Counted from the first letter of the stretch, positions 1 to 64,000 are shown. The stretch: 64,000 nt of DNA from Deltaproteobacteria bacterium (GCA_021815305.1 JAKAHC010000003.1:248001-312000), one strand, 5' to 3'. Translations and numbers: made by a program. The notes: generated by a model from the sequence alone, not told the origin.

Positions 1-1
1 C

Positions 2-856
2 ATGTACCCGATCCACACGTTCGGCAGCGAGGCGCAGAAGCGGCGATGGCTTCCTTCCCTCGGATCCGGAAAGGCGGTGGGGTGCTTCGGACTGACCGAG
101 CCGGACCACGGTTCCGACCCCGGCGGGATGAAGACGAAAGCGGTGAGGGACGGGGACCACTACGTCCTCTCCGGCGCGAAGATGTGGATCACCAACGGCT
201 CCATGGCCGACGTGGCGGTGGTGTGGGCCAAGCTCGAAGGCGCGGTGCGGGGGTTCCTCGTAGAGAAGGGGATGCCCGGCTTCTCCGCCCCGGAGATCAA
301 GTCGAAGCTCTCCCTGCGCGCATCCGTCACCTCGGAGCTCATCCTGGAGGACGTGCGGGTGCCGTCGGAGAACCTCCTTCCGGGGGTGCAGGGGCTGAAA
401 GGCCCCCTCATGTGCCTGACGCAGGCGCGGTACGGGATCGCGTGGGGAGCGATCGGGGCTGCGATGGCGTGCTTCGACGAGGCGCTCACGTACACGAAGG
501 AGCGCAGGATGTTCGGCAGGGAGGTCGCCTCCTTCCAGCTGACGCAGGCCAAGCTCGCCGACATGGTGACGCAGATCACGGCCGGCCAGCTGATCGCCCT
601 CAAACTGGGACGGATGAAGGACGCGGGGAAAATGCGGCCGCAGCAGGTGAGCCTCGCCAAGCGCAACAACGTCCGCATGGCGCTCGAAATCGCCCGCACC
701 GCCCGCGGGATGCTGGGGGCCAACGGGATCAGCGACGAGTACCAGGCGATGCGGCACATGTGCAACCTCGAGTCGGTGGACACCTACGAGGGGACGTACG
801 AGATCCACACCCTGGTGCTGGGGAAGGACCTGACCGGCCTCGACGCGGTGTCGTGA
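2..856 (+). CDS. gcdH: Glutaryl-CoA dehydrogenase, C-terminal part (5' truncated by window edge)
   Basis: This is the last 284 codons of an acyl-CoA dehydrogenase; the first visible residues (MYPIHTFGS) belong to the middle of the family, so the gene starts upstream of the window. Visible family features are the FAD-binding stretch GCFGLTEPDHGSD, the WITNG motif, LSLRASVT, and the C-terminal DTYEGTYEIH segment, whose Glu is the expected catalytic base. RHMCNLESVDTYEGT and ARYGIAWGA match glutaryl-CoA dehydrogenases better than short-chain enzymes. Expected reaction: oxidative decarboxylation of glutaryl-CoA to crotonyl-CoA in lysine, tryptophan or aromatic degradation, with electrons going to ETF. 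The CoA transferase that follows 31 bp downstream supports this. A decarboxylating versus non-decarboxylating enzyme cannot be told apart here. Confidence 0.85.
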   Translation: MYPIHTFGSEAQKRRWLPSLGSGKAVGCFGLTEPDHGSDPGGMKTKAVRDGDHYVLSGAKMWITNGSMADVAVVWAKLEGAVRGFLVEKGMPGFSAPEIKSKLSLRASVTSELILEDVRVPSENLLPGVQGLKGPLMCLTQARYGIAWGAIGAAMACFDEALTYTKERRMFGREVASFQLTQAKLADMVTQITAGQLIALKLGRMKDAGKMRPQQVSLAKRNNVRMALEIARTARGMLGANGISDEYQAMRHMCNLESVDTYEGTYEIHTLVLGKDLTGLDAVS

Positions 857-887
857 TGCGTCGGGGAGCGCGCGGAGAGGGTGCACG

Positions 888-2072
888 ATGAGCGGACCGT
901 TGTCGGACGTCCGGGTCCTGGACCTGTCGAGGGTCCTCGCGGGCCCCTTCTGCACCATGATCCTCGGGGACCTCGGGGCGGAGGTGATCAAGGTCGAGCG
1001 TCCGGAAGGGGGGGACGACACCCGCGAGTGGGGTCCGCCGTTCGCCGCCGGGGAGTCCGCGTACTACCTGTCGGTCAACAGGAACAAAAAGAGCGTCCTC
1101 GCCGACCTTGCGTCCCCCGAAGGGCACGGGGTCGTCGCGTCCCTCGCCGCGAAAAGCGACGTGGTCATAGAGAACTTCCGGGTGGGGGTCGCCGAGAAAC
1201 TGGGGCTGGGGTACGCGCAGCTGTCGGCTTCCAACCCGGGGCTGGTGTACCTGAGCATCACCGGCTACGGGCGCACCGGGCCGTACCGGGACCTTCCCGG
1301 GTACGATTTCATCATCCAGGCGATGAGCGGCCTGATGAGCATCACGGGGGAGAAGGAAGGCGAGCCGATGAAGCTCGGGGTGGCCACGGTGGACCTGACC
1401 ACGGGACTCTACGCCGCCGTGGCGATCCTCGCGGCCCTCCGCCGCAGGGACGCCTCCGGCCAGGGACAGCACATCGACGTCTCCCTCATGGACTCGGCCC
1501 TCTCGTGGCTTGCGAACGTGGGGGAGAACTACCTGGTCTCGGGGGAGATCTCCGGGCGGTTCGGCAACGGGCACGCCAGCATCGTGCCGTACCAGGTGTT
1601 CCGGGCGAGCGACGGGTACCTCGCCGTGGGGGTGGGGAACGACAAGCAGTTCCGGAAGTTCTGCGAAATCGCCGGGGCACCCGGACTCGCCGCGGACGAG
1701 AGGTTCGCCACCAACCCCGGGCGCGTCCGGAACCGGGAGGCCCTGATCCCGCTGCTCGAGGACCTCTTCGCCCGGCGGGAGACCCGGTTCTGGATCGGGA
1801 GCCTGTGGAAGGAGGGGATCCCCGCCGGCCCGATCCACACGGTGGACAAGGCGCTCGACGACCCGAACACCGCCGCGAGGGAGATGGTCGTCGAGATGCC
1901 GCACCCGAAGGCCGGATCGGTGCGCCTGATCGGGTCCCCGATGAAGTTCTCCGGAACCCCGGTGGAGTACCGCATGCCGCCTCCCCTGTTGGGGGAGCAC
2001 ACGGAGAAGGTGCTGCGGGACGTCCTGGGGATGTCCGAAGAGGAAGTGCGGGGCTATCGGGTCAGGGAGTAA
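888..2072 (+). CDS. CaiB/BaiF family (class III) CoA transferase
   Basis: A full-length 394-residue class III CoA transferase. The N-terminus (LSDVRVLDLSRVLAGPFC, then DLGAEVIKVERP) is diagnostic for the family. The predicted catalytic aspartate is Asp169 in ATVDLTTGLYAA, the same number as in formyl-CoA transferase. The gene lies 31 bp after glutaryl-CoA dehydrogenase on the same strand, an arrangement common for succinyl-CoA:glutarate CoA transferases, so activation of glutarate or a similar dicarboxylate is the likely role; the substrate is inferred from context only. Its last 19 bp overlap the end of the convergent MBL-fold gene. Confidence 0.85.
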   Translation: MSGPLSDVRVLDLSRVLAGPFCTMILGDLGAEVIKVERPEGGDDTREWGPPFAAGESAYYLSVNRNKKSVLADLASPEGHGVVASLAAKSDVVIENFRVGVAEKLGLGYAQLSASNPGLVYLSITGYGRTGPYRDLPGYDFIIQAMSGLMSITGEKEGEPMKLGVATVDLTTGLYAAVAILAALRRRDASGQGQHIDVSLMDSALSWLANVGENYLVSGEISGRFGNGHASIVPYQVFRASDGYLAVGVGNDKQFRKFCEIAGAPGLAADERFATNPGRVRNREALIPLLEDLFARRETRFWIGSLWKEGIPAGPIHTVDKALDDPNTAAREMVVEMPHPKAGSVRLIGSPMKFSGTPVEYRMPPPLLGEHTEKVLRDVLGMSEEEVRGYRVRE

Positions 2073-2941
2073 GCCCCTTTCCGGAACGAGGCCTCCCCTC
2101 GGGCGATCATCCCGGACAGGTGCTTCGACAGGAGCGCCCATTCCCCGTAGTCGAACCACGGGCCGTCGTGCCCCGGGCCGTAGATCAGCCGGCGGGAGAT
2201 GATCCCGCCACGGGTGCGGGGTTCCCGGAGGAACTCTCGCAGCGATTCCTCCCTGCGGTCGATCACGGCGAGGTAGGCATCCATTTTCCCGGCGATGGGG
2301 CCGCGGTGGACCGGCCCCTCGTGGGAGACCACGAAGACCTCCGCGGCGATTCCCGCCAGGCGTTGCGCGGATCGCCGGAACTCCCCGATCCCGCACGGCG
2401 CGTCGCCGTACCAGGGACCGAATTCCGTCAGGTCGTAGTCCCCCAGGAACAGGATCCCGTCGTCGGGGAAGTGGAGGCACAGGTGTCCCGGCGTGTGGCC
2501 GGGGGCGACCACCGCGATCGCCCGGGTGTCCCCGAAGCGAAGCTCTTCCCCGTCGGCGATCTTGCGGGCCACCTTCCTCGGCGTGAAGGGAAACTTCTCC
2601 GCAAACAGGTTCCGGTAGAACGCCTCCCATTCGGTGCCGGGAACGCCGTACCAGGCCAGAAGCGTTTCGAGGGATTCGAGGGCCGGGGCGTCCGCCGTCG
2701 ACGACCACACTTCCGTGTCCGGGAGGAGCGCAAGGAAGGGGAAATGGTCTTCGTGATAATGGGTCATCACCACGGCGGCGATGCCTTCTTCCCGCCGGAG
2801 CCGTTCGATTTCCGCCGCGTCCGATCCGGCGTCGACCAGGTATCCTCCCCCGTCCCGGACGTAGAGGGAGTGCGCGCAGGGGTACCGTCCGCCCTTTCCC
2901 CCCTCCACGAGCCAGATCCGGTCCGAAAGCCGCGTGATCAT
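2054..2941 (-). CDS. MBL-fold metallo-hydrolase
   Basis: A 295-residue metallo-beta-lactamase-fold protein. The metal-binding motif reads THYHEDH near residue 68, followed by PGHTPGH, GDYD and the late VVSHEG histidine, so all usual metal ligands are present. The ATG at 2941 fits the usual fold onset (ITRLSDRIWLVEG). A GGAGG-like stretch lies about 13 nt upstream. It sits 38 bp behind murJ on the same strand and is probably co-transcribed with it. Substrates of this superfamily range from glyoxalase II thioesters to phosphodiesters; nothing here discriminates. Confidence 0.8.
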   Translation of the reverse strand: MITRLSDRIWLVEGGKGGRYPCAHSLYVRDGGGYLVDAGSDAAEIERLRREEGIAAVVMTHYHEDHFPFLALLPDTEVWSSTADAPALESLETLLAWYGVPGTEWEAFYRNLFAEKFPFTPRKVARKIADGEELRFGDTRAIAVVAPGHTPGHLCLHFPDDGILFLGDYDLTEFGPWYGDAPCGIGEFRRSAQRLAGIAAEVFVVSHEGPVHRGPIAGKMDAYLAVIDRREESLREFLREPRTRGGIISRRLIYGPGHDGPWFDYGEWALLSKHLSGMIARGEASFRKGAYSLTR

Positions 2942-2979
2942 TCCGGCGTTTGTCCTCCCGCTCCCGCCCCGGGACGGCT

Positions 2980-4590
2980 TTACCGCCCCGGAGGGCAGAG
3001 AGGTCCGGCGGCGTCGGGAGCGGTCGACGGCGGGTGGAGCAGGTCCTGCCTGCGCCGGATCGACCGCGCCGTGGAACTCCGCATCAGGAAGGCGAGAAGG
3101 AAGTAGGTCGCGCCGATCGCCGCCGCTCCCGCGGAGAACCGCGCCACCGCCCCCCACAACGTCTCCCAGGAGAGGAACCGCGCGACGGCGGAAATCCCGT
3201 ACCGTCCGACCGCCCCCGCGAGGATCGCGGCGAGCGCCATCTTCCCGTACTCGGCAAGCTCGGGGATCCCCCTGCGACCCACCGTCCTGCGCATGAGGAT
3301 CCCGTAGAGCGCCCCCGCGTACAGGAAGATCCCCACCGTGCTCGCCAGGGCGAGGCCGAAAACGCCGTAGGACTGCTGCAGGAGGTAATACACCGGGAGG
3401 GCGACGATCCACGCCCCCGTGCCCACGAGCGTGGGGGTCCAGGTGTCCTTCATCGCGAAGAAGCCGCGGGACACGATCGCCTGGAAGCACCAGAACGGGA
3501 TCCCGAGGCCGAAGGCGGACAGGGCGCTGGCGGTGTGCAGGGTGTCGTCGATGTTGAACGCGCCCCTCTGGTAGACCACGAGCACCGCCTCCCGGGAGAG
3601 GACGGAGACGATCGCCGCCATCCCCGCGGAGACGAGGAACACCCACCGCAGGGTGAGGGAGAGGGTGTCCCACATCTCCTCCTTCTTCCCCAGCGCCACC
3701 AGCCCCGAGAGGAACGGGTACGACGCCACCCCCGATGCCTGTCCGAAGATGCCGACGGGCACCAGCATCAGGCGCCGCGCGTTGTTCAGCCAGGTGATCG
3801 CTCCCACGAGCAGGAACGATCCGAACACCCGGGTGGTCCACTCGTCCACCACGACCAGGGAGAATCCCAGCATGATGGGGATGGACAGGCGGATGAACTC
3901 CCGCAGGCCCGGATCGGAGAGGTCGATCCGCGGGCGGTAGGAAAAGTTCCCGCGGCTGGCCCCGTACACCTGCAGGGCGAAGTTCCCGACGAACGACCCC
4001 GCCACGACCCCCCAGGCGAACCCCTCCATCCCGTGCTCGCGCCCGGCCAGGAGGCCCCCTGCGATGATCGAGGCGTTGTAGACGAGAGGGGCCAGCGCCG
4101 GCAGGAAGAACTGTTTTCGCGCGTACTGGATCGCCATCAGGAGTCCGCCGAGGTAGAAGAAGATCTGCGCGGGGAGGACGATCCGCGTGAGCCGCGCCGC
4201 CACGGCCGACTGGCCCGCGGTGAAACCGGGGGCGACGAGGGGAATGATCCGTCCCGCGAGGAATTCCCCGAGCACGATGAAGAAGACCATGGCGACCCCC
4301 ATCACCGTGGCGATCGCGGAGAACGACCGGAACCCCTCCTCCTCCCGCCCTTCCGCGAGGTACCGGGCGAAGATCGGGATGAAGGTGATCGACAGCGCCC
4401 CGCCCGCAAGCAGGTAATTGAGGAAGTCGGGGATCGTGAACGCCGCGAAGTAGGCGTCCGTGTTGGGGGTGGCGCCGTGCTGGTAGGCGATCACGGCGTC
4501 GCGAGCGTACCCCAGTACCCGGGAGAGGAACACCGAGGCCATCATCAGCGCCGCGGCGCGCCTCATCTGTCGGCCGGCGGAATCCTGCAT
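2980..4590 (-). CDS. murJ: Lipid II flippase MurJ (MviN family)
   Basis: A 536-residue polytopic membrane protein of the MOP superfamily. The N-terminal SVFLSRVLGYARD segment and TPNTDAYFAAFTIPDFL are hallmarks of MurJ, which flips lipid II across the inner membrane for peptidoglycan synthesis. About 14 hydrophobic segments can be counted, as expected. The ATG at 4590 has no clear ribosome site; a TATAGT -10-like box (4598-4603, minus strand) lies so close that the message may be nearly leaderless, or translation may begin at the internal Met codon at 4566. The tail is Arg-rich and cytoplasmic. Confidence 0.93.
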   Translation of the reverse strand: MQDSAGRQMRRAAALMMASVFLSRVLGYARDAVIAYQHGATPNTDAYFAAFTIPDFLNYLLAGGALSITFIPIFARYLAEGREEEGFRSFSAIATVMGVAMVFFIVLGEFLAGRIIPLVAPGFTAGQSAVAARLTRIVLPAQIFFYLGGLLMAIQYARKQFFLPALAPLVYNASIIAGGLLAGREHGMEGFAWGVVAGSFVGNFALQVYGASRGNFSYRPRIDLSDPGLREFIRLSIPIMLGFSLVVVDEWTTRVFGSFLLVGAITWLNNARRLMLVPVGIFGQASGVASYPFLSGLVALGKKEEMWDTLSLTLRWVFLVSAGMAAIVSVLSREAVLVVYQRGAFNIDDTLHTASALSAFGLGIPFWCFQAIVSRGFFAMKDTWTPTLVGTGAWIVALPVYYLLQQSYGVFGLALASTVGIFLYAGALYGILMRRTVGRRGIPELAEYGKMALAAILAGAVGRYGISAVARFLSWETLWGAVARFSAGAAAIGATYFLLAFLMRSSTARSIRRRQDLLHPPSTAPDAAGPLCPPGR

Positions 4591-4818
4591 GGTTGAAACT
4601 ATACCGCAGAACCGGGGAATCCATGGAATTTGCCGTCACAGGGAAGGGGTCAGGCCCGGGGTGTTTCCTTTGCGGGCGGGGAAGCGGACGCGCATGAGGC
4701 TATAATCGAATGCTTGGGGAAGGACTCCACCGCGTTTTGCCGGACCGACGCGTGCGGTGGGGTCATCGACCCGCGCTCCGGCATTGTCGGAGGAAATCAT
4801 GGGGCCGAGGTGAACGAA

Positions 4819-5898
4819 ATGGCGTTATTCGAGAAAAAGGAAACCGCGCAAGGGGCGACCCCGGAAGCCGTTCTCTCCGCGCTGTCGAAGGTGATGGACC
4901 CGGAACTGGGGAAGGACCTCGTGACGCTGAACATGATCCGCAATGTGAAGGTCTCGGGGGGGGAGGTGGAGCTGGACCTGGTCCTCACAACGCCCGCCTG
5001 CCCGATGAAGAACAGCATCAGGGCGTCCGTGGAACAGGCGGTCCGCGGCGTCCCCGGGGTTTCCTCCGTCCTGGTGCGGCTCTCCTCCGACGTCCGGCCG
5101 GCGAAGAACCCGATGGAGGGGCGCCGACCGGTGGAGGGGGTGCGAAACGTCGTGGCCGTCGCCTCGGGGAAGGGAGGGGTGGGAAAGTCCACGATCAGTG
5201 CGAATCTTGCGGTGGCGCTGGCCCGTTCCGGCGCCCGGGTGGGGCTGCTGGACGCCGACATCTACGGACCCTCCGTGCCGACCCTCTTCAACATGAAGGG
5301 GCACAGGCTCACGGGGGACAACGGGAAGATCGTGCCCGCGCAAGCCCATGGGCTGAAGATCGTGTCGATCGGGTTTCTCCTGGAGGACGACAGCCCGGTC
5401 ATCTGGCGCGGGCCGATGCTCATGAAGGGGCTCGAGCAGTTCCTCCACGGGACGAAGTGGGGGGAGCTCGACTACCTCGTGATCGATCTTCCCCCGGGCA
5501 CGGGAGACGTCCAGATTTCGCTGGCGCAGATGACGCCGGTGGCGGGAGCGGTGGTGGTCACCACGCCGCAGGACCTTGCGCTGATCGACGTAAGGAAGGC
5601 GGTGCGGATGTTCGAGCAGGTGGGGGTTCCCATCCTGGGCGTGGTGGAGAACATGAGCTACTTCCTGTGCCCGCACTGCGCGTCCCGGAGCGAGATTTTC
5701 GGCCACGGCGGGGCAAGGACGGCATGCGCGGAAATGGGGCTCCGTTTCCTGGGCGAGGTCCCGCTGCAGGTGGAGCTTCGGGTGGCGTCGGATGCCGGGA
5801 GCCCGCTGGTGGCGACATCCCCCGACACCCTGGCGGCGCAGGCGATCGCGAAGGCGGCGGAGGAGTCCGCCGCCGCCCTCTCCCTCCTGAACTTATAA
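4819..5898 (+). CDS. apbC: Mrp/NBP35 family Fe-S cluster carrier ATPase
   Basis: A 359-residue P-loop ATPase that binds and delivers Fe-S clusters in the cytoplasm. Residues 1-85 form a DUF59/MIP18-like domain (EAVLSALSKVMDPELGKDLV, TTPACPMK). The deviant Walker A is ASGKGGVGKST (about 116-125), followed by DADIYGPSVP and DLPPGTGD. The C-terminal CPHC pair (LCPHCASRSEIFG) is the bridging cluster site. The ATG at 4819 is preferred because GAGG lies 8 nt upstream; longer in-frame extension upstream carries no family similarity. A lone TATAAT at 4701-4706 may be the -10 of its promoter. Its stop codon touches the downstream repeat cluster. Confidence 0.93.
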   Translation: MALFEKKETAQGATPEAVLSALSKVMDPELGKDLVTLNMIRNVKVSGGEVELDLVLTTPACPMKNSIRASVEQAVRGVPGVSSVLVRLSSDVRPAKNPMEGRRPVEGVRNVVAVASGKGGVGKSTISANLAVALARSGARVGLLDADIYGPSVPTLFNMKGHRLTGDNGKIVPAQAHGLKIVSIGFLLEDDSPVIWRGPMLMKGLEQFLHGTKWGELDYLVIDLPPGTGDVQISLAQMTPVAGAVVVTTPQDLALIDVRKAVRMFEQVGVPILGVVENMSYFLCPHCASRSEIFGHGGARTACAEMGLRFLGEVPLQVELRVASDAGSPLVATSPDTLAAQAIAKAAEESAAALSLLNL

Positions 5899-6016
5899 AA
5901 GGGGACGTTGCTACAATATTCCATCCAGAAAAAAAGACAGTCGGGGTGAATTTTGTAGCAACGTCCCCTTTTGTCGTTTTGTAGCAACGTCCCCTTTTAC
6001 GTCCCCTTTTACGTCT
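5897..6016. repeat. Inverted and direct repeats of GTAGCAACGTCCCCTTTT
   Basis: The 18-mer GTAGCAACGTCCCCTTTT occurs inverted at 5897-5914 and direct at 5955-5972 and 5981-5998, followed by two shorter partial copies (ACGTCCCCTTTT at 5999-6010, ACGTC at 6011). The first two copies form a hairpin-capable pair with a 40-nt loop, and similarity extends 7 bp further into the loop side with one mismatch. The cluster begins on the stop codon of mrp and fills the space between two convergent genes. It could be a transcription terminator, a REP-like element or a mobile-element remnant; no transposase is adjacent. Confidence 0.8.
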
Positions 6017-6020
6017 TCCG

Positions 6021-6626
6021 TTATTGGCCCTCCATCTCCCGGGTGGGGTAGGAGAAGTACTCGTGGGACTGGATGTTCGCCCAGAACTCCTCGAGGTCCT
6101 TGGAGAGGACGAGCAGGTCGTGCCGCATGCCGATCTGGTCGCGAACGTGGCCTCGGAAGGTGGCCTCGAGCCGGAACCCCAGCTTCTCGAAGACCCGCCT
6201 TGCCCCCGGCTGCGTATCCATCACCTCGGCGACCACTTTCTCGAGCCCCGACTTCAACGCGTGCAGGAACAGTTCATTGGCGAGAACGCTCCCCAGCCCT
6301 TTCCGGTGGAAATCCCTCGCCACGACGATCCGGATCGTTCCGACGTGTTTCATCCACCCGCCGAGGTTCTTGTGGAGCGTGGCGTCCGCCACGATGTCGT
6401 CGCCCCTGAACGCCAGAAGCGGATAGATCCGATCGTAGTTGAGCTCCGCAGCCCACCGTTCGACGACGGAAGGGTCGGTGACGTTCTCCTTCAGGAAAAG
6501 CCGGTCCGACTCCGGCAGGCGCTGGAAGAAGGTGAACAGTTCCTCTTTGTCCTTCCGCTCGAACGGTTTGAGAGTGATCGTCGAACCGTCCTTCAGCTTG
6601 AAATCTTTCGGATATTCCCGGTTCAT
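6021..6626 (-). CDS. GNAT family N-acetyltransferase
   Basis: A 201-residue GNAT-fold protein. The acetyl-CoA binding signature is RIVVARDFHRKGLGSVLANEL, followed by ARRVFEKLGFRLEATFRGHV near the C-terminus. The start MNREYPKDF is chosen because GGAAAGGAG lies about 7 nt upstream; a longer in-frame reading to 6692 would run through the promoter. The acceptor substrate cannot be read from sequence. It stands alone between the repeat cluster and aconitase. Confidence 0.8.
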   Translation of the reverse strand: MNREYPKDFKLKDGSTITLKPFERKDKEELFTFFQRLPESDRLFLKENVTDPSVVERWAAELNYDRIYPLLAFRGDDIVADATLHKNLGGWMKHVGTIRIVVARDFHRKGLGSVLANELFLHALKSGLEKVVAEVMDTQPGARRVFEKLGFRLEATFRGHVRDQIGMRHDLLVLSKDLEEFWANIQSHEYFSYPTREMEGQ

Positions 6627-6690
6627 GGCACGATCTCCTTTCCCGCGGACGTGGACACCACGCAATCGCGTAACTTGTGGTTTTAAAACC

Positions 6691-6718
6691 ATTATAATAG
6701 CCGCCGGACCCGGCGCAA
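6691..6718 (-). promoter_or_regulatory. Promoter of the GNAT gene
   Basis: On the minus strand a -35-like TTGCGC (6713-6718) and a consensus -10 TATAAT (6691-6696) are separated by 16 bp. This puts the transcript start near 6684 and leaves a leader of about 58 nt before the ATG at 6626. The pair was found by eye and is untested. Confidence 0.5.
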
Positions 6719-6788
6719 CGGGAAAAGGGGAAGAGAGGGGGAGGTGCGGGGTCGTTCCCCGCGCCCCCCCCTGCGTTGCGGAACGATC

Positions 6789-8744
6789 TCAGAACGAGCC
6801 CTTCTCCTTCGTGTAGGCCAGGCGTCCGCCGGCCAGGATGATGTCGATCTGCCGGCCCGTGAGGGAGTGCGTGACATCGAAATCGAACCCCTGGGTCACG
6901 TTCCGTGCCTTCACTTTCGAACCTTTCCGGATCGCCTCCCGCACGTTCGGGATCTCGATCCGGTCGCCCTGGGCGATCCGGTCGTAGTCCGCCTCGTCCG
7001 CAAAGAGGAACGGCACGATGCCGAAGTTGATCAGGTTCGCGGCATGGATCCGCTCGAACGACCTGGTGATGACCGCCCGGACTCCCAGGTGGCTCGGGCA
7101 GATCGCCGCGTGCTCCCGCGAGGAGCCCTGCCCGTAAGAGAGCGCGCCGACGACCACGTTGTGGACCCCCCTGGCCTTGTTCTCCAGCGCCCGCTTGCTG
7201 AAGGTGGGATCCACGCCCTCGAAGACGTACTCGGCGTATTTGGCGATGTTGGAGCGGTATTTCAGCCGCGCGCCGGCGGGCATGATGTGGTCCGTGGTGA
7301 TCTTGTCTCCCACCTTGAGCGCCACCTCGCCGCGGATCGTTTCCGGCAGGGGGGCGCTCTCCGGCGGTTTGCCGATGTTCGGCCCGCGCCGGACAGGGAC
7401 GTTCGACCCGTCCTCCGCGGGGGGCAGGATCATCGTGTCGTCGATCTGGAATTTTCCGGGTACCTTCACGTCGGGGTACGGGATCCCCATCTCCGCCGCC
7501 ACGTCGCGCGGGTCGGCCATCTCCCCCTTGAGCGCGCATGCGGCCGCCGTCTCCGTCGACACGAGGAAGATCCCCGCGTCCCGGGTCCCCGAGCGCCCCT
7601 CGAAGTTCCGGTTGTTCGTCCGCACGGACACTCCCCCCGACGGCGGGGCCTGCCCCGCGCCGATGCAGAAGCCGCACGCGGTCTCCAGGATCCGGGCCCC
7701 CGCCCCCACGAGCGTGGCGATGCTGCTCTCCCTGGCCGCCATCTGGAGCACCTGGCGCGATCCCGGCGCGACCCCGAACGAAACGTTCGTGCTGACGGTG
7801 CGGCCCGAAAGGATCCTCGCCAGCGTGGTGATGTCCTTGTAGGAGGCGTTGGTGCACGACCCGACGAGCACCTGGTCGACCTTCTTCCCCGAGAGGTCCC
7901 TCACCCGCTTGACGTTATCCGGGCTGTGCGGCATCGCGACCATCGGCTCGAGCTTCGAAAGGTCGATCCCGATCTCCCGGTCGTACTTCGCGGACGGGTC
8001 GGCCTTGAGCTTCACCCACGCACCCTCGCGGCCCTGGGCCTTGAGGAACGTCTTCGTCACCCTGTCGGAGGGGAAGATCGACGTGGTCACGCCGAGCTCC
8101 GCGCCCATGTTCGTTATCGTGGCCCGCTCCGGCACCGACAGCGTTTCCACGCCGTCTCCCCCGTACTCCACGATGCACCCGACGTTCCCCTTGGTGGTCA
8201 GGATCTCCAGCAGCTTGAGGATCACGTCCTTCGCGGCCACCCAGGGCTGGAGCCGCCCGGTGAGGTTCACCCGGATCACCCGGGGGTACGTCATGTAGAA
8301 GGGGCCTCCCGCCATCGCCACGGCGACGTCCAGCCCCCCGGCCCCGATCGCCATCATCCCGATGCCCCCGCCGGTCGGCGTGTGGGAGTCGGACCCAAGG
8401 AGCGTCTTCCCCGGCGCGCCGAACCGCTCGAGGTGGACCTGGTGGCATATGCCGTTTCCCGCCCGGGAGAAGCGGATCCCGTGCCGGGCCGCCACCGTCT
8501 GCAGGTAGAGGTGGTCGTCGGCGTTCTCGAAGCCTTCCTGCAAGGTGTTGTGGTCGACGTAGGAAACCGACACCTCGGTCTTCACGCGGGGGACGCCCAT
8601 CGCCTCGAACTGCAGGTACGCCATCGTTCCGGTCGCGTCCTGCGTAAGGGTCTGGTCGATCCGGACGGCGATTTCCTTGCCGGACTTCCTGTCGCCTGCC
8701 TCGTAGTGCGCGTCGACGATCTTCTGAACGATATTCTTTCCCAC
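6789..8744 (-). CDS. Aconitate hydratase, short (Aquifex-type) form
   Basis: A 651-residue aconitase, shorter than the roughly 900-residue AcnA. It resembles the compact 'putative aconitase, Aquifex type' group found in many anaerobes. The [4Fe-4S] ligands are visible: Cys in VGSCTNAS and the CGFC pair in ETACGFCIGAGQ. Other landmarks are LLGSDSHTPTGGG and, in the swivel domain, YGQGSSREHAA. It would isomerise citrate and isocitrate in the TCA cycle and so work with the citrate synthase at 55 kb. The start is a GTG at 8744 with GGAGGAG about 9 nt upstream. Confidence 0.9.
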   Translation of the reverse strand: MGKNIVQKIVDAHYEAGDRKSGKEIAVRIDQTLTQDATGTMAYLQFEAMGVPRVKTEVSVSYVDHNTLQEGFENADDHLYLQTVAARHGIRFSRAGNGICHQVHLERFGAPGKTLLGSDSHTPTGGGIGMMAIGAGGLDVAVAMAGGPFYMTYPRVIRVNLTGRLQPWVAAKDVILKLLEILTTKGNVGCIVEYGGDGVETLSVPERATITNMGAELGVTTSIFPSDRVTKTFLKAQGREGAWVKLKADPSAKYDREIGIDLSKLEPMVAMPHSPDNVKRVRDLSGKKVDQVLVGSCTNASYKDITTLARILSGRTVSTNVSFGVAPGSRQVLQMAARESSIATLVGAGARILETACGFCIGAGQAPPSGGVSVRTNNRNFEGRSGTRDAGIFLVSTETAAACALKGEMADPRDVAAEMGIPYPDVKVPGKFQIDDTMILPPAEDGSNVPVRRGPNIGKPPESAPLPETIRGEVALKVGDKITTDHIMPAGARLKYRSNIAKYAEYVFEGVDPTFSKRALENKARGVHNVVVGALSYGQGSSREHAAICPSHLGVRAVITRSFERIHAANLINFGIVPFLFADEADYDRIAQGDRIEIPNVREAIRKGSKVKARNVTQGFDFDVTHSLTGRQIDIILAGGRLAYTKEKGSF

Positions 8745-8830
8745 GACTTCTCTCCTCCCCCCTCCCGGGCACGATATGTGGCTGCTGGTAAGGAACGGTG
8801 CGGACGGCGTCCCATCGAAAAATCGCTCAC

Positions 8831-8859
8831 ATCATACGCAGGCCAAGGGGGGAAATCAA
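8831..8859 (-). promoter_or_regulatory. Promoter of the aconitase gene
   Basis: Minus-strand -35 TTGATT (8854-8859) and -10 TATGAT (8831-8836) are separated by 17 bp, giving a leader of about 80 nt before the GTG at 8744. An imperfect 15-bp palindrome (GACCATATTATGATC, 8890-8904; 12 of 15 positions symmetric) lies about 30 bp upstream and could be an activator or repressor site. The rest of 8745-9179 contains the porin promoter and no gene that I can support. Confidence 0.5.
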
Positions 8860-8995
8860 CATCGGCGGATTCGGGTGGTCTGTTGGTCTGACCATATTAT
8901 GATCCGCTCGTTTCTGTGAATAGCCATGTGTTTTCAGCCTGTTGCGGTTTTAGAACCTCCACGGAAGATGACGTGCCCATGAGGTCAAAAATCTC

Positions 8996-9024
8996 TTGCT
9001 TCCTCTTTGTCCACAGTATACAAT
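8996..9024 (+). promoter_or_regulatory. Promoter of the porin-cytochrome operon, with GTATAC site
   Basis: A -35 TTGCTT (8996-9001) and -10 TACAAT (9019-9024) are 17 bp apart. The hexamer palindrome GTATAC (9016-9021) overlaps the -10. Similar GTATAC sites lie at the starts of two other cytochrome transcription units and of citrate synthase. The inferred leader is about 150 nt before the barrel gene start at 9180. Confidence 0.45.
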
Positions 9025-9179
9025 CTGCGCATCGTCGCCGCCCTGCGGTCTGGAACATCGGTCGGCGGGGCCGCAATGGAACGGCAAAGCGAAATAGTGG
9101 ATTCGATCGCACGGAATCATCCAAGTCCTCTTCTTCCCGTGTTACGTGCGACACATCCCTGCAGAGAGGTGGAGCGGTG

Positions 9180-10424
9180 ATGACGGGCAGGGTGCCACTC
9201 CTCGTGATCTGGCTGCTCCTTCTGTCCTTTGCGCCCGCGCTCGCGCCCGCGGCGGAATTCAAGGCGCAAACCTCCACGCAATACCTCTGGTACAAGGACC
9301 CGTTCCAGGACAGGAACGAGTCGGACGTCCTCCAGTACCTGAAATTCAGCGCCACGAAGATCGACTCCGCGGGACGGTTCTCGGCGTTCGGCTACGGGCG
9401 GGTCTCCAGGCAGTTCGGATCGGACGAAAACATCGCTTTGGGGAACACCGACGATATCCTGGGACGTCTCTACTTCCTCTACCTGAATTACGCCATCCCG
9501 GCGGACAGGGGAAGCGTGCGGCTCGGGCGGCAGTTCGTCGCCGTGGGAGCCGGCGCCGGGACGATCGACGGCGCCCGGGTCGAAGTGCGCAACCTCGGGC
9601 CGGCGACGATCTCGGTCTTCGGCGGTTACGAGGTGCGGTTCGCCGAGACCACCGACCGCACGAAGTCCGGCAACTACCTTACGGGGGCGTCCGCGGGCGG
9701 ATCGCTCTTCGCGGGGAACAACCTCGAGCTCAGCTACCTGCGGAAATACGGAGACAGCGACGTCGTCCGGGAGATGGCGGGGGTCCACGTGGACCAGACG
9801 GCGTTCGGGAAAATCAAGGGGTACGCCGACCTCCGGTACGACCTGGTCCACGAGGCGTACAGCGAGTTCCTCGCAGGTTTCAAGGCGTTCCCGTTCGAAA
9901 GCCGCATGATCACCTTCACCGCCGAATATTACGCTTCCTACCCCACCTTCGACGCCGACACGATCTACACGGTTTTCGCGGTCACGCGGTACCAGGAGCT
10001 CGTGGGACGCGTCGACTGGATCGTGAACCCGGGGCTGACCCTCTACGGTTCCTACACCCGGGCCGACTACGACGGCCCGAACGCCGACGTCGGGACGATC
10101 GGCATCCGCGCCCGCCCCAAGAGGGTCGCGGGACTCGGGATCAACGCTTCGGTCGACGTGCGGCGCGGCTATCCCGGCAAACTGACGGGGGGACGGCTCT
10201 CCGCGGATTATGCATACAAGAAAGCCCTGCTGGCCGCGGGGGCGGCGTACGACAACTTCCAGCGGGACTCCTTGACGGACGGTTTCAACGCAAAGAAGTA
10301 CTGGATCGGCGGGTCGTACGAATTCCGGAAAAACCTGATCGCCCGGCTGCGCATCGAGGACGCCGTCACCCGCCTCTTCCCGAACGAGGTCCAGGGTCGC
10401 GCCTCGGTCGAAATGGGTTTCTGA
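9180..10424 (+). CDS. Outer-membrane beta-barrel protein of a porin-cytochrome conduit
   Basis: A 414-residue predicted barrel. The mature part after a signal peptide (LLVIWLLLLSFAPALAPAAEF) is an almost continuous series of alternating amphipathic strands rich in Tyr and Gly, and it ends in Phe (SVEMGF), the classic outer-membrane C-terminus. There are no haem motifs. It is followed at once by an 8-haem cytochrome and a multihaem lipoprotein, the gene order of Geobacter porin-cytochrome (Pcc; OmbB-OmaB-OmcB-like) conduits. It probably forms the sheath through which haems cross the outer membrane. The ATG at 9180 follows AGAGGTGGAG; upstream in-frame codons look non-coding. Confidence 0.75.
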   Translation: MTGRVPLLVIWLLLLSFAPALAPAAEFKAQTSTQYLWYKDPFQDRNESDVLQYLKFSATKIDSAGRFSAFGYGRVSRQFGSDENIALGNTDDILGRLYFLYLNYAIPADRGSVRLGRQFVAVGAGAGTIDGARVEVRNLGPATISVFGGYEVRFAETTDRTKSGNYLTGASAGGSLFAGNNLELSYLRKYGDSDVVREMAGVHVDQTAFGKIKGYADLRYDLVHEAYSEFLAGFKAFPFESRMITFTAEYYASYPTFDADTIYTVFAVTRYQELVGRVDWIVNPGLTLYGSYTRADYDGPNADVGTIGIRARPKRVAGLGINASVDVRRGYPGKLTGGRLSADYAYKKALLAAGAAYDNFQRDSLTDGFNAKKYWIGGSYEFRKNLIARLRIEDAVTRLFPNEVQGRASVEMGF

Positions 10425-10455
10425 CGGGACAAGGCAAGGGGGGCGCGAGAAACCG

Positions 10456-11142
10456 ATGAAGAAAACCGTCTGGCCCATCCTGACGCTCCTTGCGGCCCTT
10501 CTGGCGGCGGCCACGGTGTCCGCCCGCGAGGATCATCGTCCGTACGGCACTCTCAAGCTCCCGGAGTGCGCGGAGTGCCACATCGGGTCCGGGGTCCCTC
10601 CGAACCACGGCGGGGGGTGGTTGCAGGACCACAGGATCCTGGCCGCAAGCCCGAACCGAAACTGCTACGACTGCCACGATCAGGCGACCTGCCAGAACTG
10701 CCACAAGGGCGGAGGACTCGGCGCGCCGCTCTCCCGCAGCGAGTGGAAGCGGGACATCGCCCCGGAAAGCCACCGGACCGACTGGATCTCGATCCACCCC
10801 ATCCAGGCGCAATCGAACCCGCAGCAGTGCTCCCGTTGCCACGAGCCGCGCTTCTGCCAGGACTGCCATGGGCAGCAGAAAAAAAGCGGCCTGACGATCC
10901 GGTCCCACAGGAAGACCGCCACGGGGCAGAGCTACATCGCGTCCTTTCCCGACGAGCACGCCGCGGAGGCGCGGCGCAACCTCGCCTCGTGCCAGGGGTG
11001 CCATCCGGACGGCGACGTCTGCATGCCCTGCCATTCGGCGAGGTCCGGCCTGAGGATCAACCCCCACCCGACGGGGTTCAAGGGGGGGAGCATCCAGTCC
11101 CGGACCGGCAACCGGACGTGCAGGGTCTGCCACGATTTCTAA
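10456..11142 (+). CDS. Periplasmic octahaem c-type cytochrome (OmaB-like position)
   Basis: A 228-residue secreted cytochrome with a Sec signal peptide (residues 1-23, ending VSA) and eight CxxCH motifs: CAECH, CYDCH, CQNCH, CSRCH, CQDCH, CQGCH, CMPCH and CRVCH, the last three residues before the end of the protein. Size and haem count match the periplasmic octahaem partner of Geobacter Pcc conduits. It starts 31 bp after the barrel gene and ends 25 bp before the large lipoprotein cytochrome. Expected role: accept periplasmic electrons and pass them into the barrel-bound cytochrome. Confidence 0.85.
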   Translation: MKKTVWPILTLLAALLAAATVSAREDHRPYGTLKLPECAECHIGSGVPPNHGGGWLQDHRILAASPNRNCYDCHDQATCQNCHKGGGLGAPLSRSEWKRDIAPESHRTDWISIHPIQAQSNPQQCSRCHEPRFCQDCHGQQKKSGLTIRSHRKTATGQSYIASFPDEHAAEARRNLASCQGCHPDGDVCMPCHSARSGLRINPHPTGFKGGSIQSRTGNRTCRVCHDF

Positions 11143-11167
11143 TCTCCCTCTCCCGGAGGATCGGCTC

Positions 11168-13918
11168 TTGAAGACGGATGTCCGCCTCGCATGGTTCGGA
11201 ACCCTCCTCCTTTCGGGGATCCTTCTCGCCGGGTGCGGCTCCTCCTCCAGCAGGGAAGGGCAGAACGTGCCGCCGGGGGTGTCCGCAGTGCTGGTCCAGA
11301 AAGGCGACCCCGTCCTTCCGGCGGCAAACGGCTATGCCGGGTCCGGGGCCTGCGGCGCCTGCCACGGCGCCATTTACGCCGAGTGGGGGCAGACGTTCCA
11401 CAACCGCATGCTCAAGACGGTCGCGGAGGTCGGGGACGCCGCGTTCGCCAACGACGCGAACGGCAACGGGTCCAACGATTTCAAGGACGGTCTCGACCTG
11501 GCCGGGAACCCGAACTTCGCGGCTTACGGCGCGAACGCCCCGGCGTTGAGTTTCTCCGCCGGGAAATACTTCATCACGATCGGAGCGGTGCGCTACGAGG
11601 TCCGGCGGACCCAGGGGGGAAACGGCGGCTACTGGAAGCAGAGGTACCACACCCGGATCGGGCGCAGCTACTACGTCCTCCCCGTCCAGTACAACATGGT
11701 GGAGAAGAGCTACACGGTTTACAACGGGGATGACTGGTACACCCCGGGCAACCAGCCGCGGTTCACGGCGGCGTACGGAACGGACGGTCTTGTCCTCCAG
11801 CTGGACGCACTGAACAACGGGATCGACCGGAAGGGGACCGCCTCCTCCTACGAGAACCGGTGCGGCGGCTGCCACCAGACCGGCTTCGCCGTCAAGGCAG
11901 ACCCGGCCGCTTACGGCGGAAGCAGCGTGACGGAGGTCGTGAGCGGCTACCAGGAGCTGAACATCGGGTGCGAGGCATGCCACGGGCCGGGGGCCGCGCA
12001 TGTCGCCTCGCACGACCCGGCGGACATCCTGAACCCCGCCGACCTGCTTGCCGGCGGCGTCGCGGGGGTCCGGCGGGCCAACGAGCTGTGCGGGTCGTGC
12101 CACAGCCGCGGCACCTCGGTCGCCCTTCCGGGGATGTCTCTCCCGATGCAGGCGCCCGCCGTCCTGTCGGGGAGCACCGTCGTCCCGTTCCGGCCGGGGG
12201 ACAATCTCCTGAACGATCTCTCGGCTACCGGCGCCTACGTCACGCTCACCACGGACGCCTCGAGCTTCTGGGGTTCCGTCAACTTCGCGGCGTCCGACGT
12301 CAACGGCAAGTTCCCCCTTTTCACCGCCCCGCGGGCCAACCGCCAGCAGTACATGGACATCGGGCAGGGACCCCACGCGGCGGACAAGGCGTTCGACGTC
12401 CCCTGCTGGGGCTGCCACTCCCCCCACTCCTCCGCGAACCGGCACATGGTCGCGACCACGGTCTCGGAGGGAGGCGTCACCAAGGTCACCGGCACCGCCG
12501 AGGAAAACGACACGCTTTGCCTTGCGTGCCATGCCGGGTCCGGGGACTTCGCGGGGATCTCCGTGTCCGATGTCCAGACCGTCGCAAGCGGCGGAGTCTC
12601 CTCCGCGGTCAACGCCGCAATCTCCAGCCACATGATCGACCGGGCGAACATGGACGTGCCGCTCGACCTCCCCGGCGGGGTGGGGCGATGCACCTCCTGC
12701 CACATGCCCAAGACGGCGCGCTCCGCGGTGTACGGGCCTTCCTTCCTCGATGCGGACGGGAAGCGGAACGGGGACCTCCACGCCCACACGTTCAACGTGC
12801 TGACGCCGAACATCAGCATCCTCGACCTGCCCGGCACCTACTTCAACACGTCGGCGACCGACAACAGCGTCGCCGCGTCGATGCCCAACGCCTGTTCGGG
12901 TTGCCACAACGCGGGCACGGTGGGGAGCGCCATGGCCGGAAATTACGAAATCCACGGCTGGGCGCGCTCCGGCCACGCCGACTATCTCGACGAAGGGATC
13001 GGAGGTTATGGCGACCGGTTGCACCGGAACGACAACACCGCCGAGGCGTACAACTCCGCCTCCAACACGGCGTGCGTCCCGTGCCATACCTCCGCGGGGT
13101 TCCTGACCTACCTCTCCGGGGGGACCCAGACGGCCGGATTCATCCCGCCCACGCAGCGGAATTTCCTCGGTTGCAACACCTGCCACGACTCCGGCGCCCC
13201 GGCGTCGAGCCTGCACGTCCGGCAGATCGCCTCCTTCACCTTCCCCAGCGGTCTTTCCACCACGAGGGGAGGGAATTCCAAGATCTGTTTCCGGTGCCAC
13301 GGCGGCCGCAAGTCCAAGGCCGACGTGGATGCGGCGATTCCCGCGGGGGGCGTCTACGGTTTCGTTGACGCCCATTTCCTGCCTGCCGCCGCCGTCCTCG
13401 ACGGTCCCCTGGCTCAGGGCGGATACGAATACGCGGGAAGGTCGTATTTCTATAACCCGTACCATGTGGATGCCTCATGCGCCGGTTGCCACATGGCGGA
13501 GGGCCCGGCGGGGAACTGGAACCTGGGCGGGCATGCCCTCTCCATGACCTCCGGCCCGGCGCTGAACACGACGGCCTGCTCGAGCGTCGCGTGCCACGGA
13601 CCGGTCAGTTCCTTCGACGTCCGGGGGACGAACCCCCGGGGCACGCTCGGCTCCCTGATGGGCATGCTCGACGCGGCGCTGGCGGCAAAAGGGGTCGTGA
13701 AGGCCGCCCCCTTTGTCTTCCCGTACTTCACGAACATCACGACGGCGGCCCAACTGCGGGCCGCGTACAACTACAAGTTCGTCTACAGCGACCCCGGTGC
13801 GTACGTCCACAACTGGTGGTACGCCGCCCAGCTGCTGTACGACTCGCTCGACGAACTGGACGATGGGGCGTTGAACGGAAGCGTCGTTTTCGCGGGGAAG
13901 GCGGCATTTTTCAGGTAA
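11168..13918 (+). CDS. Outer-membrane multihaem lipoprotein cytochrome, 12 CxxCH plus one CX4CH
   Basis: A 916-residue lipoprotein: the signal peptide ends in the lipobox LLAGC. Twelve canonical CxxCH sites can be listed from CGACH near residue 60 to CAGCH near residue 775. A thirteenth, CSSVACH (CX4CH, Cys804), comes next. Haems are widely spaced, as in OmcB-type proteins, which carry 12. The start is a TTG at 11168 with GGAGG about 8 nt upstream; the nearby ATG is out of frame. As third gene of the conduit it should face the cell exterior and hand electrons to minerals or extracellular acceptors. Whether the CX4CH site binds haem is unknown. Confidence 0.85.
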   Translation: MKTDVRLAWFGTLLLSGILLAGCGSSSSREGQNVPPGVSAVLVQKGDPVLPAANGYAGSGACGACHGAIYAEWGQTFHNRMLKTVAEVGDAAFANDANGNGSNDFKDGLDLAGNPNFAAYGANAPALSFSAGKYFITIGAVRYEVRRTQGGNGGYWKQRYHTRIGRSYYVLPVQYNMVEKSYTVYNGDDWYTPGNQPRFTAAYGTDGLVLQLDALNNGIDRKGTASSYENRCGGCHQTGFAVKADPAAYGGSSVTEVVSGYQELNIGCEACHGPGAAHVASHDPADILNPADLLAGGVAGVRRANELCGSCHSRGTSVALPGMSLPMQAPAVLSGSTVVPFRPGDNLLNDLSATGAYVTLTTDASSFWGSVNFAASDVNGKFPLFTAPRANRQQYMDIGQGPHAADKAFDVPCWGCHSPHSSANRHMVATTVSEGGVTKVTGTAEENDTLCLACHAGSGDFAGISVSDVQTVASGGVSSAVNAAISSHMIDRANMDVPLDLPGGVGRCTSCHMPKTARSAVYGPSFLDADGKRNGDLHAHTFNVLTPNISILDLPGTYFNTSATDNSVAASMPNACSGCHNAGTVGSAMAGNYEIHGWARSGHADYLDEGIGGYGDRLHRNDNTAEAYNSASNTACVPCHTSAGFLTYLSGGTQTAGFIPPTQRNFLGCNTCHDSGAPASSLHVRQIASFTFPSGLSTTRGGNSKICFRCHGGRKSKADVDAAIPAGGVYGFVDAHFLPAAAVLDGPLAQGGYEYAGRSYFYNPYHVDASCAGCHMAEGPAGNWNLGGHALSMTSGPALNTTACSSVACHGPVSSFDVRGTNPRGTLGSLMGMLDAALAAKGVVKAAPFVFPYFTNITTAAQLRAAYNYKFVYSDPGAYVHNWWYAAQLLYDSLDELDDGALNGSVVFAGKAAFFR

Positions 13919-14005
13919 ATCCGCCGGATGGGAAAGGGACGCAGGGGAAAGGACGAATGAGGAAATTGCCGGTTCCCGGCACGCCGCACGGCCTTCAATT
14001 TCCCG

Positions 14006-14049
14006 TTGCGCCGCCGACGGGCTCCAGTATAATTTTCAACTGTATACAG
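14006..14049 (+). promoter_or_regulatory. Promoter and CTGTATACAG palindrome upstream of the 9-haem lipoprotein
   Basis: A -35 TTGCGC (14006-14011) and consensus -10 TATAAT (14028-14033) are 16 bp apart. The perfect 10-bp palindrome CTGTATACAG (14040-14049) sits where transcription should begin, a typical operator position. The rest of the 392-bp gap (13919-14310) has a small hairpin (TGCCGG/CCGGCA, 13967-13981) after the previous operon and a leader of about 270 nt in which I recognise no riboswitch. Confidence 0.5.
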
Positions 14050-14310
14050 CATGGTCGCCATTCTTTTTCAACCCGGATGATCTCTTCCTATGTCGAGGCG
14101 CAGCATGGAAATTCCGGGATTTTTCAGCGTACAGTCCGACGGGCCGACCCGGGTGATTCGGAAGCGTGCAGGATGTCCCGCACATGCCGCCAGCAGGAAA
14201 CGTAACCGGAAAGGAGGGTGATACAGGGCTTCGACAACAGCGAGCGAAGCGCGGGGACCATGGTGCAGCATGTGTCGCAAACGGAGTTAACCATTCGTGA
14301 GGAGGGATTC

Positions 14311-16947
14311 ATGACGAAGAGAACGGGCTTTCTGATTGCTGCGATCTTCCTTGTCGCCCCGCTGATGTTCTTCGGCTGCGGCACGGGAGACACGGGTCCC
14401 GCGGGCACGTCGGCGCCGACGACCGGCACGATCGCCGGTACGGTCACCGACGCTGTGGCGGGCGGCGGCATCGCCGGCGCGACGGCAACTGCGAAGAACA
14501 GCGGCGGCGCGGTCCTGGGTACGGCGACGACGGACGCAACCGGCGCATACACCCTGGCGGGCCTGCCGCTGGGGACCGTGACGGTCTATTTCGCCCAGAC
14601 GTACTACACTTCTCCGGGCGGGATGACGGTCGGGGTGCTGGGCGGCCAGACCGTGACGATCAACGCGGCGTTGAGCGAGTCGGCTGCCGGCGGGCCCAGC
14701 GTTTCCATCACGGGCTACAACAACGGCATGTACACGACGGACGACTTCGGGTACGGCGGGACGGCGGCCCTTGCCGCCTCGGGGAACGACCCGAACGGCG
14801 ACACGCTGACCTACGCCTGGAGCAACGCGACCGCTCCGGTGCTGGGGTCGGTCACCGGGTCCGGCACCTCGGGAACGGTCACCTTCCCGACGCTGGCGCA
14901 GTCGATGGCGACGCGGGCCGACACGGCCAACAACGCCACGATCTCCGGGTTCAACTACGCGAACGACAACGTCGGGCGTTTCGGCATTCTCCCGATCCTC
15001 GCGGACACGCGCGGCGGGGTTTCCGCCAAGGTCACGGTGACCGACGGCCGTGGGCAGTCCGCCTCCGTTTCCCTGTCCCTGAACGCGGCGAGCGTCCTTA
15101 CCGGCGCCCGGAACGTTCCGAGAGGCGCGCGGGTCTACATGAACCGCGGGAACGACAACGCGAGCCAGACGTGGGCGATCACCGCAAGGCCTGCCGGCTC
15201 GGCGGCGGCGCTGGACAACGCGTCCGGCAGGACGCCCTCGTTCGTGGCGGACGTCTCGGGGCAGTACACGCTTACGGCCGGCGCGAACACGATCACGATC
15301 AACGCGGGGACCTGGGTGGGCGTGATCGACCAGGCCGGCGCGACCACTACGGGCTACACGTACGGCCAGGAAGGCGCCTGCCTCACCTGCCACAACGACA
15401 CCGTCGCCGTCAACGAGTTCGACCCCTGGTACGCGACGGCGCACTCCAAGATCTTCACCTTCGGCGTCACCGGCGGCAGCGGCAGCAGCAGCGTCAGTTG
15501 CCTGACGTGCCACACGGTGGGGTTCGACCGGGGGACGAACAACGGCGGGTTCGACGACCTGGCGTCGTTGACGGGCTGGGTCTTCCCGACGAGAAACGCG
15601 ACCGCGTGGACGAACATGGTCGCCAACTTCCCGAGCGTGGCGAAGCTGGCGAACATCCAGTGCGAGAACTGCCACGGTCCGCAGGCCTCCCAGGGCCACA
15701 TGTCGACGGGTCCGCTGGGCGGGATCGACAACAACAACACGTTCGCCTCTGACCGGATCGCCTACAGCGCCGAGTTGTGCGCCACGTGCCACGCTTCGGG
15801 GGCCGGCCACAACATCTATTCGCAGTGGAACACCCTCGGCGCCGACGGCATCGGGCACTCCAACGCCAACTTCAACCGGCGGAACAACAGCTCTTGCGGG
15901 CGCTGCCACGGCGCGCAGGGCTTCACCATTTTCATCGACCAGCTCGGCGCGGGCGTGGTCGGGAGCATCGACAACGTCACCACGCCGGCGGGCGCGAAGT
16001 TCCTGAGCTCCGTCACGGCGGCCAACGTGGCCACGATCACCTGCACGGCGTGCCACGATCCGCACGACGCCACCAATGTCAACCAGCTTCGGGTATACGG
16101 CGACACCGCGTTGCTGCCGGCCGGCTTCAAGATGACCGGCGTGGGGAAGGGCGCGATCTGCATCACGTGCCACAACACCCGGAACGGCGGACTGACCAGC
16201 ACGACCACGTTCCTCCACGAGGATAGCGACCCGACCAACCCGCTGACGAGCTACAGCGCGCCGCACCTGGCCGCCCAGGGCGACGTCTTCGCGGGCCACA
16301 ACGCCTACTTCATGGGGAGCACGCTGCCGATGACCTCCAAGCACGCGGCGGTCGAGGACGCGTGCGTCGGGTGCCACATGGCGCTCAATCCCAAGACCCA
16401 TCTTTCCCACGGGTCACTGGCGGTGAATGCCCACCTGTTCCGCATCGACGATGCCGATGCCGCCACGGTGTGCGCGAACTGCCACAGCGCCAACGTGAAC
16501 GGCGAAGGGATCAAGGCCGCCACGGAGGCGGGGCTTGCGGCGCTGTCCAACAAGCTTACGTTGGCGGCGAAGGCCGTGATCAACGGAACGAGCACGGTCT
16601 ACGTCACGGGCGCGGTAGACCCGGTGACGGAAGCCACGATCGGGACCGGCAGCGCAAACTTCGCCGGGTCGCTGGTCACCGGCGTGTCCCTCGCCGAGGT
16701 CCACGGGCAGATCTCGCTCGTCCTGACCACGAGCACCCCGGTGAACTTCGGCACCGCCAGCGCCAGCTCCTTCGCCGTGCAGTTGGGCAATCTCACGAAC
16801 GGCACGACGGCGCTGTACGCCGCGAACAGCAACTTCGTGAAGGGCGCCTGGAACTACTTCCTGATCCACAGCGACAAGAGTTTCGGGTTCCACAACCCGA
16901 GCTTCGTCCAGGCGGTGTTGAACAACTCCGTCGCCCAGACCTTCTAA
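14311..16947 (+). CDS. Nine-haem lipoprotein cytochrome with carboxypeptidase-regulatory-like N-terminus
   Basis: An 878-residue lipoprotein (lipobox MFFGC). Residues about 30-115 look like a carboxypeptidase-regulatory-like beta-sandwich (GTIAGTVTDA, TDATGAYTLAGLPLG), followed by a PKD/cadherin-like stretch (AASGNDPNGDTLTYAW, VTVTDGRGQSASV). The C-terminal half has nine CxxCH motifs: CLTCH twice, CENCH, CATCH, CGRCH, CTACH, CITCH, CVGCH and CANCH. The composition is Gly/Thr/Ala/Asn-rich, as in exported surface proteins. The ATG at 14311 has GAGGAGGG about 5 nt upstream. It is probably an extracellular or outer-membrane electron-transfer protein with its own promoter; partner and polymerisation state are unknown. 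Confidence 0.85.
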   Translation: MTKRTGFLIAAIFLVAPLMFFGCGTGDTGPAGTSAPTTGTIAGTVTDAVAGGGIAGATATAKNSGGAVLGTATTDATGAYTLAGLPLGTVTVYFAQTYYTSPGGMTVGVLGGQTVTINAALSESAAGGPSVSITGYNNGMYTTDDFGYGGTAALAASGNDPNGDTLTYAWSNATAPVLGSVTGSGTSGTVTFPTLAQSMATRADTANNATISGFNYANDNVGRFGILPILADTRGGVSAKVTVTDGRGQSASVSLSLNAASVLTGARNVPRGARVYMNRGNDNASQTWAITARPAGSAAALDNASGRTPSFVADVSGQYTLTAGANTITINAGTWVGVIDQAGATTTGYTYGQEGACLTCHNDTVAVNEFDPWYATAHSKIFTFGVTGGSGSSSVSCLTCHTVGFDRGTNNGGFDDLASLTGWVFPTRNATAWTNMVANFPSVAKLANIQCENCHGPQASQGHMSTGPLGGIDNNNTFASDRIAYSAELCATCHASGAGHNIYSQWNTLGADGIGHSNANFNRRNNSSCGRCHGAQGFTIFIDQLGAGVVGSIDNVTTPAGAKFLSSVTAANVATITCTACHDPHDATNVNQLRVYGDTALLPAGFKMTGVGKGAICITCHNTRNGGLTSTTTFLHEDSDPTNPLTSYSAPHLAAQGDVFAGHNAYFMGSTLPMTSKHAAVEDACVGCHMALNPKTHLSHGSLAVNAHLFRIDDADAATVCANCHSANVNGEGIKAATEAGLAALSNKLTLAAKAVINGTSTVYVTGAVDPVTEATIGTGSANFAGSLVTGVSLAEVHGQISLVLTTSTPVNFGTASASSFAVQLGNLTNGTTALYAANSNFVKGAWNYFLIHSDKSFGFHNPSFVQAVLNNSVAQTF

Positions 16948-16998
16948 CCCGGGCGTCGATTTTCAGACCGGCCGACCCGGCCGGCGGTGATGCGAAGG

Positions 16999-17028
16999 CC
17001 CGGCCCCGAAAGGGGCCGGGTTTTTTTT
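16999..17028 (+). terminator. Rho-independent terminator after the 9-haem cytochrome
   Basis: A perfect 9-bp GC stem (CCCGGCCCC/GGGGCCGGG) with a GAAA loop is followed by eight T residues. It lies 52 bp after the cytochrome stop codon. Confidence 0.93.
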
Positions 17029-17066
17029 CGTGGTACGATGATGGAAGCTCCGCGCAGGGAGAGTCC

Positions 17067-17240
17067 ATGGGCCGCGACGACTGGAAATACGACGAGGACG
17101 CGTGGGAGGAAAGCGCGGAGGAGGGTCAAACGGCCGCGCCTCCGCAAGAGAAGCAGTGCGCCAAGTGTCTCCACTGGGTCGACCGCGATGCGCACTATTG
17201 CCCCTGGTGCGGGAAAGACCTGGAGGAGAGGAGGCGGTAG
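17067..17240 (+). CDS. Small zinc-ribbon protein
   Basis: A 57-residue protein with an acidic N-terminal half (DDWKYDEDAWEESAEEG) and a C-terminal treble-clef-like zinc ribbon, CAKC-x11-CPWC. GGGAGAG lies just upstream of the ATG. It stands between a terminator and a convergent gene. Such ribbons mediate protein or nucleic-acid contacts; no specific role can be given. Confidence 0.65.
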   Translation: MGRDDWKYDEDAWEESAEEGQTAAPPQEKQCAKCLHWVDRDAHYCPWCGKDLEERRR

Positions 17241-17255
17241 CGGCGGGAAGGCCCT

Positions 17256-18056
17256 CTACGCCGCGTAGCAGTACCGGCACCCGTGCCGGCACGTTCGGTA
17301 CGAACCGATGTCCCTCGCGGCGGAACAGAGGCACCCCGTCCGGCCCGGCGCAACCCCGACCGGAATCCCGGATCCCGGGAAGATCCGCCGCAACAGTTCC
17401 CCGTTGATGCACGCAGCAGCGGGAACCCCCCAGGCCGCCAGCCGCGGGGAACAGCAGGAAACCACCCGGATTCCCCGTTGCGCCCCCATCCGGAGAATTT
17501 CTTCCGCTGCATCCCGCATCCGTTCCGACGGCTCCCAGATCGCAGGGGTTTCCCTCGTCGCCCGGACGCTCTTGCGGTAGGGGTGCGCAAGGCTGACGGT
17601 GCATCGGGAGGTCATCCCCGCGAGCTTCGCAGAGAGGGCGTCGAACCGCGCAACGACCTCCCGGGGGTCCTCGCCCGGGAGGATCGGGTCGAAGCGCCAC
17701 AGCACCCTCTCCGGGCCGATCCGCCGGGAGAGATCCGAAAACGAGCGGACCGCCTCGTCCATCGGCGGGACAAGGGGTTCGAGCGCCTTCGGGAGGCCCG
17801 TGACGGTGTACTGAAAAATGGACGGATACCCTGCCCGCTCCAGGCGGGACAGCACCGGAAGGAACGGGACCGGGTTGCGGGTCCAGAAGACGAACGCGGC
17901 GACGTCTTCCCGCGCAAGAGGGACGGAGACGGTCTTCCCGGTATACGGGGCTTCGTATTCGGCCGACCCGGCGGTCAAGGCGGCGCCGAACCACCCCGCG
18001 AAAAATGCGGGGATGTCCGTTCGCCGGGAGGCGCTGATCACCAGGGGCTGTCCCAT
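17256..18056 (-). CDS. DUF1848 family protein (radical-SAM-like)
   Basis: A 266-residue DUF1848 protein. Family features are the N-terminal SASRRTDIPAFFAGWF, FVFWTRNP, FQYTVTG, LWRFDPI and the Cys-rich C-terminus CLCSAARDIG...CRHGCRYCY. The final CxxxCxxC resembles a radical-SAM cluster motif placed at the end instead of the start of the protein. The ATG at 18056 is chosen; GAGGGG abuts it, and an in-frame GTG at 18071 is an alternative. It is transcribed towards the zinc-ribbon gene. The reaction is unknown. Confidence 0.8.
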   Translation of the reverse strand: MGQPLVISASRRTDIPAFFAGWFGAALTAGSAEYEAPYTGKTVSVPLAREDVAAFVFWTRNPVPFLPVLSRLERAGYPSIFQYTVTGLPKALEPLVPPMDEAVRSFSDLSRRIGPERVLWRFDPILPGEDPREVVARFDALSAKLAGMTSRCTVSLAHPYRKSVRATRETPAIWEPSERMRDAAEEILRMGAQRGIRVVSCCSPRLAAWGVPAAACINGELLRRIFPGSGIPVGVAPGRTGCLCSAARDIGSYRTCRHGCRYCYAA

Positions 18057-18212
18057 CCCCTCATGGTACACCCCCGGACGGTGGTTCTTTCCCGGATCTT
18101 CCCGGTTTTCCGTGCAGGTTCCCTCTCGCGGAACGCAAATCGCCTTATACTGGCGGAAGAATCCTGAATGCAGGGGAATGGATCGGAGGGGGGAATTCGG
18201 TTGGATTAATAC

Positions 18213-18241
18213 TTGACAGTGGAATAACCCATTGCTACAGT
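18213..18241 (+). promoter_or_regulatory. Promoter of the cold-shock gene
   Basis: A consensus -35 TTGACA (18213-18218) and -10 TACAGT (18236-18241) are 17 bp apart. The leader would be about 65 nt, in keeping with the structured leaders of cold-shock mRNAs. A GTATAC hexamer (18288-18293) lies within the leader. Confidence 0.6.
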
Positions 18242-18313
18242 ACCCGGGTTGCAAATTTTGGGCGGTTCCAAGTCCAGGTTTGACAGCGTATACCAGTCAG
18301 GAGGTACACAGAA

Positions 18314-18514
18314 GTGGCAGAAGGAACGGTGAAGTGGTTTAACGACGCGAAGGGGTATGGGTTCATCGCTCAGGAGGGCGGTCCGGACGTTTTCGTGCAT
18401 TTCAGCGCGATCAAGATGGACGGGTTCCGCTCCCTGAAAGAGGGCGAGCGCGTCGCGTTCGAGATCACCGAAGGCCCCAAGGGCCCGCAGGCCGCCAACG
18501 TCACCAAGGCGTAA
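18314..18514 (+). CDS. Cold-shock domain protein (CspA family)
   Basis: A 66-residue single-domain Csp. RNP1-like [11 protein letters not shown] and RNP2-like VFVHFSAI are both intact, and the length is standard. The GTG start at 18314 follows AGGAGGT at 11-14 nt. It is a single-stranded nucleic acid chaperone of the cytoplasm. It is monocistronic: its own promoter precedes it and a strong terminator follows. Confidence 0.95.
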
Positions 18515-18556
18515 CGGGCAAGCAACCCAAGGGGACGCAAAAACCCCTGCAAACAA

Positions 18557-18590
18557 AAGCCCCGGCGGACGACCGCCGGGGCTTTTTTTT
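18557..18590 (+). terminator. Rho-independent terminator of the cold-shock gene
   Basis: A 12-bp stem (AAGCCCCGGCGG/CCGCCGGGGCTT) with an ACGA loop merges into a run of eight T residues 43 bp after the stop codon. Confidence 0.95.
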
Positions 18591-18619
18591 CGTGGGTGCG
18601 CCCGGCAGGAGAAAACGGC

Positions 18620-19327
18620 ATGACCCGAGAGGCGCCGCCGCCTTCCGCCCTGTTTCCGTCTTCCGTCCGCGGCGCACGCCTCCTGCAGGAGCGCCTCAGG
18701 GGAAGAGTGCGGATCCGGCCGCTGGCGCTGCAGAGGTTGCGCCGGATCGGGGCCGCGGACGTCACGTACATAGGTGAGAAGGAAACGGTGGGGGCGGCCG
18801 TCGTGGTCGTCGATGCCCGGACGGGGGAGGTGGTCGAGGAACGAACGGCCGTCGGGGAAACCCTCTTCCCCTACGTCCCCGGTTTCCTCTCGTTCCGGGA
18901 GGGGCCGGCGATCCTGGCTGCCTGGGAAAAGCTCTCGGTCCGGCCCCAGGTCCTGCTCTTCGACGGGCACGGCATCGCCCATCCCCGCCGGTTCGGCATC
19001 GCCTCCCACGTGGGAGTTCTGCTGAATCTTCCCAGCGTCGGCTGCGCCAAGAGCCGGCTTGTCGGGGAGTGCGCGGAACCCGGAGGGGAGAAGGGGGAGT
19101 GGACGCCCTTGACCGATGCGGGAGAGGTGATCGGCGCGGCGCTCCGCACCCGGGACCGGGTGAAGCCCGTCTTCGTGTCGCCGGGACACCGGGCGGATCT
19201 GGCGACCTCGATCGCCCTGGTCCTCTCCCTGTGTTCCCGCTACCGGCTGCCGGACCCGGCCCGCAGGGCCCACCAGCTGACGCAGGAGCTGCGGTCCGGG
19301 GGGCGCTCCCGGTCCGAACCGGGGTGA
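18620..19327 (+). CDS. nfi: Endonuclease V
   Basis: A 235-residue endonuclease V, which nicks DNA one nucleotide 3' of deaminated bases such as hypoxanthine. Motifs are AADVTY (first metal-binding Asp), PYVPGFLSFREGPAIL, LLFDGHGIAHPRRFGIASHVG and GCAKSRLVG. The C-terminal part is truncated or divergent relative to the longest homologues but contains the VSPGHR segment. The ATG at 18620 has AGGAG 7-8 nt upstream. It is convergent with secG. Confidence 0.9.
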   Translation: MTREAPPPSALFPSSVRGARLLQERLRGRVRIRPLALQRLRRIGAADVTYIGEKETVGAAVVVVDARTGEVVEERTAVGETLFPYVPGFLSFREGPAILAAWEKLSVRPQVLLFDGHGIAHPRRFGIASHVGVLLNLPSVGCAKSRLVGECAEPGGEKGEWTPLTDAGEVIGAALRTRDRVKPVFVSPGHRADLATSIALVLSLCSRYRLPDPARRAHQLTQELRSGGRSRSEPG

Positions 19328-19352
19328 CGGGAAGGAGCGCCCTTCCGCCCGG

Positions 19353-19688
19353 TCATTTCGTCGGCGGCGCGGCGGGCATTCCCGCGGGCGGGGCCGCGGG
19401 CGCCGGCGCGGGGGCCGTCTGCGCCGGGACGCCGGAATTCATGATGCTGCTCGGGGAGCCGCCGCCGGTGAAGTAGGCCAGAAACAGCGAGGTAATCATG
19501 AAGATGATCGCCGCCCCGGCGGTGAGCTTGCTCAGGAAACTGGTCGGCCCCGTGGAGCCGAACAGGGTCTGGGACGAGCCCCCGCCGAAGACCGCCCCGA
19601 TGTCGGACCCCTTTCCCGTCTGCAGCAGGATGACGAGGATCATGGCGATGGATACGATCACGTGCACGATGACGAGTAGTGTGTACAT
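19353..19688 (-). CDS. secG: Preprotein translocase subunit SecG
   Basis: A 111-residue SecG with two hydrophobic helices (residues 2-22 and about 55-72) flanking the conserved LLQTGKGSDIGAVFGGG loop. The C-terminal tail is Ala/Pro-rich (APAPAPAAPPAG). It is the last gene of gap-tpiA-secG, 25 bp behind tpiA. It joins SecYE in the inner membrane and assists SecA-driven export, which this organism needs heavily for its exported cytochromes. Confidence 0.92.
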   Translation of the reverse strand: MYTLLVIVHVIVSIAMILVILLQTGKGSDIGAVFGGGSSQTLFGSTGPTSFLSKLTAGAAIIFMITSLFLAYFTGGGSPSSIMNSGVPAQTAPAPAPAAPPAGMPAAPPTK

Positions 19689-19713
19689 GCTCCCGGCTTT
19701 CTCCGAATAAGGG

Positions 19714-20463
19714 TTAGTGGAACTTCACGATGTCCGCGAACGACCCGGGGGAGAGGCTTGCCCCCCCCACGAGCGCGCCGTCGATGTCCGCCTGGGACAT
19801 CAGACTCGAGATGTTTTCCGGCTTCACCGAGCCGCCGTAGAGGATGCGGACCGAGGCGGCCGCATCTTTCCACAGCCGCCGGATCCGGAGGCGGAGGAAG
19901 GCGTGGACCTCCTGCGCCTGGGGAGCGGTCGCCGTCTTCCCGGTCCCGATGGCCCAGACGGGCTCATAGGCCACGATCACCCGCGGGCCCTCGGCGGGGG
20001 AAACCGCTCCGAGCCCCGCAAGCAGCTGCCGTTCGACCACTTCGAACGTTTTCCCGGCCTCCCGCTCCGCGAGCGTCTCCCCCAGGCACAGGATGGGAGT
20101 CAGCGAGACGGACAGGACCGCCCGGACCTTCTTTCCCGCCATTTCGTCCGACTCCGCGAAATACTGCCTTCGCTCGGAGTGTCCGACGATGCAATGGGTC
20201 GCCCCGGCGTCCGCCGCCATGAAGGGGGAGATCTCTCCGGTGTACGCCCCCTCGGCGGCGAAGTGGACGTTCTGGGAGGCCACCCCGACGCCGGTTCCCT
20301 TCACGAGCTGCGCCACAGGGGCGATCGACGGGAAGGGGGGGGCGAGGACGATCTCCACCCCGCGGACGCCCGCGACCAGCGGGAGGAACGCCCGGACGAA
20401 GGCCGCGGAATCCCCCGCGGTCTTGTACATCTTCCAGTTGCCCGCGATGACCGGCACGCGCAT
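19714..20463 (-). CDS. tpiA: Triosephosphate isomerase
   Basis: A 249-residue TIM barrel. Catalytic residues are recognisable: N/K in VIAGNWKMYKT, His in VGHSERR, Glu in AYEPVWAIGTG. It interconverts dihydroxyacetone phosphate and glyceraldehyde 3-phosphate. It starts 3 bp after gap ends, so translation is likely coupled. The usual intervening pgk gene is absent. Confidence 0.96.
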   Translation of the reverse strand: MRVPVIAGNWKMYKTAGDSAAFVRAFLPLVAGVRGVEIVLAPPFPSIAPVAQLVKGTGVGVASQNVHFAAEGAYTGEISPFMAADAGATHCIVGHSERRQYFAESDEMAGKKVRAVLSVSLTPILCLGETLAEREAGKTFEVVERQLLAGLGAVSPAEGPRVIVAYEPVWAIGTGKTATAPQAQEVHAFLRLRIRRLWKDAAASVRILYGGSVKPENISSLMSQADIDGALVGGASLSPGSFADIVKFH

Positions 20464-20466
20464 CGG

Positions 20467-22563
<2,097 letters not shown>

Positions 22564-22571
<8 letters not shown>

Positions 22572-23082
22572 AGCCGATTCCCTTTCTCCGGAGGAGGTCC
22601 ATCGGATCGATGCGTCCGGTCCTGGAAAAGGGGACGCGTACGACCCCGACGACGGGCGCGACCACCCCGATCGAGCCGTTGAACTCGTAGGCGAGCGCGC
22701 GGGCGTCGACCACATCCCGCATCGCCGCGGCGAAGACGTCGGTCCGCAGCTGCACCGGCACCTTGACGAGCGTGTCGCCGGACGGTTCGATGCGGATCTG
22801 TTCGGTGCACTCCCCGTCCGCGATACGGTGGGTCCCGATGGTCGCGGAATAGGCGACGTGGGCGATGTTCAGAGGGTAGGAATTGGGGTTGCTCACCTGG
22901 AGGTGCAGGACGACCTCCAGGGGCCCCCGCGGCGCGAGGAACGGGTTCCCGGCAAACCCGATGTCCACCACTTTCACCTTCGGGGGCTGGAAGACCTCCC
23001 GGAGGAGGGGACGGCACGCCGACAGGGAAAGGACCGCCGCGCCCAGGACCAACAGGGGGAAGAGCCGATTGCCGATCCGCAT
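22564..23082 (-). CDS. LEA type 2 (LEA14-like) lipoprotein
   Basis: A 172-residue lipoprotein with signal peptide MRIGNRLFPLLVLGAAVLS and lipobox LSAC. The rest is one LEA14/WHy-like beta-sandwich (VVLHLQVSNPNSYPLNIAHVAYSATIG). Such domains occur in desiccation-related and envelope proteins of unknown biochemical role. A TATAAT (23144-23149, minus strand) about 60 bp upstream may be its -10. The signal peptide requires the start at 23082, so the first 14 bp overlap the start of the divergent flavoprotein gene. Confidence 0.75.
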
Positions 23083-24670
23083 CTCCGATGTCCGTGTCGA
23101 TCCCGCGTTTCCGGAAAGGTTGCTGCTCGATCGCATACTGACGATTATAGGCGTTCCCTCCGGGGAGGTAGAACGGTTTTCCATCCTCCGGAGGGGGTAC
23201 GACGCCCGCCGGAAGGGGGACGTGCGGCGGGTATACACGGTGGAGTGCGCCCTGCGGTCCCCCGGGACGGAGGATGCGGTCTGTTCCCGCGTCCCCAACG
23301 CCCGGCGGTACGTGCCCCCGCCCGACCCGTTCCCGGGAGGATCCGTGCGGAGGCCGGATCCCCCGCCGGTGGTGGTGGGGATGGGCCCCGCCGGGCTGTT
23401 CGCCGCGCTGACCCTCGCGCGGTTCGGCGCCCCGCCCGTGGTGCTGGACCGGGGAGCCGCGGTGGAAGAGCGCGCGGCGCACGTCGCGCGGTTCTGGAAA
23501 GAGGGGAGGCTCGACCCCGAGAGCAACGTCCCGTTCGGCGAAGGCGGGGCGGGGACCTTCTCCGACGGGAAACTCACCACGAGGATCGGGGATCCCCTCG
23601 TGGAGCACGTCACGGAGGTTTTCGCGCGCTTCGCCGGCATTCCCGGCCTCGTCAGGGACGCGAAGCCCCATGTGGGCACCGACAGGCTCCGTACGTTCTG
23701 CCGCCGCATGCGGGAGGAGCTTTTGGCCCTCGGGGCGGACGTGCGGTTCGGCGCCCGCGTGGAGGAGTTGATCGTCGCGGGGGACGGGGTGCGTGGGGTG
23801 CGGCTGTCCGGCGGGGAGGGGATTCCAGCCTCCGCCGTCGTCCTGGCGACGGGGCACTCCGCGCGCGACACGATGCGGCGGCTCCACCGGCAGGGGGTCG
23901 GCATGACGCGGAAGGCGTTCGCGGTGGGATTCCGCGCGGAGCACCCCCAGGGGCTGATCGACCGGATCCAGTACGGGAGGATGGCGGGGAAGGGACTCCC
24001 CCCCGCGGAGTATCGCCTGGCGGCGCGGACGCCGTCCGGCCGCGGGGTCTACTCCTTCTGCATGTGTCCCGGGGGCGAGGTGATGAACGCCGCTTCGGGG
24101 GAAGGGCAGGCGCCGGTGAACGGGATGAGCTCAAGGGCGAGGAGTTCCGGGTTCGCCAACAGCGGCATCGTGGCTTCGGTGACCCCTGCCGATTTCGGTG
24201 CCGTGGCGGGGGCCGGGGAAGATCCCTTGCCGGGGTTCGCCTTCCAGGAAGAGATCGAGCGGCGCGCGTTCGCGCGCGGCGGCGGGAGCTTCGGCGTGCC
24301 GGCTGCGAACCTCCTCTCCTTCCTCCACGGAAAAGATCTTCCGCCTCCTCCGGGGCGCGCCCTCGCGCCGGGGGTCGTGCGGGACACCCTGCGGGGGATC
24401 CTGCCGGAAGGTGTGGAGGGGGACCTGCGCTTCGGCCTTCTGAGGTTCGGGGAGGCGATGCGGGGTTTCCTCACGCGGGAGTGCGCGCTCTACGCCGTAG
24501 AGTCCCGCACCTCCTCGCCCGTGCGGATCGAAAGGGTGAATTATGAATCCGTAACCCACAAAGGGTTGTATCCTGTTGGAGAGGGCGCAGGGCACGCAGG
24601 GGGGATCGTCTCCTCCGCCGTGGACGGGATCCGCGCCGCCCTCCGCATCCTGGAAACCTATCCCAGATAG
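23069..24670 (+). CDS. FAD-dependent dehydrogenase, COG2509 family
   Basis: A 533-residue flavoprotein. The N-terminal cap (IRISDVRVDPAFP ... FSILRRGYDARRK ... YTVECAL) is typical of COG2509 'uncharacterised FAD-dependent dehydrogenases'. It is followed by the dinucleotide-binding VVVGMGPAGLFAALTLARFG, VPFGEGGAGTFSDGKLTTR, YSFCMCPGGEV and a late GEGAGHAGGIVSSAVDG. The true start appears to be the TTG at 23069 with AGGGGGAAG upstream, because the family homology begins there; the reading frame is open further upstream. The substrate is unknown. Confidence 0.82.
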   Translation: MPIRISDVRVDPAFPERLLLDRILTIIGVPSGEVERFSILRRGYDARRKGDVRRVYTVECALRSPGTEDAVCSRVPNARRYVPPPDPFPGGSVRRPDPPPVVVGMGPAGLFAALTLARFGAPPVVLDRGAAVEERAAHVARFWKEGRLDPESNVPFGEGGAGTFSDGKLTTRIGDPLVEHVTEVFARFAGIPGLVRDAKPHVGTDRLRTFCRRMREELLALGADVRFGARVEELIVAGDGVRGVRLSGGEGIPASAVVLATGHSARDTMRRLHRQGVGMTRKAFAVGFRAEHPQGLIDRIQYGRMAGKGLPPAEYRLAARTPSGRGVYSFCMCPGGEVMNAASGEGQAPVNGMSSRARSSGFANSGIVASVTPADFGAVAGAGEDPLPGFAFQEEIERRAFARGGGSFGVPAANLLSFLHGKDLPPPPGRALAPGVVRDTLRGILPEGVEGDLRFGLLRFGEAMRGFLTRECALYAVESRTSSPVRIERVNYESVTHKGLYPVGEGAGHAGGIVSSAVDGIRAALRILETYPR

Positions 24671-24684
24671 AAAGCAGGGAGCCG

Positions 24685-25665
24685 ATGCCGAAAACGCGTT
24701 TCGTCAAGGACATCAAGGAAGGGGAGCCGGTCCGGGACCTGTTCCTCGTGGGCGCCAAGGCGCTCCTGACCAGCAACACCGGGAAACCGTACCTGACCCT
24801 CCAGCTGCGCGACCGTACGGGGCAGCTCGAGGGGAGGGTCTGGGACCGGGCGGAGGAAATCGGGAAGCGCTTCGACCGGGACGACGTGGTCGAGGCCAGC
24901 GGCACCGCGATCGCGTACCAGGGGCGCATCCAGTTGAAGGTCCACGATGTGCGCCGCGAGGAGGCGGGCGCGAAAGACCTCTCCGAGTTCCTGCCGGTGA
25001 CGAAGAAGGGGATCGACCCGCTCTGGAAGACGATGCAGGGGTACATCGCGGAAGTGCGGGACGAGGACCTTGCGCGGCTCCTGTCGGCCGTCTTCCCGGA
25101 CCCCCCCGAAACGGACGTGGCGCGCCGGTTCCGCCAGGCGCCGGGCGGCAAGACGATGCACCACGACTACATCGGCGGGCTGCTCGAACACACGGTGTCC
25201 GTCGCCGGGATCTGTCGCCTGCTGGCCGGCCATTACGAAGGGGTGAACGCCGACCTCCTGCTGGCGGGAGCGTTGCTGCACGACGTGGGGAAGGTGCACG
25301 AGCTCTCGTACGAGGGAGCCTTCGACTACACCGACGAGGGGCGGCTGCTGGGACACCTGTACATGGGGGCGGAGTTCGTGGACCGCACGTGCGCCTCCCT
25401 CCCCGACTTCCCGCGGGAGCTGACCGTGCTGCTCAAGCACATGGTCCTCTCCCACCACGGGGAGCTCGAGTACGGATCCCCCAAGCGGCCCAAGACCCTC
25501 GAGGGGATCCTGCTCCACCACGTGGAGAACATGGACGCCAAGGTCACTGCCGTGAACGACGCGATCGCGGATCTGAGGGAAGGGGCCCGCTGGACCGACT
25601 ACCAGCGGATGTTCGAGCGATACCTCTTCTCCGGGAAGTTCGACAAGCAGGTTCTCCGGGGGTAG
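24685..25665 (+). CDS. OB-fold/HD-domain 3'-5' exoribonuclease, YhaM-like
   Basis: A 326-residue protein with an N-terminal OB-fold (residues 10-100; LTLQLRDRTGQLEGRVWD) and an HD phosphohydrolase domain (MHHDYIGGLLEHTVSV, LLAGALLHDVGK, LSHHGELEYGSP). This order is that of YhaM-type exoribonucleases. It ends 2 bp before bioF and may be transcribed with the biotin genes. It could act in RNA turnover; a DNA substrate is also possible. Confidence 0.82.
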   Translation: MPKTRFVKDIKEGEPVRDLFLVGAKALLTSNTGKPYLTLQLRDRTGQLEGRVWDRAEEIGKRFDRDDVVEASGTAIAYQGRIQLKVHDVRREEAGAKDLSEFLPVTKKGIDPLWKTMQGYIAEVRDEDLARLLSAVFPDPPETDVARRFRQAPGGKTMHHDYIGGLLEHTVSVAGICRLLAGHYEGVNADLLLAGALLHDVGKVHELSYEGAFDYTDEGRLLGHLYMGAEFVDRTCASLPDFPRELTVLLKHMVLSHHGELEYGSPKRPKTLEGILLHHVENMDAKVTAVNDAIADLREGARWTDYQRMFERYLFSGKFDKQVLRG

Positions 25666-25667
25666 CG

Positions 25668-26813
25668 GTGGAAGGGTGGAAGGCATTCCTCGATGAGCGG
25701 GAGCGGCTGAACCTGCTGCGGCGCCTTTCCCCCTCCTCGACGCGGGGTCCCGCGGTGGTGGTGCGCGCGGGCCGGGAATACGTCGACTTCTCCTCCAACG
25801 ACTACCTGGGGCTTTCGTCCCACCCCGCGCTGGTCGCCGCGGCCGAGGGTGCCCTCGGGCGCTACGGCGTGGGCGCCGGAGCGTCCCGCCTGATGAGCGG
25901 GGACCTGGCGATCCACCACGAGCTGGAGGAGACGGTCGCCGTCTTCAAGGGAACCGAAGCGGCGCTGGTCTTCAACTCCGGCTACCAGGCGAACACCGGG
26001 ATCCTCCCGGCGCTGTTCGGGCGCCGCGACGCCGTGTTCGCGGACCAGCTGTGCCACGCGAGCCAGCTGGACGGGGCGCTGCTGTCCCGGGCGAAGCTGA
26101 TCCGTTTCCGCCACAACGACCCGGAACACCTGGAGAGGATCCTCGCGAAGCACCGGGCGGCGTTCCAGCGGGCGCTGGTGATGACCGAGAGCGTCTTCAG
26201 CATGGACGGGGACCGGGCGCCGCTGGCCGCCCTGCTCGCGGTGTGCCGCCGCCACGGGTGTCGCTTCATGGTCGACGAGGCGCACGCCACGGGGGTTTTC
26301 GGTCCGCAGGGGCGGGGATGCGTGGAGGCGGAGGGGCTCACCGGGGAGGTCGACCTGGTGATGGGGACGTTCAGCAAGGCGCTCGGGGGGTTCGGCGCCT
26401 ATCTCGCCGCGTCCAGGACCGTGGTGGACTGCCTCGTCAACTCCGCCCGCAGTTTCATCTACACGACGGCCCTTCCCCCGGTGGTGATCGCCGCGAACCT
26501 CGCCGCGCTCAGGCTCTGCCTCACCGGGGAGACGAGGGGGGGCGAGCTGCTCGAGCGGGCGCGCTCCTTCCGCGAGGCGTTGCGCGGGAGAGGGTGGGCC
26601 GTCGGGGGCGACAGCCAGATCGTTCCCGTGGTGGTGGGGGAAACCGACATCGCGGTCAACCTCTCCCGGTCCATCGAGGAGCGCGGGTTCCTCGCCCTTC
26701 CCGTGCGTCCCCCCACGGTGCCGGAGGGGTCGGCCCGCATCCGCTTCTCCCTGACCGCCGCTCACACGGACGGCCACCTGTCGGGTGTCCTGGGTGCGCT
26801 CGGTGTCGGCTGA
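25668..26813 (+). CDS. bioF: 8-amino-7-oxononanoate synthase
   Basis: A 381-residue alpha-oxoamine synthase. Motifs are SSNDYLGLSSHP, GAGASRLMSG, FNSGYQANTGI, VDEAHATGVFG and the PLP-lysine segment GTFSKALGGFGAY. It condenses pimeloyl-ACP/CoA with alanine in biotin synthesis. The GTG start at 25668 follows a GGGGG sequence and the yhaM-like stop. As first of five overlapping bio genes, a biotin role is favoured over the related KBL family. Confidence 0.93.
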   Translation: MEGWKAFLDERERLNLLRRLSPSSTRGPAVVVRAGREYVDFSSNDYLGLSSHPALVAAAEGALGRYGVGAGASRLMSGDLAIHHELEETVAVFKGTEAALVFNSGYQANTGILPALFGRRDAVFADQLCHASQLDGALLSRAKLIRFRHNDPEHLERILAKHRAAFQRALVMTESVFSMDGDRAPLAALLAVCRRHGCRFMVDEAHATGVFGPQGRGCVEAEGLTGEVDLVMGTFSKALGGFGAYLAASRTVVDCLVNSARSFIYTTALPPVVIAANLAALRLCLTGETRGGELLERARSFREALRGRGWAVGGDSQIVPVVVGETDIAVNLSRSIEERGFLALPVRPPTVPEGSARIRFSLTAAHTDGHLSGVLGALGVG

Positions 26814-27492
26814 GGAGTTCACGGTCGCCGGGGACGGCGAGCCTTCGGTGGTCTTGCTCCCCGGGTGGGCGACGGACGGGCGAATTTTCGGAGGGGTGCT
26901 CCCCGGCATGACCGCGGTGACGAGCGGAGCGCTTCGGCCGGAGGGATTTTCCCGGCGCCTCGCGGCGTTCCTTGACCGCACGTCGCGCGGCCCCGTGACG
27001 GTCGCCGGGTGGTCGCTCGGGGGGTTCCTCGCGGCGGAGTTCGCCCGGGCATATCCGGACCGCGTGCGGCATCTCGTTCTGGTGGGGATCCGGCGGCGAT
27101 ATCCCGCGCCCGAGGTGGAGAAGGTGCGGGAGTCTCTGCTCCGGGACCGGCAGGGGTGCCTGTCGGGATTCTACGCGCAATGCTTCTACCCGTCGCAGAT
27201 GGCGGAGTACCGGCGGTTCCGGTCTTCCCTGCAGAAGGAGTACCTCCGGGAGATGGACGGCGCCGTTCTCCTCGAAGGGCTTTCATACCTTTCCTCCGCC
27301 CTCCTCGCCGCCGACCGTTTCCCTCCGTGCCCCGTGACGATCCTCCACGGAGGAAGGGATGCCGTGGCGCCGCCTGCGGAGGCGGAAGAGATCGCGGGAG
27401 AGAGCGGCAGGGCATCGTTCCGGCTCCTCGCGGGGGCGGGGCATGCCGCCTTCCTCGCGGAAGGGTTCGAAACGGCGGTCGCCGATGGCTGA
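26785..27492 (+). CDS. bioH: Pimeloyl-ACP methyl ester esterase (BioH-like alpha/beta hydrolase)
   Basis: A 235-residue alpha/beta hydrolase. The nucleophile Ser lies in VAGWSLGGFLA, the acid in LHGGRDAVAP and the base in AGAGHAAFLAEG. PGWATDGRIFGG corresponds to the oxyanion region. Its position between bioF and bioC argues for the BioC-BioH pimelate pathway, in which it removes the methyl ester after chain elongation. Three in-frame GTG starts exist (26785, 26794, 26803), all overlapping bioF; none has an obvious ribosome site. It overlaps bioC by 8 nt. Confidence 0.82.
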   Translation: MSWVRSVSAEEFTVAGDGEPSVVLLPGWATDGRIFGGVLPGMTAVTSGALRPEGFSRRLAAFLDRTSRGPVTVAGWSLGGFLAAEFARAYPDRVRHLVLVGIRRRYPAPEVEKVRESLLRDRQGCLSGFYAQCFYPSQMAEYRRFRSSLQKEYLREMDGAVLLEGLSYLSSALLAADRFPPCPVTILHGGRDAVAPPAEAEEIAGESGRASFRLLAGAGHAAFLAEGFETAVADG

Positions 27493-28330
27493 CCCCTCGG
27501 TTCTCCGGCGCTTCTCCGCCCACGCCGCCCGCTACGACGGACACGCGCACGTCCAGAGGCTCTCGGCCCGGGACCTGCTGGAGCGCACCGTGTCGTCGTT
27601 CTCCGAACGGAAGATCCCGGGGCCGGAGGGGGAGCCGGCTCCCGGGGAGGGGCGGGCCTTCAATATCCTCGAGCCCGGCTGCGGGACCGGGATCTACACG
27701 GAGATGCTCCTCGCCGCTTTCCCCGGCGCGTCGGTCGTCGGGGTGGATCTCTCGGAGGCGATGGTGCGCGTCGCCAGCCGCCGCATCCGGGACCCCCGGG
27801 CCCGTTTCGTCGTGGCCGACGCCGAGGAGATCCCGGGCGGGAAGTACGATCTGGTCAGCTCCAACGCCACCTTCCAGTGGTTCCTCTCCTTTCCGCAGAC
27901 GGTGGCGCGCATGGCGTCCCTCCTCGACCGGGAGGGCGTCCTCACCTTCTCCTTTTTCGGGCAGGGGACGTACGCGGAGCTCGACGAGGCCCTTGGCGAA
28001 GCTTCGGCGGTCCGGGAGGGGGCCGGCGCGCGCGTGCGCGTCGCCGCCGCGGGCTTTCCCGCGCGGGAGGAGATCTCCGCGGCGCTGTCGTCCGCGTTTT
28101 CCCGGTGGGACATGGAGGAGCGCACGTACCGGCAGGAGTTCCCGACCCTCGTGGACCTGATGCGGAGCATCCGGTACACCGGGACGTGGCGAGGGGAGAA
28201 GGGAGGGGGCTTCAGCCCGGGGCGCCTTGCGCGGGTCGAGGCGGCGTACCGGCGACGCCACGGCGGGATCCGGGCCACGTACCAGGTGTACCTCTGCCGC
28301 GGAGACAAGGCGGGAAGCGAGGGGGGATGA
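27485..28330 (+). CDS. bioC: Malonyl-ACP O-methyltransferase
   Basis: A 281-residue SAM-dependent class I methyltransferase. Motif I is ILEPGCGTGIYTEML, with VVGVDLSEAMV and SSNATFQWFL following; the latter resembles the SN..LQW signature of BioC. The N-terminal RRFSAHAARYDGHA is also typical. It methylates malonyl-ACP to disguise it for the fatty-acid elongation that builds pimelate. The ATG lies inside the end of bioH, and its stop shares ATGA with bioD. Confidence 0.9.
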   Translation: MADPSVLRRFSAHAARYDGHAHVQRLSARDLLERTVSSFSERKIPGPEGEPAPGEGRAFNILEPGCGTGIYTEMLLAAFPGASVVGVDLSEAMVRVASRRIRDPRARFVVADAEEIPGGKYDLVSSNATFQWFLSFPQTVARMASLLDREGVLTFSFFGQGTYAELDEALGEASAVREGAGARVRVAAAGFPAREEISAALSSAFSRWDMEERTYRQEFPTLVDLMRSIRYTGTWRGEKGGGFSPGRLARVEAAYRRRHGGIRATYQVYLCRGDKAGSEGG

Positions 28331-29031
28331 GAGGGGTCTTTGTCACCGGGACCGACACCGGCGTGGGGAAGACGGTGGTCTGCGGGCTGCTTGCCGCTTT
28401 CCTTCGGTCGCAGGGGGTGCGCGCCGTGACGCAGAAGTGGGTGGAGACGGGGTGCGCCGGGGAACCTTCCGACCTCTCCGTCCATCGCCGGCTCATGGGG
28501 CTCCCCCCGGCGCCCCCATCGTCGCTCCCGGACCTGTGCCCGTACCGGTTCTCCCTCCCGGCTTCGCCGCACCTGGCGGCGGCGCGCGAGGGGAAGAGCA
28601 TCGAGGCGTCCGTGATCGAGGCGGCGTACGGACGGCTCGCGGCGTCGCACGACGTCGTGCTCGTCGAGGGGGCGGGAGGGTTCCTCGTCCCGCTGTCGGA
28701 GGATCTGCTTGCCGGGGATCTCGCCGCGCGGTTGGGTCTCGGCGCTCTCGTGGTGGTGCGGAACCGCCTCGGCTGCATCAACCACGCCCTTCTCACCGTG
28801 GAAGCGGTCCGCCTTCGGGGAATCCCGCTGCTTGGGCTGGTCTTCAACCGGCCGTCGGAGCCCGACGGCGGGACGCCCGCGGGGATGCTCGAGGACAATG
28901 CGCGCGCGGTCGGGGAGGTCGCGAGGGCGCCGGTGCTCGGAGAGGTGCCTTTTCTCCCCGGCATCGAGGGAGGGCGGGAGGCATTCGCGCCCACGGGGCG
29001 CGCCATTCTCTCCCGATGGAGGCCGGGATGA
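28327..29031 (+). CDS. bioD: Dethiobiotin synthetase
   Basis: A 234-residue P-loop ligase. The Walker A variant FVTGTDTGVGKT, QKWVETG and EGAGGFLVPL are diagnostic. It carboxylates 7,8-diaminopelargonate using ATP and CO2. Start and stop each overlap neighbours by ATGA, indicating coupled translation. Confidence 0.95.
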   Translation: MRGVFVTGTDTGVGKTVVCGLLAAFLRSQGVRAVTQKWVETGCAGEPSDLSVHRRLMGLPPAPPSSLPDLCPYRFSLPASPHLAAAREGKSIEASVIEAAYGRLAASHDVVLVEGAGGFLVPLSEDLLAGDLAARLGLGALVVVRNRLGCINHALLTVEAVRLRGIPLLGLVFNRPSEPDGGTPAGMLEDNARAVGEVARAPVLGEVPFLPGIEGGREAFAPTGRAILSRWRPG

Positions 29032-30377
29032 CGGACCCGAGGGATTGGCTGAGGAGGGACCTGCGGCACAGCTGGCACCCCTACACCCAGATGAGCGTCC
29101 TCGCATCGGAGCCGCCGCTGCTGATCGAGCGGGCGGAAGGGCTTTTCCTCTTCGACGCGGAGGGGAACCGGTATTACGACGCCGTCTCCAGCTGGTGGTG
29201 CGTCGTCCACGGTCACGGGCACCCGAAGATCCGGGAGGCGGTGACGCGCCAGATGGAGCGGCTGGACCACGTCCTGTTCGCCGGCGTCACCCACGCTCCC
29301 GCGGTTTTGCTGGCCGAGCGGCTCGCGGGCCTGACGTCTTCGGCGCTCCCCCGCGTCTTCTTCTCCGACAACGGCTCCACCGCGGTGGAAGTGGCCCTGA
29401 AGATGTCGCTCCAGTATTGGCGCAACGTGGGGGAGGGGGAGAAGACGGAGTTCCTTTGCCTCGACCGCGGGTACCACGGCGACACCACGGGGTGCATGAG
29501 CGTGAGCGGGGTCGAGTCGTTCCGAAGCGGCTTCCGCCCGATGCTGTTCCCCGCCCGCCGGGTCCCGGCGCCCGACTGTTACCGGTGCCCCGAGGGGAGG
29601 ACACCGCAGGCGTGCGCGGCCGCCTGCGCCCGCGCGGTGGAGGAGAAGCTGCGGGAGGCGGGAGGGAGGATCGCGGCCGTGATCCTGGAGCCGCTGCTCC
29701 TGGCCGCGGGCGGGATGATCGTCTACCCTCCGTCGTTCCTTTCGGAAGTCGCCCGCCTGGCCCGCTCGTTCGGCGCCCACCTGATCCTCGACGAGGTGGC
29801 CACCGGCTTCGGGCGGACGGGATCGATGTTCGCGTGCGGGCAGGCCGGCGTTTCCCCCGACTTCCTGTGCCTGTCGAAAGGGTTGACCGGGGGCACGATG
29901 CCGCTGGCGGCCACGCTCACGACCTCGAAGGTGTACGAGGCGTTCCTCGGGGACCCCGCGGCGGGGAAGACCTTCTACCACGGGCACACCTACACCGCAA
30001 ACCCGATCGGGTGCGCCGCCGCGCTGGCTTCTCTCGACCTGTTCGGGGAGAACGACCTGCTGGCGCGGGTCGCGTCGGTCGCGCCGCGCCTCGGGGAGGC
30101 GGTGCGCTCCTTCGCGCGCCTTCCGAAGGTGGGCGATGTCCGGCACATCGGGATGGTCGCCGCCCTGGAGCTGGTGCGGGACAAGGAGACGAAGGAGGCG
30201 CTGGCGGGCGAAGACCCCGTCTTCCGGGCGGCGCGTCGGGAAGGGTTGCGCCGGGGGCTCTTCCTTCGCCCCTTGGGGAATGTCCTCTATCTCTTCCTCC
30301 CCCAGTGCACGACGGAGGGGGAACTGGACGAGATCCTTTCCCGGTTCGAAGACGTCCTCCGGAGCGTGCTCCGGTGA
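29028..30377 (+). CDS. bioA: Adenosylmethionine-8-amino-7-oxononanoate aminotransferase
   Basis: A 449-residue class III PLP aminotransferase. BioA-specific HSWHPYTQM, SSWWCVVHGHGHP, DRGYHGDTTG, LILDEVATGFGRTG and the PLP-lysine stretch LSKGLTGGTMPLAATL are present, as is HGHTYTANPIGCAAA. It makes diaminopelargonate with S-adenosylmethionine as amino donor. It is the last gene of the cluster; no bioB follows within the window. Confidence 0.96.
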   Translation: MTDPRDWLRRDLRHSWHPYTQMSVLASEPPLLIERAEGLFLFDAEGNRYYDAVSSWWCVVHGHGHPKIREAVTRQMERLDHVLFAGVTHAPAVLLAERLAGLTSSALPRVFFSDNGSTAVEVALKMSLQYWRNVGEGEKTEFLCLDRGYHGDTTGCMSVSGVESFRSGFRPMLFPARRVPAPDCYRCPEGRTPQACAAACARAVEEKLREAGGRIAAVILEPLLLAAGGMIVYPPSFLSEVARLARSFGAHLILDEVATGFGRTGSMFACGQAGVSPDFLCLSKGLTGGTMPLAATLTTSKVYEAFLGDPAAGKTFYHGHTYTANPIGCAAALASLDLFGENDLLARVASVAPRLGEAVRSFARLPKVGDVRHIGMVAALELVRDKETKEALAGEDPVFRAARREGLRRGLFLRPLGNVLYLFLPQCTTEGELDEILSRFEDVLRSVLR

Positions 30378-30453
30378 GCGGGGTGCGCGCCTTCCGGAAG
30401 CCGGAGGGGGTGTGGACGGGAAGCGAAGCGCTTCCGGCGATTCCCGGCGCCGG

Positions 30454-31824
30454 TCACCCCACGTCGTCGTAGGGGCGCAGGCGGAACGAGATCCCGGGGA
30501 TCGCCTCGGCGAGCCGGCGGACCGCGTCGTGGTCCTGGCCCGGCAGCGCAACGGCGGTCGCCACCACGGAAGGAACGTGCTTCGGCGCTTCGCGAAGGAA
30601 GTCGAGCAGGGCCGGAAACGACGCGGCGCCGAACCGGTTGGGGCACACCTGGGCGTACGACTCGGCATCGGCGGCGTTCAGCGAGACCGACAGCGCGTCC
30701 ACCAGGCCCTCGAGATCCGGCAGGATGTTCCTGCCGTGGACGAGGTTGGCCAGCCCGTCCGTGTTCACCCGCACCCGGCCCCCGCGGCGTTTCAGCTCCC
30801 GGGAGATCTCCAGCACGTCGGGCAGGCGGAGCAGCGGCTCGCCGAAGCCGCAGAAGACGATCTCGTCGTAGGCGGTCGGATCGCCGACCAGGATGAGCAC
30901 CTCCCGGACGGCAGGCTCCCCGGGAAGCTTCAGAAGGTGTCCCTTCACGTGGTAGTCCCGCCGCTTCGCGCAGAAGGTGCAGGCGTTCGTGCAGCGGTTG
31001 GTGATGTTGAGGTAGAGGGAGTTGCGGATCCTGTAGGCGACCCGGACCTCCTCCTCCGCGGGAATGCGGAAGAGCGCAATCGCGCTCCGGGTGGTCGCCC
31101 GGGCCACGTCATCGACGGTCACCCCCTGGATCTCGGCGATTTTCGCCGCCACGAGGGGGACGTACGAGGGCTCGTTGGTTTTCCCCCGGTGGGGAACCGG
31201 CGCGAGAAAGGGGCTGTCGGTCTCGATCAACAGGCGGTCCAACGGAAGCCCCCGCACGGCTTCGACCTGCGTCGCGGAGCTCCTGTACGTGATCGCGCCG
31301 GGGATCGAGATGAGGAAGTTCATCCTCAAGGCTTTCCGGGCCATCGACAGGTCCCCGGAGAAGCAGTGGATGATCCCCCCCACCTCGGCCGCCTTCTCCT
31401 CGGAGAGGATCGAGAGGACGTCGTCGTGGGCGTCCCGGTCGTGGACGACGACGGGGAGGTTGCGGCGACGGGCCAGGCGGATCTGCTCCCGGAACGCTGC
31501 GCGCTGTAGGTCCCTGGGGGCGCGGTCCCGGAAGAAATCGAGACCGGTTTCCCCGATCGCCACGACCTTGTCGCAGAGGGAGAGATTCTCGAGGCCGGAG
31601 ATCGCATCCTCCGACAGCCGCGCGGCATCGTGCGGATGCAGGCCGACGGAGGCGTAGACCCCGGCGTACCGGTGGGCGATGCCCACCGCCTTCCCGCTGC
31701 TCTCCGGGTCGATGCCGATCGTCACGATCCGGCTTACCCCCGCGTCGCGGGCGCGCCGCACCACCGGCTCTTCCGCATCGGACAACGGCGACAGGTCGAG
31801 GTGCGCGTGGGAATCGAAAAACAT
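30454..31824 (-). CDS. TatD family hydrolase fused to a TatD-associated radical SAM domain
   Basis: A 456-residue two-domain protein. Residues 1-255 are a complete TatD metallo-hydrolase (FFDSHAHLD, GETGLDFFRD, VVHDRDAHDD, HCFSGD, ETDSPFLAP). Residues about 265-456 are a radical SAM domain with CxxxCxxC at Cys278, Cys282 and Cys285 (RCTNACTFC), then IVFCGFGEPLLR. Separate genes for these parts are common (the 'TatD-linked rSAM' family); here they form one continuous frame. It starts 7 bp after metG ends and is probably in the same operon. TatD proteins are 3'-5' exonucleases or deacylases; the radical reaction is unknown. Confidence 0.9.
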   Translation of the reverse strand: MFFDSHAHLDLSPLSDAEEPVVRRARDAGVSRIVTIGIDPESSGKAVGIAHRYAGVYASVGLHPHDAARLSEDAISGLENLSLCDKVVAIGETGLDFFRDRAPRDLQRAAFREQIRLARRRNLPVVVHDRDAHDDVLSILSEEKAAEVGGIIHCFSGDLSMARKALRMNFLISIPGAITYRSSATQVEAVRGLPLDRLLIETDSPFLAPVPHRGKTNEPSYVPLVAAKIAEIQGVTVDDVARATTRSAIALFRIPAEEEVRVAYRIRNSLYLNITNRCTNACTFCAKRRDYHVKGHLLKLPGEPAVREVLILVGDPTAYDEIVFCGFGEPLLRLPDVLEISRELKRRGGRVRVNTDGLANLVHGRNILPDLEGLVDALSVSLNAADAESYAQVCPNRFGAASFPALLDFLREAPKHVPSVVATAVALPGQDHDAVRRLAEAIPGISFRLRPYDDVG

Positions 31825-31831
31825 GGGCCGT

Positions 31832-33367
31832 TCAGGTTTCGATTTTGGGGAAAACGATGCACGCCTTCGGCAGGGTGATCCCCGCCTGCAGGCCTCCCCA
31901 CGCGCCGTTCTTCCCGAGGAGGGCGCCCTCCACGGTCCCCGCCCCGGGCGCGAGGGTCTCCCACATCCGCTGCGCCGCCGCGGGGGTGACGGGCGACATC
32001 AGCAGGGAGGCGATCCGGGCCGCCTCCAGCGCGTTGTAGAGGACCGTGCCCAGCCGTTCCCGCTTCGAAGGGTCCTTCGCGAGCGTCCACGGCTCCGTGG
32101 ACTGCACGTACTCGTTCGCCTTCGTGACGAACTCGATCACGGCGGAGAGCGCCTTGTGGAACGCCACCTCCTCCATCGCCGCGTCGACGGCCGCCGCCGT
32201 CTCCCGCCCGCACCGGGAAAGGACGGCGTCCGCCGGCTCTTCCGCTTCCGGGGCGGGGACGACGGAAGCGAAATATTTTCCCAGCATCCCCAACGTGCGG
32301 TTCAGGAGGTTTCCCAGCTTGTCGGCGAGCTCTGAGTTTGCGCGTCTCACGAGTTCCTTCTCGGAGAAGTCGCCGTCCAGACCGAAGGAAACCTCGCGCA
32401 GAAGAAAGTAGCGGAACGCATCCGCGCCGTACTTGCGCACCATTTCGTACGGGTCGACCACGTTTCCCAGCGACTTGCTCATCTTCTGCCCCTCGACGGT
32501 CCACCATCCGTGGGCGAAGACCCCCCGCGGGGGGGCCACCCCGGCCGACATCAGGAACGCGGGCCAGTAGACGGCATGGAACCGAAGGATGTCCTTGCCC
32601 ACCATGTGGAGATCCGCGGGCCAGAACGTCGCAAGGTCCTCCGTTTTCGACGGGTATCCCAGCCCCGTGAGGTAGTTCGTCAGCGCGTCGTACCAGACGT
32701 AGATCACGTGGCCGGGGGCCTCGGGCACGGGGATCCCCCACGTAAGGGAGGTGCGGGAGACCGAGAGGTCGTTCAACCCCCCTTCCACGAAGGCGACCAC
32801 CTCGTTGCGGCGGCTCTCCGGGCGGATGAACCTCGGGTTCTCCCTGTAGAACGAAAGCAGCCGGTCCTGGTATTTCGACAGCCGGAAGAAGTACGACGGC
32901 TCCTTCCGCTTCTCCACGGCCCTGCCGCAGGTGGGGCAGTTTCCCCCTTCGAGCTGCAGCTCGGTCCAATACGCCTCGTCCGGGACGCAGTACCACCCCT
33001 CGTATTCTCCCAGGTAGATGTCGCCGTTCCCCAGCGACTTGCGGAAGAGCTCCTGGACGGAGGCGTAGTGCCTCGGCTCGGTGGTCCGGATGAAAGCGGT
33101 GTTGCTGATCGAAAGCGCCGGGGTGAGCCCCTGGAAGTTCGTCACGACCTGGTCGGCCAGCTCCCGGGGGGTCATCCCTTTCCGCGCGGCGCTTTTCTGG
33201 ACCTTTTCCCCGTGCTCGTCGGTGCCGGTGAGGAAGTACACCTTCTTCCCCTTCATCCGGTGCCAGCGGGCAAGGGCGTCGCAGGCGATCGTCGTGTACG
33301 CGTGGCCGATGTGGGGGACGTCGTTGACGTAATAGATCGGGGTGGTGATGTAGAACGTCTCTCTCAA
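31832..33367 (-). CDS. metG: Methionyl-tRNA synthetase
   Basis: A 511-residue class I synthetase. The HIGH signature is HIGHAYT (residues 19-22) and the KMSKS loop is intact (GQKMSKSLGNVVDP). A single zinc knuckle, CPTC, lies in the connective peptide. The C-terminal tRNA-binding EMAP-like domain is absent, so this is the short form. The start is a TTG at 33367 with GAGGAGGG upstream; it shares TTGA with the stop of the PSP1 gene. Longer readings would overlap PSP1. Confidence 0.95.
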   Translation of the reverse strand: MRETFYITTPIYYVNDVPHIGHAYTTIACDALARWHRMKGKKVYFLTGTDEHGEKVQKSAARKGMTPRELADQVVTNFQGLTPALSISNTAFIRTTEPRHYASVQELFRKSLGNGDIYLGEYEGWYCVPDEAYWTELQLEGGNCPTCGRAVEKRKEPSYFFRLSKYQDRLLSFYRENPRFIRPESRRNEVVAFVEGGLNDLSVSRTSLTWGIPVPEAPGHVIYVWYDALTNYLTGLGYPSKTEDLATFWPADLHMVGKDILRFHAVYWPAFLMSAGVAPPRGVFAHGWWTVEGQKMSKSLGNVVDPYEMVRKYGADAFRYFLLREVSFGLDGDFSEKELVRRANSELADKLGNLLNRTLGMLGKYFASVVPAPEAEEPADAVLSRCGRETAAAVDAAMEEVAFHKALSAVIEFVTKANEYVQSTEPWTLAKDPSKRERLGTVLYNALEAARIASLLMSPVTPAAAQRMWETLAPGAGTVEGALLGKNGAWGGLQAGITLPKACIVFPKIET

Positions 33368-34128
33368 GAAGCGCCCTCCTCGTCGTCGGTCAGCCGCGCG
33401 GCCAGTTCCTCGGGATCGTCCCGCTCCGGAGGCGGGGGCGCGCCGGGAGAGGGGCCTTTCGGGGCAGCGCACGCCCCGCAGCTTTTCTGCCGCGCGTACG
33501 ACTCGTGCTCGTAGATCAGGCAGCACATGAGACGGCCGCAGACCCCGGAGAGCTTGGCGGGATTCAGGGACAGCTTCTGGTCCTTTGCCATCTTGACCGT
33601 GATCGGCTCGAAATCCCGGAGGAAGGTGGCGCAGCAGAGTTCCTTGCCGCAGGGGCCCACCCCGCCGACCACGCGCGCCTCGTCGCGCACGCCGATCTGG
33701 CGCATCTCGATGCGCGTGCGCAGCTCGTGGGCCAGGTCCTTCACCAGCTCCCGGAAGTCGATCCTTCCGTCCGCCGTGAAGTAGAAGATCGCCTTGCTGC
33801 GGTCGAGGAGGTACTCCGCCCGCACCAGTTTCATCGGGAGCCCGCGCTCCCCGATCCGCTTCTCGCAGAACGCCTCGGCCTCCGCCTCCCTGCGGACGTT
33901 TTCCTGATGGGCGTGCACGTCCTCAGCGGTCGCGGGGCGGAGCACCTTGTTGTAGGACGCTTTCGGGTTCCCGGGCGCGTACCCGTCCAGACGCTGGACG
34001 ACTTCGCCCATCGACACCCCGCGTTCGGTCTGCACCACGGCGAAGTCGCCCTTCCGCACGCCCACGCCCGTGCAGTCGTAATGGAAGGTCTTGCAGACCC
34101 CTCGCATCCGTATTCCCGCGATGTCCAT
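33364..34128 (-). CDS. PSP1 family protein (RicT/YaaT-like)
   Basis: A 254-residue PSP1-domain protein. The YFTADGRIDFRELVKDLAHELRTRIEMRQIG segment (given here in part) with CGKELCC, SLNPAKLSGVCGRLMCCL and the Cys-rich tail are diagnostic. In Bacillus the homologue is part of the Fe-S-containing RicAFT complex that affects RNase Y and sporulation. Conservation next to holB and tmk is widespread. The C-terminus is Pro-rich and acidic. It starts 9 bp after holB. Confidence 0.88.
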   Translation of the reverse strand: MDIAGIRMRGVCKTFHYDCTGVGVRKGDFAVVQTERGVSMGEVVQRLDGYAPGNPKASYNKVLRPATAEDVHAHQENVRREAEAEAFCEKRIGERGLPMKLVRAEYLLDRSKAIFYFTADGRIDFRELVKDLAHELRTRIEMRQIGVRDEARVVGGVGPCGKELCCATFLRDFEPITVKMAKDQKLSLNPAKLSGVCGRLMCCLIYEHESYARQKSCGACAAPKGPSPGAPPPPERDDPEELAARLTDDEEGAS

Positions 34129-34137
34129 GGCGGAGAC

Positions 34138-35118
34138 CTATCCCTTCTCGCGCAGTCCGAAGAAAAACGCCTCCAGCATCAGCCGTTTTTGGGGCTGGGG
34201 AGGCATGCGGGAGATCGTGAGGAGCGCCCGGAACGCCGCGTTCCATCCCCCGGCGGGGGGCTGTCCGGACACGGCCGTCAGGAGCTCCCGCAGATCCTCG
34301 TTCATTATAGCCGCTCCGCCGCCCGAAGATAAGAGGGCCAGATCCCGGAGCAGCGACAACGGCGCAGCGAGCCGTCCCGCGGCGTCCCCCTCCCCCTTCC
34401 AACGCTCCGCGAGGTCCACCGCCGCGCGGGGGGAGAGCTTCGAAAGCAGGGACACCCATGCTTCCCGTTCGTCGGAGAGGCCGGGAAGCAGCGTGAGGGC
34501 GCGTCCCGGGCTGCCGCCGGAGACGGCCGCGGCGAGCCGGATCACCGCCGCGGGATATTCGCTGCCCGCGTCCGGACGTCCTGACAGGATCCCCTCGACC
34601 GTTCCCGCGGGGAGGGGAAGGAAGGGGACCCGCTGGCAGCGGGAGACGATGGTGGGCATCATGCCCGCCACGCGGTGGGCGACGAGGAGCAGGTGCGTTT
34701 CCGGCGGCGGTTCCTCGAGGGTCTTGAGCAGTGCGTTGGCGGCCTGCGGGGTCATGCGGTCCGCGGGGCACAGGATCGCGGCGCGGGGCCGGTCGGAGAA
34801 CGCCTTGAGGGAGAGCTCCTCCTGCAGCGCGCGGATCTCGTCGATCCGGAGGAACTGCGTTTCCGGCGCGATGGAAAGGAAGTTGGGGTGCGCCCCGGAA
34901 GCGAGCAGGCGGCAGTCGTGGCACGCTCCGCAGGCGCCGTCCCCGCCCGGCTTCCTGCAAAGCAGCGCCCCCACGAACGCCTTCGCCGCCTTCTCCTTGC
35001 CGATCCCCTCTTCTCCCGCGAAGAGGAGCGCTTGGGGGACCGACCCCGAGGAGAGGTATCGGCGCAGGAGATCGAGGGCCCGGTCCTGCCCGAGGACGGA
35101 GGAGAGCGTCTCTACCAT
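34138..35118 (-). CDS. holB: DNA polymerase III delta' subunit
   Basis: A 326-residue clamp-loader subunit. The N-terminal LSSVLGQDRALDLLRRYL, modified P-loop FAGEEGIGKEKAA, a zinc module (CRKPGGDGACGACHDC) and the sensor segment NALLKTLEEPPPETHLLLV are present. It works in the tau/delta/delta' complex that loads the beta clamp. The start ATG at 35118 overlaps the last 7 nt of tmk, the standard tmk-holB arrangement. Confidence 0.9.
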   Translation of the reverse strand: MVETLSSVLGQDRALDLLRRYLSSGSVPQALLFAGEEGIGKEKAAKAFVGALLCRKPGGDGACGACHDCRLLASGAHPNFLSIAPETQFLRIDEIRALQEELSLKAFSDRPRAAILCPADRMTPQAANALLKTLEEPPPETHLLLVAHRVAGMMPTIVSRCQRVPFLPLPAGTVEGILSGRPDAGSEYPAAVIRLAAAVSGGSPGRALTLLPGLSDEREAWVSLLSKLSPRAAVDLAERWKGEGDAAGRLAAPLSLLRDLALLSSGGGAAIMNEDLRELLTAVSGQPPAGGWNAAFRALLTISRMPPQPQKRLMLEAFFFGLREKG

Positions 35119-35735
35119 CCGAACCGGCGCGTCTCCGCGAGGAGGTTCCGGAAGACCTCCTCCTCGGAGAGACCGGCGTCGATCCGGACGATCCGGGCAG
35201 GCTCCCGTTCGAGCAGGCGAAGGTATCCGTCGCGGACGGCGCGGTGGAAGGCGAGGGATTCCCGCTCCATGCGGTCCGCAGGCGCCTTCCTGCCCCGGAT
35301 CCGGGCGAACCCCGTTTCCGGGGGAAGGTCGAACAGCAGCGTCAGGTCGGGGACGAGGCCGCCGGCGGCGAACCGGTTCAGCCGGTCCACCATCCCCTCG
35401 TCGATGCCCCGGGAACGGCTCTGGTACGCCGTGGTGGCGTCGCAGAACCGGTCGCACAGGACGACCATCCCCGCGGCGAGGGCCGGCAGGATCACGCCGC
35501 GGACGTGCTGGGCCCGCGCGGCCTCGTACAGCAGCAGCTCGGTTTCGGGAAAGACCGCCTCCGCCCGTGGGGAGAGCAGGAGGGCGCGGACCTCGTCGGC
35601 GAGGGGAGTGCCGCCCGGCTCGCGGGTGACCCGGTGGGGGACATTCCTCGCCGCGAGGTGCGCGGAGAGCCGGCGCAGCTGCGTCGACTTCCCCGACCCC
35701 TCGACCCCTTCGAACGTGACGAACGGCGCGCTCAG
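35112..35735 (-). CDS. tmk: Thymidylate kinase with apparent CTG start codon
   Basis: A complete 207-residue dTMP kinase. The P-loop lies in VTFEGVEGSGKSTQ; then VTREPGGTPLADEVR, the DRF motif (VVLCDRFCDATTAYQ) and the LID-region Arg residues. No ATG, GTG or TTG exists in frame before the P-loop; the only sensible initiator is the CTG at 35735, giving an N-terminus (M)SAPFVTFEG that aligns well with known enzymes. It lies 1 nt after the nrdJ stop codon, so reinitiation after nrdJ is likely. It would phosphorylate dTMP, matching the ribonucleotide reductase beside it. A misread upstream base remains possible. Confidence 0.82.
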   Translation of the reverse strand: MSAPFVTFEGVEGSGKSTQLRRLSAHLAARNVPHRVTREPGGTPLADEVRALLLSPRAEAVFPETELLLYEAARAQHVRGVILPALAAGMVVLCDRFCDATTAYQSRSRGIDEGMVDRLNRFAAGGLVPDLTLLFDLPPETGFARIRGRKAPADRMERESLAFHRAVRDGYLRLLEREPARIVRIDAGLSEEEVFRNLLAETRRFGW

Positions 35736-35736
35736 G

Positions 35737-38178
35737 CTAACACTCGCTGAAGCCGCAGGAGCGGCACTTGAGGCACCCCTCCTGCCGTTCCACCTGGCTG
35801 CCGCAGTCGGGGCAGGCGCCGCGGGCGACCTCCGGCTCGTCCCCGGACGGCATCTTCGCCTGCTTCGAGGGCGCCGCCGCCCCGGTCGGTTTCGGGACGC
35901 CGGGGAACATGGCCTCGAAGTTCTCCAGGTACCACTCGATGGCCTTGGACACGGCGTCCGCGCAGGAGAGGATCTTCCCTCCGTTCCCCCCCCAGGAGGG
36001 GAGGTGGCAGGAGATCCCCTTGAGCTGCTTGATGATCATCTCGGGCTGGACCCCGGAGCGCAAGGCCAGGGACGCGAGGCGCCCGATGGCTTCCGACTGG
36101 GACGCCGCGCAGCCGCCCGCCTTCCCCATCTGGTTGAACACCTCGAAGATCCCCTTCTCGTCCCGGTTGATCGTGACGTAGAGCTTCCCGCAGCTGGTCT
36201 TGATCTCCTTGGTGACGCCGATCAGCGTATCCGGGCGGGGGCGCGGCGTGACGAACGGCGCGGCCTTCTCGGCCGCGGCCTCCGCGGCTCCCTTCCGATT
36301 CACCTCGCCGATGTTCAGGACCTGCTCTTCCCGGCTCTTGTCCCGGTAGACCGTCACCCCCTTGCAGCCGAGGCGGCAGGCGAGCGTGAACACCTTGCGG
36401 ATGTCCTCGCGGGTGGCGTCGGAGGGGAAGTTGACCGTCTTGGACACCGCGTTGTCGGTGAACTTCTGGAAGGCCGCCTGCATCCGCAGGTGGGCCTCCG
36501 GGGAGATGTCGTGCGCCGTGACGTAGACCCGGGCTGCGTCCTCCGGGATCCCGTCCACCTTGTGGAGAGACCCCTTCTTCGAGATCTCGGTCATCCGTTC
36601 GATGGAGTAGAGTCCCCGGCGCCGCATCTCGGCTTCGAAGAGGGGGTGCGCCTCCACCAGGTGGTCGTTGTCCATGACGTTGCGGATGTAGGAGAGGGCG
36701 AAGATCGGCTCGATCCCGCTGGAGACCCCGGCGATGATGCTGATGGTCCCCGTGGGGGCGATCGTCGTCGTCGTGGCGTTGCGGCGCGGGGCGCCCCCGC
36801 GGTCCGGGTAGACGCTCACGTCGTAGTTGGGGAAGGGGCCGCGCTCGCGGGCGAGGCCGCAGGAGGCCGCCGCGGACTCGTCCTGGATGAAGCTCATCGC
36901 CTCCTGGCCCACCGCCAGCGCCTCGTCGGAGTCGTAAGGGATCCCCAGCCGGATCAGCATGTCCGCGAACCCCATCACGCCGAGCCCGATCTTCCGGTTC
37001 CCCACCGTCATGTGCCGGATCTCGGCGAGCGGGTAGTTGTTCATGTCGATCACGTCGTCGAGGAACCGCACCGCGGTGTGCACCGCGCCCTTGAGCTTCT
37101 CGTAATCGATCCTCGCGTGCGCGTTCTCCGCTGCGACCATGTTGGCCAGGTTGATGGAACCCAGGTTGCACGACTCGTACGGAAGCAGCGGCTGCTCGCC
37201 GCAAGGGTTCGTGCTCTCGATGGCGCCGAGCCTTGGGGTGGGGTTGTCCCGGTTGATCCGGTCGATGAAGATGATCCCGGGTTCCCCGTTCCTCCAGGAG
37301 GCGTCGACGATCCGCTCGAAGACCTCGCGGGCCGGGAGCCGCGCCGTGATCTCCCGGGAGTGGGGGTTCACGAGGCTGTACTCCTCGCCGTTCTCGACGG
37401 CCTTCATGAAGTCCTCGGTGAGGGCGACGGAGATGTTGAAATTGTTCAGCTTGTTCGTCTGGCTCTTGCAGGTGATGAAATCGAGGATGTCGGGGTGATC
37501 GACCCGGAGGATCCCCATGTTGGCGCCGCGCCGCGTTCCTCCCTGCTTGATCGTCTCGGTGGCCGCGTCGAACACCGTCATGAAGGAGATCGGCCCGGAG
37601 GAGATCCCCTTCGTGGAGCGGACGACGTCGGCGTGCGGGCGCAGGCGGGAGAAGGAAAAGCCGGTCCCCCCGCCGCTCTTGTGGATCATGGCGGTGTTCT
37701 TGACCGCCTCGAAGATGGAATCCATCGAGTCGTCCACGGGGAGGACGAAGCACGCCGACAGCTGCTGCAGCTCCCGACCCGCGTTCATCAGGGTGGGGGA
37801 GTTGGGAAGGAAATCCAGGCGCAGCATCTGGGCGTAGAACGCCTCCGCCCACCGGAGGACGACTTCGGGGAGGGCGCCGTAATAGAGCCCCTCCGCCTGG
37901 GCGATGTTGTACGCCACGCGGGCGACCATCTCCTCGGGAGTTTCCAGCGGGTCCCCCTTCATCCCCTTCTTGAGGTATCTGCGCGCCAGCACCGTCCGGG
38001 CGTTCTCCGAGACCGGCATGGGACCGTACTTCTCCCGCATGGCGTCGGCCCACGCCTTCGGCGGGTGGCCGGAGAGCCCTTTCCCGGGCGGTTTCGCACG
38101 GCCATCGCGGGGGGAGAGGGCCTCCTCGGCGGGTGCGGCGGCGGGAGTGGGGGCGGGAGCGGGAGCGGTCAGATCCAT
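35737..38178 (-). CDS. nrdJ: Adenosylcobalamin-dependent ribonucleotide reductase (class II)
   Basis: An 813-residue class II reductase. Landmarks are SPTLMNAGRELQQLSACFVLP, KSGGGTGFSFSRLRP, RRGANMGIL, the active site STNPCGEQPLLPYESCNLGSIN and RNATTTTIAPTGTIS. It ends in a zinc-ribbon-like cysteine domain (CPDC...CLKCRSCGFSEC), which in this class provides the reducing thiols. The Pro/Ala-rich first 25 residues are low complexity. It needs vitamin B12 but no oxygen, consistent with an anaerobe. tmk, holB and metG follow in one transcription unit. Confidence 0.95.
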   Translation of the reverse strand: MDLTAPAPAPTPAAAPAEEALSPRDGRAKPPGKGLSGHPPKAWADAMREKYGPMPVSENARTVLARRYLKKGMKGDPLETPEEMVARVAYNIAQAEGLYYGALPEVVLRWAEAFYAQMLRLDFLPNSPTLMNAGRELQQLSACFVLPVDDSMDSIFEAVKNTAMIHKSGGGTGFSFSRLRPHADVVRSTKGISSGPISFMTVFDAATETIKQGGTRRGANMGILRVDHPDILDFITCKSQTNKLNNFNISVALTEDFMKAVENGEEYSLVNPHSREITARLPAREVFERIVDASWRNGEPGIIFIDRINRDNPTPRLGAIESTNPCGEQPLLPYESCNLGSINLANMVAAENAHARIDYEKLKGAVHTAVRFLDDVIDMNNYPLAEIRHMTVGNRKIGLGVMGFADMLIRLGIPYDSDEALAVGQEAMSFIQDESAAASCGLARERGPFPNYDVSVYPDRGGAPRRNATTTTIAPTGTISIIAGVSSGIEPIFALSYIRNVMDNDHLVEAHPLFEAEMRRRGLYSIERMTEISKKGSLHKVDGIPEDAARVYVTAHDISPEAHLRMQAAFQKFTDNAVSKTVNFPSDATREDIRKVFTLACRLGCKGVTVYRDKSREEQVLNIGEVNRKGAAEAAAEKAAPFVTPRPRPDTLIGVTKEIKTSCGKLYVTINRDEKGIFEVFNQMGKAGGCAASQSEAIGRLASLALRSGVQPEMIIKQLKGISCHLPSWGGNGGKILSCADAVSKAIEWYLENFEAMFPGVPKPTGAAAPSKQAKMPSGDEPEVARGACPDCGSQVERQEGCLKCRSCGFSEC

Positions 38179-38218
38179 CGATTCACTCCGATCGGTGGGA
38201 GATCTTTTCTTTCAGGAT

Positions 38219-38281
38219 AGCGTATCTTGTGGTCGGGTTCCACGACGACTACAAGATATTGTGCCGCCACAGGGCTGTCAA
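38219..38281 (-). promoter_or_regulatory. nrdJ promoter with two NrdR-like boxes
   Basis: On the minus strand TTGACA (38276-38281) and TATCTT (38253-38258) are 17 bp apart. A near-perfect NrdR-type palindrome, ACAATATCTTGT, covers 38251-38262 and overlaps the -10. A second, weaker copy (9 of 12 matches) lies at 38219-38230. Their centres are 32 bp apart, three helical turns, the known geometry for NrdR repression. The rest of the 465-bp gap to 38643 has the divergent cytochrome promoter and no supported gene. Confidence 0.75.
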
Positions 38282-38546
38282 GAAAAAGCACGGAGAAAAA
38301 TCATTTTTTGCTAACCTCCGCAGCACAGGAAGGTTTCGTCGGAATAAAACATGGTGTCCGCTTTTCGTTCTCCGTTTGCGCGTCGGCATGTCTTCCGGAG
38401 GTTCGCCGCATGGGGCAGGCCGGAGCAATCCTCCGGGACGGTGCGCGGAGCCGCGGATCGCCCCCCCCACGGTGTCTTCCGCTCCGACGGGAGGATTCCT
38501 TGCGTTCCCGGGGGTGCGGGCAGGAGAAGCGGCGGTCATTTTTCTC

Positions 38547-38581
38547 TTGATTCCGCCCTGTCCGGCGCGTATTGTATACAG
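38547..38581 (+). promoter_or_regulatory. Promoter of the cytochrome b/c operon, with GTATAC site
   Basis: TTGATT (38547-38552) and TATTGT (38570-38575) are 17 bp apart. The near-palindrome TTGTATACAG (38572-38581) overlaps the -10 and matches the site at 14040-14049 in nine of ten positions. A leader of about 60 nt precedes the first cytochrome ATG at 38644. Confidence 0.45.
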
Positions 38582-38643
38582 TCGACAGTCGCCATGCAAC
38601 CCCCGGACCAGCGGCCCGAATCAGCGAACAAGGGGTGGATACG

Positions 38644-40698
38644 ATGCCGATTCCACGCATCAGGAGCACGCACAGGATGTTTCCGGCGGCCGTTCTTCTG
38701 ACAGCGTCGGTCCTGCTTTTCCTCCCGGGGGTCGCCTCCGCGCTCGATAACGGGCAATGCCTCGACTGCCACGGCGACCGTTCCGTCCTCGGCTGGTCGG
38801 CCGGGGAAAAAGCGTCCAACGTGACGCCGGGGGGACCGGAGGAACCCGGGCACGTCGCGGGGAATTTTCCCGGCATGTCCCTGTTCGTCGACGCCGAAGC
38901 GTACAGACGGTCCGTGCACGCGGACGTGTCCTGCACCGACTGCCATGCAGACATCAAGGATCTTCCGCACACCGCCAGGCTCAAGCACGTGAACTGCTCC
39001 GGGTGCCACTCCGAGGTGGCGGCCACGTATGCGAAGAGCCGGCACGTCCTCACCTTCGACGGGAAGCCGGTCGTCAATCCCCCCGCGTGCGTCGACTGCC
39101 ACGGGGCCCACGCCGTACCCAAATCGTCCCTCTCCACATCTCCGGTCTATTACCGCAACATCGCCGCGACGTGCACCCGGTGCCACGGGGACAAGAAGGT
39201 CACGGACAACCGGAACATCGCCATCCCGGGCGCGGCCAAGCTGTACACGCGGAGCATCCACAACCGGGCGATCGTCGAAATGGGGCTGAACAAGTCCGCG
39301 ACCTGCATCGACTGCCACGGCGCGCACAACATGAAGGACCGCAGGGACCCCGCCTCGTCCATCAACCGGACGAACCTCCCCGCCACCTGCGGGCGGTGCC
39401 ACTACGGGGTCTACGCCATCTACAAGGACAGCGTGCACGGGACGGCCCTGGCCCGCGGCGTTCCGGACGCCCCCAACTGCGCCGACTGCCACGGCGAACA
39501 CGAGGTCCTCGCCGTCAGCGATCCGAACTCGCCCGTCTCGGCCTCGGCGATCTCCCAGAGGACGTGTCCCTCCTGCCACGCGGCCGAGAAGCTGGCGGCG
39601 CGCTACGGGGTGCCGGTGGACAAGGTGCTCGGGTACCAGCAGAGCTTCCACGGCCTGTCCGCGCGTCTCGGGGACAAGACCGTGGCCAACTGCGCCTCCT
39701 GCCACGGCGACCACGCGATCTTCCCCTCCTCCGACCCGCGCTCGACGATCAACCCGAGGAACCTTCCCGTGACGTGCGGGAAGTGCCATCCCGGGGCCAC
39801 GGCGAACTTCGCCAAGGGGAACATCCACGTGGGGCCGGGCGGAACGGGCGGCCAGATCAAGTACTGGGTGGAGCGGGTCTACATCTGGATGATCGTCCTG
39901 GTGATCGGCGGGATGGTCCTCCACAACGGCCTGGACTACTTCCGGAAGATGCAGGCGCTCTACCGGCAGCGGCGGCAGTGGCGCCAGCCGGCGTACGAGC
40001 GGCTCAACCGTTCCGAGCGGATTCAGCACTTCCTGACGCTTGCGACCTTCTTTATCCTGGTGGTCACGGGGTTCGCGCTGAAATTCAAGTGGTCCGTACC
40101 ACTGATCTCCGACCAGGCCAACGTCGCGCTGCGGGGCTGGGGCCACCGGATCGCCGCCCTCGTCATGCTCGCCACCGGCGTCTACCACGTTTTCTACGTC
40201 GTGTTCACCGCCCGGGGCCGCGGCCATCTCTGGCGGATGCTCCCCCGGTGGAAGGACGTGGAGGACGTCGTGGGGACGATCCGGTACTTCCTCGGGATCG
40301 CCGACCACAAGCCCAGTTTCGACCGGTATACCTATGTGGAGAAGGCGGAATACCTCGCGCTGGTGTGGGGCACGGTCGTCATGGTCGTCACCGGCTTCCT
40401 GCTCTGGTTCCAGGACGAGGCGCTCCGGTACCTCCCGATGTGGGGGCTGGACGTGGCCACCATCGTGCACTTCTACGAGGCGGTCCTGGCCACCCTGGCC
40501 ATTCTCGTATGGCACCTCTACTACGTGTTCGTGAATCCGGATTTCGCCCCCATGTCGTTCACCTGGATCGACGGAAAGCTCTCCCGGCAGCTGATGGAGC
40601 ACGAACACGCCCTCGAGCTCGAGGAGATCGACGCGTACGAACGCCGCGGGGTGGAACCGCCCCCCGACGTCACCCGGATCGCCACGGAGGAGGAATGA
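38644..40698 (+). CDS. Fused multihaem cytochrome c (11 CxxCH) - membrane cytochrome b, CbcL-like
   Basis: A 684-residue protein with a signal peptide (to VASA) and 11 CxxCH motifs from CLDCH to CGKCH in a periplasmic region up to about residue 400. Then come five hydrophobic helices: one anchor (WMIVLVIGGMVLHNGL) and a four-helix b-type domain with candidate haem histidines in QHF-type, GHRIAALVM...YHVFY, VHFYEA and WHLYYVF segments. This is the architecture of Geobacter CbcL, which takes electrons from menaquinol. CbcL carries 9 c-haems; this has 11. It is first of six genes and overlaps the next by ATGA. Confidence 0.85.
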   Translation: MPIPRIRSTHRMFPAAVLLTASVLLFLPGVASALDNGQCLDCHGDRSVLGWSAGEKASNVTPGGPEEPGHVAGNFPGMSLFVDAEAYRRSVHADVSCTDCHADIKDLPHTARLKHVNCSGCHSEVAATYAKSRHVLTFDGKPVVNPPACVDCHGAHAVPKSSLSTSPVYYRNIAATCTRCHGDKKVTDNRNIAIPGAAKLYTRSIHNRAIVEMGLNKSATCIDCHGAHNMKDRRDPASSINRTNLPATCGRCHYGVYAIYKDSVHGTALARGVPDAPNCADCHGEHEVLAVSDPNSPVSASAISQRTCPSCHAAEKLAARYGVPVDKVLGYQQSFHGLSARLGDKTVANCASCHGDHAIFPSSDPRSTINPRNLPVTCGKCHPGATANFAKGNIHVGPGGTGGQIKYWVERVYIWMIVLVIGGMVLHNGLDYFRKMQALYRQRRQWRQPAYERLNRSERIQHFLTLATFFILVVTGFALKFKWSVPLISDQANVALRGWGHRIAALVMLATGVYHVFYVVFTARGRGHLWRMLPRWKDVEDVVGTIRYFLGIADHKPSFDRYTYVEKAEYLALVWGTVVMVVTGFLLWFQDEALRYLPMWGLDVATIVHFYEAVLATLAILVWHLYYVFVNPDFAPMSFTWIDGKLSRQLMEHEHALELEEIDAYERRGVEPPPDVTRIATEEE

Positions 40699-41966
40699 AG
40701 AGGATGATCCGCCACCATCTTGCCGCGGCCCTTGCCGGCGCGGCCCTGTTGTCGGCCGGGCTCGCCGCCGCGGCCGTCCCCCCGGGCGTCAACGACTGCC
40801 TGGAGTGCCACGGGGACAAATCGATCGAGAAGACGCTCCCCGGCGGGGGAACCCTCTCGCTCTACGTCGACCTGCAGGCGTACCGCCGGTCGGTCCACGG
40901 GAACAGCGGCTGCGCCACGTGCCATGTCGACGCCAAGGCCCCGCACGAAAAGCTCGGGAAAGTCTCGTGCGGCAGGTGCCACGCCGACGCAGCGAAGTCG
41001 TATGCGGGCAGCTCCCACGGGAAGCTCCGCGCGAAGGGGGTCACCGACGTCCCCGGCTGCGACGGGTGCCACGGGAAGCACGACATCCGGAAATCGGCGG
41101 ACCCCGCCTCCCGGACCTTCCGGCTCAACATCGCGGCGACCTGCCTGCGCTGCCACAAGGACCGGGCCATCGAGCAGAAGTACAACCTTCCGGACCAGAA
41201 AGTGATGATCGCCTACGAACAGAGCGTCCACGGGATGGCGTCGAGGAAGGCCGGCCTCACCGGAAGCGCGGTCTGCTCCGATTGCCACGGGAACCACGGC
41301 ATCCTTCCCGGCGACGACCCGAAGTCCGCCACCTTCCGTCAGAACATACCCACCCTGTGCGGGAAGTGCCACTCCGGGATCCTCGAAAAGTACGAGAGGA
41401 GCGTCCACGGGAAGGGGATGCGCGCCGGAATCGCGGAGTCCCCGGTGTGCACGGATTGCCACGGGGAGCACACGATTTCGAAGGTCAGCGACCCGAATTC
41501 TCCGGTGAGCGCGCGGAACATCCCGAAGACGTGCACGGGGTGCCACGACAAGGAAGCCATCTCCTCGCGGTATGCCCTCCCGAAGAAGCGGTTCTCTTCC
41601 TACATGGATTCGTTCCACGGGATCGCGGTGGAGTACGGCATGACGAAGGCGGCCAACTGCTCGTCCTGCCACGGGGTTCACGACATCCTGCCTTCCTCCG
41701 ATCCCGCCTCCTCCGTCAACAAGGCGAACCTGCCCAGGACTTGCGGGAAGTGCCACCCCAAGGCGGGGCCCAATTTCGCCAAGGGATCCGTGCACGTCGA
41801 GGTGACCGCGGCGAAGGCCCTGGGCGTCTTCGCGATCCGGATGTTCTACATCATCTTCATCTCCGCCCTGGTGGTCCTGTTCGTCCTTCACGTCGGGCTC
41901 GAACTGTACGGACGGTGGAGGGAGAAAAAGGAGGGGGCGTCGGGCGGAAAGGGAGGGGCGCAATGA
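40695..41966 (+). CDS. Membrane-anchored 11-haem cytochrome c
   Basis: A 423-residue protein: signal peptide (to AAA), 11 CxxCH motifs (CLECH, CATCH, CGRCH, CDGCH, CLRCH, CSDCH, CGKCH, CTDCH, CTGCH, CSSCH, CGKCH), and one C-terminal helix (FYIIFISALVVLFVLHVGLEL). The roughly 50-residue repeat S-x-HG...CxxCHG-x-H-x-I...DP-x-S...CxxCH is shared with the preceding and the 42655 proteins, so they are paralogues. It corresponds to the c half of the fused protein, its partner b half being the next gene, which overlaps by ATGA. It is anchored in the inner membrane with haems in the periplasm. Confidence 0.85.
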   Translation: MKRMIRHHLAAALAGAALLSAGLAAAAVPPGVNDCLECHGDKSIEKTLPGGGTLSLYVDLQAYRRSVHGNSGCATCHVDAKAPHEKLGKVSCGRCHADAAKSYAGSSHGKLRAKGVTDVPGCDGCHGKHDIRKSADPASRTFRLNIAATCLRCHKDRAIEQKYNLPDQKVMIAYEQSVHGMASRKAGLTGSAVCSDCHGNHGILPGDDPKSATFRQNIPTLCGKCHSGILEKYERSVHGKGMRAGIAESPVCTDCHGEHTISKVSDPNSPVSARNIPKTCTGCHDKEAISSRYALPKKRFSSYMDSFHGIAVEYGMTKAANCSSCHGVHDILPSSDPASSVNKANLPRTCGKCHPKAGPNFAKGSVHVEVTAAKALGVFAIRMFYIIFISALVVLFVLHVGLELYGRWREKKEGASGGKGGAQ

Positions 41967-42658
41967 GTCGGGCCGACCTGGCTGCCGGCAAGGTGATCCG
42001 GATGTCGCTGCGGTTCCGCCTGCAGCATTTCCTGCTGATGATGCTCCTCCTTGTGCTCGCCGTCACGGGGTTCGCCCTGATGTACCACGATAACGCCCTG
42101 GCGCAGGCGATCATCCGCATCGAGGGGGGGGTCCAGAACCGGGGCGTCGTCCACCGGATCGCCGCCGTCCTGCTGCTGGCGAACCTGGTGTACCACATCT
42201 TCTACATGCTCTTCTCCCGGGAAGGGAAGGCGGAGTTCCGCGAGCTGCTCGTCACGCGGCGGGACGTCGACGACTTCCTCCAGGCCCTGCGGTACAACCT
42301 GGGCACGGAGAAGGAGTACCCCCGGTTCGGGAAGTACGGGTACAGGGAGAAGTTCCAGTACTGGGGCGCCACGGTGGGGATCCTGCTCATCGGGTTCACC
42401 GGTTTCATGCTCTGGGCGGAAACCTTCTCCATGCGCTTCTTCCCGAAATTCATCCTCGACCTGGCGCTGATCATCCACGGGTACCAGGGGCTCCTGGGGT
42501 TCGTGCTCCTCTTCCTGTGGCACCTGTACAACGTGCACCTGCACCCCTCCGTGTTCCCGATGAATCCGGCCTGGCTCACCGGGAAAGTGTCGACGGAATG
42601 GCTGCGCAGGGAGCACCCGCTGGAATACGAAAAACTCAAAGGGGAAGGGTTGTTATGA
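41963..42658 (+). CDS. Membrane cytochrome b subunit (four-helix, b561/FdnI-like)
   Basis: A 231-residue four-helix protein. Candidate haem b ligands are the His residues in RLQHFLLMM, VVHRIAAVLL...VYHIFYM, IIHGYQ and LWHLYNVHLHP. The sequence parallels the C-terminal part of the fused protein at 38644. It starts and ends with ATGA overlaps, so it should be made stoichiometrically with the 11-haem subunit before it. Predicted role: menaquinol oxidation and transfer of electrons across the membrane to the c-haems. Confidence 0.82.
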   Translation: MSRADLAAGKVIRMSLRFRLQHFLLMMLLLVLAVTGFALMYHDNALAQAIIRIEGGVQNRGVVHRIAAVLLLANLVYHIFYMLFSREGKAEFRELLVTRRDVDDFLQALRYNLGTEKEYPRFGKYGYREKFQYWGATVGILLIGFTGFMLWAETFSMRFFPKFILDLALIIHGYQGLLGFVLLFLWHLYNVHLHPSVFPMNPAWLTGKVSTEWLRREHPLEYEKLKGEGLL

Positions 42659-43716
42659 GGAAGTTCCTCTTCGCGGTCGTCGTCTTCCTCGGGGGGGTGG
42701 TCCTTCCTGGTTTCGCGCGGGACGCCGGGGCCGCGATCTCCCTGGAGAAGTGCACGTTGTGCCACGGCAAGCCCGAGTTCCGCAAGCTGCTGGTCGACGG
42801 CGCCATCCGGGACCTCTTCGTCACGGGGGACAGCCTGAAAGGATCGGTGCACGAGAAGAAGGGATGCACGGACTGCCACTTCGACGTGAACGAGATCCCC
42901 CACCGGGAGCGTCCCAAGCGGGTGACCTGCACCCACTGCCACTACAAGGGGAACAGGGAGGGCGCTCCCCAGTCCGACAACGTCCTTGCGTACTTCGACT
43001 CGGCCCACGGCAAGGCGATCGCCGCAGGGAACGCGAAGGCTCCGCTGTGCCAGGACTGCCACGGCAGCCACCAGATCCTCAAGGTGAAGAATCCCGAATC
43101 GAAAGTGTCGCGTTTCAAGGTGGCCGAGACGTGCGGCCGGTGCCACATGGAAATCTACGCGAAGTACAAAACCTCCATCCACGGGGTCGCCCTTTCGAAG
43201 GGTATCGCGGACGCGCCTTCCTGCACGGGCTGCCACGGGGAGCACCGCATCTACGCCCACACCGATCCCAAGTCGACCGTCTACCCGACAAGGGTTTCCG
43301 AGCAGTGCTCCAAGTGCCATGCCTCGGTCGCCATCATGAGCAAGTTCGGCATCGAGACGGAGCAGGTCGCCACCTACAACGAATCCTTCCACGGCGTGGC
43401 CAGCAAGTTCGGCTCCCGCACCGTCGCGAACTGCGCATCGTGCCACGGGGTCCACGACATCCGCCCGCCGGACGACCCGCTCTCCACGGTGAACCCGAGG
43501 AATATCCCGAAGACGTGCGGGAAGTGCCACCCGGGCGCCAACGCGAACTTCGCCGTCGGGAAGATCCACGTGGACGCCAAGAAGAAGGAGTCGGGGATCA
43601 TCTACTGGACCGCGACCTTCTTCAAGTACCTCACCATCTGCACCATGCTCGCCCTCATCGTGCACATCTTCCTGGACATGTACGGCAGGACGCGCCGCCT
43701 CCGCGGAGAACGATGA
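42655..43716 (+). CDS. Membrane-anchored 9-haem cytochrome c
   Basis: A 353-residue protein with signal peptide (to GAA), nine CxxCH motifs (CTLCH, CTDCH, CTHCH, CQDCH, CGRCH, CTGCH, CSKCH, CASCH, CGKCH) and a C-terminal anchor helix (FKYLTICTMLALIVHIFL). It is a shorter paralogue of the 40695 protein and shares its last four haem repeats most clearly. With the next gene it forms the third c/b pair of the locus. Unlike the earlier junctions, the next start is 64 bp away. Confidence 0.85.
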   Translation: MRKFLFAVVVFLGGVVLPGFARDAGAAISLEKCTLCHGKPEFRKLLVDGAIRDLFVTGDSLKGSVHEKKGCTDCHFDVNEIPHRERPKRVTCTHCHYKGNREGAPQSDNVLAYFDSAHGKAIAAGNAKAPLCQDCHGSHQILKVKNPESKVSRFKVAETCGRCHMEIYAKYKTSIHGVALSKGIADAPSCTGCHGEHRIYAHTDPKSTVYPTRVSEQCSKCHASVAIMSKFGIETEQVATYNESFHGVASKFGSRTVANCASCHGVHDIRPPDDPLSTVNPRNIPKTCGKCHPGANANFAVGKIHVDAKKKESGIIYWTATFFKYLTICTMLALIVHIFLDMYGRTRRLRGER

Positions 43717-43780
43717 GGAAGGGGCGAGACTGTCCGGCGGGCGGGGCGGGAACACCCTCAAACCAAGACGATCGGGAGTC

Positions 43781-44704
43781 ATGAGAATGGCAGAGAAAGA
43801 CCAGCGGATCGCAGACGGGGAAGCCGTCGAGAAGGAAATCGAGGCGGCCCTTGCCGAGCGCCTTTCCGGGTTGCCGTCGGAGCAGGCCGACGCGGTGCGG
43901 GACAAGATCCGCCGCCGCGTCCAGGAAGAGGTGGAGAGGGAGCTTCGCATACGGGCCGCTTCGGACCGGAAGGAGGCGCGCGAGAAGGAGAAACAGGTCG
44001 AGGAGGGGGAGAAGTTCGTCCGGTTCAACCGGAACTTCCGTTTCCAGCACATGGTGATGTTCACCTCGGTCATCCTCCTGATCATCACCGGCATGCCGCT
44101 GAAGTTCCCCGATTTCGTCCTCTCCCGTTTCGTCATCGGCTTCTGGGGCGGGATACAGAACTCCACCATCGTCCACCGGATCGGCGCCGGGATGCTGATC
44201 TACTTCATGGTCCACCACTTCCTCTACACGGTCCTGACGCGGGACGGGCGGCGGGACTTTGTCCTCATGATCCCCGGCCTCAAGGACGCAAGGGACATCG
44301 CCCTGAACGTGCGGCACTTCCTCGGGAAGACGTCCGAGAGGCCCCGCTTCGGCAGGTTCAGCTACATCGAGAAGTTCGACTACTGGGCGGTGTACTGGGG
44401 CTGCGTCATCATGATCGGGTCCGGGCTGTTCCTGTGGTTCGAGACCGACGTCATGCAGTTCCTTCCCAAATACGCCATCGACATGGCCCACGAAATGCAC
44501 AGCGACGAGGCGCTCCTGGCCACCCTGGCGATCGTCATCTGGCACTTCTACAACGTCCACTTCAACCCGGACCGGTTCCCGGGGACGCTCCTGTGGTGGC
44601 ACGGCCGGCTCACGGAGCATGAGATGAAGGAAGAGCACCCCCTCGAATACGAGGAGATCATGGCGCGGCGCGCCGGAAAGCCGCCGGAGGTCGCCGGGCA
44701 ATGA
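43781..44704 (+). CDS. Membrane cytochrome b subunit with charged N-terminal extension
   Basis: A 307-residue relative of the 41963 b subunit. Residues 1-80 are extremely charged (Glu/Lys/Arg) and predicted to be a cytoplasmic coiled coil, absent from the other copies. The four-helix core keeps FQHMVMF, VHRIGAGML...VHHFLY, MAHEMHS and WHFYNVHFNP histidines. GGGAGTC precedes the ATG at 43781; a second in-frame ATG lies at 43787. Its stop overlaps the NapC-like gene by ATGA. Role as for the other b subunit, with the extension perhaps binding a cytoplasmic partner. Confidence 0.82.
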   Translation: MRMAEKDQRIADGEAVEKEIEAALAERLSGLPSEQADAVRDKIRRRVQEEVERELRIRAASDRKEAREKEKQVEEGEKFVRFNRNFRFQHMVMFTSVILLIITGMPLKFPDFVLSRFVIGFWGGIQNSTIVHRIGAGMLIYFMVHHFLYTVLTRDGRRDFVLMIPGLKDARDIALNVRHFLGKTSERPRFGRFSYIEKFDYWAVYWGCVIMIGSGLFLWFETDVMQFLPKYAIDMAHEMHSDEALLATLAIVIWHFYNVHFNPDRFPGTLLWWHGRLTEHEMKEEHPLEYEEIMARRAGKPPEVAGQ

Positions 44705-46761
44705 AGGAAAAACTCAAGGTCTGGTGGGAATTTCTCGGGGGGAGCAGGAGGCCGCTCGTCGTCGTCGCAGTGGTCGTCGCGGGACTGTTCATCGTCGTGA
44801 ACGGGGCGTTCTTCGTGGCCGCGTACTTCCCGAAGTCCTGCCGGGCTTGCCACTACATGGATCCCTACGTCGCCCAGTGGCAGGCGTCCAGCCACTCGAA
44901 CGTGACGTGCATCAAGTGCCATTCCTTCTCCCCCGTCTTCATCACGGTGACGACCCTCAAGTACATCACGGGCCTGTACAACCCGCGCCCGCACGCGAAC
45001 GTGCAGGACGCGGCGTGCCTCGCGAACGGATGCCACGAGGGACGGATCGCCAAGGGCAAGGCCAAGATGGGGAACATCACCTTCGACCACCAGGACCACC
45101 TGACCAAGCTCAAGCGGGGGGAGAAGCTGCGCTGCACCAGCTGCCACTACGCGATCGTCCAGGGCGAGAACATCGTCAAGGGTTCCCATACCCAGGTGGA
45201 CAACCGCGTCTGCTTCCTGTGCCACTTCAAGGGGATCGGGCCGGGGCAGGCCCTCGGCGGGTGCCCGGGATGTCACGGGACGCCCACCAGGACCGTGGAG
45301 CACAGCGGGTTCCTGTTCTCCCACGCCTCGTACCTGAAGATCGGCGTGCCGTGCATGCAGTGCCACGTGCGGGTGGCCGAGGGCGACGGGAAGGTGGACG
45401 ACGCCCACTGCTACGACTGCCACGTGGGCAGGCTCGAAAAGAAGGGCGACGTGCTGGGCATCCACCGCATCCACGTCACCTACAACGCGATCCAGTGCTT
45501 CAAGTGCCACGACAAGATCAACCACGGGGCGATCGAGTTCACCAAGACCTTCGAGGTCCAGTGCGACGCGTGCCACAAGAGGCTGCACAGCTACCAGAAG
45601 GAGATGTACATGGGCACGGGGGCCAAGGGGGTCCCCGACACGCCGTCCCGGATGTTCTCCGCGCAGGTTTCGTGCAACGGGTGCCACATCAAGTCCGTCG
45701 AGGTGAAGGAGTCGGGCGTTTCGTTCCCGGGCGAGACCAAGCTGGCGGCGGAGCGGCACAGCTGCGTGGTCTGCCACGGGAAGAAGTACGACCTGATGCT
45801 GGACGACTGGGTCCGCGAGTCCCGCAACCTCGTCGGCGACCTGGAGCGGATCGTCGCTTCGGGGAAAGCCGCGGTCGGTTCGGGTGCGGCGGCGGGAAGC
45901 AAGATGGCGCAGGCGAGGTCCCTCGTGGCCGACGCCCAGGCGAACCTGGATTTCCTCCGGGCGGGGCGGGGGGCGCACAACATCGAGTACGCCCTGAAGA
46001 TCGTGCGGGTGGGGTTCGAGCAGGTGACCACCGCGTACAGGCTGGCGGGAGTTCCGGGCGGTCCGCCCAGGCCAGCCATCCTCGCCAACTCCTCGGCGTT
46101 CTGCACCACCCTGTGCCACGCGCGCATCATGCCCCCAGACAAGGTGTTCTTCAAGGAGATGGAGCTCCAGTTCCCGCACTCCCTCCACGTGAAGGACGTG
46201 GGGATCGAATGCGCCAAGTGCCACTCCCCCGAGAAGCACAAGATGCGCATCGTGACCAAGTCCGAGTGCATGAAGTGCCACCACGAGAGCAAGGACATCG
46301 ACTGCGGCCACTGCCACAAGGCGCAGAAGGCCCTCTACGAGGGGAAGGTGAAGGTGTACGGGGTCGCGGCGGCGCCGGACGTGATGGCGGCCGCGGACAC
46401 CAAGTGCACCGATTGCCACGACCTGAAGAAGGGATCGCAGACGGTGCTCACCGTGAAGGCGAAGTGCGAGGAGTGCCACGACGCCAAACACGGAAAGATG
46501 CTGCTGGACTGGAAGGAGGAGATCACGAAGCGGGAGAACACCATCGCCGTGGCGCTCGAGGAGGCGAAAGCGTACGTCGACCGCGTGAAGAAGTCGGGGA
46601 AGGACGTCTCGAAGGAGCAGGCGCTGGTCGAGCAGGCGGACGCGAACTACCAGGTGGTCTCCTCCGGCCGGGGAACCCACAACTTCAGGCTCAGCAGGGA
46701 ACTGCTGAAGGTGGCGCAGTCCAACATCGACAAGGTGCTCGCCGCCAAGCGAGGAAAGTAG
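44701..46761 (+). CDS. NapC-like large multihaem cytochrome, 16 CxxCH plus CX4CH and CX3CH
   Basis: A 686-residue protein with an uncleaved N-terminal anchor (VVVAVVVAGLFIVVNGAFFV) followed by CRACH and HYMDPYVAQW, as in NapC/NirT quinol dehydrogenases. It has 16 CxxCH motifs plus CLANGCH (CX4CH, Cys106) and CTTLCH (CX3CH, Cys468). Two haem-free helical insertions (about residues 370-450 and 600-686) each contain the motif GRG-[AT]-HN, suggesting an internal duplication. It is last in the operon and ends ahead of a terminator. It likely collects electrons from the membrane subunits in the periplasm; exact homologues cannot be named. Confidence 0.83.
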   Translation: MKEKLKVWWEFLGGSRRPLVVVAVVVAGLFIVVNGAFFVAAYFPKSCRACHYMDPYVAQWQASSHSNVTCIKCHSFSPVFITVTTLKYITGLYNPRPHANVQDAACLANGCHEGRIAKGKAKMGNITFDHQDHLTKLKRGEKLRCTSCHYAIVQGENIVKGSHTQVDNRVCFLCHFKGIGPGQALGGCPGCHGTPTRTVEHSGFLFSHASYLKIGVPCMQCHVRVAEGDGKVDDAHCYDCHVGRLEKKGDVLGIHRIHVTYNAIQCFKCHDKINHGAIEFTKTFEVQCDACHKRLHSYQKEMYMGTGAKGVPDTPSRMFSAQVSCNGCHIKSVEVKESGVSFPGETKLAAERHSCVVCHGKKYDLMLDDWVRESRNLVGDLERIVASGKAAVGSGAAAGSKMAQARSLVADAQANLDFLRAGRGAHNIEYALKIVRVGFEQVTTAYRLAGVPGGPPRPAILANSSAFCTTLCHARIMPPDKVFFKEMELQFPHSLHVKDVGIECAKCHSPEKHKMRIVTKSECMKCHHESKDIDCGHCHKAQKALYEGKVKVYGVAAAPDVMAAADTKCTDCHDLKKGSQTVLTVKAKCEECHDAKHGKMLLDWKEEITKRENTIAVALEEAKAYVDRVKKSGKDVSKEQALVEQADANYQVVSSGRGTHNFRLSRELLKVAQSNIDKVLAAKRGK

Positions 46762-46804
46762 GGGAAGCCCCGGGGAACCTTCCCCGGTTCAGCCCGTTGC
46801 ATCC

Positions 46805-46844
46805 GCGTGCCGGGGGGCGAAGGAGCCTCCCGGCACGCTTTCTT
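46805..46844 (+). terminator. Terminator of the cytochrome operon
   Basis: A perfect 10-bp stem (GCGTGCCGGG/CCCGGCACGC, 46805-46814 and 46829-46838) with a 14-nt loop is followed by TTTCTT. It lies 43 bp after the last cytochrome stop. Confidence 0.75.
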
Positions 46845-46848
46845 CACA

Positions 46849-47124
46849 GGCGGTCCCTCTCGGCGTAATCCGTTCCTGTTTCCGGGCCTTCTTTTCGCTT
46901 CGCACGGATACCCTCTCTCCGCTACGGCTTGACGGCCGTCCCTGGCCGTCTTCGCCTGCGCAGTCGCTCCTTCTCGGCCTCCTTGCCTCCAGTTCGCGAC
47001 TGACGCCGCTGCGAGAGGATATCCGTCCTCCGCGGAAGGCCCGGGTGTAACTGATACCGTTACGAGGGGACAAGCCCGGTCGGATCGCGATGAGAGCCTT
47101 TCTCGCACAAGGGTTTCCACCGCC
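46849..47124. ncRNA. Candidate structured RNA: nested inverted repeats
   Basis: This gene-free stretch holds collinear nested pairings: GGCGGT/ACCGCC (46849-46854 with 47119-47124), CCGGGCCTTC/GAAGGCCCGG (46882-46891 with 47035-47044, perfect) and CGGATACCCTCTC/GAGAGGATATCCG (46905-46917 with 47013-47025, one mismatch). Inside the last pair are two hairpins, GACGGCC/GGCCGTC (46931-46950) and CAGTCGC/GCGACTG (46961-47002). A further hairpin is GTAAC/GTTAC (47047-47063). This is the pattern of a branched RNA, but a fold-back DNA element would look the same. No known RNA family was recognised, and the strand is undecided. Confidence 0.4.
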
Positions 47125-47182
47125 GCCGTGGCGTTAGTCTCCCCTCTCCTGCCTTCCTGCGGGGCGATCTGCAAAGCTTGGA

Positions 47183-48166
47183 TTATTCGAATCGAAACTT
47201 GCTTCCTTCGAGATAGGGCTCCACACAGTCGATTGCCAGCCACCGTCTGCCGAGTCTCTCCGCCACCGCTCCGGCGGTGTTCGAGCCGCAAAACGGATCA
47301 ACTACCACGTCACCTTCGTCCGTCAACAGTTTGATGAAAAATTCCGGAAGTGCTGCGGGGAACCTTGCCGGATGGATGGATATTCCTGCTTCCTTGCATC
47401 GCTTGGTATAGGAGTCTGTCGCGGAGTTGTTTCCAAACTTGAGCATGTCTTCCGGAAGAACCAGATCTTCCACGACGTTCGATGGGATAGATCCCCCCGC
47501 GTCGATTTTGTCGAAGGATGCCTTGATGTTGTGACCCGAGGGGCGCACGGTAGTCCTTACCCCCCGCTGGTTTAATCGGATCATATCTCTGCTGTAGGAC
47601 TTCAACACCTTCCTGTTGTCGGCCTTCGGCCAAGGCGTCTTAGATAGCCACCATACGTACTCAACGGAATCCTTGACTCGTACGCGGCGTACGTTGACCC
47701 ACTCCGCGGGCGTAGGCATCTTGGCGGGGTTGTACCAGAAGCATTCCTGCGCAAGATGAAAGCCCACCTCTTCAACTAGGGCGATCAATAACTTGAAGTG
47801 GTACAGGGAGCGAGTGGGCTCTCGAGGGTTGTAGCTCCCGCCGATGTTCAGCACGAAGCTGCCATCGTCGGAGAGAATGCGGTGAATCTCCCGGGCGAAC
47901 CCAAGAAACCACCCAACGTACTCGGGCTTCTCTACGTTCCCGTATTCCTTTTTGAAGTGGAGCGCGTACGGCGGCGAGGTAAATACCAGATTCACCGCTC
48001 CGTTCGCAATCCCCCCCAGGACGTCGCGGGAATCTCCGAGGTAGGCGGCCCCGATGTGCGTGGTGTAAAAGGGATGGATATTACGAGCTAAGGATTGAGG
48101 GTGGGGTTTGTCCTGTATCCCTAGGATGCCTTGAACGACTTTGGTGGATTTAAGAATGGTGCTCAA
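47183..48166 (-). CDS. DNA methyltransferase (beta-class, N4-cytosine/N6-adenine type)
   Basis: A 327-residue methyltransferase. The catalytic motif TSPPY (residues 63-67) comes first and the SAM-binding [10 protein letters not shown] (from residue 290) last, the beta-class order; a Ser-Pro-Pro-Tyr motif usually means N4-methylcytosine. [26 protein letters not shown] lies between them (quoted in part of the family's central region). The start is a TTG at 48166 after GAGGGCAGGGCAAGG. Base composition is clearly less GC-rich than in surrounding genes, pointing to transfer. No restriction endonuclease is adjacent, so it looks like an orphan methylase. Target sequence unknown. Confidence 0.85.
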
Positions 48167-48209
48167 CCTTGCCCTGCCCTCGTTTTTCTGAAATTATAGC
48201 GTATTAAAA

Positions 48210-48237
48210 ATGGTAGCGAATAGGTTTACATTGTCAA
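48210..48237 (-). promoter_or_regulatory. Possible promoter of the methyltransferase gene
   Basis: Minus-strand TTGACA (48232-48237) and TACCAT (48210-48215) are 16 bp apart and would give a leader of about 38 nt. A TATAAT (minus strand, about 48194-48199) closer to the gene is an alternative -10 without a matching -35. The box overlaps the start of the divergent small HTH gene, so the two could interfere or be co-regulated. Confidence 0.35.
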
Positions 48238-48449
48238 CCGATATGTTGGGGTCGTCGAAAAATCTATCCCGATGGATCTCACAGGCCGAGGCCGCACGAA
48301 GGCGCGGGGTTAGTAGACAGGCAATCGCAAAACTCGTCAAGTTGGGGCGCCTTAAGACGCTGGTTATCGGGGGGCGTACGTTCGTTCACCGCGACGAAGT
48401 GACGACCTTCGCGCCGAAAACCGCCGGAAGACCAAAAGCGAAAAAATGA
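48210..48449 (+). CDS. Small helix-turn-helix (excisionase/MerR-like) protein
   Basis: A 79-residue basic protein. [28 protein letters not shown] (helix-turn-helix) followed by [13 protein letters not shown] is the winged-helix signature of excisionase-type and HTH_17 proteins. It is divergent from the methyltransferase with 43 bp between starts. No strong ribosome site is seen; Met12 (48243) is an alternative start. It may regulate the methyltransferase or be a remnant of a mobile module. Confidence 0.6.
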
Positions 48450-48661
48450 CGAATATCGATCTGTTGGAAGTCCTCAAGCGGTTAGAGTCTCTCGATGCGA
48501 ATGAGCGTCAGGAAGTGTTCAACCATCTGAGGAAGACCATCCACATACATGCGCTGGAAGAAAAGTGGAAGCCGAACGAGGACTGGACGGACGACTTTTC
48601 GACATCCATTGAATGGCTCAGGGAAGGAAGAACCAAAACCATCTATCCGGGCAAGATGTAG
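48446..48661 (+). CDS. Small protein of unknown function
   Basis: A 71-residue charged protein overlapping the HTH gene by ATGA, so translation is probably coupled. The N-terminal half ([23 protein letters not shown]) looks helical, while the C-terminal half is Trp/Asp-rich. The shape recalls small antitoxin-like partners, but no toxin is adjacent and I do not recognise a family. The 232 bp that follow (48662-48893) contain no supported gene. Confidence 0.45.
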
Positions 48662-48893
48662 GGATCTCCCGCCTCTCTTCCTTACCATCGCCGAATAACG
48701 GCAGTCCGTCATGTCATATGCAAACCTGGAGGGATTCCCTGTCCCCAGGGCGGCGGCGCGACAAAGACCCGCAGCCGAAAGGAGCTACCTCATGGATGGC
48801 GAACGAGGCGTCCCTGCAGGGAAGGGTCCCGCGCGGAGGGAAGCGCTCCTTGCGCCGGATTCGGAGGCGGGCGGGAAGGTGGGGACGGCGGGG

Positions 48894-49271
48894 CTACTCC
48901 TCGACGAACGCCTCGTAATCCTCGAAGCTCATCAGCCGCTCGAGCTCCTCGGGGTCGTCGATCTCGATGTCGACGAGCCACCCCTTCCCGTAGGGGTCGA
49001 TGTTGATCAGCGAGGGATCCTCCAGGATCCCCTCGTTCACGGCGCGGATCGTTCCGGTGACGGGGCAGGCCAGCTCGACCACGGTCTTCTGGGATTCCAT
49101 CTCGCCGAAGGTGTCGCCGTTCTCGAGGAACTTCCCGACTTCGCCCAGGGTGCCGGAGATGATCTCACCGAGCTGCTCCTGCGCGTAGTCGGAGAGGCCG
49201 ATGCGCACGGTCTGGCCCATCTCCAGAATCCAGAGATGGTCCTCGGAGAATCTCAGGGCTGTCTCGTCCAT
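48894..49271 (-). CDS. gcvH: Glycine cleavage system H protein
   Basis: A 125-residue lipoyl carrier. The lipoylated residue is Lys62 in MESQKTVVE, and WILEMGQTVRIGLSDYAQEQLGEI matches the family N-terminal half (partly quoted). It carries the aminomethyl group in glycine cleavage. No gcvT or gcvP is within the window. It lies 71 bp behind the methylene-THF reductase fusion and could share its transcript, linking it to one-carbon metabolism. GcvH paralogues also serve in lipoate transfer. Confidence 0.93.
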   Translation of the reverse strand: MDETALRFSEDHLWILEMGQTVRIGLSDYAQEQLGEIISGTLGEVGKFLENGDTFGEMESQKTVVELACPVTGTIRAVNEGILEDPSLINIDPYGKGWLVDIEIDDPEELERLMSFEDYEAFVEE

Positions 49272-49342
49272 ACCGTGTTAGTTTACAGGCACTCGTGCCA
49301 TGGTTGTCAACAACTGCGGCGGGAATGTTTTTCCCGTCCGCG

Positions 49343-51157
49343 TCAGGAACTCATTCCGAGAACGGCCAGCGCGGTTTCCACCTGGCCCAGCGGGGCGCTC
49401 ACCTGGAATCCGCCGACCCGGTCCCGGATCTGGCCGATGATCCCGCGGGCGATCTCGATCCCGGCCCTGCGTCCGTCCTCCCGCGTCCTGCAGCGGGACA
49501 TCCTGTCGAGGATCGCCTGCGGAACGACCACCCCGGGGACCTCGTTGTTCATGAACTCGGCGTTCTTGAAGCTCAGCAGGGGCCAGACCCCCGCGAGGAC
49601 CGGGATCCTCCTGGGGTACGTTTCCACGCGGTCGAGGAAGCGCAGCAGCGCGCCGGGGTCGAACACCGGCTGGGTGATGGCGAACTCCGCCCCGGCGTCG
49701 ATCTTGCGGTAATACCGGTCGATCTCCCGCTCGAGGTCCACCGCGCACGGGTTGGCGCCCACGCCGATGAAGAGGCCCGTGGGCGGGTCGATCGGGTTGC
49801 CCCCGATGTCGAAGCCGTGGTTCAGGTTGTTGGCCATCTGGACGAGGCCGATGGCGTCCACGTCGAACACGCCGGTCACGTCCGGGTAATCCCCGAGTTT
49901 CGGGGGGTCCCCCGTGATGATGAGGAAGTTGGCGAGCTTCGCCGCGTACCCTCCCAGAAGGTCCGACTGCATGCCGATGAGGTTGCGGTCCCGGCAGCAG
50001 TAGTGCAGGATCGGCTCGATCCCGACCTCCCTCAGGATGGTGATCGCGGAGATCATGGGGGAGACCCGCGCGCTCGCGCGAGGTCCGTCCGGGATGTTGA
50101 TCGCGTCGACGCCCGCTTCCGCGCACCGCCTCGCCTTGGCCAGCATCGCCGTCATGTCGCTCGACTTCGGCGGGACCAGCTCCACGGACGTCACCTTCCG
50201 CCCGGAGAGAAGCTTTTCCGCCAGGCGGGACTTCTTCTCCGGGGGTACGGCGTAGACCAGCGCCTCCTGCCGGAGGAGCGGCTTCACTTCCACGTGGCGC
50301 TTCACGCCGCTTAAGGATTTGATCGCCCGCGCCGCCATGCGGATGTGGGCCGGGGTGGTCCCGCAGCATCCCCCTACGCCCCTCACGCCGAGCTCGATGT
50401 ACTTCTTCGCGTACTCGGTGAAATATTCCGGGCTGGTCAGGTAGATCACCCTCCCGCTGATCTCCCGCGGGAGCCCCGCGTTCGGCATGACGACCACGGG
50501 CTTCGAGGCGTGGGGGAGGACCGCCTGGAGGGCGTCGAACGTGCCGGAGGGTCCGGTTCCGCAGTTGATCCCGAGGATGTCCACGTTCCCGTCTTCGGAC
50601 AGCGCCGACGCCATCGTCTCCGCCCTTGTCCCCATCGCCGTCTCTCCCCGCTCGTTCAGGACGAAGGAGGCGAGGACGGGGACGCCGAAGGCTTTCGCGA
50701 CGCGCGCGGCCAGCTGCAGTTCGTTCAGGTTGGAGAAGGTCTCGAGGAGAAAGAGGTCCACCCCCTCCGCGGCCAGGGCCGCCATCTGGACCCGGAACGC
50801 CTCCTCGACCTCCGCCACGAACGTCTCGGGGATCTGTTGGCGGGAGTCGGTGCACGGGCCCACGGAGCCGGCGACGAACACCCCGTCTCCCGCCGCCTCG
50901 CGGGCGAGCCGCACCGCCGCCCGGTTGATCGCCTCGGTCCGGTCCGAAAGGCCGTACGGTTTGAGCTTGATCGGGTTGGCGCCGAAGGTGTTCGTCTCGA
51001 TGACCTCGGCCCCCGCCTCCACGTAGTCCCGGTGGATCTGGAGGATGAGCTTCGGATTCGTGAGGCACAGCTCGTCGTAGCAGGTGTGGATGAACACACC
51101 CCGATCATAGATCACCGTCCCCATGCCTCCGTCGAAGACGAGGGGAGACTCCTTCAT
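49343..51157 (-). CDS. Bifunctional homocysteine S-methyltransferase / 5,10-methylene-THF reductase
   Basis: A 604-residue fusion like Bacillus YitJ. Residues 1-290 are a homocysteine methyltransferase domain (LVFDGGMGTVIYDRG, ETNTFGANPIKL, zinc site GGCCGTTPAH). Residues about 310-604 are a MetF-type reductase barrel (SVELVPPKSSD, LHYCCRDRN, LGGYAAKLANFLIITGDPP). The ATG at 51157 lacks a ribosome site; an in-frame CTG at 51175 has GGAG 5 nt upstream and gives a more family-like N-terminus (DLLARMKESPLVF). It lies about 20 bp after the rubredoxin gene and makes methyl-THF for metH. Confidence 0.9.
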   Translation of the reverse strand: MKESPLVFDGGMGTVIYDRGVFIHTCYDELCLTNPKLILQIHRDYVEAGAEVIETNTFGANPIKLKPYGLSDRTEAINRAAVRLAREAAGDGVFVAGSVGPCTDSRQQIPETFVAEVEEAFRVQMAALAAEGVDLFLLETFSNLNELQLAARVAKAFGVPVLASFVLNERGETAMGTRAETMASALSEDGNVDILGINCGTGPSGTFDALQAVLPHASKPVVVMPNAGLPREISGRVIYLTSPEYFTEYAKKYIELGVRGVGGCCGTTPAHIRMAARAIKSLSGVKRHVEVKPLLRQEALVYAVPPEKKSRLAEKLLSGRKVTSVELVPPKSSDMTAMLAKARRCAEAGVDAINIPDGPRASARVSPMISAITILREVGIEPILHYCCRDRNLIGMQSDLLGGYAAKLANFLIITGDPPKLGDYPDVTGVFDVDAIGLVQMANNLNHGFDIGGNPIDPPTGLFIGVGANPCAVDLEREIDRYYRKIDAGAEFAITQPVFDPGALLRFLDRVETYPRRIPVLAGVWPLLSFKNAEFMNNEVPGVVVPQAILDRMSRCRTREDGRRAGIEIARGIIGQIRDRVGGFQVSAPLGQVETALAVLGMSS

Positions 51158-51177
51158 GCGCGCGAGAAGGTCCAGGG

Positions 51178-51339
51178 CTACTCCAGCTCGTCGAATGCGG
51201 ATTTCGGGGCGTAGCACATCGGACAGACCCAACCCGGGGGAAGCCGGTCGAACGGCGTCCCCGGCGGGACGCCGTTCATCGGGTCTCCCGCCTGCGGGTC
51301 GTAGACGTAGCCGCAGTTCGTGCAGATGTATTTCCCGAT
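51178..51339 (-). CDS. Rubredoxin with apparent ATC start codon
   Basis: A 53-residue rubredoxin. Both iron knuckles are present: [12 protein letters not shown] (Cys6, Cys9) and [16 protein letters not shown] (Cys39, Cys42), joined by the family's [13 protein letters not shown]. The reading frame has no ATG, GTG or TTG between the upstream in-frame stop and the first knuckle. The codon in the expected initiator position (before Gly-Lys-Tyr) is ATC at 51339, with a perfect GGAGG 7 nt upstream. It sits 15 bp after metH and 20 bp before the methionine/THF fusion gene. Role: one-electron carrier, perhaps for reductive reactivation of MetH cobalamin (inferred). Confidence 0.85.
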
Positions 51340-51354
51340 GGCCTTGCCTCCTTC

Positions 51355-54300
51355 CTACACGGCGAAATATTTCGCCTGGGGGTGGTGCACGACGATCGCC
51401 GAGGTGGTCTGCTCCGGCACCATCTCCATCGACTCCGTGAGCGTCACCCCGATCCGTCCCGGGTCGAGGAGCGCAAACACCGGCCGGTGGGCTTCCAGGT
51501 CCGGGCAGGAAGGGTAGCCGAAGCCGTACCGCGACCCCTGGTACTCCTGCACGACGTAGCCCGTGAAGGACGCGGGACGTTCCTCCCCGATGCCGAGCTC
51601 CCTGCGCATCGCCTCGTGCCAGTACTCCGCCAGCGCGTCGGTGACCTCCACTCCGAAGGCGTGCAGCAGCAGGTAGTCGTGGTACCGGTTCGCGTCGAAC
51701 AGATCCCGGGCCGCCCGGCCCATCTCCTCGCCGATGGTGGCGACGAAGAACCCTGCCACGTCCCCGCCCTCCCTTTCCGTCCGGAAATAGTCCGCGATGC
51801 AGAGGTGGGGGGGGGCTTTCTGCCGCGGGAAGGGGAACCGGAAATCCCGTCCCCCGTGCTCCACCGCGAGGGTGTCGCCGTCGGCGAAGCATCGGAACCA
51901 CCCGTAGGCGACCTTCGGCGCGAGAAGCCCCTCCGCGACGCCCCTGCGCTTCAGTTCCTCGTAGATCGGGCGGACCTTGCCGCGCACCAGCTCCGCATAC
52001 GCCTCCGAAGTCATCTTCCCGCGGCGGTAGCCCCAACGTCCCCGGAAGAGGGCCTGCTCGTTGATGTAGGGGTAGAGCAGCTCCGGGGAAATTCCCTCCA
52101 CCCGCCGGGCGCCGAAGAACGGCGGGACGGGCACCGGGTTGTCCCTCGCGACGGCGGCGCCTCGGGGTCCGGGGGTCATGGCGAGGGGGGCTGCCCCGGC
52201 ATCAAAGGTGGTGGAGGAGAGCGTCCCCGCCTCGAAATCGCGCATCGCCGAGAGGCCCGCGAAGGCGTCGGCGCAGTAGACCACCGGCCCCGGATACCCC
52301 GGGACGCAATCCTTCGCGACGAATTTCTCCGTGAGCGCCGCCCCCCCGAGGAGAACCGGCAGGGACAGCCCCGCGGCGGCGAACTGCGGCAGGTTCTCCC
52401 GCATCACGAGGGCGGATTTCACCAAAAGACCCGACAGCCCGATCACGTCCGCGCCGTGCTCGAGCGCCTTCTCGATGATCGTTTCCGCCGGCACCTTGAT
52501 CCCGAGGTTGATCACCCGGTAGCCGTTGTTCGACAGGATGATGTCCACCAGGTTCTTCCCGATGTCGTGGACGTCCCCGGCCACCGTGGCCAGCAGCACC
52601 TTGCGCCCCGCCTCCCGCTCGGCCTTCTCCAGGAAGGGGGCCAGGCGGTCCACTGCGCGCTTCATCACTTCGGCGGACTGCAGGACGAAGGGGAGGAGCA
52701 TCTCTCCCCGCCCGAACAGGTCTCCCACGCGCCGCATCGCGGGGACGAGCAGCTGGTTGATGATCGACGACGCGGAACGCCGCGACAGGAGGATCGCGAG
52801 GAGGTCTTCCAGCCCCTCCCTGTCGCCGGCCACCACCTTCGCCGTGAGTTCCTCCTCGGGGGAGAGGGCGGGAAGGTTCCGGCCCGTCGCCGGTTCCTCA
52901 GCGGATCCGGCATCGGCGAAGCGGCGGATGAAGGAGGAAAGGGGCGGCTCCCGCCCTTCCTCCCTGCGGTTGTAGATGAGGTCCAGGCATGCTTTCCGGT
53001 CGGCTTCCGGGATCTTCGACATCGGAAGGACCTTGCCGGCGTCGATGATCGCCGCGTCCAGCCCCGCGGCCACCGCCTCGTGCAGGAAGACGGAGTTCAG
53101 GATCCTGCGGGACGCGGGGGAGAGACCGAAGGAGACGTTGCTCACCCCGAGGACCGTGGAAACGCCCGGGAGTTCCGCCTTCACGCGCCGGATCGCCTCG
53201 AGGGTGTTCGCCGCGGCGTCGAACAGCGTGGCGTCGCCCGATCCGATGGTGAACGTGAGGACATCGAAGAGCAGGTCCGATGGGCGCAGCCCGTACCGGT
53301 CCACGGCCAGCGCGTGGATCGCCCTGGCCGTTTCGACCTTCTCCTCCACCGACAGGGCCATCCCCTTCTCGTGGATGGTGAGGGCGATGACCGCGCCGCC
53401 GTATTTCTTCGCCAGGCGGCAGACCCGGTCGAGGTTCTTCCCGCCGTCCTCCAGGTTCACCGAGTTGACCAGGCACCGTCCCGGGTGGATCTTCAGCGCG
53501 GCCTCGATGCAGTCGGGGGCGGTGGAATCGATGACCGCCGGGAGGTGGACCGACCTGGCGAAGAGGCGGACCATGGCGGATAGGTCCTCCTTCTCGTCGC
53601 GGCCGGCGTATGCCGTGCAGAGGTCCAGGGCGTGGGCGCCGTCTTCCTGCTGCTCGAGAGCGATCCGCAGGGCGCCCTGGTAGTCGTCCGCGAGGAGAAG
53701 CTCCCGGAACCTCTTCGAGCCGTTGGCGTTGCACCGCTCCCCGATGAGGAGCGGGGGGATCTCCTGGCGGATCTCCACGGCCTGGTAGAGGCTCCCCAGG
53801 GAAGGTTTGCCGGCGATGTCCCGCGGGGCGGGCGAGACTCCTTCGAGGCGTTTCCGCAGCTCCCGGATGTGGTCCGGGGTGGTCCCGCAGCACCCCCCGA
53901 CGATGGAAACCCCTTCCTCCCGCACGAAGGCTGCGAGCTGCTCCGCGAACGCCCCCGGGGAGAGGGGGTAGAACGTCCTGCCGTCGACCACCTGGGGGAT
54001 CCCCGCGTTGGGGATGCAGGAGACGCGCCCGGGGAAGTGGCGGCACAGGTACCGGATGTGGGAGGTCATCCCTTCGGGGCCGGTGGCGCAGTTCAGCCCC
54101 AGGGAAAAGACGGGGAACGGCTCGATGGCGGCCACCGCGGCGGCCACGTCCGTGCCGACGAGCATGGTCCCCGTGCTCTCGATCGTGAGGGAAACCATCA
54201 CGGGGACGTCCCGGTTCGCCGCCTCGAGGGCGTCGAAGCAGGAAACCAGGGCGATCTTCACCTGGAGGAGGTCCTGGCACGTCTCGACGATGAGGAGGTC

Positions 54301-54732
54301 CACCCCCGCCTCGGCCAGCGCCCGCACCTGCCCGGTCACCGCCCGGGCCATGCCGTCGTAGTCGATGTGCCCGAGGGAGGGAAGCTTCGTCGTCGGGCCG
54401 ATGGAGCCCGCCACCCAGGCTTTCCCTCCGGCCCGCCGGATGGCCTCGCGGGCGTTCGCGACGGCCGCCCGGTTGATCTCGTCGACCCGGTCCGCAAGCC
54501 CGTACTCCGCGAGGACGATCGCGTTCGCCCCGAAGGTGTTCGTCTCGAGGACTCCGGCCCCCGCGGCAAGGAACGACGCGTGCCACTCCCGGATCGTCTC
54601 CGGCGCGGAAAGATTGAGGAATTCGTTGCATCCTTCGCGCCCCTGCCAGGCGGACGCGGGGATGGCCATCCGCTGCAGGTTGGTCCCGCAGGCCCCGTCG
54701 AAAAGAAGAATGGTTTCGTCTCGAAGCGCCAT
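51355..54732 (-). CDS. metH: Cobalamin-dependent methionine synthase
   Basis: A 1125-residue MetH with all modules: homocysteine domain (1-300; LLFDGACGTNLQR, GGCCGTTPDH), pterin domain (about 330-590; GERCNANGSKRF), B12 domain with the cobalt-ligating His722 (DVHDIGKN), and the SAM-dependent activation domain (about 870-1125; GYPSCPDLE, the latter a reactivation signature). It methylates homocysteine using methyl-THF. The ATG at 54732 fits the family start (LRDETILLFDG). Its TAG precedes the rubredoxin ribosome site. Confidence 0.95.
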   Translation of the reverse strand: MALRDETILLFDGACGTNLQRMAIPASAWQGREGCNEFLNLSAPETIREWHASFLAAGAGVLETNTFGANAIVLAEYGLADRVDEINRAAVANAREAIRRAGGKAWVAGSIGPTTKLPSLGHIDYDGMARAVTGQVRALAEAGVDLLIVETCQDLLQVKIALVSCFDALEAANRDVPVMVSLTIESTGTMLVGTDVAAAVAAIEPFPVFSLGLNCATGPEGMTSHIRYLCRHFPGRVSCIPNAGIPQVVDGRTFYPLSPGAFAEQLAAFVREEGVSIVGGCCGTTPDHIRELRKRLEGVSPAPRDIAGKPSLGSLYQAVEIRQEIPPLLIGERCNANGSKRFRELLLADDYQGALRIALEQQEDGAHALDLCTAYAGRDEKEDLSAMVRLFARSVHLPAVIDSTAPDCIEAALKIHPGRCLVNSVNLEDGGKNLDRVCRLAKKYGGAVIALTIHEKGMALSVEEKVETARAIHALAVDRYGLRPSDLLFDVLTFTIGSGDATLFDAAANTLEAIRRVKAELPGVSTVLGVSNVSFGLSPASRRILNSVFLHEAVAAGLDAAIIDAGKVLPMSKIPEADRKACLDLIYNRREEGREPPLSSFIRRFADAGSAEEPATGRNLPALSPEEELTAKVVAGDREGLEDLLAILLSRRSASSIINQLLVPAMRRVGDLFGRGEMLLPFVLQSAEVMKRAVDRLAPFLEKAEREAGRKVLLATVAGDVHDIGKNLVDIILSNNGYRVINLGIKVPAETIIEKALEHGADVIGLSGLLVKSALVMRENLPQFAAAGLSLPVLLGGAALTEKFVAKDCVPGYPGPVVYCADAFAGLSAMRDFEAGTLSSTTFDAGAAPLAMTPGPRGAAVARDNPVPVPPFFGARRVEGISPELLYPYINEQALFRGRWGYRRGKMTSEAYAELVRGKVRPIYEELKRRGVAEGLLAPKVAYGWFRCFADGDTLAVEHGGRDFRFPFPRQKAPPHLCIADYFRTEREGGDVAGFFVATIGEEMGRAARDLFDANRYHDYLLLHAFGVEVTDALAEYWHEAMRRELGIGEERPASFTGYVVQEYQGSRYGFGYPSCPDLEAHRPVFALLDPGRIGVTLTESMEMVPEQTTSAIVVHHPQAKYFAV

Positions 54733-54755
54733 GGTTTCCCGTCCGTAAGCACTCA

Positions 54756-54784
54756 ATATTACGCCAGAAATCCTTCACAGTCAA
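54756..54784 (-). promoter_or_regulatory. Promoter of metH operon
   Basis: Minus-strand TTGACT (54779-54784) and TAATAT (54756-54761) are 17 bp apart, giving a leader of about 15-20 nt. The short leader leaves no room for a cobalamin or SAM riboswitch. Confidence 0.5.
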
Positions 54785-54801
54785 ACGGGTTTTCTTTGCC
54801 C

Positions 54802-54856
54802 TTGACTTGACGGAGGTTTTCCTGATAAACAGATAGGAACCGTGTATACGGTATAC
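54802..54856 (+). promoter_or_regulatory. Citrate synthase promoter region with two GTATAC sites
   Basis: TTGACT (54802-54807) and GATAAA (54824-54829) are 16 bp apart. Two GTATAC hexamers 7 bp apart (54844-54849 and 54851-54856) follow the likely start, as at the cytochrome promoters. The leader is about 220 nt and contains a 14-bp-period tandem repeat of CATCTCTGATCC (54895-54906, 54909-54920). Otherwise the 330-bp gap 54733-55062 holds no gene that I can see. Confidence 0.4.
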
Positions 54857-55062
54857 AGTATCCGGGCGTTGAAACGCATCGCTGCCGGTCCGTGCATCTC
54901 TGATCCTACATCTCTGATCCCAACATCATTGCATCGTTCGCGGTTCCGGTTCCACCTCATACGCAATATAGGGAACGCGCCAAGTGGAGGAGGTTTCCAA
55001 CGTTTAAGGCGGGGGGAGCACAGGTTTCCCCTGTTCCTTCCGCGCGAAAGGAGGTCGTGAGG

Positions 55063-56424
55063 ATGACGCCTGTCGCAGAAAAAGAGGAAAGGAGAACCGC
55101 AAAGGTGTCGAAACTCAAGGAGAAACTCTTCGAGAAGATCCAGGCGCAGCGACCCCGCACCCAAAAACTCGTCAAGGAGTACGGTAAAGTCGTTATCGAC
55201 CAGGTGACGATCGACCAGGCCATCGGAGGCGCCCGGGACGTCCGCTGCCTGGTGACCGATATCTCCTATCTCGACCCCATGGAAGGGATCCGGTTCCGCG
55301 GGAAGACCATCCCCGAGACGTTCGCCGCGCTCCCGAAAGCCCCCGGCTGCGACTACCCGTACGTCGAGGGGTTCTTCCATTTTCTCCTGACCGGCGACGT
55401 GCCGACGAAGGAGGAGGCCATCGAGGTGGTGAAGGATTTCCAGTCCCGTTCCCAGGTGCCCCGGTACGTGTTCGACGTCCTCCGGGCGATGCCGCGCGAC
55501 ACCCATCCGATGACGATGTTCTCCGCGGCGATCGTCTCCATGCAGCGGGAGTCGGTCTTCGTCAAGCGGTACAACGAGGGGATGAAGAAGACGGAGTACT
55601 GGGACCCGATGTACGAAGACTCCATGAACCTGATGGCGAGGCTCCCCGAGATCGCCGCGTACATCTATCGCATGAAGTACAAGGGCGACACCCCGATCGC
55701 CCCGGACAGGAGCCTCGACCTGGGGGGCAACTTCGCGCACATGATGGGGTTCCCCAAACCGTACGACGACGTGGCGCGGATGTATTTCATCCTCCACTCC
55801 GACCACGAATCCGGGAACGTCTCCGCGCACACGACGCACCTCGTCGCCTCGGCGCTCTCCGACGCGTATTACTCCCTTGCCGCCGGGATCAACGGCCTGG
55901 CGGGCCCGCTCCACGGCCTCGCCAACCAGGAGGTCCTCGCCTGGATCCAGGACGTGATGAAGCAGATGGGCGGGAAACTTCCGACCGAGGAGGAGCTCAA
56001 GAAGTTCCTGTGGGACACGCTGAACGGCGGGAAGGTCATCCCGGGGTACGGCCACGCGGTGCTCCGCAAGACCGACCCGCGGTACACCTCGCAGATGGAG
56101 TTCTGCCAGAAGAACCTGCCGGACTACCCGATGTTCAAGCTGGTGAACATGATCTACAAGGTGGCGCCGGACATCCTCAAGGAGCACGGGAAGGCGAAGA
56201 ACCCCTGGCCGAACGTGGACGCGCAGTCGGGCGTCATCCAGTGGTACTACGGCCTCACCGAATACGACTTCTACACCGTCCTCTTCGGGGTGGGCCGCGC
56301 CCTGGGGGTCCTTGCGAACATCACCTGGGACCGGGCCCTGGGCTACGCCCTCGAGCGTCCGAAGTCGGTCACGACCGACATGCTGGAGAAATGGGCGGCG
56401 GAGGGCGGCCGGAAGCTTTCGTAA
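55063..56424 (+). CDS. gltA: Citrate synthase, eukaryotic type
   Basis: A 453-residue citrate synthase. Active-site segments are HSDHESGNVSAHTTHL, GPLHGLANQEVL and IPGYGHAVLRKTDPR. The sequence resembles mitochondrial enzymes (SYLDPMEGIRFRGKTIPE, YPYVEGFFHFLLTGDVPT) rather than the bacterial hexameric type; Geobacter species have the same eukaryote-like form. The ATG at 55063 is preferred over the GTG at 55057 because AGGAGGT lies 8 nt upstream. It condenses acetyl-CoA and oxaloacetate to start the TCA cycle. Confidence 0.95.
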   Translation: MTPVAEKEERRTAKVSKLKEKLFEKIQAQRPRTQKLVKEYGKVVIDQVTIDQAIGGARDVRCLVTDISYLDPMEGIRFRGKTIPETFAALPKAPGCDYPYVEGFFHFLLTGDVPTKEEAIEVVKDFQSRSQVPRYVFDVLRAMPRDTHPMTMFSAAIVSMQRESVFVKRYNEGMKKTEYWDPMYEDSMNLMARLPEIAAYIYRMKYKGDTPIAPDRSLDLGGNFAHMMGFPKPYDDVARMYFILHSDHESGNVSAHTTHLVASALSDAYYSLAAGINGLAGPLHGLANQEVLAWIQDVMKQMGGKLPTEEELKKFLWDTLNGGKVIPGYGHAVLRKTDPRYTSQMEFCQKNLPDYPMFKLVNMIYKVAPDILKEHGKAKNPWPNVDAQSGVIQWYYGLTEYDFYTVLFGVGRALGVLANITWDRALGYALERPKSVTTDMLEKWAAEGGRKLS

Positions 56425-56445
56425 GCCGGACCGGCGCGCGGGGAA

Positions 56446-56479
56446 ACGGGAAAGGGGGCCGAACGGCCCCCTTTCCCGT
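56446..56479. terminator. 15-bp hairpin after citrate synthase
   Basis: A perfect 15-bp stem (ACGGGAAAGGGGGCC and its complement) encloses a GAAC loop, 21 bp after the citrate synthase stop. There is no following T run on the plus strand, so it may terminate inefficiently or protect the mRNA end. It could also serve the convergent Fur-family gene. Confidence 0.6.
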
Positions 56480-56609
56480 CTCCGATCGACGCTTGGGGAG
56501 CCGGTTCACGAATCCGGTAAGGATGACCCTGGGGCACCGGGACTCCGGGCTCGTCCTGCGTCCGGAAACTTTCCCGTGGTCGCGAAACGGTGTACGTGGC
56601 CGGAAACGC

Positions 56610-57008
56610 TCAGTGCGTTTCCGGCGAGGCGCAGTTCGAGCAGGAACCGATGACGTGAAGGTCGATGGACGAGATCGCGGCGATCTTCGCCACGTCGTCG
56701 AAACGGGCGGTCTCGAGAAACTCCGGCAGCGGGATGTCGAGCAGCCCGTTGCACCGGGTGCAGTGGAAATGGGCATGGGGCATGTGCAGCCCCTCGAACC
56801 GCGAGGACCCTCCGTCGCTGGGGCGGATCTCCCGCACCACCCCCTGCTCCCGGAGGCAGTTCAGGTTTCTGTAGACCGTTCCCAGGCTGATGTTGGGGAT
56901 GACCCGCCGCGCTTCCCGGTAGATCATCTCCGCCGTCGGGTGGGCGCCCGATTCCTTCAGGATATCGAGGATTACGCCCCGCTGGCGGGTATTCCGGGAT
57001 TTCTTCAT
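56610..57008 (-). CDS. Fur/PerR family transcriptional regulator
   Basis: A 132-residue Fur-superfamily repressor. The winged helix (SRNTRQRGVILDILKESGAHPTAEMIY in part, then ISLGTVYRNLNCLREQGVVREI) is followed by the metal-binding HAHFHCTRCNGLLDI and the second zinc pair CSNC near the C-terminus. CxxC...CxxC structural zinc is typical of PerR and many Fur proteins. The ATG is preceded by AAAGGAG. Iron or peroxide sensing cannot be separated from the sequence alone. Confidence 0.88.
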   Translation of the reverse strand: MKKSRNTRQRGVILDILKESGAHPTAEMIYREARRVIPNISLGTVYRNLNCLREQGVVREIRPSDGGSSRFEGLHMPHAHFHCTRCNGLLDIPLPEFLETARFDDVAKIAAISSIDLHVIGSCSNCASPETH

Positions 57009-57044
57009 GCATATACTCCTTTGAGGGGACGGGTTCAGGGACGT

Positions 57045-57108
57045 ATCCTATTTATGGGGAAAAAGATTGTCAAGATGATTGATTCACAGGGGAGAATCCG
57101 TTATATAG
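57045..57108. promoter_or_regulatory. Back-to-back promoters of the Fur-family gene and the tol operon
   Basis: On the minus strand TTGACA (57069-57074) and TAGGAT (57045-57050), 18 bp apart, face the fur-like gene. On the plus strand TTGATT (57080-57085) and TATATA (57103-57108), 17 bp apart, face tolQ, with a start near 57115. Confidence 0.5.
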
Positions 57109-57142
57109 GGTTGTTATCGCCATGCGACTGGAGGGTGGTTCC

Positions 57143-57880
57143 TTGATCGTTCTCGCAGGATCGGTGTTGCCCGTGGTACCCGTTGCCGCCGGGGTGTTCG
57201 ACACCCAGGTGCTCCAGCACGTCCTGATGGCCGGGCCCATCGTGAAATTCGTGCTGCTGCTGCTGATCGGATTTTCCGTGATCTCCTGGGCCATCATTTT
57301 CCTCAAGTTCAAGCTCTTCAAGGGGATCGAGAGGAACCAGGCGCATTTCGCCCGCGCCTTCTCCGAAGGAAGGAGCCTGTCCACCCTGTACGACCAGGCG
57401 GAGAAGTCGGCCCGGTCCCCGATGACCGAGGTGTTCCGGTCGGGGTACATGGAACTCACGAGGATCCAGCGCGAGCGGGCGGAGGCTGCGCAGGGAGGCC
57501 GAGCGGCGCCGTTCCCGGTGGACAACGTCGTGCGGGCGATGCAGAAGACGGCCCACGAGCAGACCGGGATGATGGAGGAGCTCCTCCCCTTCCTCGCCAC
57601 CACGGGCAGCGCGACGCCGTTCATCGGCCTGTTCGGCACCGTGTGGGGGATCATGAGCGCGTTCTCCGGCATCGCCGCCACGGGGAACGCGACGCTGGCG
57701 ACCGTGGCCCCGGGCATCGCGGAGGCGCTGATCGCCACCGCGGCGGGGCTGGTGGCCGCGATCCCCGCGGTCATGGCCTACAACTACTTCCTGAACCGCA
57801 TCCGGACGGTCAACACGAAGATCGACAGTTTCATGATCGAGCTCATCAACTTCCTCGAACGCAAGGCGGAGAAGGCCTGA
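57143..57880 (+). CDS. tolQ: Tol-Pal system protein TolQ
   Basis: A 245-residue MotA/TolQ/ExbB proton-channel protein with three membrane segments: FVLLLLIGFSVISWAIIFL, and the pair around ATTGSATPFIGLFGTVWGIM and IATAAGLVAAIPAVMAYNYF. The TTG at 57143 is preferred because GGAGG lies 8 nt upstream; an in-frame ATG at 57122 would begin 7 nt after the predicted transcript start and translate the ribosome site itself. It is first of six tol-pal genes and works with TolR to energise TolA. Confidence 0.92.
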   Translation: MIVLAGSVLPVVPVAAGVFDTQVLQHVLMAGPIVKFVLLLLIGFSVISWAIIFLKFKLFKGIERNQAHFARAFSEGRSLSTLYDQAEKSARSPMTEVFRSGYMELTRIQRERAEAAQGGRAAPFPVDNVVRAMQKTAHEQTGMMEELLPFLATTGSATPFIGLFGTVWGIMSAFSGIAATGNATLATVAPGIAEALIATAAGLVAAIPAVMAYNYFLNRIRTVNTKIDSFMIELINFLERKAEKA

Positions 57881-57884
57881 CGCC

Positions 57885-58307
57885 ATGGCCATGATGAGTT
57901 CCTCCGGCCGCGCCGGAGACCGAAGGGTCATGTCGGAGATCAACGTCACCCCGCTGGTCGACGTGATGCTCGTGCTTCTCATCATCTTCATGGTCACCGC
58001 CCCCATGCTGACCCAGGGGGTGGACGTGAACCTCCCGAAGGCGGCGGCCAAGGCCATGCGCAGCGACGAGGACCGCCTGGTCATCACCGTAGACGCCAAC
58101 AGCAGGATCTTCATCGGGAAGGTGCCGGTCGAGTTCAACCGGCTGGGGGGAGCGCTTCGGCAGATCGTCTCGAAACGCCCCGACCGCCTGGTGTATTTCC
58201 GCGCGGACCGCTCCGTGCCGTACGGGTTCGTGGTGAAGGTCATCGCGGAGGTCCGGAATTCCGGAATCGAAAAACTTGGCATGGTCACCGAACCGCTCGA
58301 GCGGTAA
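57885..58307 (+). CDS. tolR: Tol-Pal system protein TolR (ExbD family)
   Basis: A 140-residue single-helix protein. The conserved membrane Asp lies in INVTPLVDVMLVLLIIFMVTAP, followed by a periplasmic domain (VDVNLPKA...VPYGFVVKVIAEVRNSGIEKLGMV). It starts 4 bp after tolQ and forms the proton channel with it. Confidence 0.94.
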   Translation: MAMMSSSGRAGDRRVMSEINVTPLVDVMLVLLIIFMVTAPMLTQGVDVNLPKAAAKAMRSDEDRLVITVDANSRIFIGKVPVEFNRLGGALRQIVSKRPDRLVYFRADRSVPYGFVVKVIAEVRNSGIEKLGMVTEPLER

Positions 58308-59202
58308 CCGGTCGGCCGGCTCGGCGTTCCCCCAGGACCCTTCGCCGCCGCCCCTGCGGAAGATGGTCGTCCTCTCGGGGGGGTTCCATCTTCTGATGGG
58401 CGCCCTCGCCTTGGTTCTTTCCTCGATGCAGGGGCCCTCCTACCATCTCGAGCCCGTAGCCGTGGTGGACCTGGTAGGAGGGGGAGAATTGCGGCAGGAG
58501 GCGCAAAAAAAGCCCGGACCGCCGGCGGCCGCGCAGGCAAAGGCGCCCCTTGCGCCCAAAGGCGGGAAGGCGAAGGCGCCCCGGGCGCCGAAGGGCAAAG
58601 CGGCCGTGAAGAAGGCCTCTCCCCCCGCGGCGCGGCCCGACGAGTTCACCACTTCGAAACGGCGCGCACAGGACACCGCGGCGGTCGCCGAGCGGCTGCG
58701 CCAGATGCGGGATGCGCAGGCTCGGTCGGACGCCGTGCGGCGGGCGGTGGAGGAGCGTCGGCAAGAGGCGGCGGCGCGGGCCGCCGTGGCGAGCGTGGGG
58801 GAGCGGGTCGCCCACCGGATCGAGGCGCCTTCGGCGGCGACGATCCCGACCGGGGCGGGCGGCGCCTTCGGGGGAGGCGCCAGGGGCACCGTGCGCCTGT
58901 CCCCCGAGCTCCGGGAATATTTCCGCAGGCTCGAGGAGAAGGTCCGGAACAGCTGGTTCCTCCCCGAGTCGGTCGCCCGCAACGCGGGGGACCTCGTGGT
59001 GGAGCTGCGGATCGTCATCGAAAAGGACGGGCGGGTGTCGGGCGTGCGCATCGAGAGCGGTTCGGGGAACGTCTACTTCGACCAGTCCGTGGAACGCGCG
59101 ATCCGGAAAGCGAGCCCGCTGCCGGTTCCTCCGGAACAGTTGCGCGGCGGGGAGGATCATTACGAGGTGGGTTTCCGATTCCACGGTACGGGAGGGACGT
59201 AA
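58276..59202 (+). CDS. tolA: TolA/TonB-like protein
   Basis: A 308-residue periplasm-spanning protein: one N-terminal helix (KMVVLSGGFHLLMGALALVL), an Ala/Lys/Pro-rich stalk with Arg/Ala-rich helical repeats, and a C-terminal TonB-type domain (WFLPESVARNAGDLVVELRIVIEKDGRVSGVRIESGSG, partly quoted). Position between tolR and tolB supports TolA. The start is uncertain: the TTG at 58276 overlaps tolR by 32 bp; the first ATG (58362) lies at the helix itself. Confidence 0.82.
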   Translation: MAWSPNRSSGNRSAGSAFPQDPSPPPLRKMVVLSGGFHLLMGALALVLSSMQGPSYHLEPVAVVDLVGGGELRQEAQKKPGPPAAAQAKAPLAPKGGKAKAPRAPKGKAAVKKASPPAARPDEFTTSKRRAQDTAAVAERLRQMRDAQARSDAVRRAVEERRQEAAARAAVASVGERVAHRIEAPSAATIPTGAGGAFGGGARGTVRLSPELREYFRRLEEKVRNSWFLPESVARNAGDLVVELRIVIEKDGRVSGVRIESGSGNVYFDQSVERAIRKASPLPVPPEQLRGGEDHYEVGFRFHGTGGT

Positions 59203-59203
59203 G

Positions 59204-60514
59204 ATGAGACGATCGATCCGGATGGCCGCCGCTGCCGCGCTTCTCCTCCTGTCGGGATTCCCCTCCGCGGCGTTCCCGGTTCTCTACATCGACATCAACT
59301 CCCCCGGCGGCAAGCGGATGCCGATCGCGGTGGCGAACTTCGTCGTCTCCGGGGACTCCGCTCTCTCCCGCGGGATCCCGAAGATCATCGAAAACGACCT
59401 TCTCCTCACCGACCTGTTCGAGATCATCCCGCAGTCGGCGCACCTGGAGGCGGTCACGGCCGCCCACTTCTCCGGCACCCCCCTGTCGTTCCCGGCGTGG
59501 AAAGTGATCGGCGCGGAGGCTGTGGTCATCGGGAAGGTCGAGACGAAGGGAGACCGGCTCTCCATCGAGATGCGGCTCTACGACGCCACGCAGGGAACGC
59601 TGATGGTGGGCAAGCGGTACGAGGGAACGGCGCGCCAGGTGCGCTCCATAGCCCACCGGTTCGCCAACGAGATCGTGTACGCCTTCACCGGGGTCCGCGG
59701 CGTCTTCGGAACGGAGATCGCCTTCACGGCCCGCCCGGGGAAGGGCAGGGGGAAGGAGATCTACGTCGTGGGAATGGACGGGCAGGAGATGCGGAAGGTG
59801 ACGGACAACCGGAGCTACAATCTCTTCCCCCGATGGTCGCCGGACGGGCAGTGGCTGGCATACACTTCGTACCGCACCGGCGTTCCCGCGATCTACCTGC
59901 GGAACGTCGCCAGCGGGGCGGAGAAGGTGCTGGTCCGTTTCGGGGGAGCGAAGTCGCCGGGGGGGTTCTCCCCCGACGGAGAGTGGCTGTACGTTTCGGT
60001 GAGCGTGGACGGCAACTCCGACATCTACCGCGTGAGGGTGGTCGGAGGAACGGTGGAGAAGGTGGTGACGGGGTGGGGGCTCGACGTCTCTCCGTCGCCG
60101 TCCCCCGACGGGCGGAGGATCGCTTTCGTGTCCGACCGCGGGGGGTCTCCGCAGATCTACGTGAAGACCGTGGGGGGCGCCGACGAGACACGGATCTCCC
60201 AGGGGTCGGGGTACGCCACCTCGCCGTCGTGGGCGCCCGCGGGCGACCGGATCGCCTACACGGCCCGCTCGGGGGGACATTTCGCCATCTACACGGTCGC
60301 ACCGGACGGTTCCGGCCGGCAGATGGTCGCATCAGCGCCGGACGGCGATTGCGAGGACCCGTCGTTCTCCCCGGACGGCCGGTACCTGGTTTACTCCTTC
60401 AGGAAAAGGGGCTATTCTGACCTGCAAATCATCTCATTGGACGGTCGGCGGGAGCGGACCCTGATCTCCGGGCACAACGACGAGGGTTCGCCCGCATGGT
60501 CCCCCGGGCGGTGA
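59204..60514 (+). CDS. tolB: Tol-Pal system beta-propeller protein TolB
   Basis: A 436-residue periplasmic protein: signal peptide to SAAFP, an N-terminal alpha/beta domain (IPKIIENDLLLTDLFEIIP) and a six-blade WD40-like propeller with repeated FSPDG/WSPDG motifs (PRWSPDGQWLAYTSYR, SPSPDGRRIAFVSDRGG, SFSPDGRYLVYS). GGAGGG lies 8 nt before the ATG. It links Pal to the TolQRA motor at the outer membrane. Confidence 0.95.
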   Translation: MRRSIRMAAAAALLLLSGFPSAAFPVLYIDINSPGGKRMPIAVANFVVSGDSALSRGIPKIIENDLLLTDLFEIIPQSAHLEAVTAAHFSGTPLSFPAWKVIGAEAVVIGKVETKGDRLSIEMRLYDATQGTLMVGKRYEGTARQVRSIAHRFANEIVYAFTGVRGVFGTEIAFTARPGKGRGKEIYVVGMDGQEMRKVTDNRSYNLFPRWSPDGQWLAYTSYRTGVPAIYLRNVASGAEKVLVRFGGAKSPGGFSPDGEWLYVSVSVDGNSDIYRVRVVGGTVEKVVTGWGLDVSPSPSPDGRRIAFVSDRGGSPQIYVKTVGGADETRISQGSGYATSPSWAPAGDRIAYTARSGGHFAIYTVAPDGSGRQMVASAPDGDCEDPSFSPDGRYLVYSFRKRGYSDLQIISLDGRRERTLISGHNDEGSPAWSPGR

Positions 60515-60564
60515 TGGCGGGGGGCGATGGTGGACCGGCCGCATCCGGAAAGCGGAGGAAAAGC

Positions 60565-61161
60565 ATGAATCGCGCGTTTCCATGGAAGCGGGCCGCCCTG
60601 GCGTTGTTCCTCGCGGCGGTCGTGTCGGTCGGGTGCGCCAAAAAACAGACGGTACGGTCCGAGAACGCCGGTGCCGCCTCCCGGGAGTCGCAGCAGGCCG
60701 GCGCTCCGGGGGCGATCGGGGAGGCTCCCGTGCGGGAGACGCCGGTCACCGAGGCGCTGAAGGCCGCGGAGCCGACGCAAACCGCGCGTGCCGCGGAAGC
60801 GGCGGGTGTGGCGGTCACCGAAGAGAAGCCGTCCGTCTTCGAGGACGTGCATTTCGACTTCGACAAGGCGGCGCTCCGGGACGACGGCAGGAAGATCTGC
60901 CAGACCGTCGCGGACTACATGAAAACGCACCCCCGGGCGAAAATCCTCATCGAGGGGCATTGCGACGAGCGCGGCACGGCGGAGTACAACCTGGCGCTCG
61001 GGGAACGCCGAGCGACGGTGGTGATGAACTATCTCGTGTCGCTGGGGGTCCCCAGGGCGGCGCTTTCCACGGTCAGCTTCGGCAAGGAGAGACCCCTGGA
61101 TCCGGGCCACAACGAGGAGGCGTGGGCGAAGAACCGCCGCGCCCATTTCGTGGTGAAGTGA
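60565..61161 (+). CDS. pal: Peptidoglycan-associated lipoprotein Pal
   Basis: A 198-residue lipoprotein with lipobox VSVGC. A low-complexity linker (to about residue 90) precedes the OmpA-like domain: VHFDFDKAALRDDGR, IEGHCDERGTAEYNLALGERRA and VSFGKERP. It anchors the outer membrane to peptidoglycan. The start MNRAFPWKR is chosen because GGAGGAAAAGC lies just upstream. Confidence 0.95.
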   Translation: MNRAFPWKRAALALFLAAVVSVGCAKKQTVRSENAGAASRESQQAGAPGAIGEAPVRETPVTEALKAAEPTQTARAAEAAGVAVTEEKPSVFEDVHFDFDKAALRDDGRKICQTVADYMKTHPRAKILIEGHCDERGTAEYNLALGERRATVVMNYLVSLGVPRAALSTVSFGKERPLDPGHNEEAWAKNRRAHFVVK

Positions 61162-61168
61162 GGCGGCG

Positions 61169-62017
61169 ATGAAGAAACGCAGCGGTTTCCTCTATCTGTT
61201 GCTGGCGGCCCTCGTCGCGGGCGGAACGGGATGCGCCGTGGCCGACACCGGCGCCTTCGAGCGGCTGCAGGACCAGATGGTGTCCCTGAAGAGGGAGATG
61301 GCCCGGCTGAAGGCGGCGCCTCCCCCCGCGGCCGCCCCGGCGGCGCAGACCGGAGGCGGCGACGTGCAGGGGTTGCGGAAGAACTTCGCCGACCTGAGCA
61401 ACGATGTCGATCGCATGAAGACCGACCTGCTCGCCGTCTCCACCCGCGTGGACGACGCGAAGGCGGAGAGGCAGCGGATGGCGGCCCGGCTGGATGAGCA
61501 GGAACGCGCCATCCAGGAGATGCGGGGGAACGCCGGGCGCATGAAGGAGGTCGAAAAGCGCGTGGCGGCCCTCGAGGAGAAGGTGGGGAAACTCTCCGGC
61601 TCCTCCGCCCCGGCGGCTGCGGCGGAAGCGCCGAAGGAGTGGAAAAGCCCGGAGGAGATGTACGAGTTCGCCGTGGGGCAGATCAAGGGGGGGAACCCGA
61701 AGAAGGGACGGGAGATCCTGTCCTCCTTCGTCACGCGGTACCCGGGCCACAAGCTCCTCCCGAACGCGCTCTACTGGAAGGGTGAGGCGTTCTACGCGGA
61801 GAAGGACTACGAGAACGCCATCCTCGCCTTCCAGGACGTGGTGGACAAGTACCCCGGCGGGGACAAGGCTCCCGACGCCATGTACAAGCAGGGGCTGTCG
61901 TTCCTCGCCCTGAAAGACAGGAAGAACGCGAAGATCCTGCTCGATCTCGTGTCCACGAAGTACCCCCGGACGAATGCCGCCGACCTGGCGAAGAAGAAAC
62001 TTGCGGAGATCCGGTAA
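61169..62017 (+). CDS. cpoB: Cell division coordinator CpoB/YbgF-like TPR protein
   Basis: A 282-residue envelope protein with an N-terminal lipobox-like GGTGC, a coiled coil (residues about 30-150) and C-terminal TPR repeats (SPEEMYEFAVGQIKGGN, ALYWKGEAFYAEKDYENAILAFQDVV, DAMYKQGLSFLALKD). Position directly after pal is the conserved place for this gene. It couples outer-membrane constriction with septal peptidoglycan synthesis in enterobacteria. Confidence 0.9.
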   Translation: MKKRSGFLYLLLAALVAGGTGCAVADTGAFERLQDQMVSLKREMARLKAAPPPAAAPAAQTGGGDVQGLRKNFADLSNDVDRMKTDLLAVSTRVDDAKAERQRMAARLDEQERAIQEMRGNAGRMKEVEKRVAALEEKVGKLSGSSAPAAAAEAPKEWKSPEEMYEFAVGQIKGGNPKKGREILSSFVTRYPGHKLLPNALYWKGEAFYAEKDYENAILAFQDVVDKYPGGDKAPDAMYKQGLSFLALKDRKNAKILLDLVSTKYPRTNAADLAKKKLAEIR

Positions 62018-62044
62018 AACCCACGCGTCGTCCCGGGAGCGGAG

Positions 62045-63367
62045 ATGATCAAGAACTTCGTGCTGGACACCAACGTCCTGCTGCACGATCCCAACGCGGT
62101 GTTCAAGTTCAAGGACAACCGCGTGATCATCCCCATCACGGTGATCGAGGAGCTCGACCACTTCAAGAAGGACTTGAACATGCTCGGGCGCAACGCCCGG
62201 ACGGTTTCCAAGTTCATCGACCGGCTGAGGGAGTCCGGCAACCTCGCCGAGGGAGTTCCGCTGGAGCAGGGCGGGGTGCTGCGCGTGGCCATCGGGGGCG
62301 AGGGGGTTTCCCTCCTGCCCCCCGAACTCAGGGGCCAGCTCGAGGACAACCAGATCCTGGGCGTGGCCCTGTCGGTTCGCGGCCGGGACCGGGAGACGCC
62401 CGTCGTGGTGGTCACCAAGGACACGAACCTCCGGATCAAGGCGGACGCCCTGGGCATCACGGCGGAGGATTACGAGAGCGACCGCGTGGACATCGAGGAG
62501 CTCTACCGGGGTTTTCGCGAGGTGACGACGGGGAAGGAGTTCATCGACGGGTTCTACGCCGCCGGGGATTGCCTCCCCCCGCCCGAGGCCGGCGAGCTGC
62601 ATCCGAACGAGTATTTCGTCTTCCGGAACGCCGCCACCCAGTCGTCCGCGCTGGGACGCGTCGACCCGACGGGCAGAAAGATCCGCCTGCTCCCCCCCAT
62701 GAAAGAGGACGTGTGGGGAGTCCGCCCCCGGAACAAGGAGCAGCACTTCGCCCTCGACATCCTCCTCGACGACACGGTCAAGCTCGTCACCCTCGCCGGG
62801 AAGGCGGGGACGGGGAAGACGCTCCTGGCGATCGCGGCGGGCCTGCGGAAGACCTCCGACGAGGAGGTGTACCAGCGGATGCTCGTGTCCCGACCCGTCC
62901 TGCCGATGGGGAAGGACCTCGGCTTCCTCCCCGGGGACGTGGAGGAGAAGCTCAAACCCTGGATGCAGCCGATCTTCGACAACGTCGAATACCTGTTCGG
63001 CTTCAACCGGAAGAAGCGCCAGGGCGGGGTGCGCGGATACCAGGAGCTGATGAACCTCGGGATCCTCGAGATCGAACCGCTCACCTACATCCGGGGCCGT
63101 TCCATCCCGAACCAGTTCATCGTTGTGGACGAGGCGCAGAACCTGTCTCCCCACGAGGTGAAGACGATCCTCACGCGCGCCGGGGAGAACAGCAAGGTGG
63201 TCCTGACGGGGGACCCGTACCAGATCGACAACCCCTTCGTCGACTCGGCGAGCAACGGGCTCTCCTACACGGTGGAGAAGTTCAAGGGGGAGGCGATCGC
63301 CGGCCACGTGATGCTCGCCAAGGGGGAGCGCTCCCCCCTCGCGGAGCTCGCCGCGAACATCCTGTAG
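62045..63367 (+). CDS. PIN-PhoH family protein (PhoH2-like ATPase/RNase)
   Basis: A 440-residue protein with an N-terminal PIN nuclease domain (FVLDTNVLLHDP, acidic residues Asp8 and later VTKDTNLRIKADALG) and a C-terminal PhoH ATPase with Walker A GKAGTGKTLLA, VSRPVLPMGKDLGFLPGD and Walker B FIVVDEAQNL. PhoH2 proteins with this layout are RNA helicase/RNases. It lies 27 bp after cpoB and 6 bp before tsaD. Confidence 0.92.
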   Translation: MIKNFVLDTNVLLHDPNAVFKFKDNRVIIPITVIEELDHFKKDLNMLGRNARTVSKFIDRLRESGNLAEGVPLEQGGVLRVAIGGEGVSLLPPELRGQLEDNQILGVALSVRGRDRETPVVVVTKDTNLRIKADALGITAEDYESDRVDIEELYRGFREVTTGKEFIDGFYAAGDCLPPPEAGELHPNEYFVFRNAATQSSALGRVDPTGRKIRLLPPMKEDVWGVRPRNKEQHFALDILLDDTVKLVTLAGKAGTGKTLLAIAAGLRKTSDEEVYQRMLVSRPVLPMGKDLGFLPGDVEEKLKPWMQPIFDNVEYLFGFNRKKRQGGVRGYQELMNLGILEIEPLTYIRGRSIPNQFIVVDEAQNLSPHEVKTILTRAGENSKVVLTGDPYQIDNPFVDSASNGLSYTVEKFKGEAIAGHVMLAKGERSPLAELAANIL

Positions 63368-63373
63368 CGGACG

Positions 63374-64000
63374 ATGCGCATCCTCGGGATCGAGAGCTCC
63401 TGCGACGAGACCGCCGCGGCCGTCTTCGACCCGTCGGCGGGGCTCCTCTCCAACGTGGTGTCCTCCCAGGTCGCGGTGCACGGCGCCTACGGCGGCGTGG
63501 TCCCCGAACTGGCCTCGCGCGAGCATCTCAAGTCCGTGCTCCCCGTGGTCGAGAGGGCCCTGGCCGATGCCTCCTCGGGGCGCGGGGAGATCGACGGGAT
63601 CGCGGTGACGGCGGGGCCGGGGCTCATCGGCTCGCTCCTTGTGGGCCTTTGCTTCGCCAAGTCCCTCTCCTTCGCCTGGGGGAAGCCCATCTACGGTGTC
63701 GACCACCTGGAATCCCACATCTACGCCGTCTTCCTCGAGAACCCGGTCGAGTTCCCGTACATCGCGCTCCTGGTCTCCGGGGGGCACACCTCCCTCTTTC
63801 GCGTCGAAGGCTGGGACGGCGCGAGGCAGCTCGGGGGAACCCTGGACGATGCGGCGGGAGAGGCGTTCGACAAGGCGGCCAGGATGATGGGTTTGCCGTA
63901 TCCCGGCGGGGTGGAGATCGACCGGATGGCGCGGGAAGGGAACCCCGGGAGGTATTCCTTCCCGAGGGCGTGGCTCTCACGCGACTCGGCGGACTTCTCG
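63374..64000 (+). CDS. tsaD: tRNA N6-adenosine threonylcarbamoyltransferase (3' end beyond window)
   Basis: The first 209 codons of TsaD. The N-terminal LGIESSCDETAAAV, the metal-binding HLESHIYAVFLEN and the nucleotide-binding ALLVSGGHTSLFRV and DDAAGEAFDKAARMMGLPYPGG are diagnostic. It transfers threonylcarbamoyl to A37 of ANN-decoding tRNAs with TsaB and TsaE. The gene runs off the window end. Confidence 0.95.
   Translation, partial: MRILGIESSCDETAAAVFDPSAGLLSNVVSSQVAVHGAYGGVVPELASREHLKSVLPVVERALADASSGRGEIDGIAVTAGPGLIGSLLVGLCFAKSLSFAWGKPIYGVDHLESHIYAVFLENPVEFPYIALLVSGGHTSLFRVEGWDGARQLGGTLDDAAGEAFDKAARMMGLPYPGGVEIDRMAREGNPGRYSFPRAWLSRDSADFS

Follow-up and report, generated by a model that had tools for sequence, protein, structure and literature searches.

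Consecutive cytochrome genes in which a c-type and a b-type part occur both fused in one chain and split between two raise the question of whether they are versions of a single module, and of what respiratory role such an assembly might serve. Six genes of this kind lie at 38644-46761 of a window of 64,000 nucleotides (the whole stretch of DNA that was analysed) from a genome labelled as a deltaproteobacterium. All six open reading frames were found on the plus strand at the starts and with the c and b make-up given in a preliminary description of the region; we designate them A, Bc, Bb, Cc, Cb and N.

Layout and conservation of the locus

38644..40698, + strand: gene A, fused c part, anchor and b part; 684 aa, 11 CxxCH
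Residues 1-395 of A, + strand: c domain with 11 haem sites (sequence and AlphaFold model)
Residues 401-444 of A, + strand: long anchor helix (hydropathy and AlphaFold model)
Residues 456-630 of A, + strand: four-helix b domain (hydropathy and AlphaFold model; PF01292)
40695..41966, + strand: gene Bc, c protein with signal and C-terminal anchor helix; 11 CxxCH
41963..42658, + strand: gene Bb, four-helix cytochrome b; His 22, 64, 172 and 187, no CxxCH
42655..43716, + strand: gene Cc, c protein with signal and C-terminal anchor helix; 9 CxxCH
43781..44704, + strand: gene Cb, cytochrome b; His 90, 132, 240 and 255, no CxxCH
44701..46761, + strand: gene N, membrane-anchored multihaem cytochrome; 16 CxxCH, 18 c-haem sites
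46805..46838, + strand: terminator-like hairpin closing the operon; 14 pairs, 12 of them G-C, with a T-rich tail

The CxxCH motifs of A, Bc, Cc and N (11, 11, 9 and 16) sum to the 47 canonical c-haem sites counted previously; with two odd sites in N, the predicted complement is 49 c haems and about six b haems. ATGA overlaps link A to Bc, Bc to Bb (as already noted for the genes starting at 40695 and 41963), Bb to Cc and Cb to N; only Cc and Cb do not overlap, a gap of 64 bases lying between them. The hairpin begins 44 bases 3' of N and has the strongest stem among the terminator-like sites of the region, of which seven were found and 5.7 would be expected in shuffled sequence. No promoter was identified for the operon, the sole sigma-70-like site of the region being on the minus strand. 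A divergent ribonucleotide reductase gene borders the block on one side and a convergent DNA methylase gene on the other.

To survey conservation, we searched 58 relatives and the genome itself with Cb and read the loci recovered. The order A-Bc-Bb-Cc-Cb-N was present, whole or in part, in 18 of 24 genomes of the same family, being complete on one contig in 10 (the present genome included) and interrupted by contig ends or frameshifts in another eight. Three of the 24 showed an A-type gene alone at the loci read (G001, G011 and G016), and the Cb search gave no match in three more (G018, G021 and G022, the last 61% complete). In the sister family, one genome carries all six genes and one Cc-Cb-N only; Cc-Cb-N occurs without A or B in G025 and G055.

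The distribution extends far beyond these relatives. A (Bc)-Bb-Cc-Cb-N core was found in MAGs labelled with at least ten phyla, each MAG being counted if it held all or most of the series Bb-Cc-Cb-N headed by Bc or a fused A; the phylum labels come from the submitters, and some of the MAGs may be mixtures. The core-bearing MAGs are as follows.

Zixibacteria: L099
Calditrichota: L104
Schekmanbacteria: L108
Fischerbacteria: L110
Acidobacteriota/Aminicenantes: L111, L112, L121, L122
Kryptoniota: L114, L117, L118
Bacteroidota: L123
Ignavibacteriota: L134
WOR-3/Hydrothermus: L120, L125
Thermodesulfobacteriota: L102, L106
Poribacteria: L095

All six genes in the order of the window were present in Schekmanbacteria L108 and Acidobacteria L121. 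Bc is missing, and a fused A lies directly 5' of Bb, in Kryptonia, Bacteroidota and L109; Ignavibacteria have A in split form (c18, Ab, Bb). The ATGA overlap recurs across phyla at 26 of 46 Bb/Cc and 24 of 41 Cb/N junctions, and the B pair is nearly always accompanied by the C pair. The gene order, for which the preliminary description asked conservation in several genera as support for a single complex, is thus not unique to this contig. Indeed, with Pfam scores above curated cut-offs and the order repeated in other phyla, the pattern is far beyond chance.

Three paired units and their history

Aligned end to end with Bc and Bb joined, gene A shares 40% identity over 636 positions (score 1197, where shuffled sequences reach at most 21); aligned over its full length with Cc and Cb joined, it shares 41% over 579 positions (score 999, against at most 18). 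The three units are therefore copies of one architecture, and the earlier reading of the fused protein as c, anchor and b read through is borne out. Hydropathy and an AlphaFold model (mean pLDDT 77) give A a signal helix, an anchor helix and four membrane helices. The b parts of all three units score above the curated PF01292 cut-off of 30.1 bits (A 62.3, Bb 52.0 and Cb 45.8), and four histidines are 99-100% conserved among 138 b domains of all three classes, so that two b haems are predicted in each; the candidate ligands in A are H462, H501, H609 and H624. A glutamate near the third of these histidines is kept in A (E612) and C (E243) and often lost in B, where Bb here has Q175 and only 15 of 35 B sequences have E. 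Since this residue is unreliable in B, the sequences suggest that the function of the B unit may differ. Cb carries a charged N-terminal extension of about 75 residues that is retained in many phyla.

By both fold and sequence, the best match of the b domain is E. coli FdnI, the quinone-reducing gamma subunit of formate dehydrogenase-N (1kqf_C; Z 10.0, rmsd 3.1 over 169 residues of the A domain; profile E 9e-16). The partner of FdnI is an Fe-S/Mo enzyme, whereas the b parts here are paired with multihaem c proteins. An HAO-like match of the A c domain (Z about 8, 22% identity) was not read as functional, such Z values being commonplace.

In a b tree of 138 rows, A, B and C each form essentially one cross-phylum group. 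Class labels change six times in total, against a mean of 59 in shuffles, a count that is not independent, as row labels were taken from the best BLAST hit; the topology is independent of them. A c tree of 122 rows recovers the same three clades, with A and B set apart from C at a support of 98. The b and c parts, whose unrelatedness would have spoken against a unified module in the preliminary description, thus share their history, and the three cross-phylum clades common to both trees place the triplication and the b/c pairing before the spread across phyla. Judged from these phylogenies, the A, B and C units are ancient paralogues with an old b/c pairing.

Derivation of A from the neighbouring B or C pair is rejected, because A forms its own clade across phyla. 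A single origin of the fusion is likewise rejected: a clade of all fused rows has an AU p of 0.0002 on the b tree, over which the fused state changes about eight times, both results coming from quick trees with some long branches. Neither tree places the phylum's nine-haem fused CbcL-like proteins in the A clade; in the b tree they group with C. Such a protein adjoins a relative of N in L074 and L159 and lies within a few kb of one in L149, L150, L152 and L157. As a lead, these sequences suggest that CbcL-N may be the fused counterpart of Cc-Cb-N.

The terminal cytochrome N

Gene N had been called NapC-like, a description that suits its first 90 or so residues and fails for the remainder. A membrane helix, apparently uncleaved, is followed directly by an NrfH-type CxxCHxM haem within an NrfH-like section (residues 18-91), and the motif after the helix, C-x2-C-H-x-M...W..S.H....C-x2-C-H, is present in most of 35 homologues. 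Matches to PF03264 (NapC/NirT; 16.0 against a cut-off of 24.1) and TIGR03153 (NrfH; 36.8 against 134.2) are confined to this start. The rest of N is an internally duplicated module of multihaem region and helical bundle (about 233-449 and 464-683; hhalign E 4e-37), so that N cannot be taken as simply NapC-like. The family profile matches NrfH at the start (E 4e-13) and OcwA in the middle (E 1e-24). In the predicted structure (mean pLDDT 75), residues 534-686 match OcwA (Z 12.5, rmsd 2.3 over 130 residues) as well as MccA (Z 11.7), NrfA (about 9 over 130-142 residues) and octahaem nitrite reductases.

The earlier figure of 18 haem sites also stands. Besides its 16 CxxCH motifs, N has a CX4CH at residue 106 and a CX3CH at 468, both invariant in the 35 homologues; as the site at 106 is moreover CX2CH in several phyla, 18 haems is the best count. 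NrfH thus resembles the start of N, and OcwA and NrfA its body, but N differs from all three in being a single 686-aa chain with 18 haem sites and a duplicated body. A CxxCK catalytic haem as in NrfA was sought in N and none was found, all 18 sites ending in CH and being conserved. On sequence and model, N is an inner-membrane-anchored, NrfH-started, OcwA/NrfA-like multihaem protein. Of 198 genomes sampled from the phylum, 32 contain relatives of N by profile search.

Proposed electron export and its alternatives

A matching arrangement has been reported as 'cluster 1' of the MBNT15 genome SHF-111 (Ca. Deferrimicrobium borealis), where four c genes, each for a protein of 9-16 haems, stand with two for cytochromes b of four TM helices, and where a transfer of electrons from the quinone pool to the periplasm was proposed in 2022 (PMC9386147). 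In all likelihood that cluster is this locus in a relative. We infer that the window genome belongs to MBNT15 both from the resemblance and from its close relatives, CSP1-8 and FeB_35 among them. The accessible part of that account makes no mention of c-b fusion, of three paralogous units, of cross-phylum spread or of the NrfH-like anchor of N; furthermore, it puts the 16-haem protein in the outer membrane, whereas N here reads as anchored in the inner membrane. The preliminary view of the locus as perhaps undescribed therefore fails for the cluster itself and seems to hold for the three-unit paralogy and cross-phylum order, of which we found no account in the open-licence literature; the accessible part of a paper on Caldithrix abyssi describes no such locus.

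Other named systems share parts of this design. CbcL, MtrH and MtoC (Geobacter, Rhodoferax and Dechloromonas) resemble A in that a multihaem c part at the N-terminus precedes a di-haem b domain embedded in the membrane; the family is reported to have 3-23 CX2CH and about six hydrophobic or TM segments. A fits this layout, having 11 CxxCH, a signal helix, an anchor, four b helices and the conserved membrane histidines. Geobacter requires CbcL, one gene that joins a di-haem b domain to nine periplasmic c haems, to respire at low potential (PMC9129911); A differs in its 11 c-haem sites, and the unnamed nine-haem fused CbcL-like proteins that the trees contain lie outside its clade. The Geobacter CbcBA and Cbc3/4/5/6 clusters, compared by description, are inner-membrane cytochrome clusters with split b and c genes, as in B and C, but have other partners, and the descriptions available report no triple array. 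The locus is thus real, conserved, of the CbcL/CbcBA kind and partly described already.

Gene content, haem sites, candidate b-haem ligands, conserved order, paired phylogenies and fold matches are established directly here. Most likely, the six-gene block takes electrons from membrane quinols and moves them through about 50 haems to the outer side of the inner membrane, as iron-respiring bacteria do. In formate dehydrogenase-N, di-haem b subunits of the FdnI type exchange electrons with menaquinone; in each unit here, the four-helix, two-haem cytochrome b would oxidise menaquinol and pass electrons to its own membrane-anchored, periplasm-facing c domain of 9-11 haems. N, held by one helix, would draw electrons from the units, singly or together, or directly from quinol, and deliver them through periplasmic carriers to extracellular acceptors such as Fe(III). 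The quinol donor, the direction of flow, assembly as one complex and the Fe(III) end point are what we infer. That the locus is one operon for a membrane-bound quinol:periplasmic-cytochrome system of CbcL/CbcBA type, exporting electrons with N at its hub, appears reasonably probable on sequence and model. Its support comes from the PF01292 scores, FdnI-like fold and conserved histidines; from the congruent trees, the conserved order with its ATGA overlaps and the matches of N to NrfH and OcwA; and from the quinone-pool oxidation assigned to the like cluster of MBNT15 and the role of CbcL in Geobacter.

Genomes with only A or only Cc-Cb-N argue that the six need not act as one unit. Three separate quinol oxidoreductases of different potentials, as are CbcL, CbcBA and ImcH in Geobacter, might simply share an operon, a possibility that we hold tentatively; the coexistence of fused and split forms agrees with it, and the glutamate kept in A and C and often lost in B hints at different chemistry. 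Strict order and translational coupling across phyla, and the near-constant company of B and C pairs, speak against it. A more far-reaching reading is a widespread, hitherto uncharacterised respiratory supercomplex with some 55 haems. Its three b/c arms, ancient and distinct in function, would oxidise quinol at different potentials, or one would run opposite to the others, and together with the NrfH-OcwA-like 18-haem hub they would tune or split electron flow to extracellular acceptors. This seems unlikely; conserved order and ATGA coupling agree with it, and with co-regulated separate enzymes as well. Flow might also be reversed, with electrons taken up from the periplasm or outside to reduce quinone: the b fold is that of a quinone reductase, FdnI, and MtoC relatives are present in Fe(II) oxidisers (PMC6295460). 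We judge this improbable, the MBNT15 group having been reconstructed, in the part of the account available, as heterotrophic with Fe(III) respiration (PMC9386147).

The NrfA/OcwA features of N raise the further prospect that it is a reductase and not a wire. Fed by the b/c units, N could reduce nitrite, sulfite, metal or another substrate, making the locus a self-contained respiratory reductase; the body matches OcwA, MccA, octahaem nitrite reductases and NrfA, and the N-terminus echoes the NrfHA arrangement, but the missing CxxCK haem and the 18 conserved CH-ending sites render this rather doubtful. Far less credible is that N reduces Fe(III) terminally at the outer membrane in the manner of MtrA. 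The accessible part of the SHF-111 paper proposes this for the 16-haem protein there, on the strength of 24% identity to MtrA and of S/T-P-S/T motifs of the hematite type (PMC9386147). The uncleaved-looking helix with its NrfH-type haem makes outer-membrane placing the poorer fit to the sequence. Moreover, the TPS of N at 314-316 overlaps a PSRMF element around the invariant P315, so it need not be a mineral-binding motif. A search of the genome (97% complete) for an MtrB/PioB porin (PF11854) gave no match, a result that also weighs against the electron-export account with respect to its outer-membrane step.

Three ancient paired units, and their spread over MAGs labelled with at least ten phyla, seem not to have been described previously. 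The exit from the quinol pool in extracellular respiration is known from a few single- or two-gene systems of Geobacter and Shewanella; the arrangement here is much larger, setting three ordered b/c paralogues beside an anchored cytochrome of 18 haem sites, and many of its carriers are uncultured. The locus offers a marker for such respiration outside the model organisms. Because fused (CbcL-like) and split (CbcBA-like) forms have interconverted repeatedly, a large share of the family escapes any search limited to homologues of CbcL.

Domains of A and Cb

In the predicted structure of A, the fused c, anchor and b gene, the c domain is similar to hydroxylamine oxidoreductases, with a Z of about 8 at 22% identity; this likeness may reflect only common multihaem packing. 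The N-terminal extension of Cb, the b protein of the second split pair, is retained across many phyla, with no match in Neomarinimicrobiota-type relatives.

38644-40698, + strand: A; hydroxylamine oxidoreductase-like part of the c domain at residues 130-400
43781-44010, + strand: Cb residues 1-75, the charged, helical extension

The 3' flank of the operon

47183-48166, - strand: DNA methylase gene (PF01555)

This gene, directly beyond the operon, lies in a patch of low G+C (0.56 against about 0.65) and is probably a recent arrival. Several relatives carry a second gene pair beside the locus, encoding an 11-haem protein like N (the multihaem cytochrome that ends the operon) and a 9-haem c protein. 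The pair stands directly 3' of N on the opposite strand in L048, L049, L061, L085 and L088, and on the same strand in L063 and L105; a profile search of the window's own genome found no second N relative.

Variants of the Cc-Cb-N arrangement

In the Armatimonadota genomes L113, L115 and L116, the split pair Cc-Cb (and Bc-Bb) adjoins 28-32-haem proteins in place of N. In two other genomes of the window's own phylum, a fused 9-haem gene resembling CbcL of Geobacter lies near a 16-haem N relative:

L074, 4786-10022
L159, 8747-14271

It is possible that these arrangements represent a fused counterpart of Cc-Cb-N.
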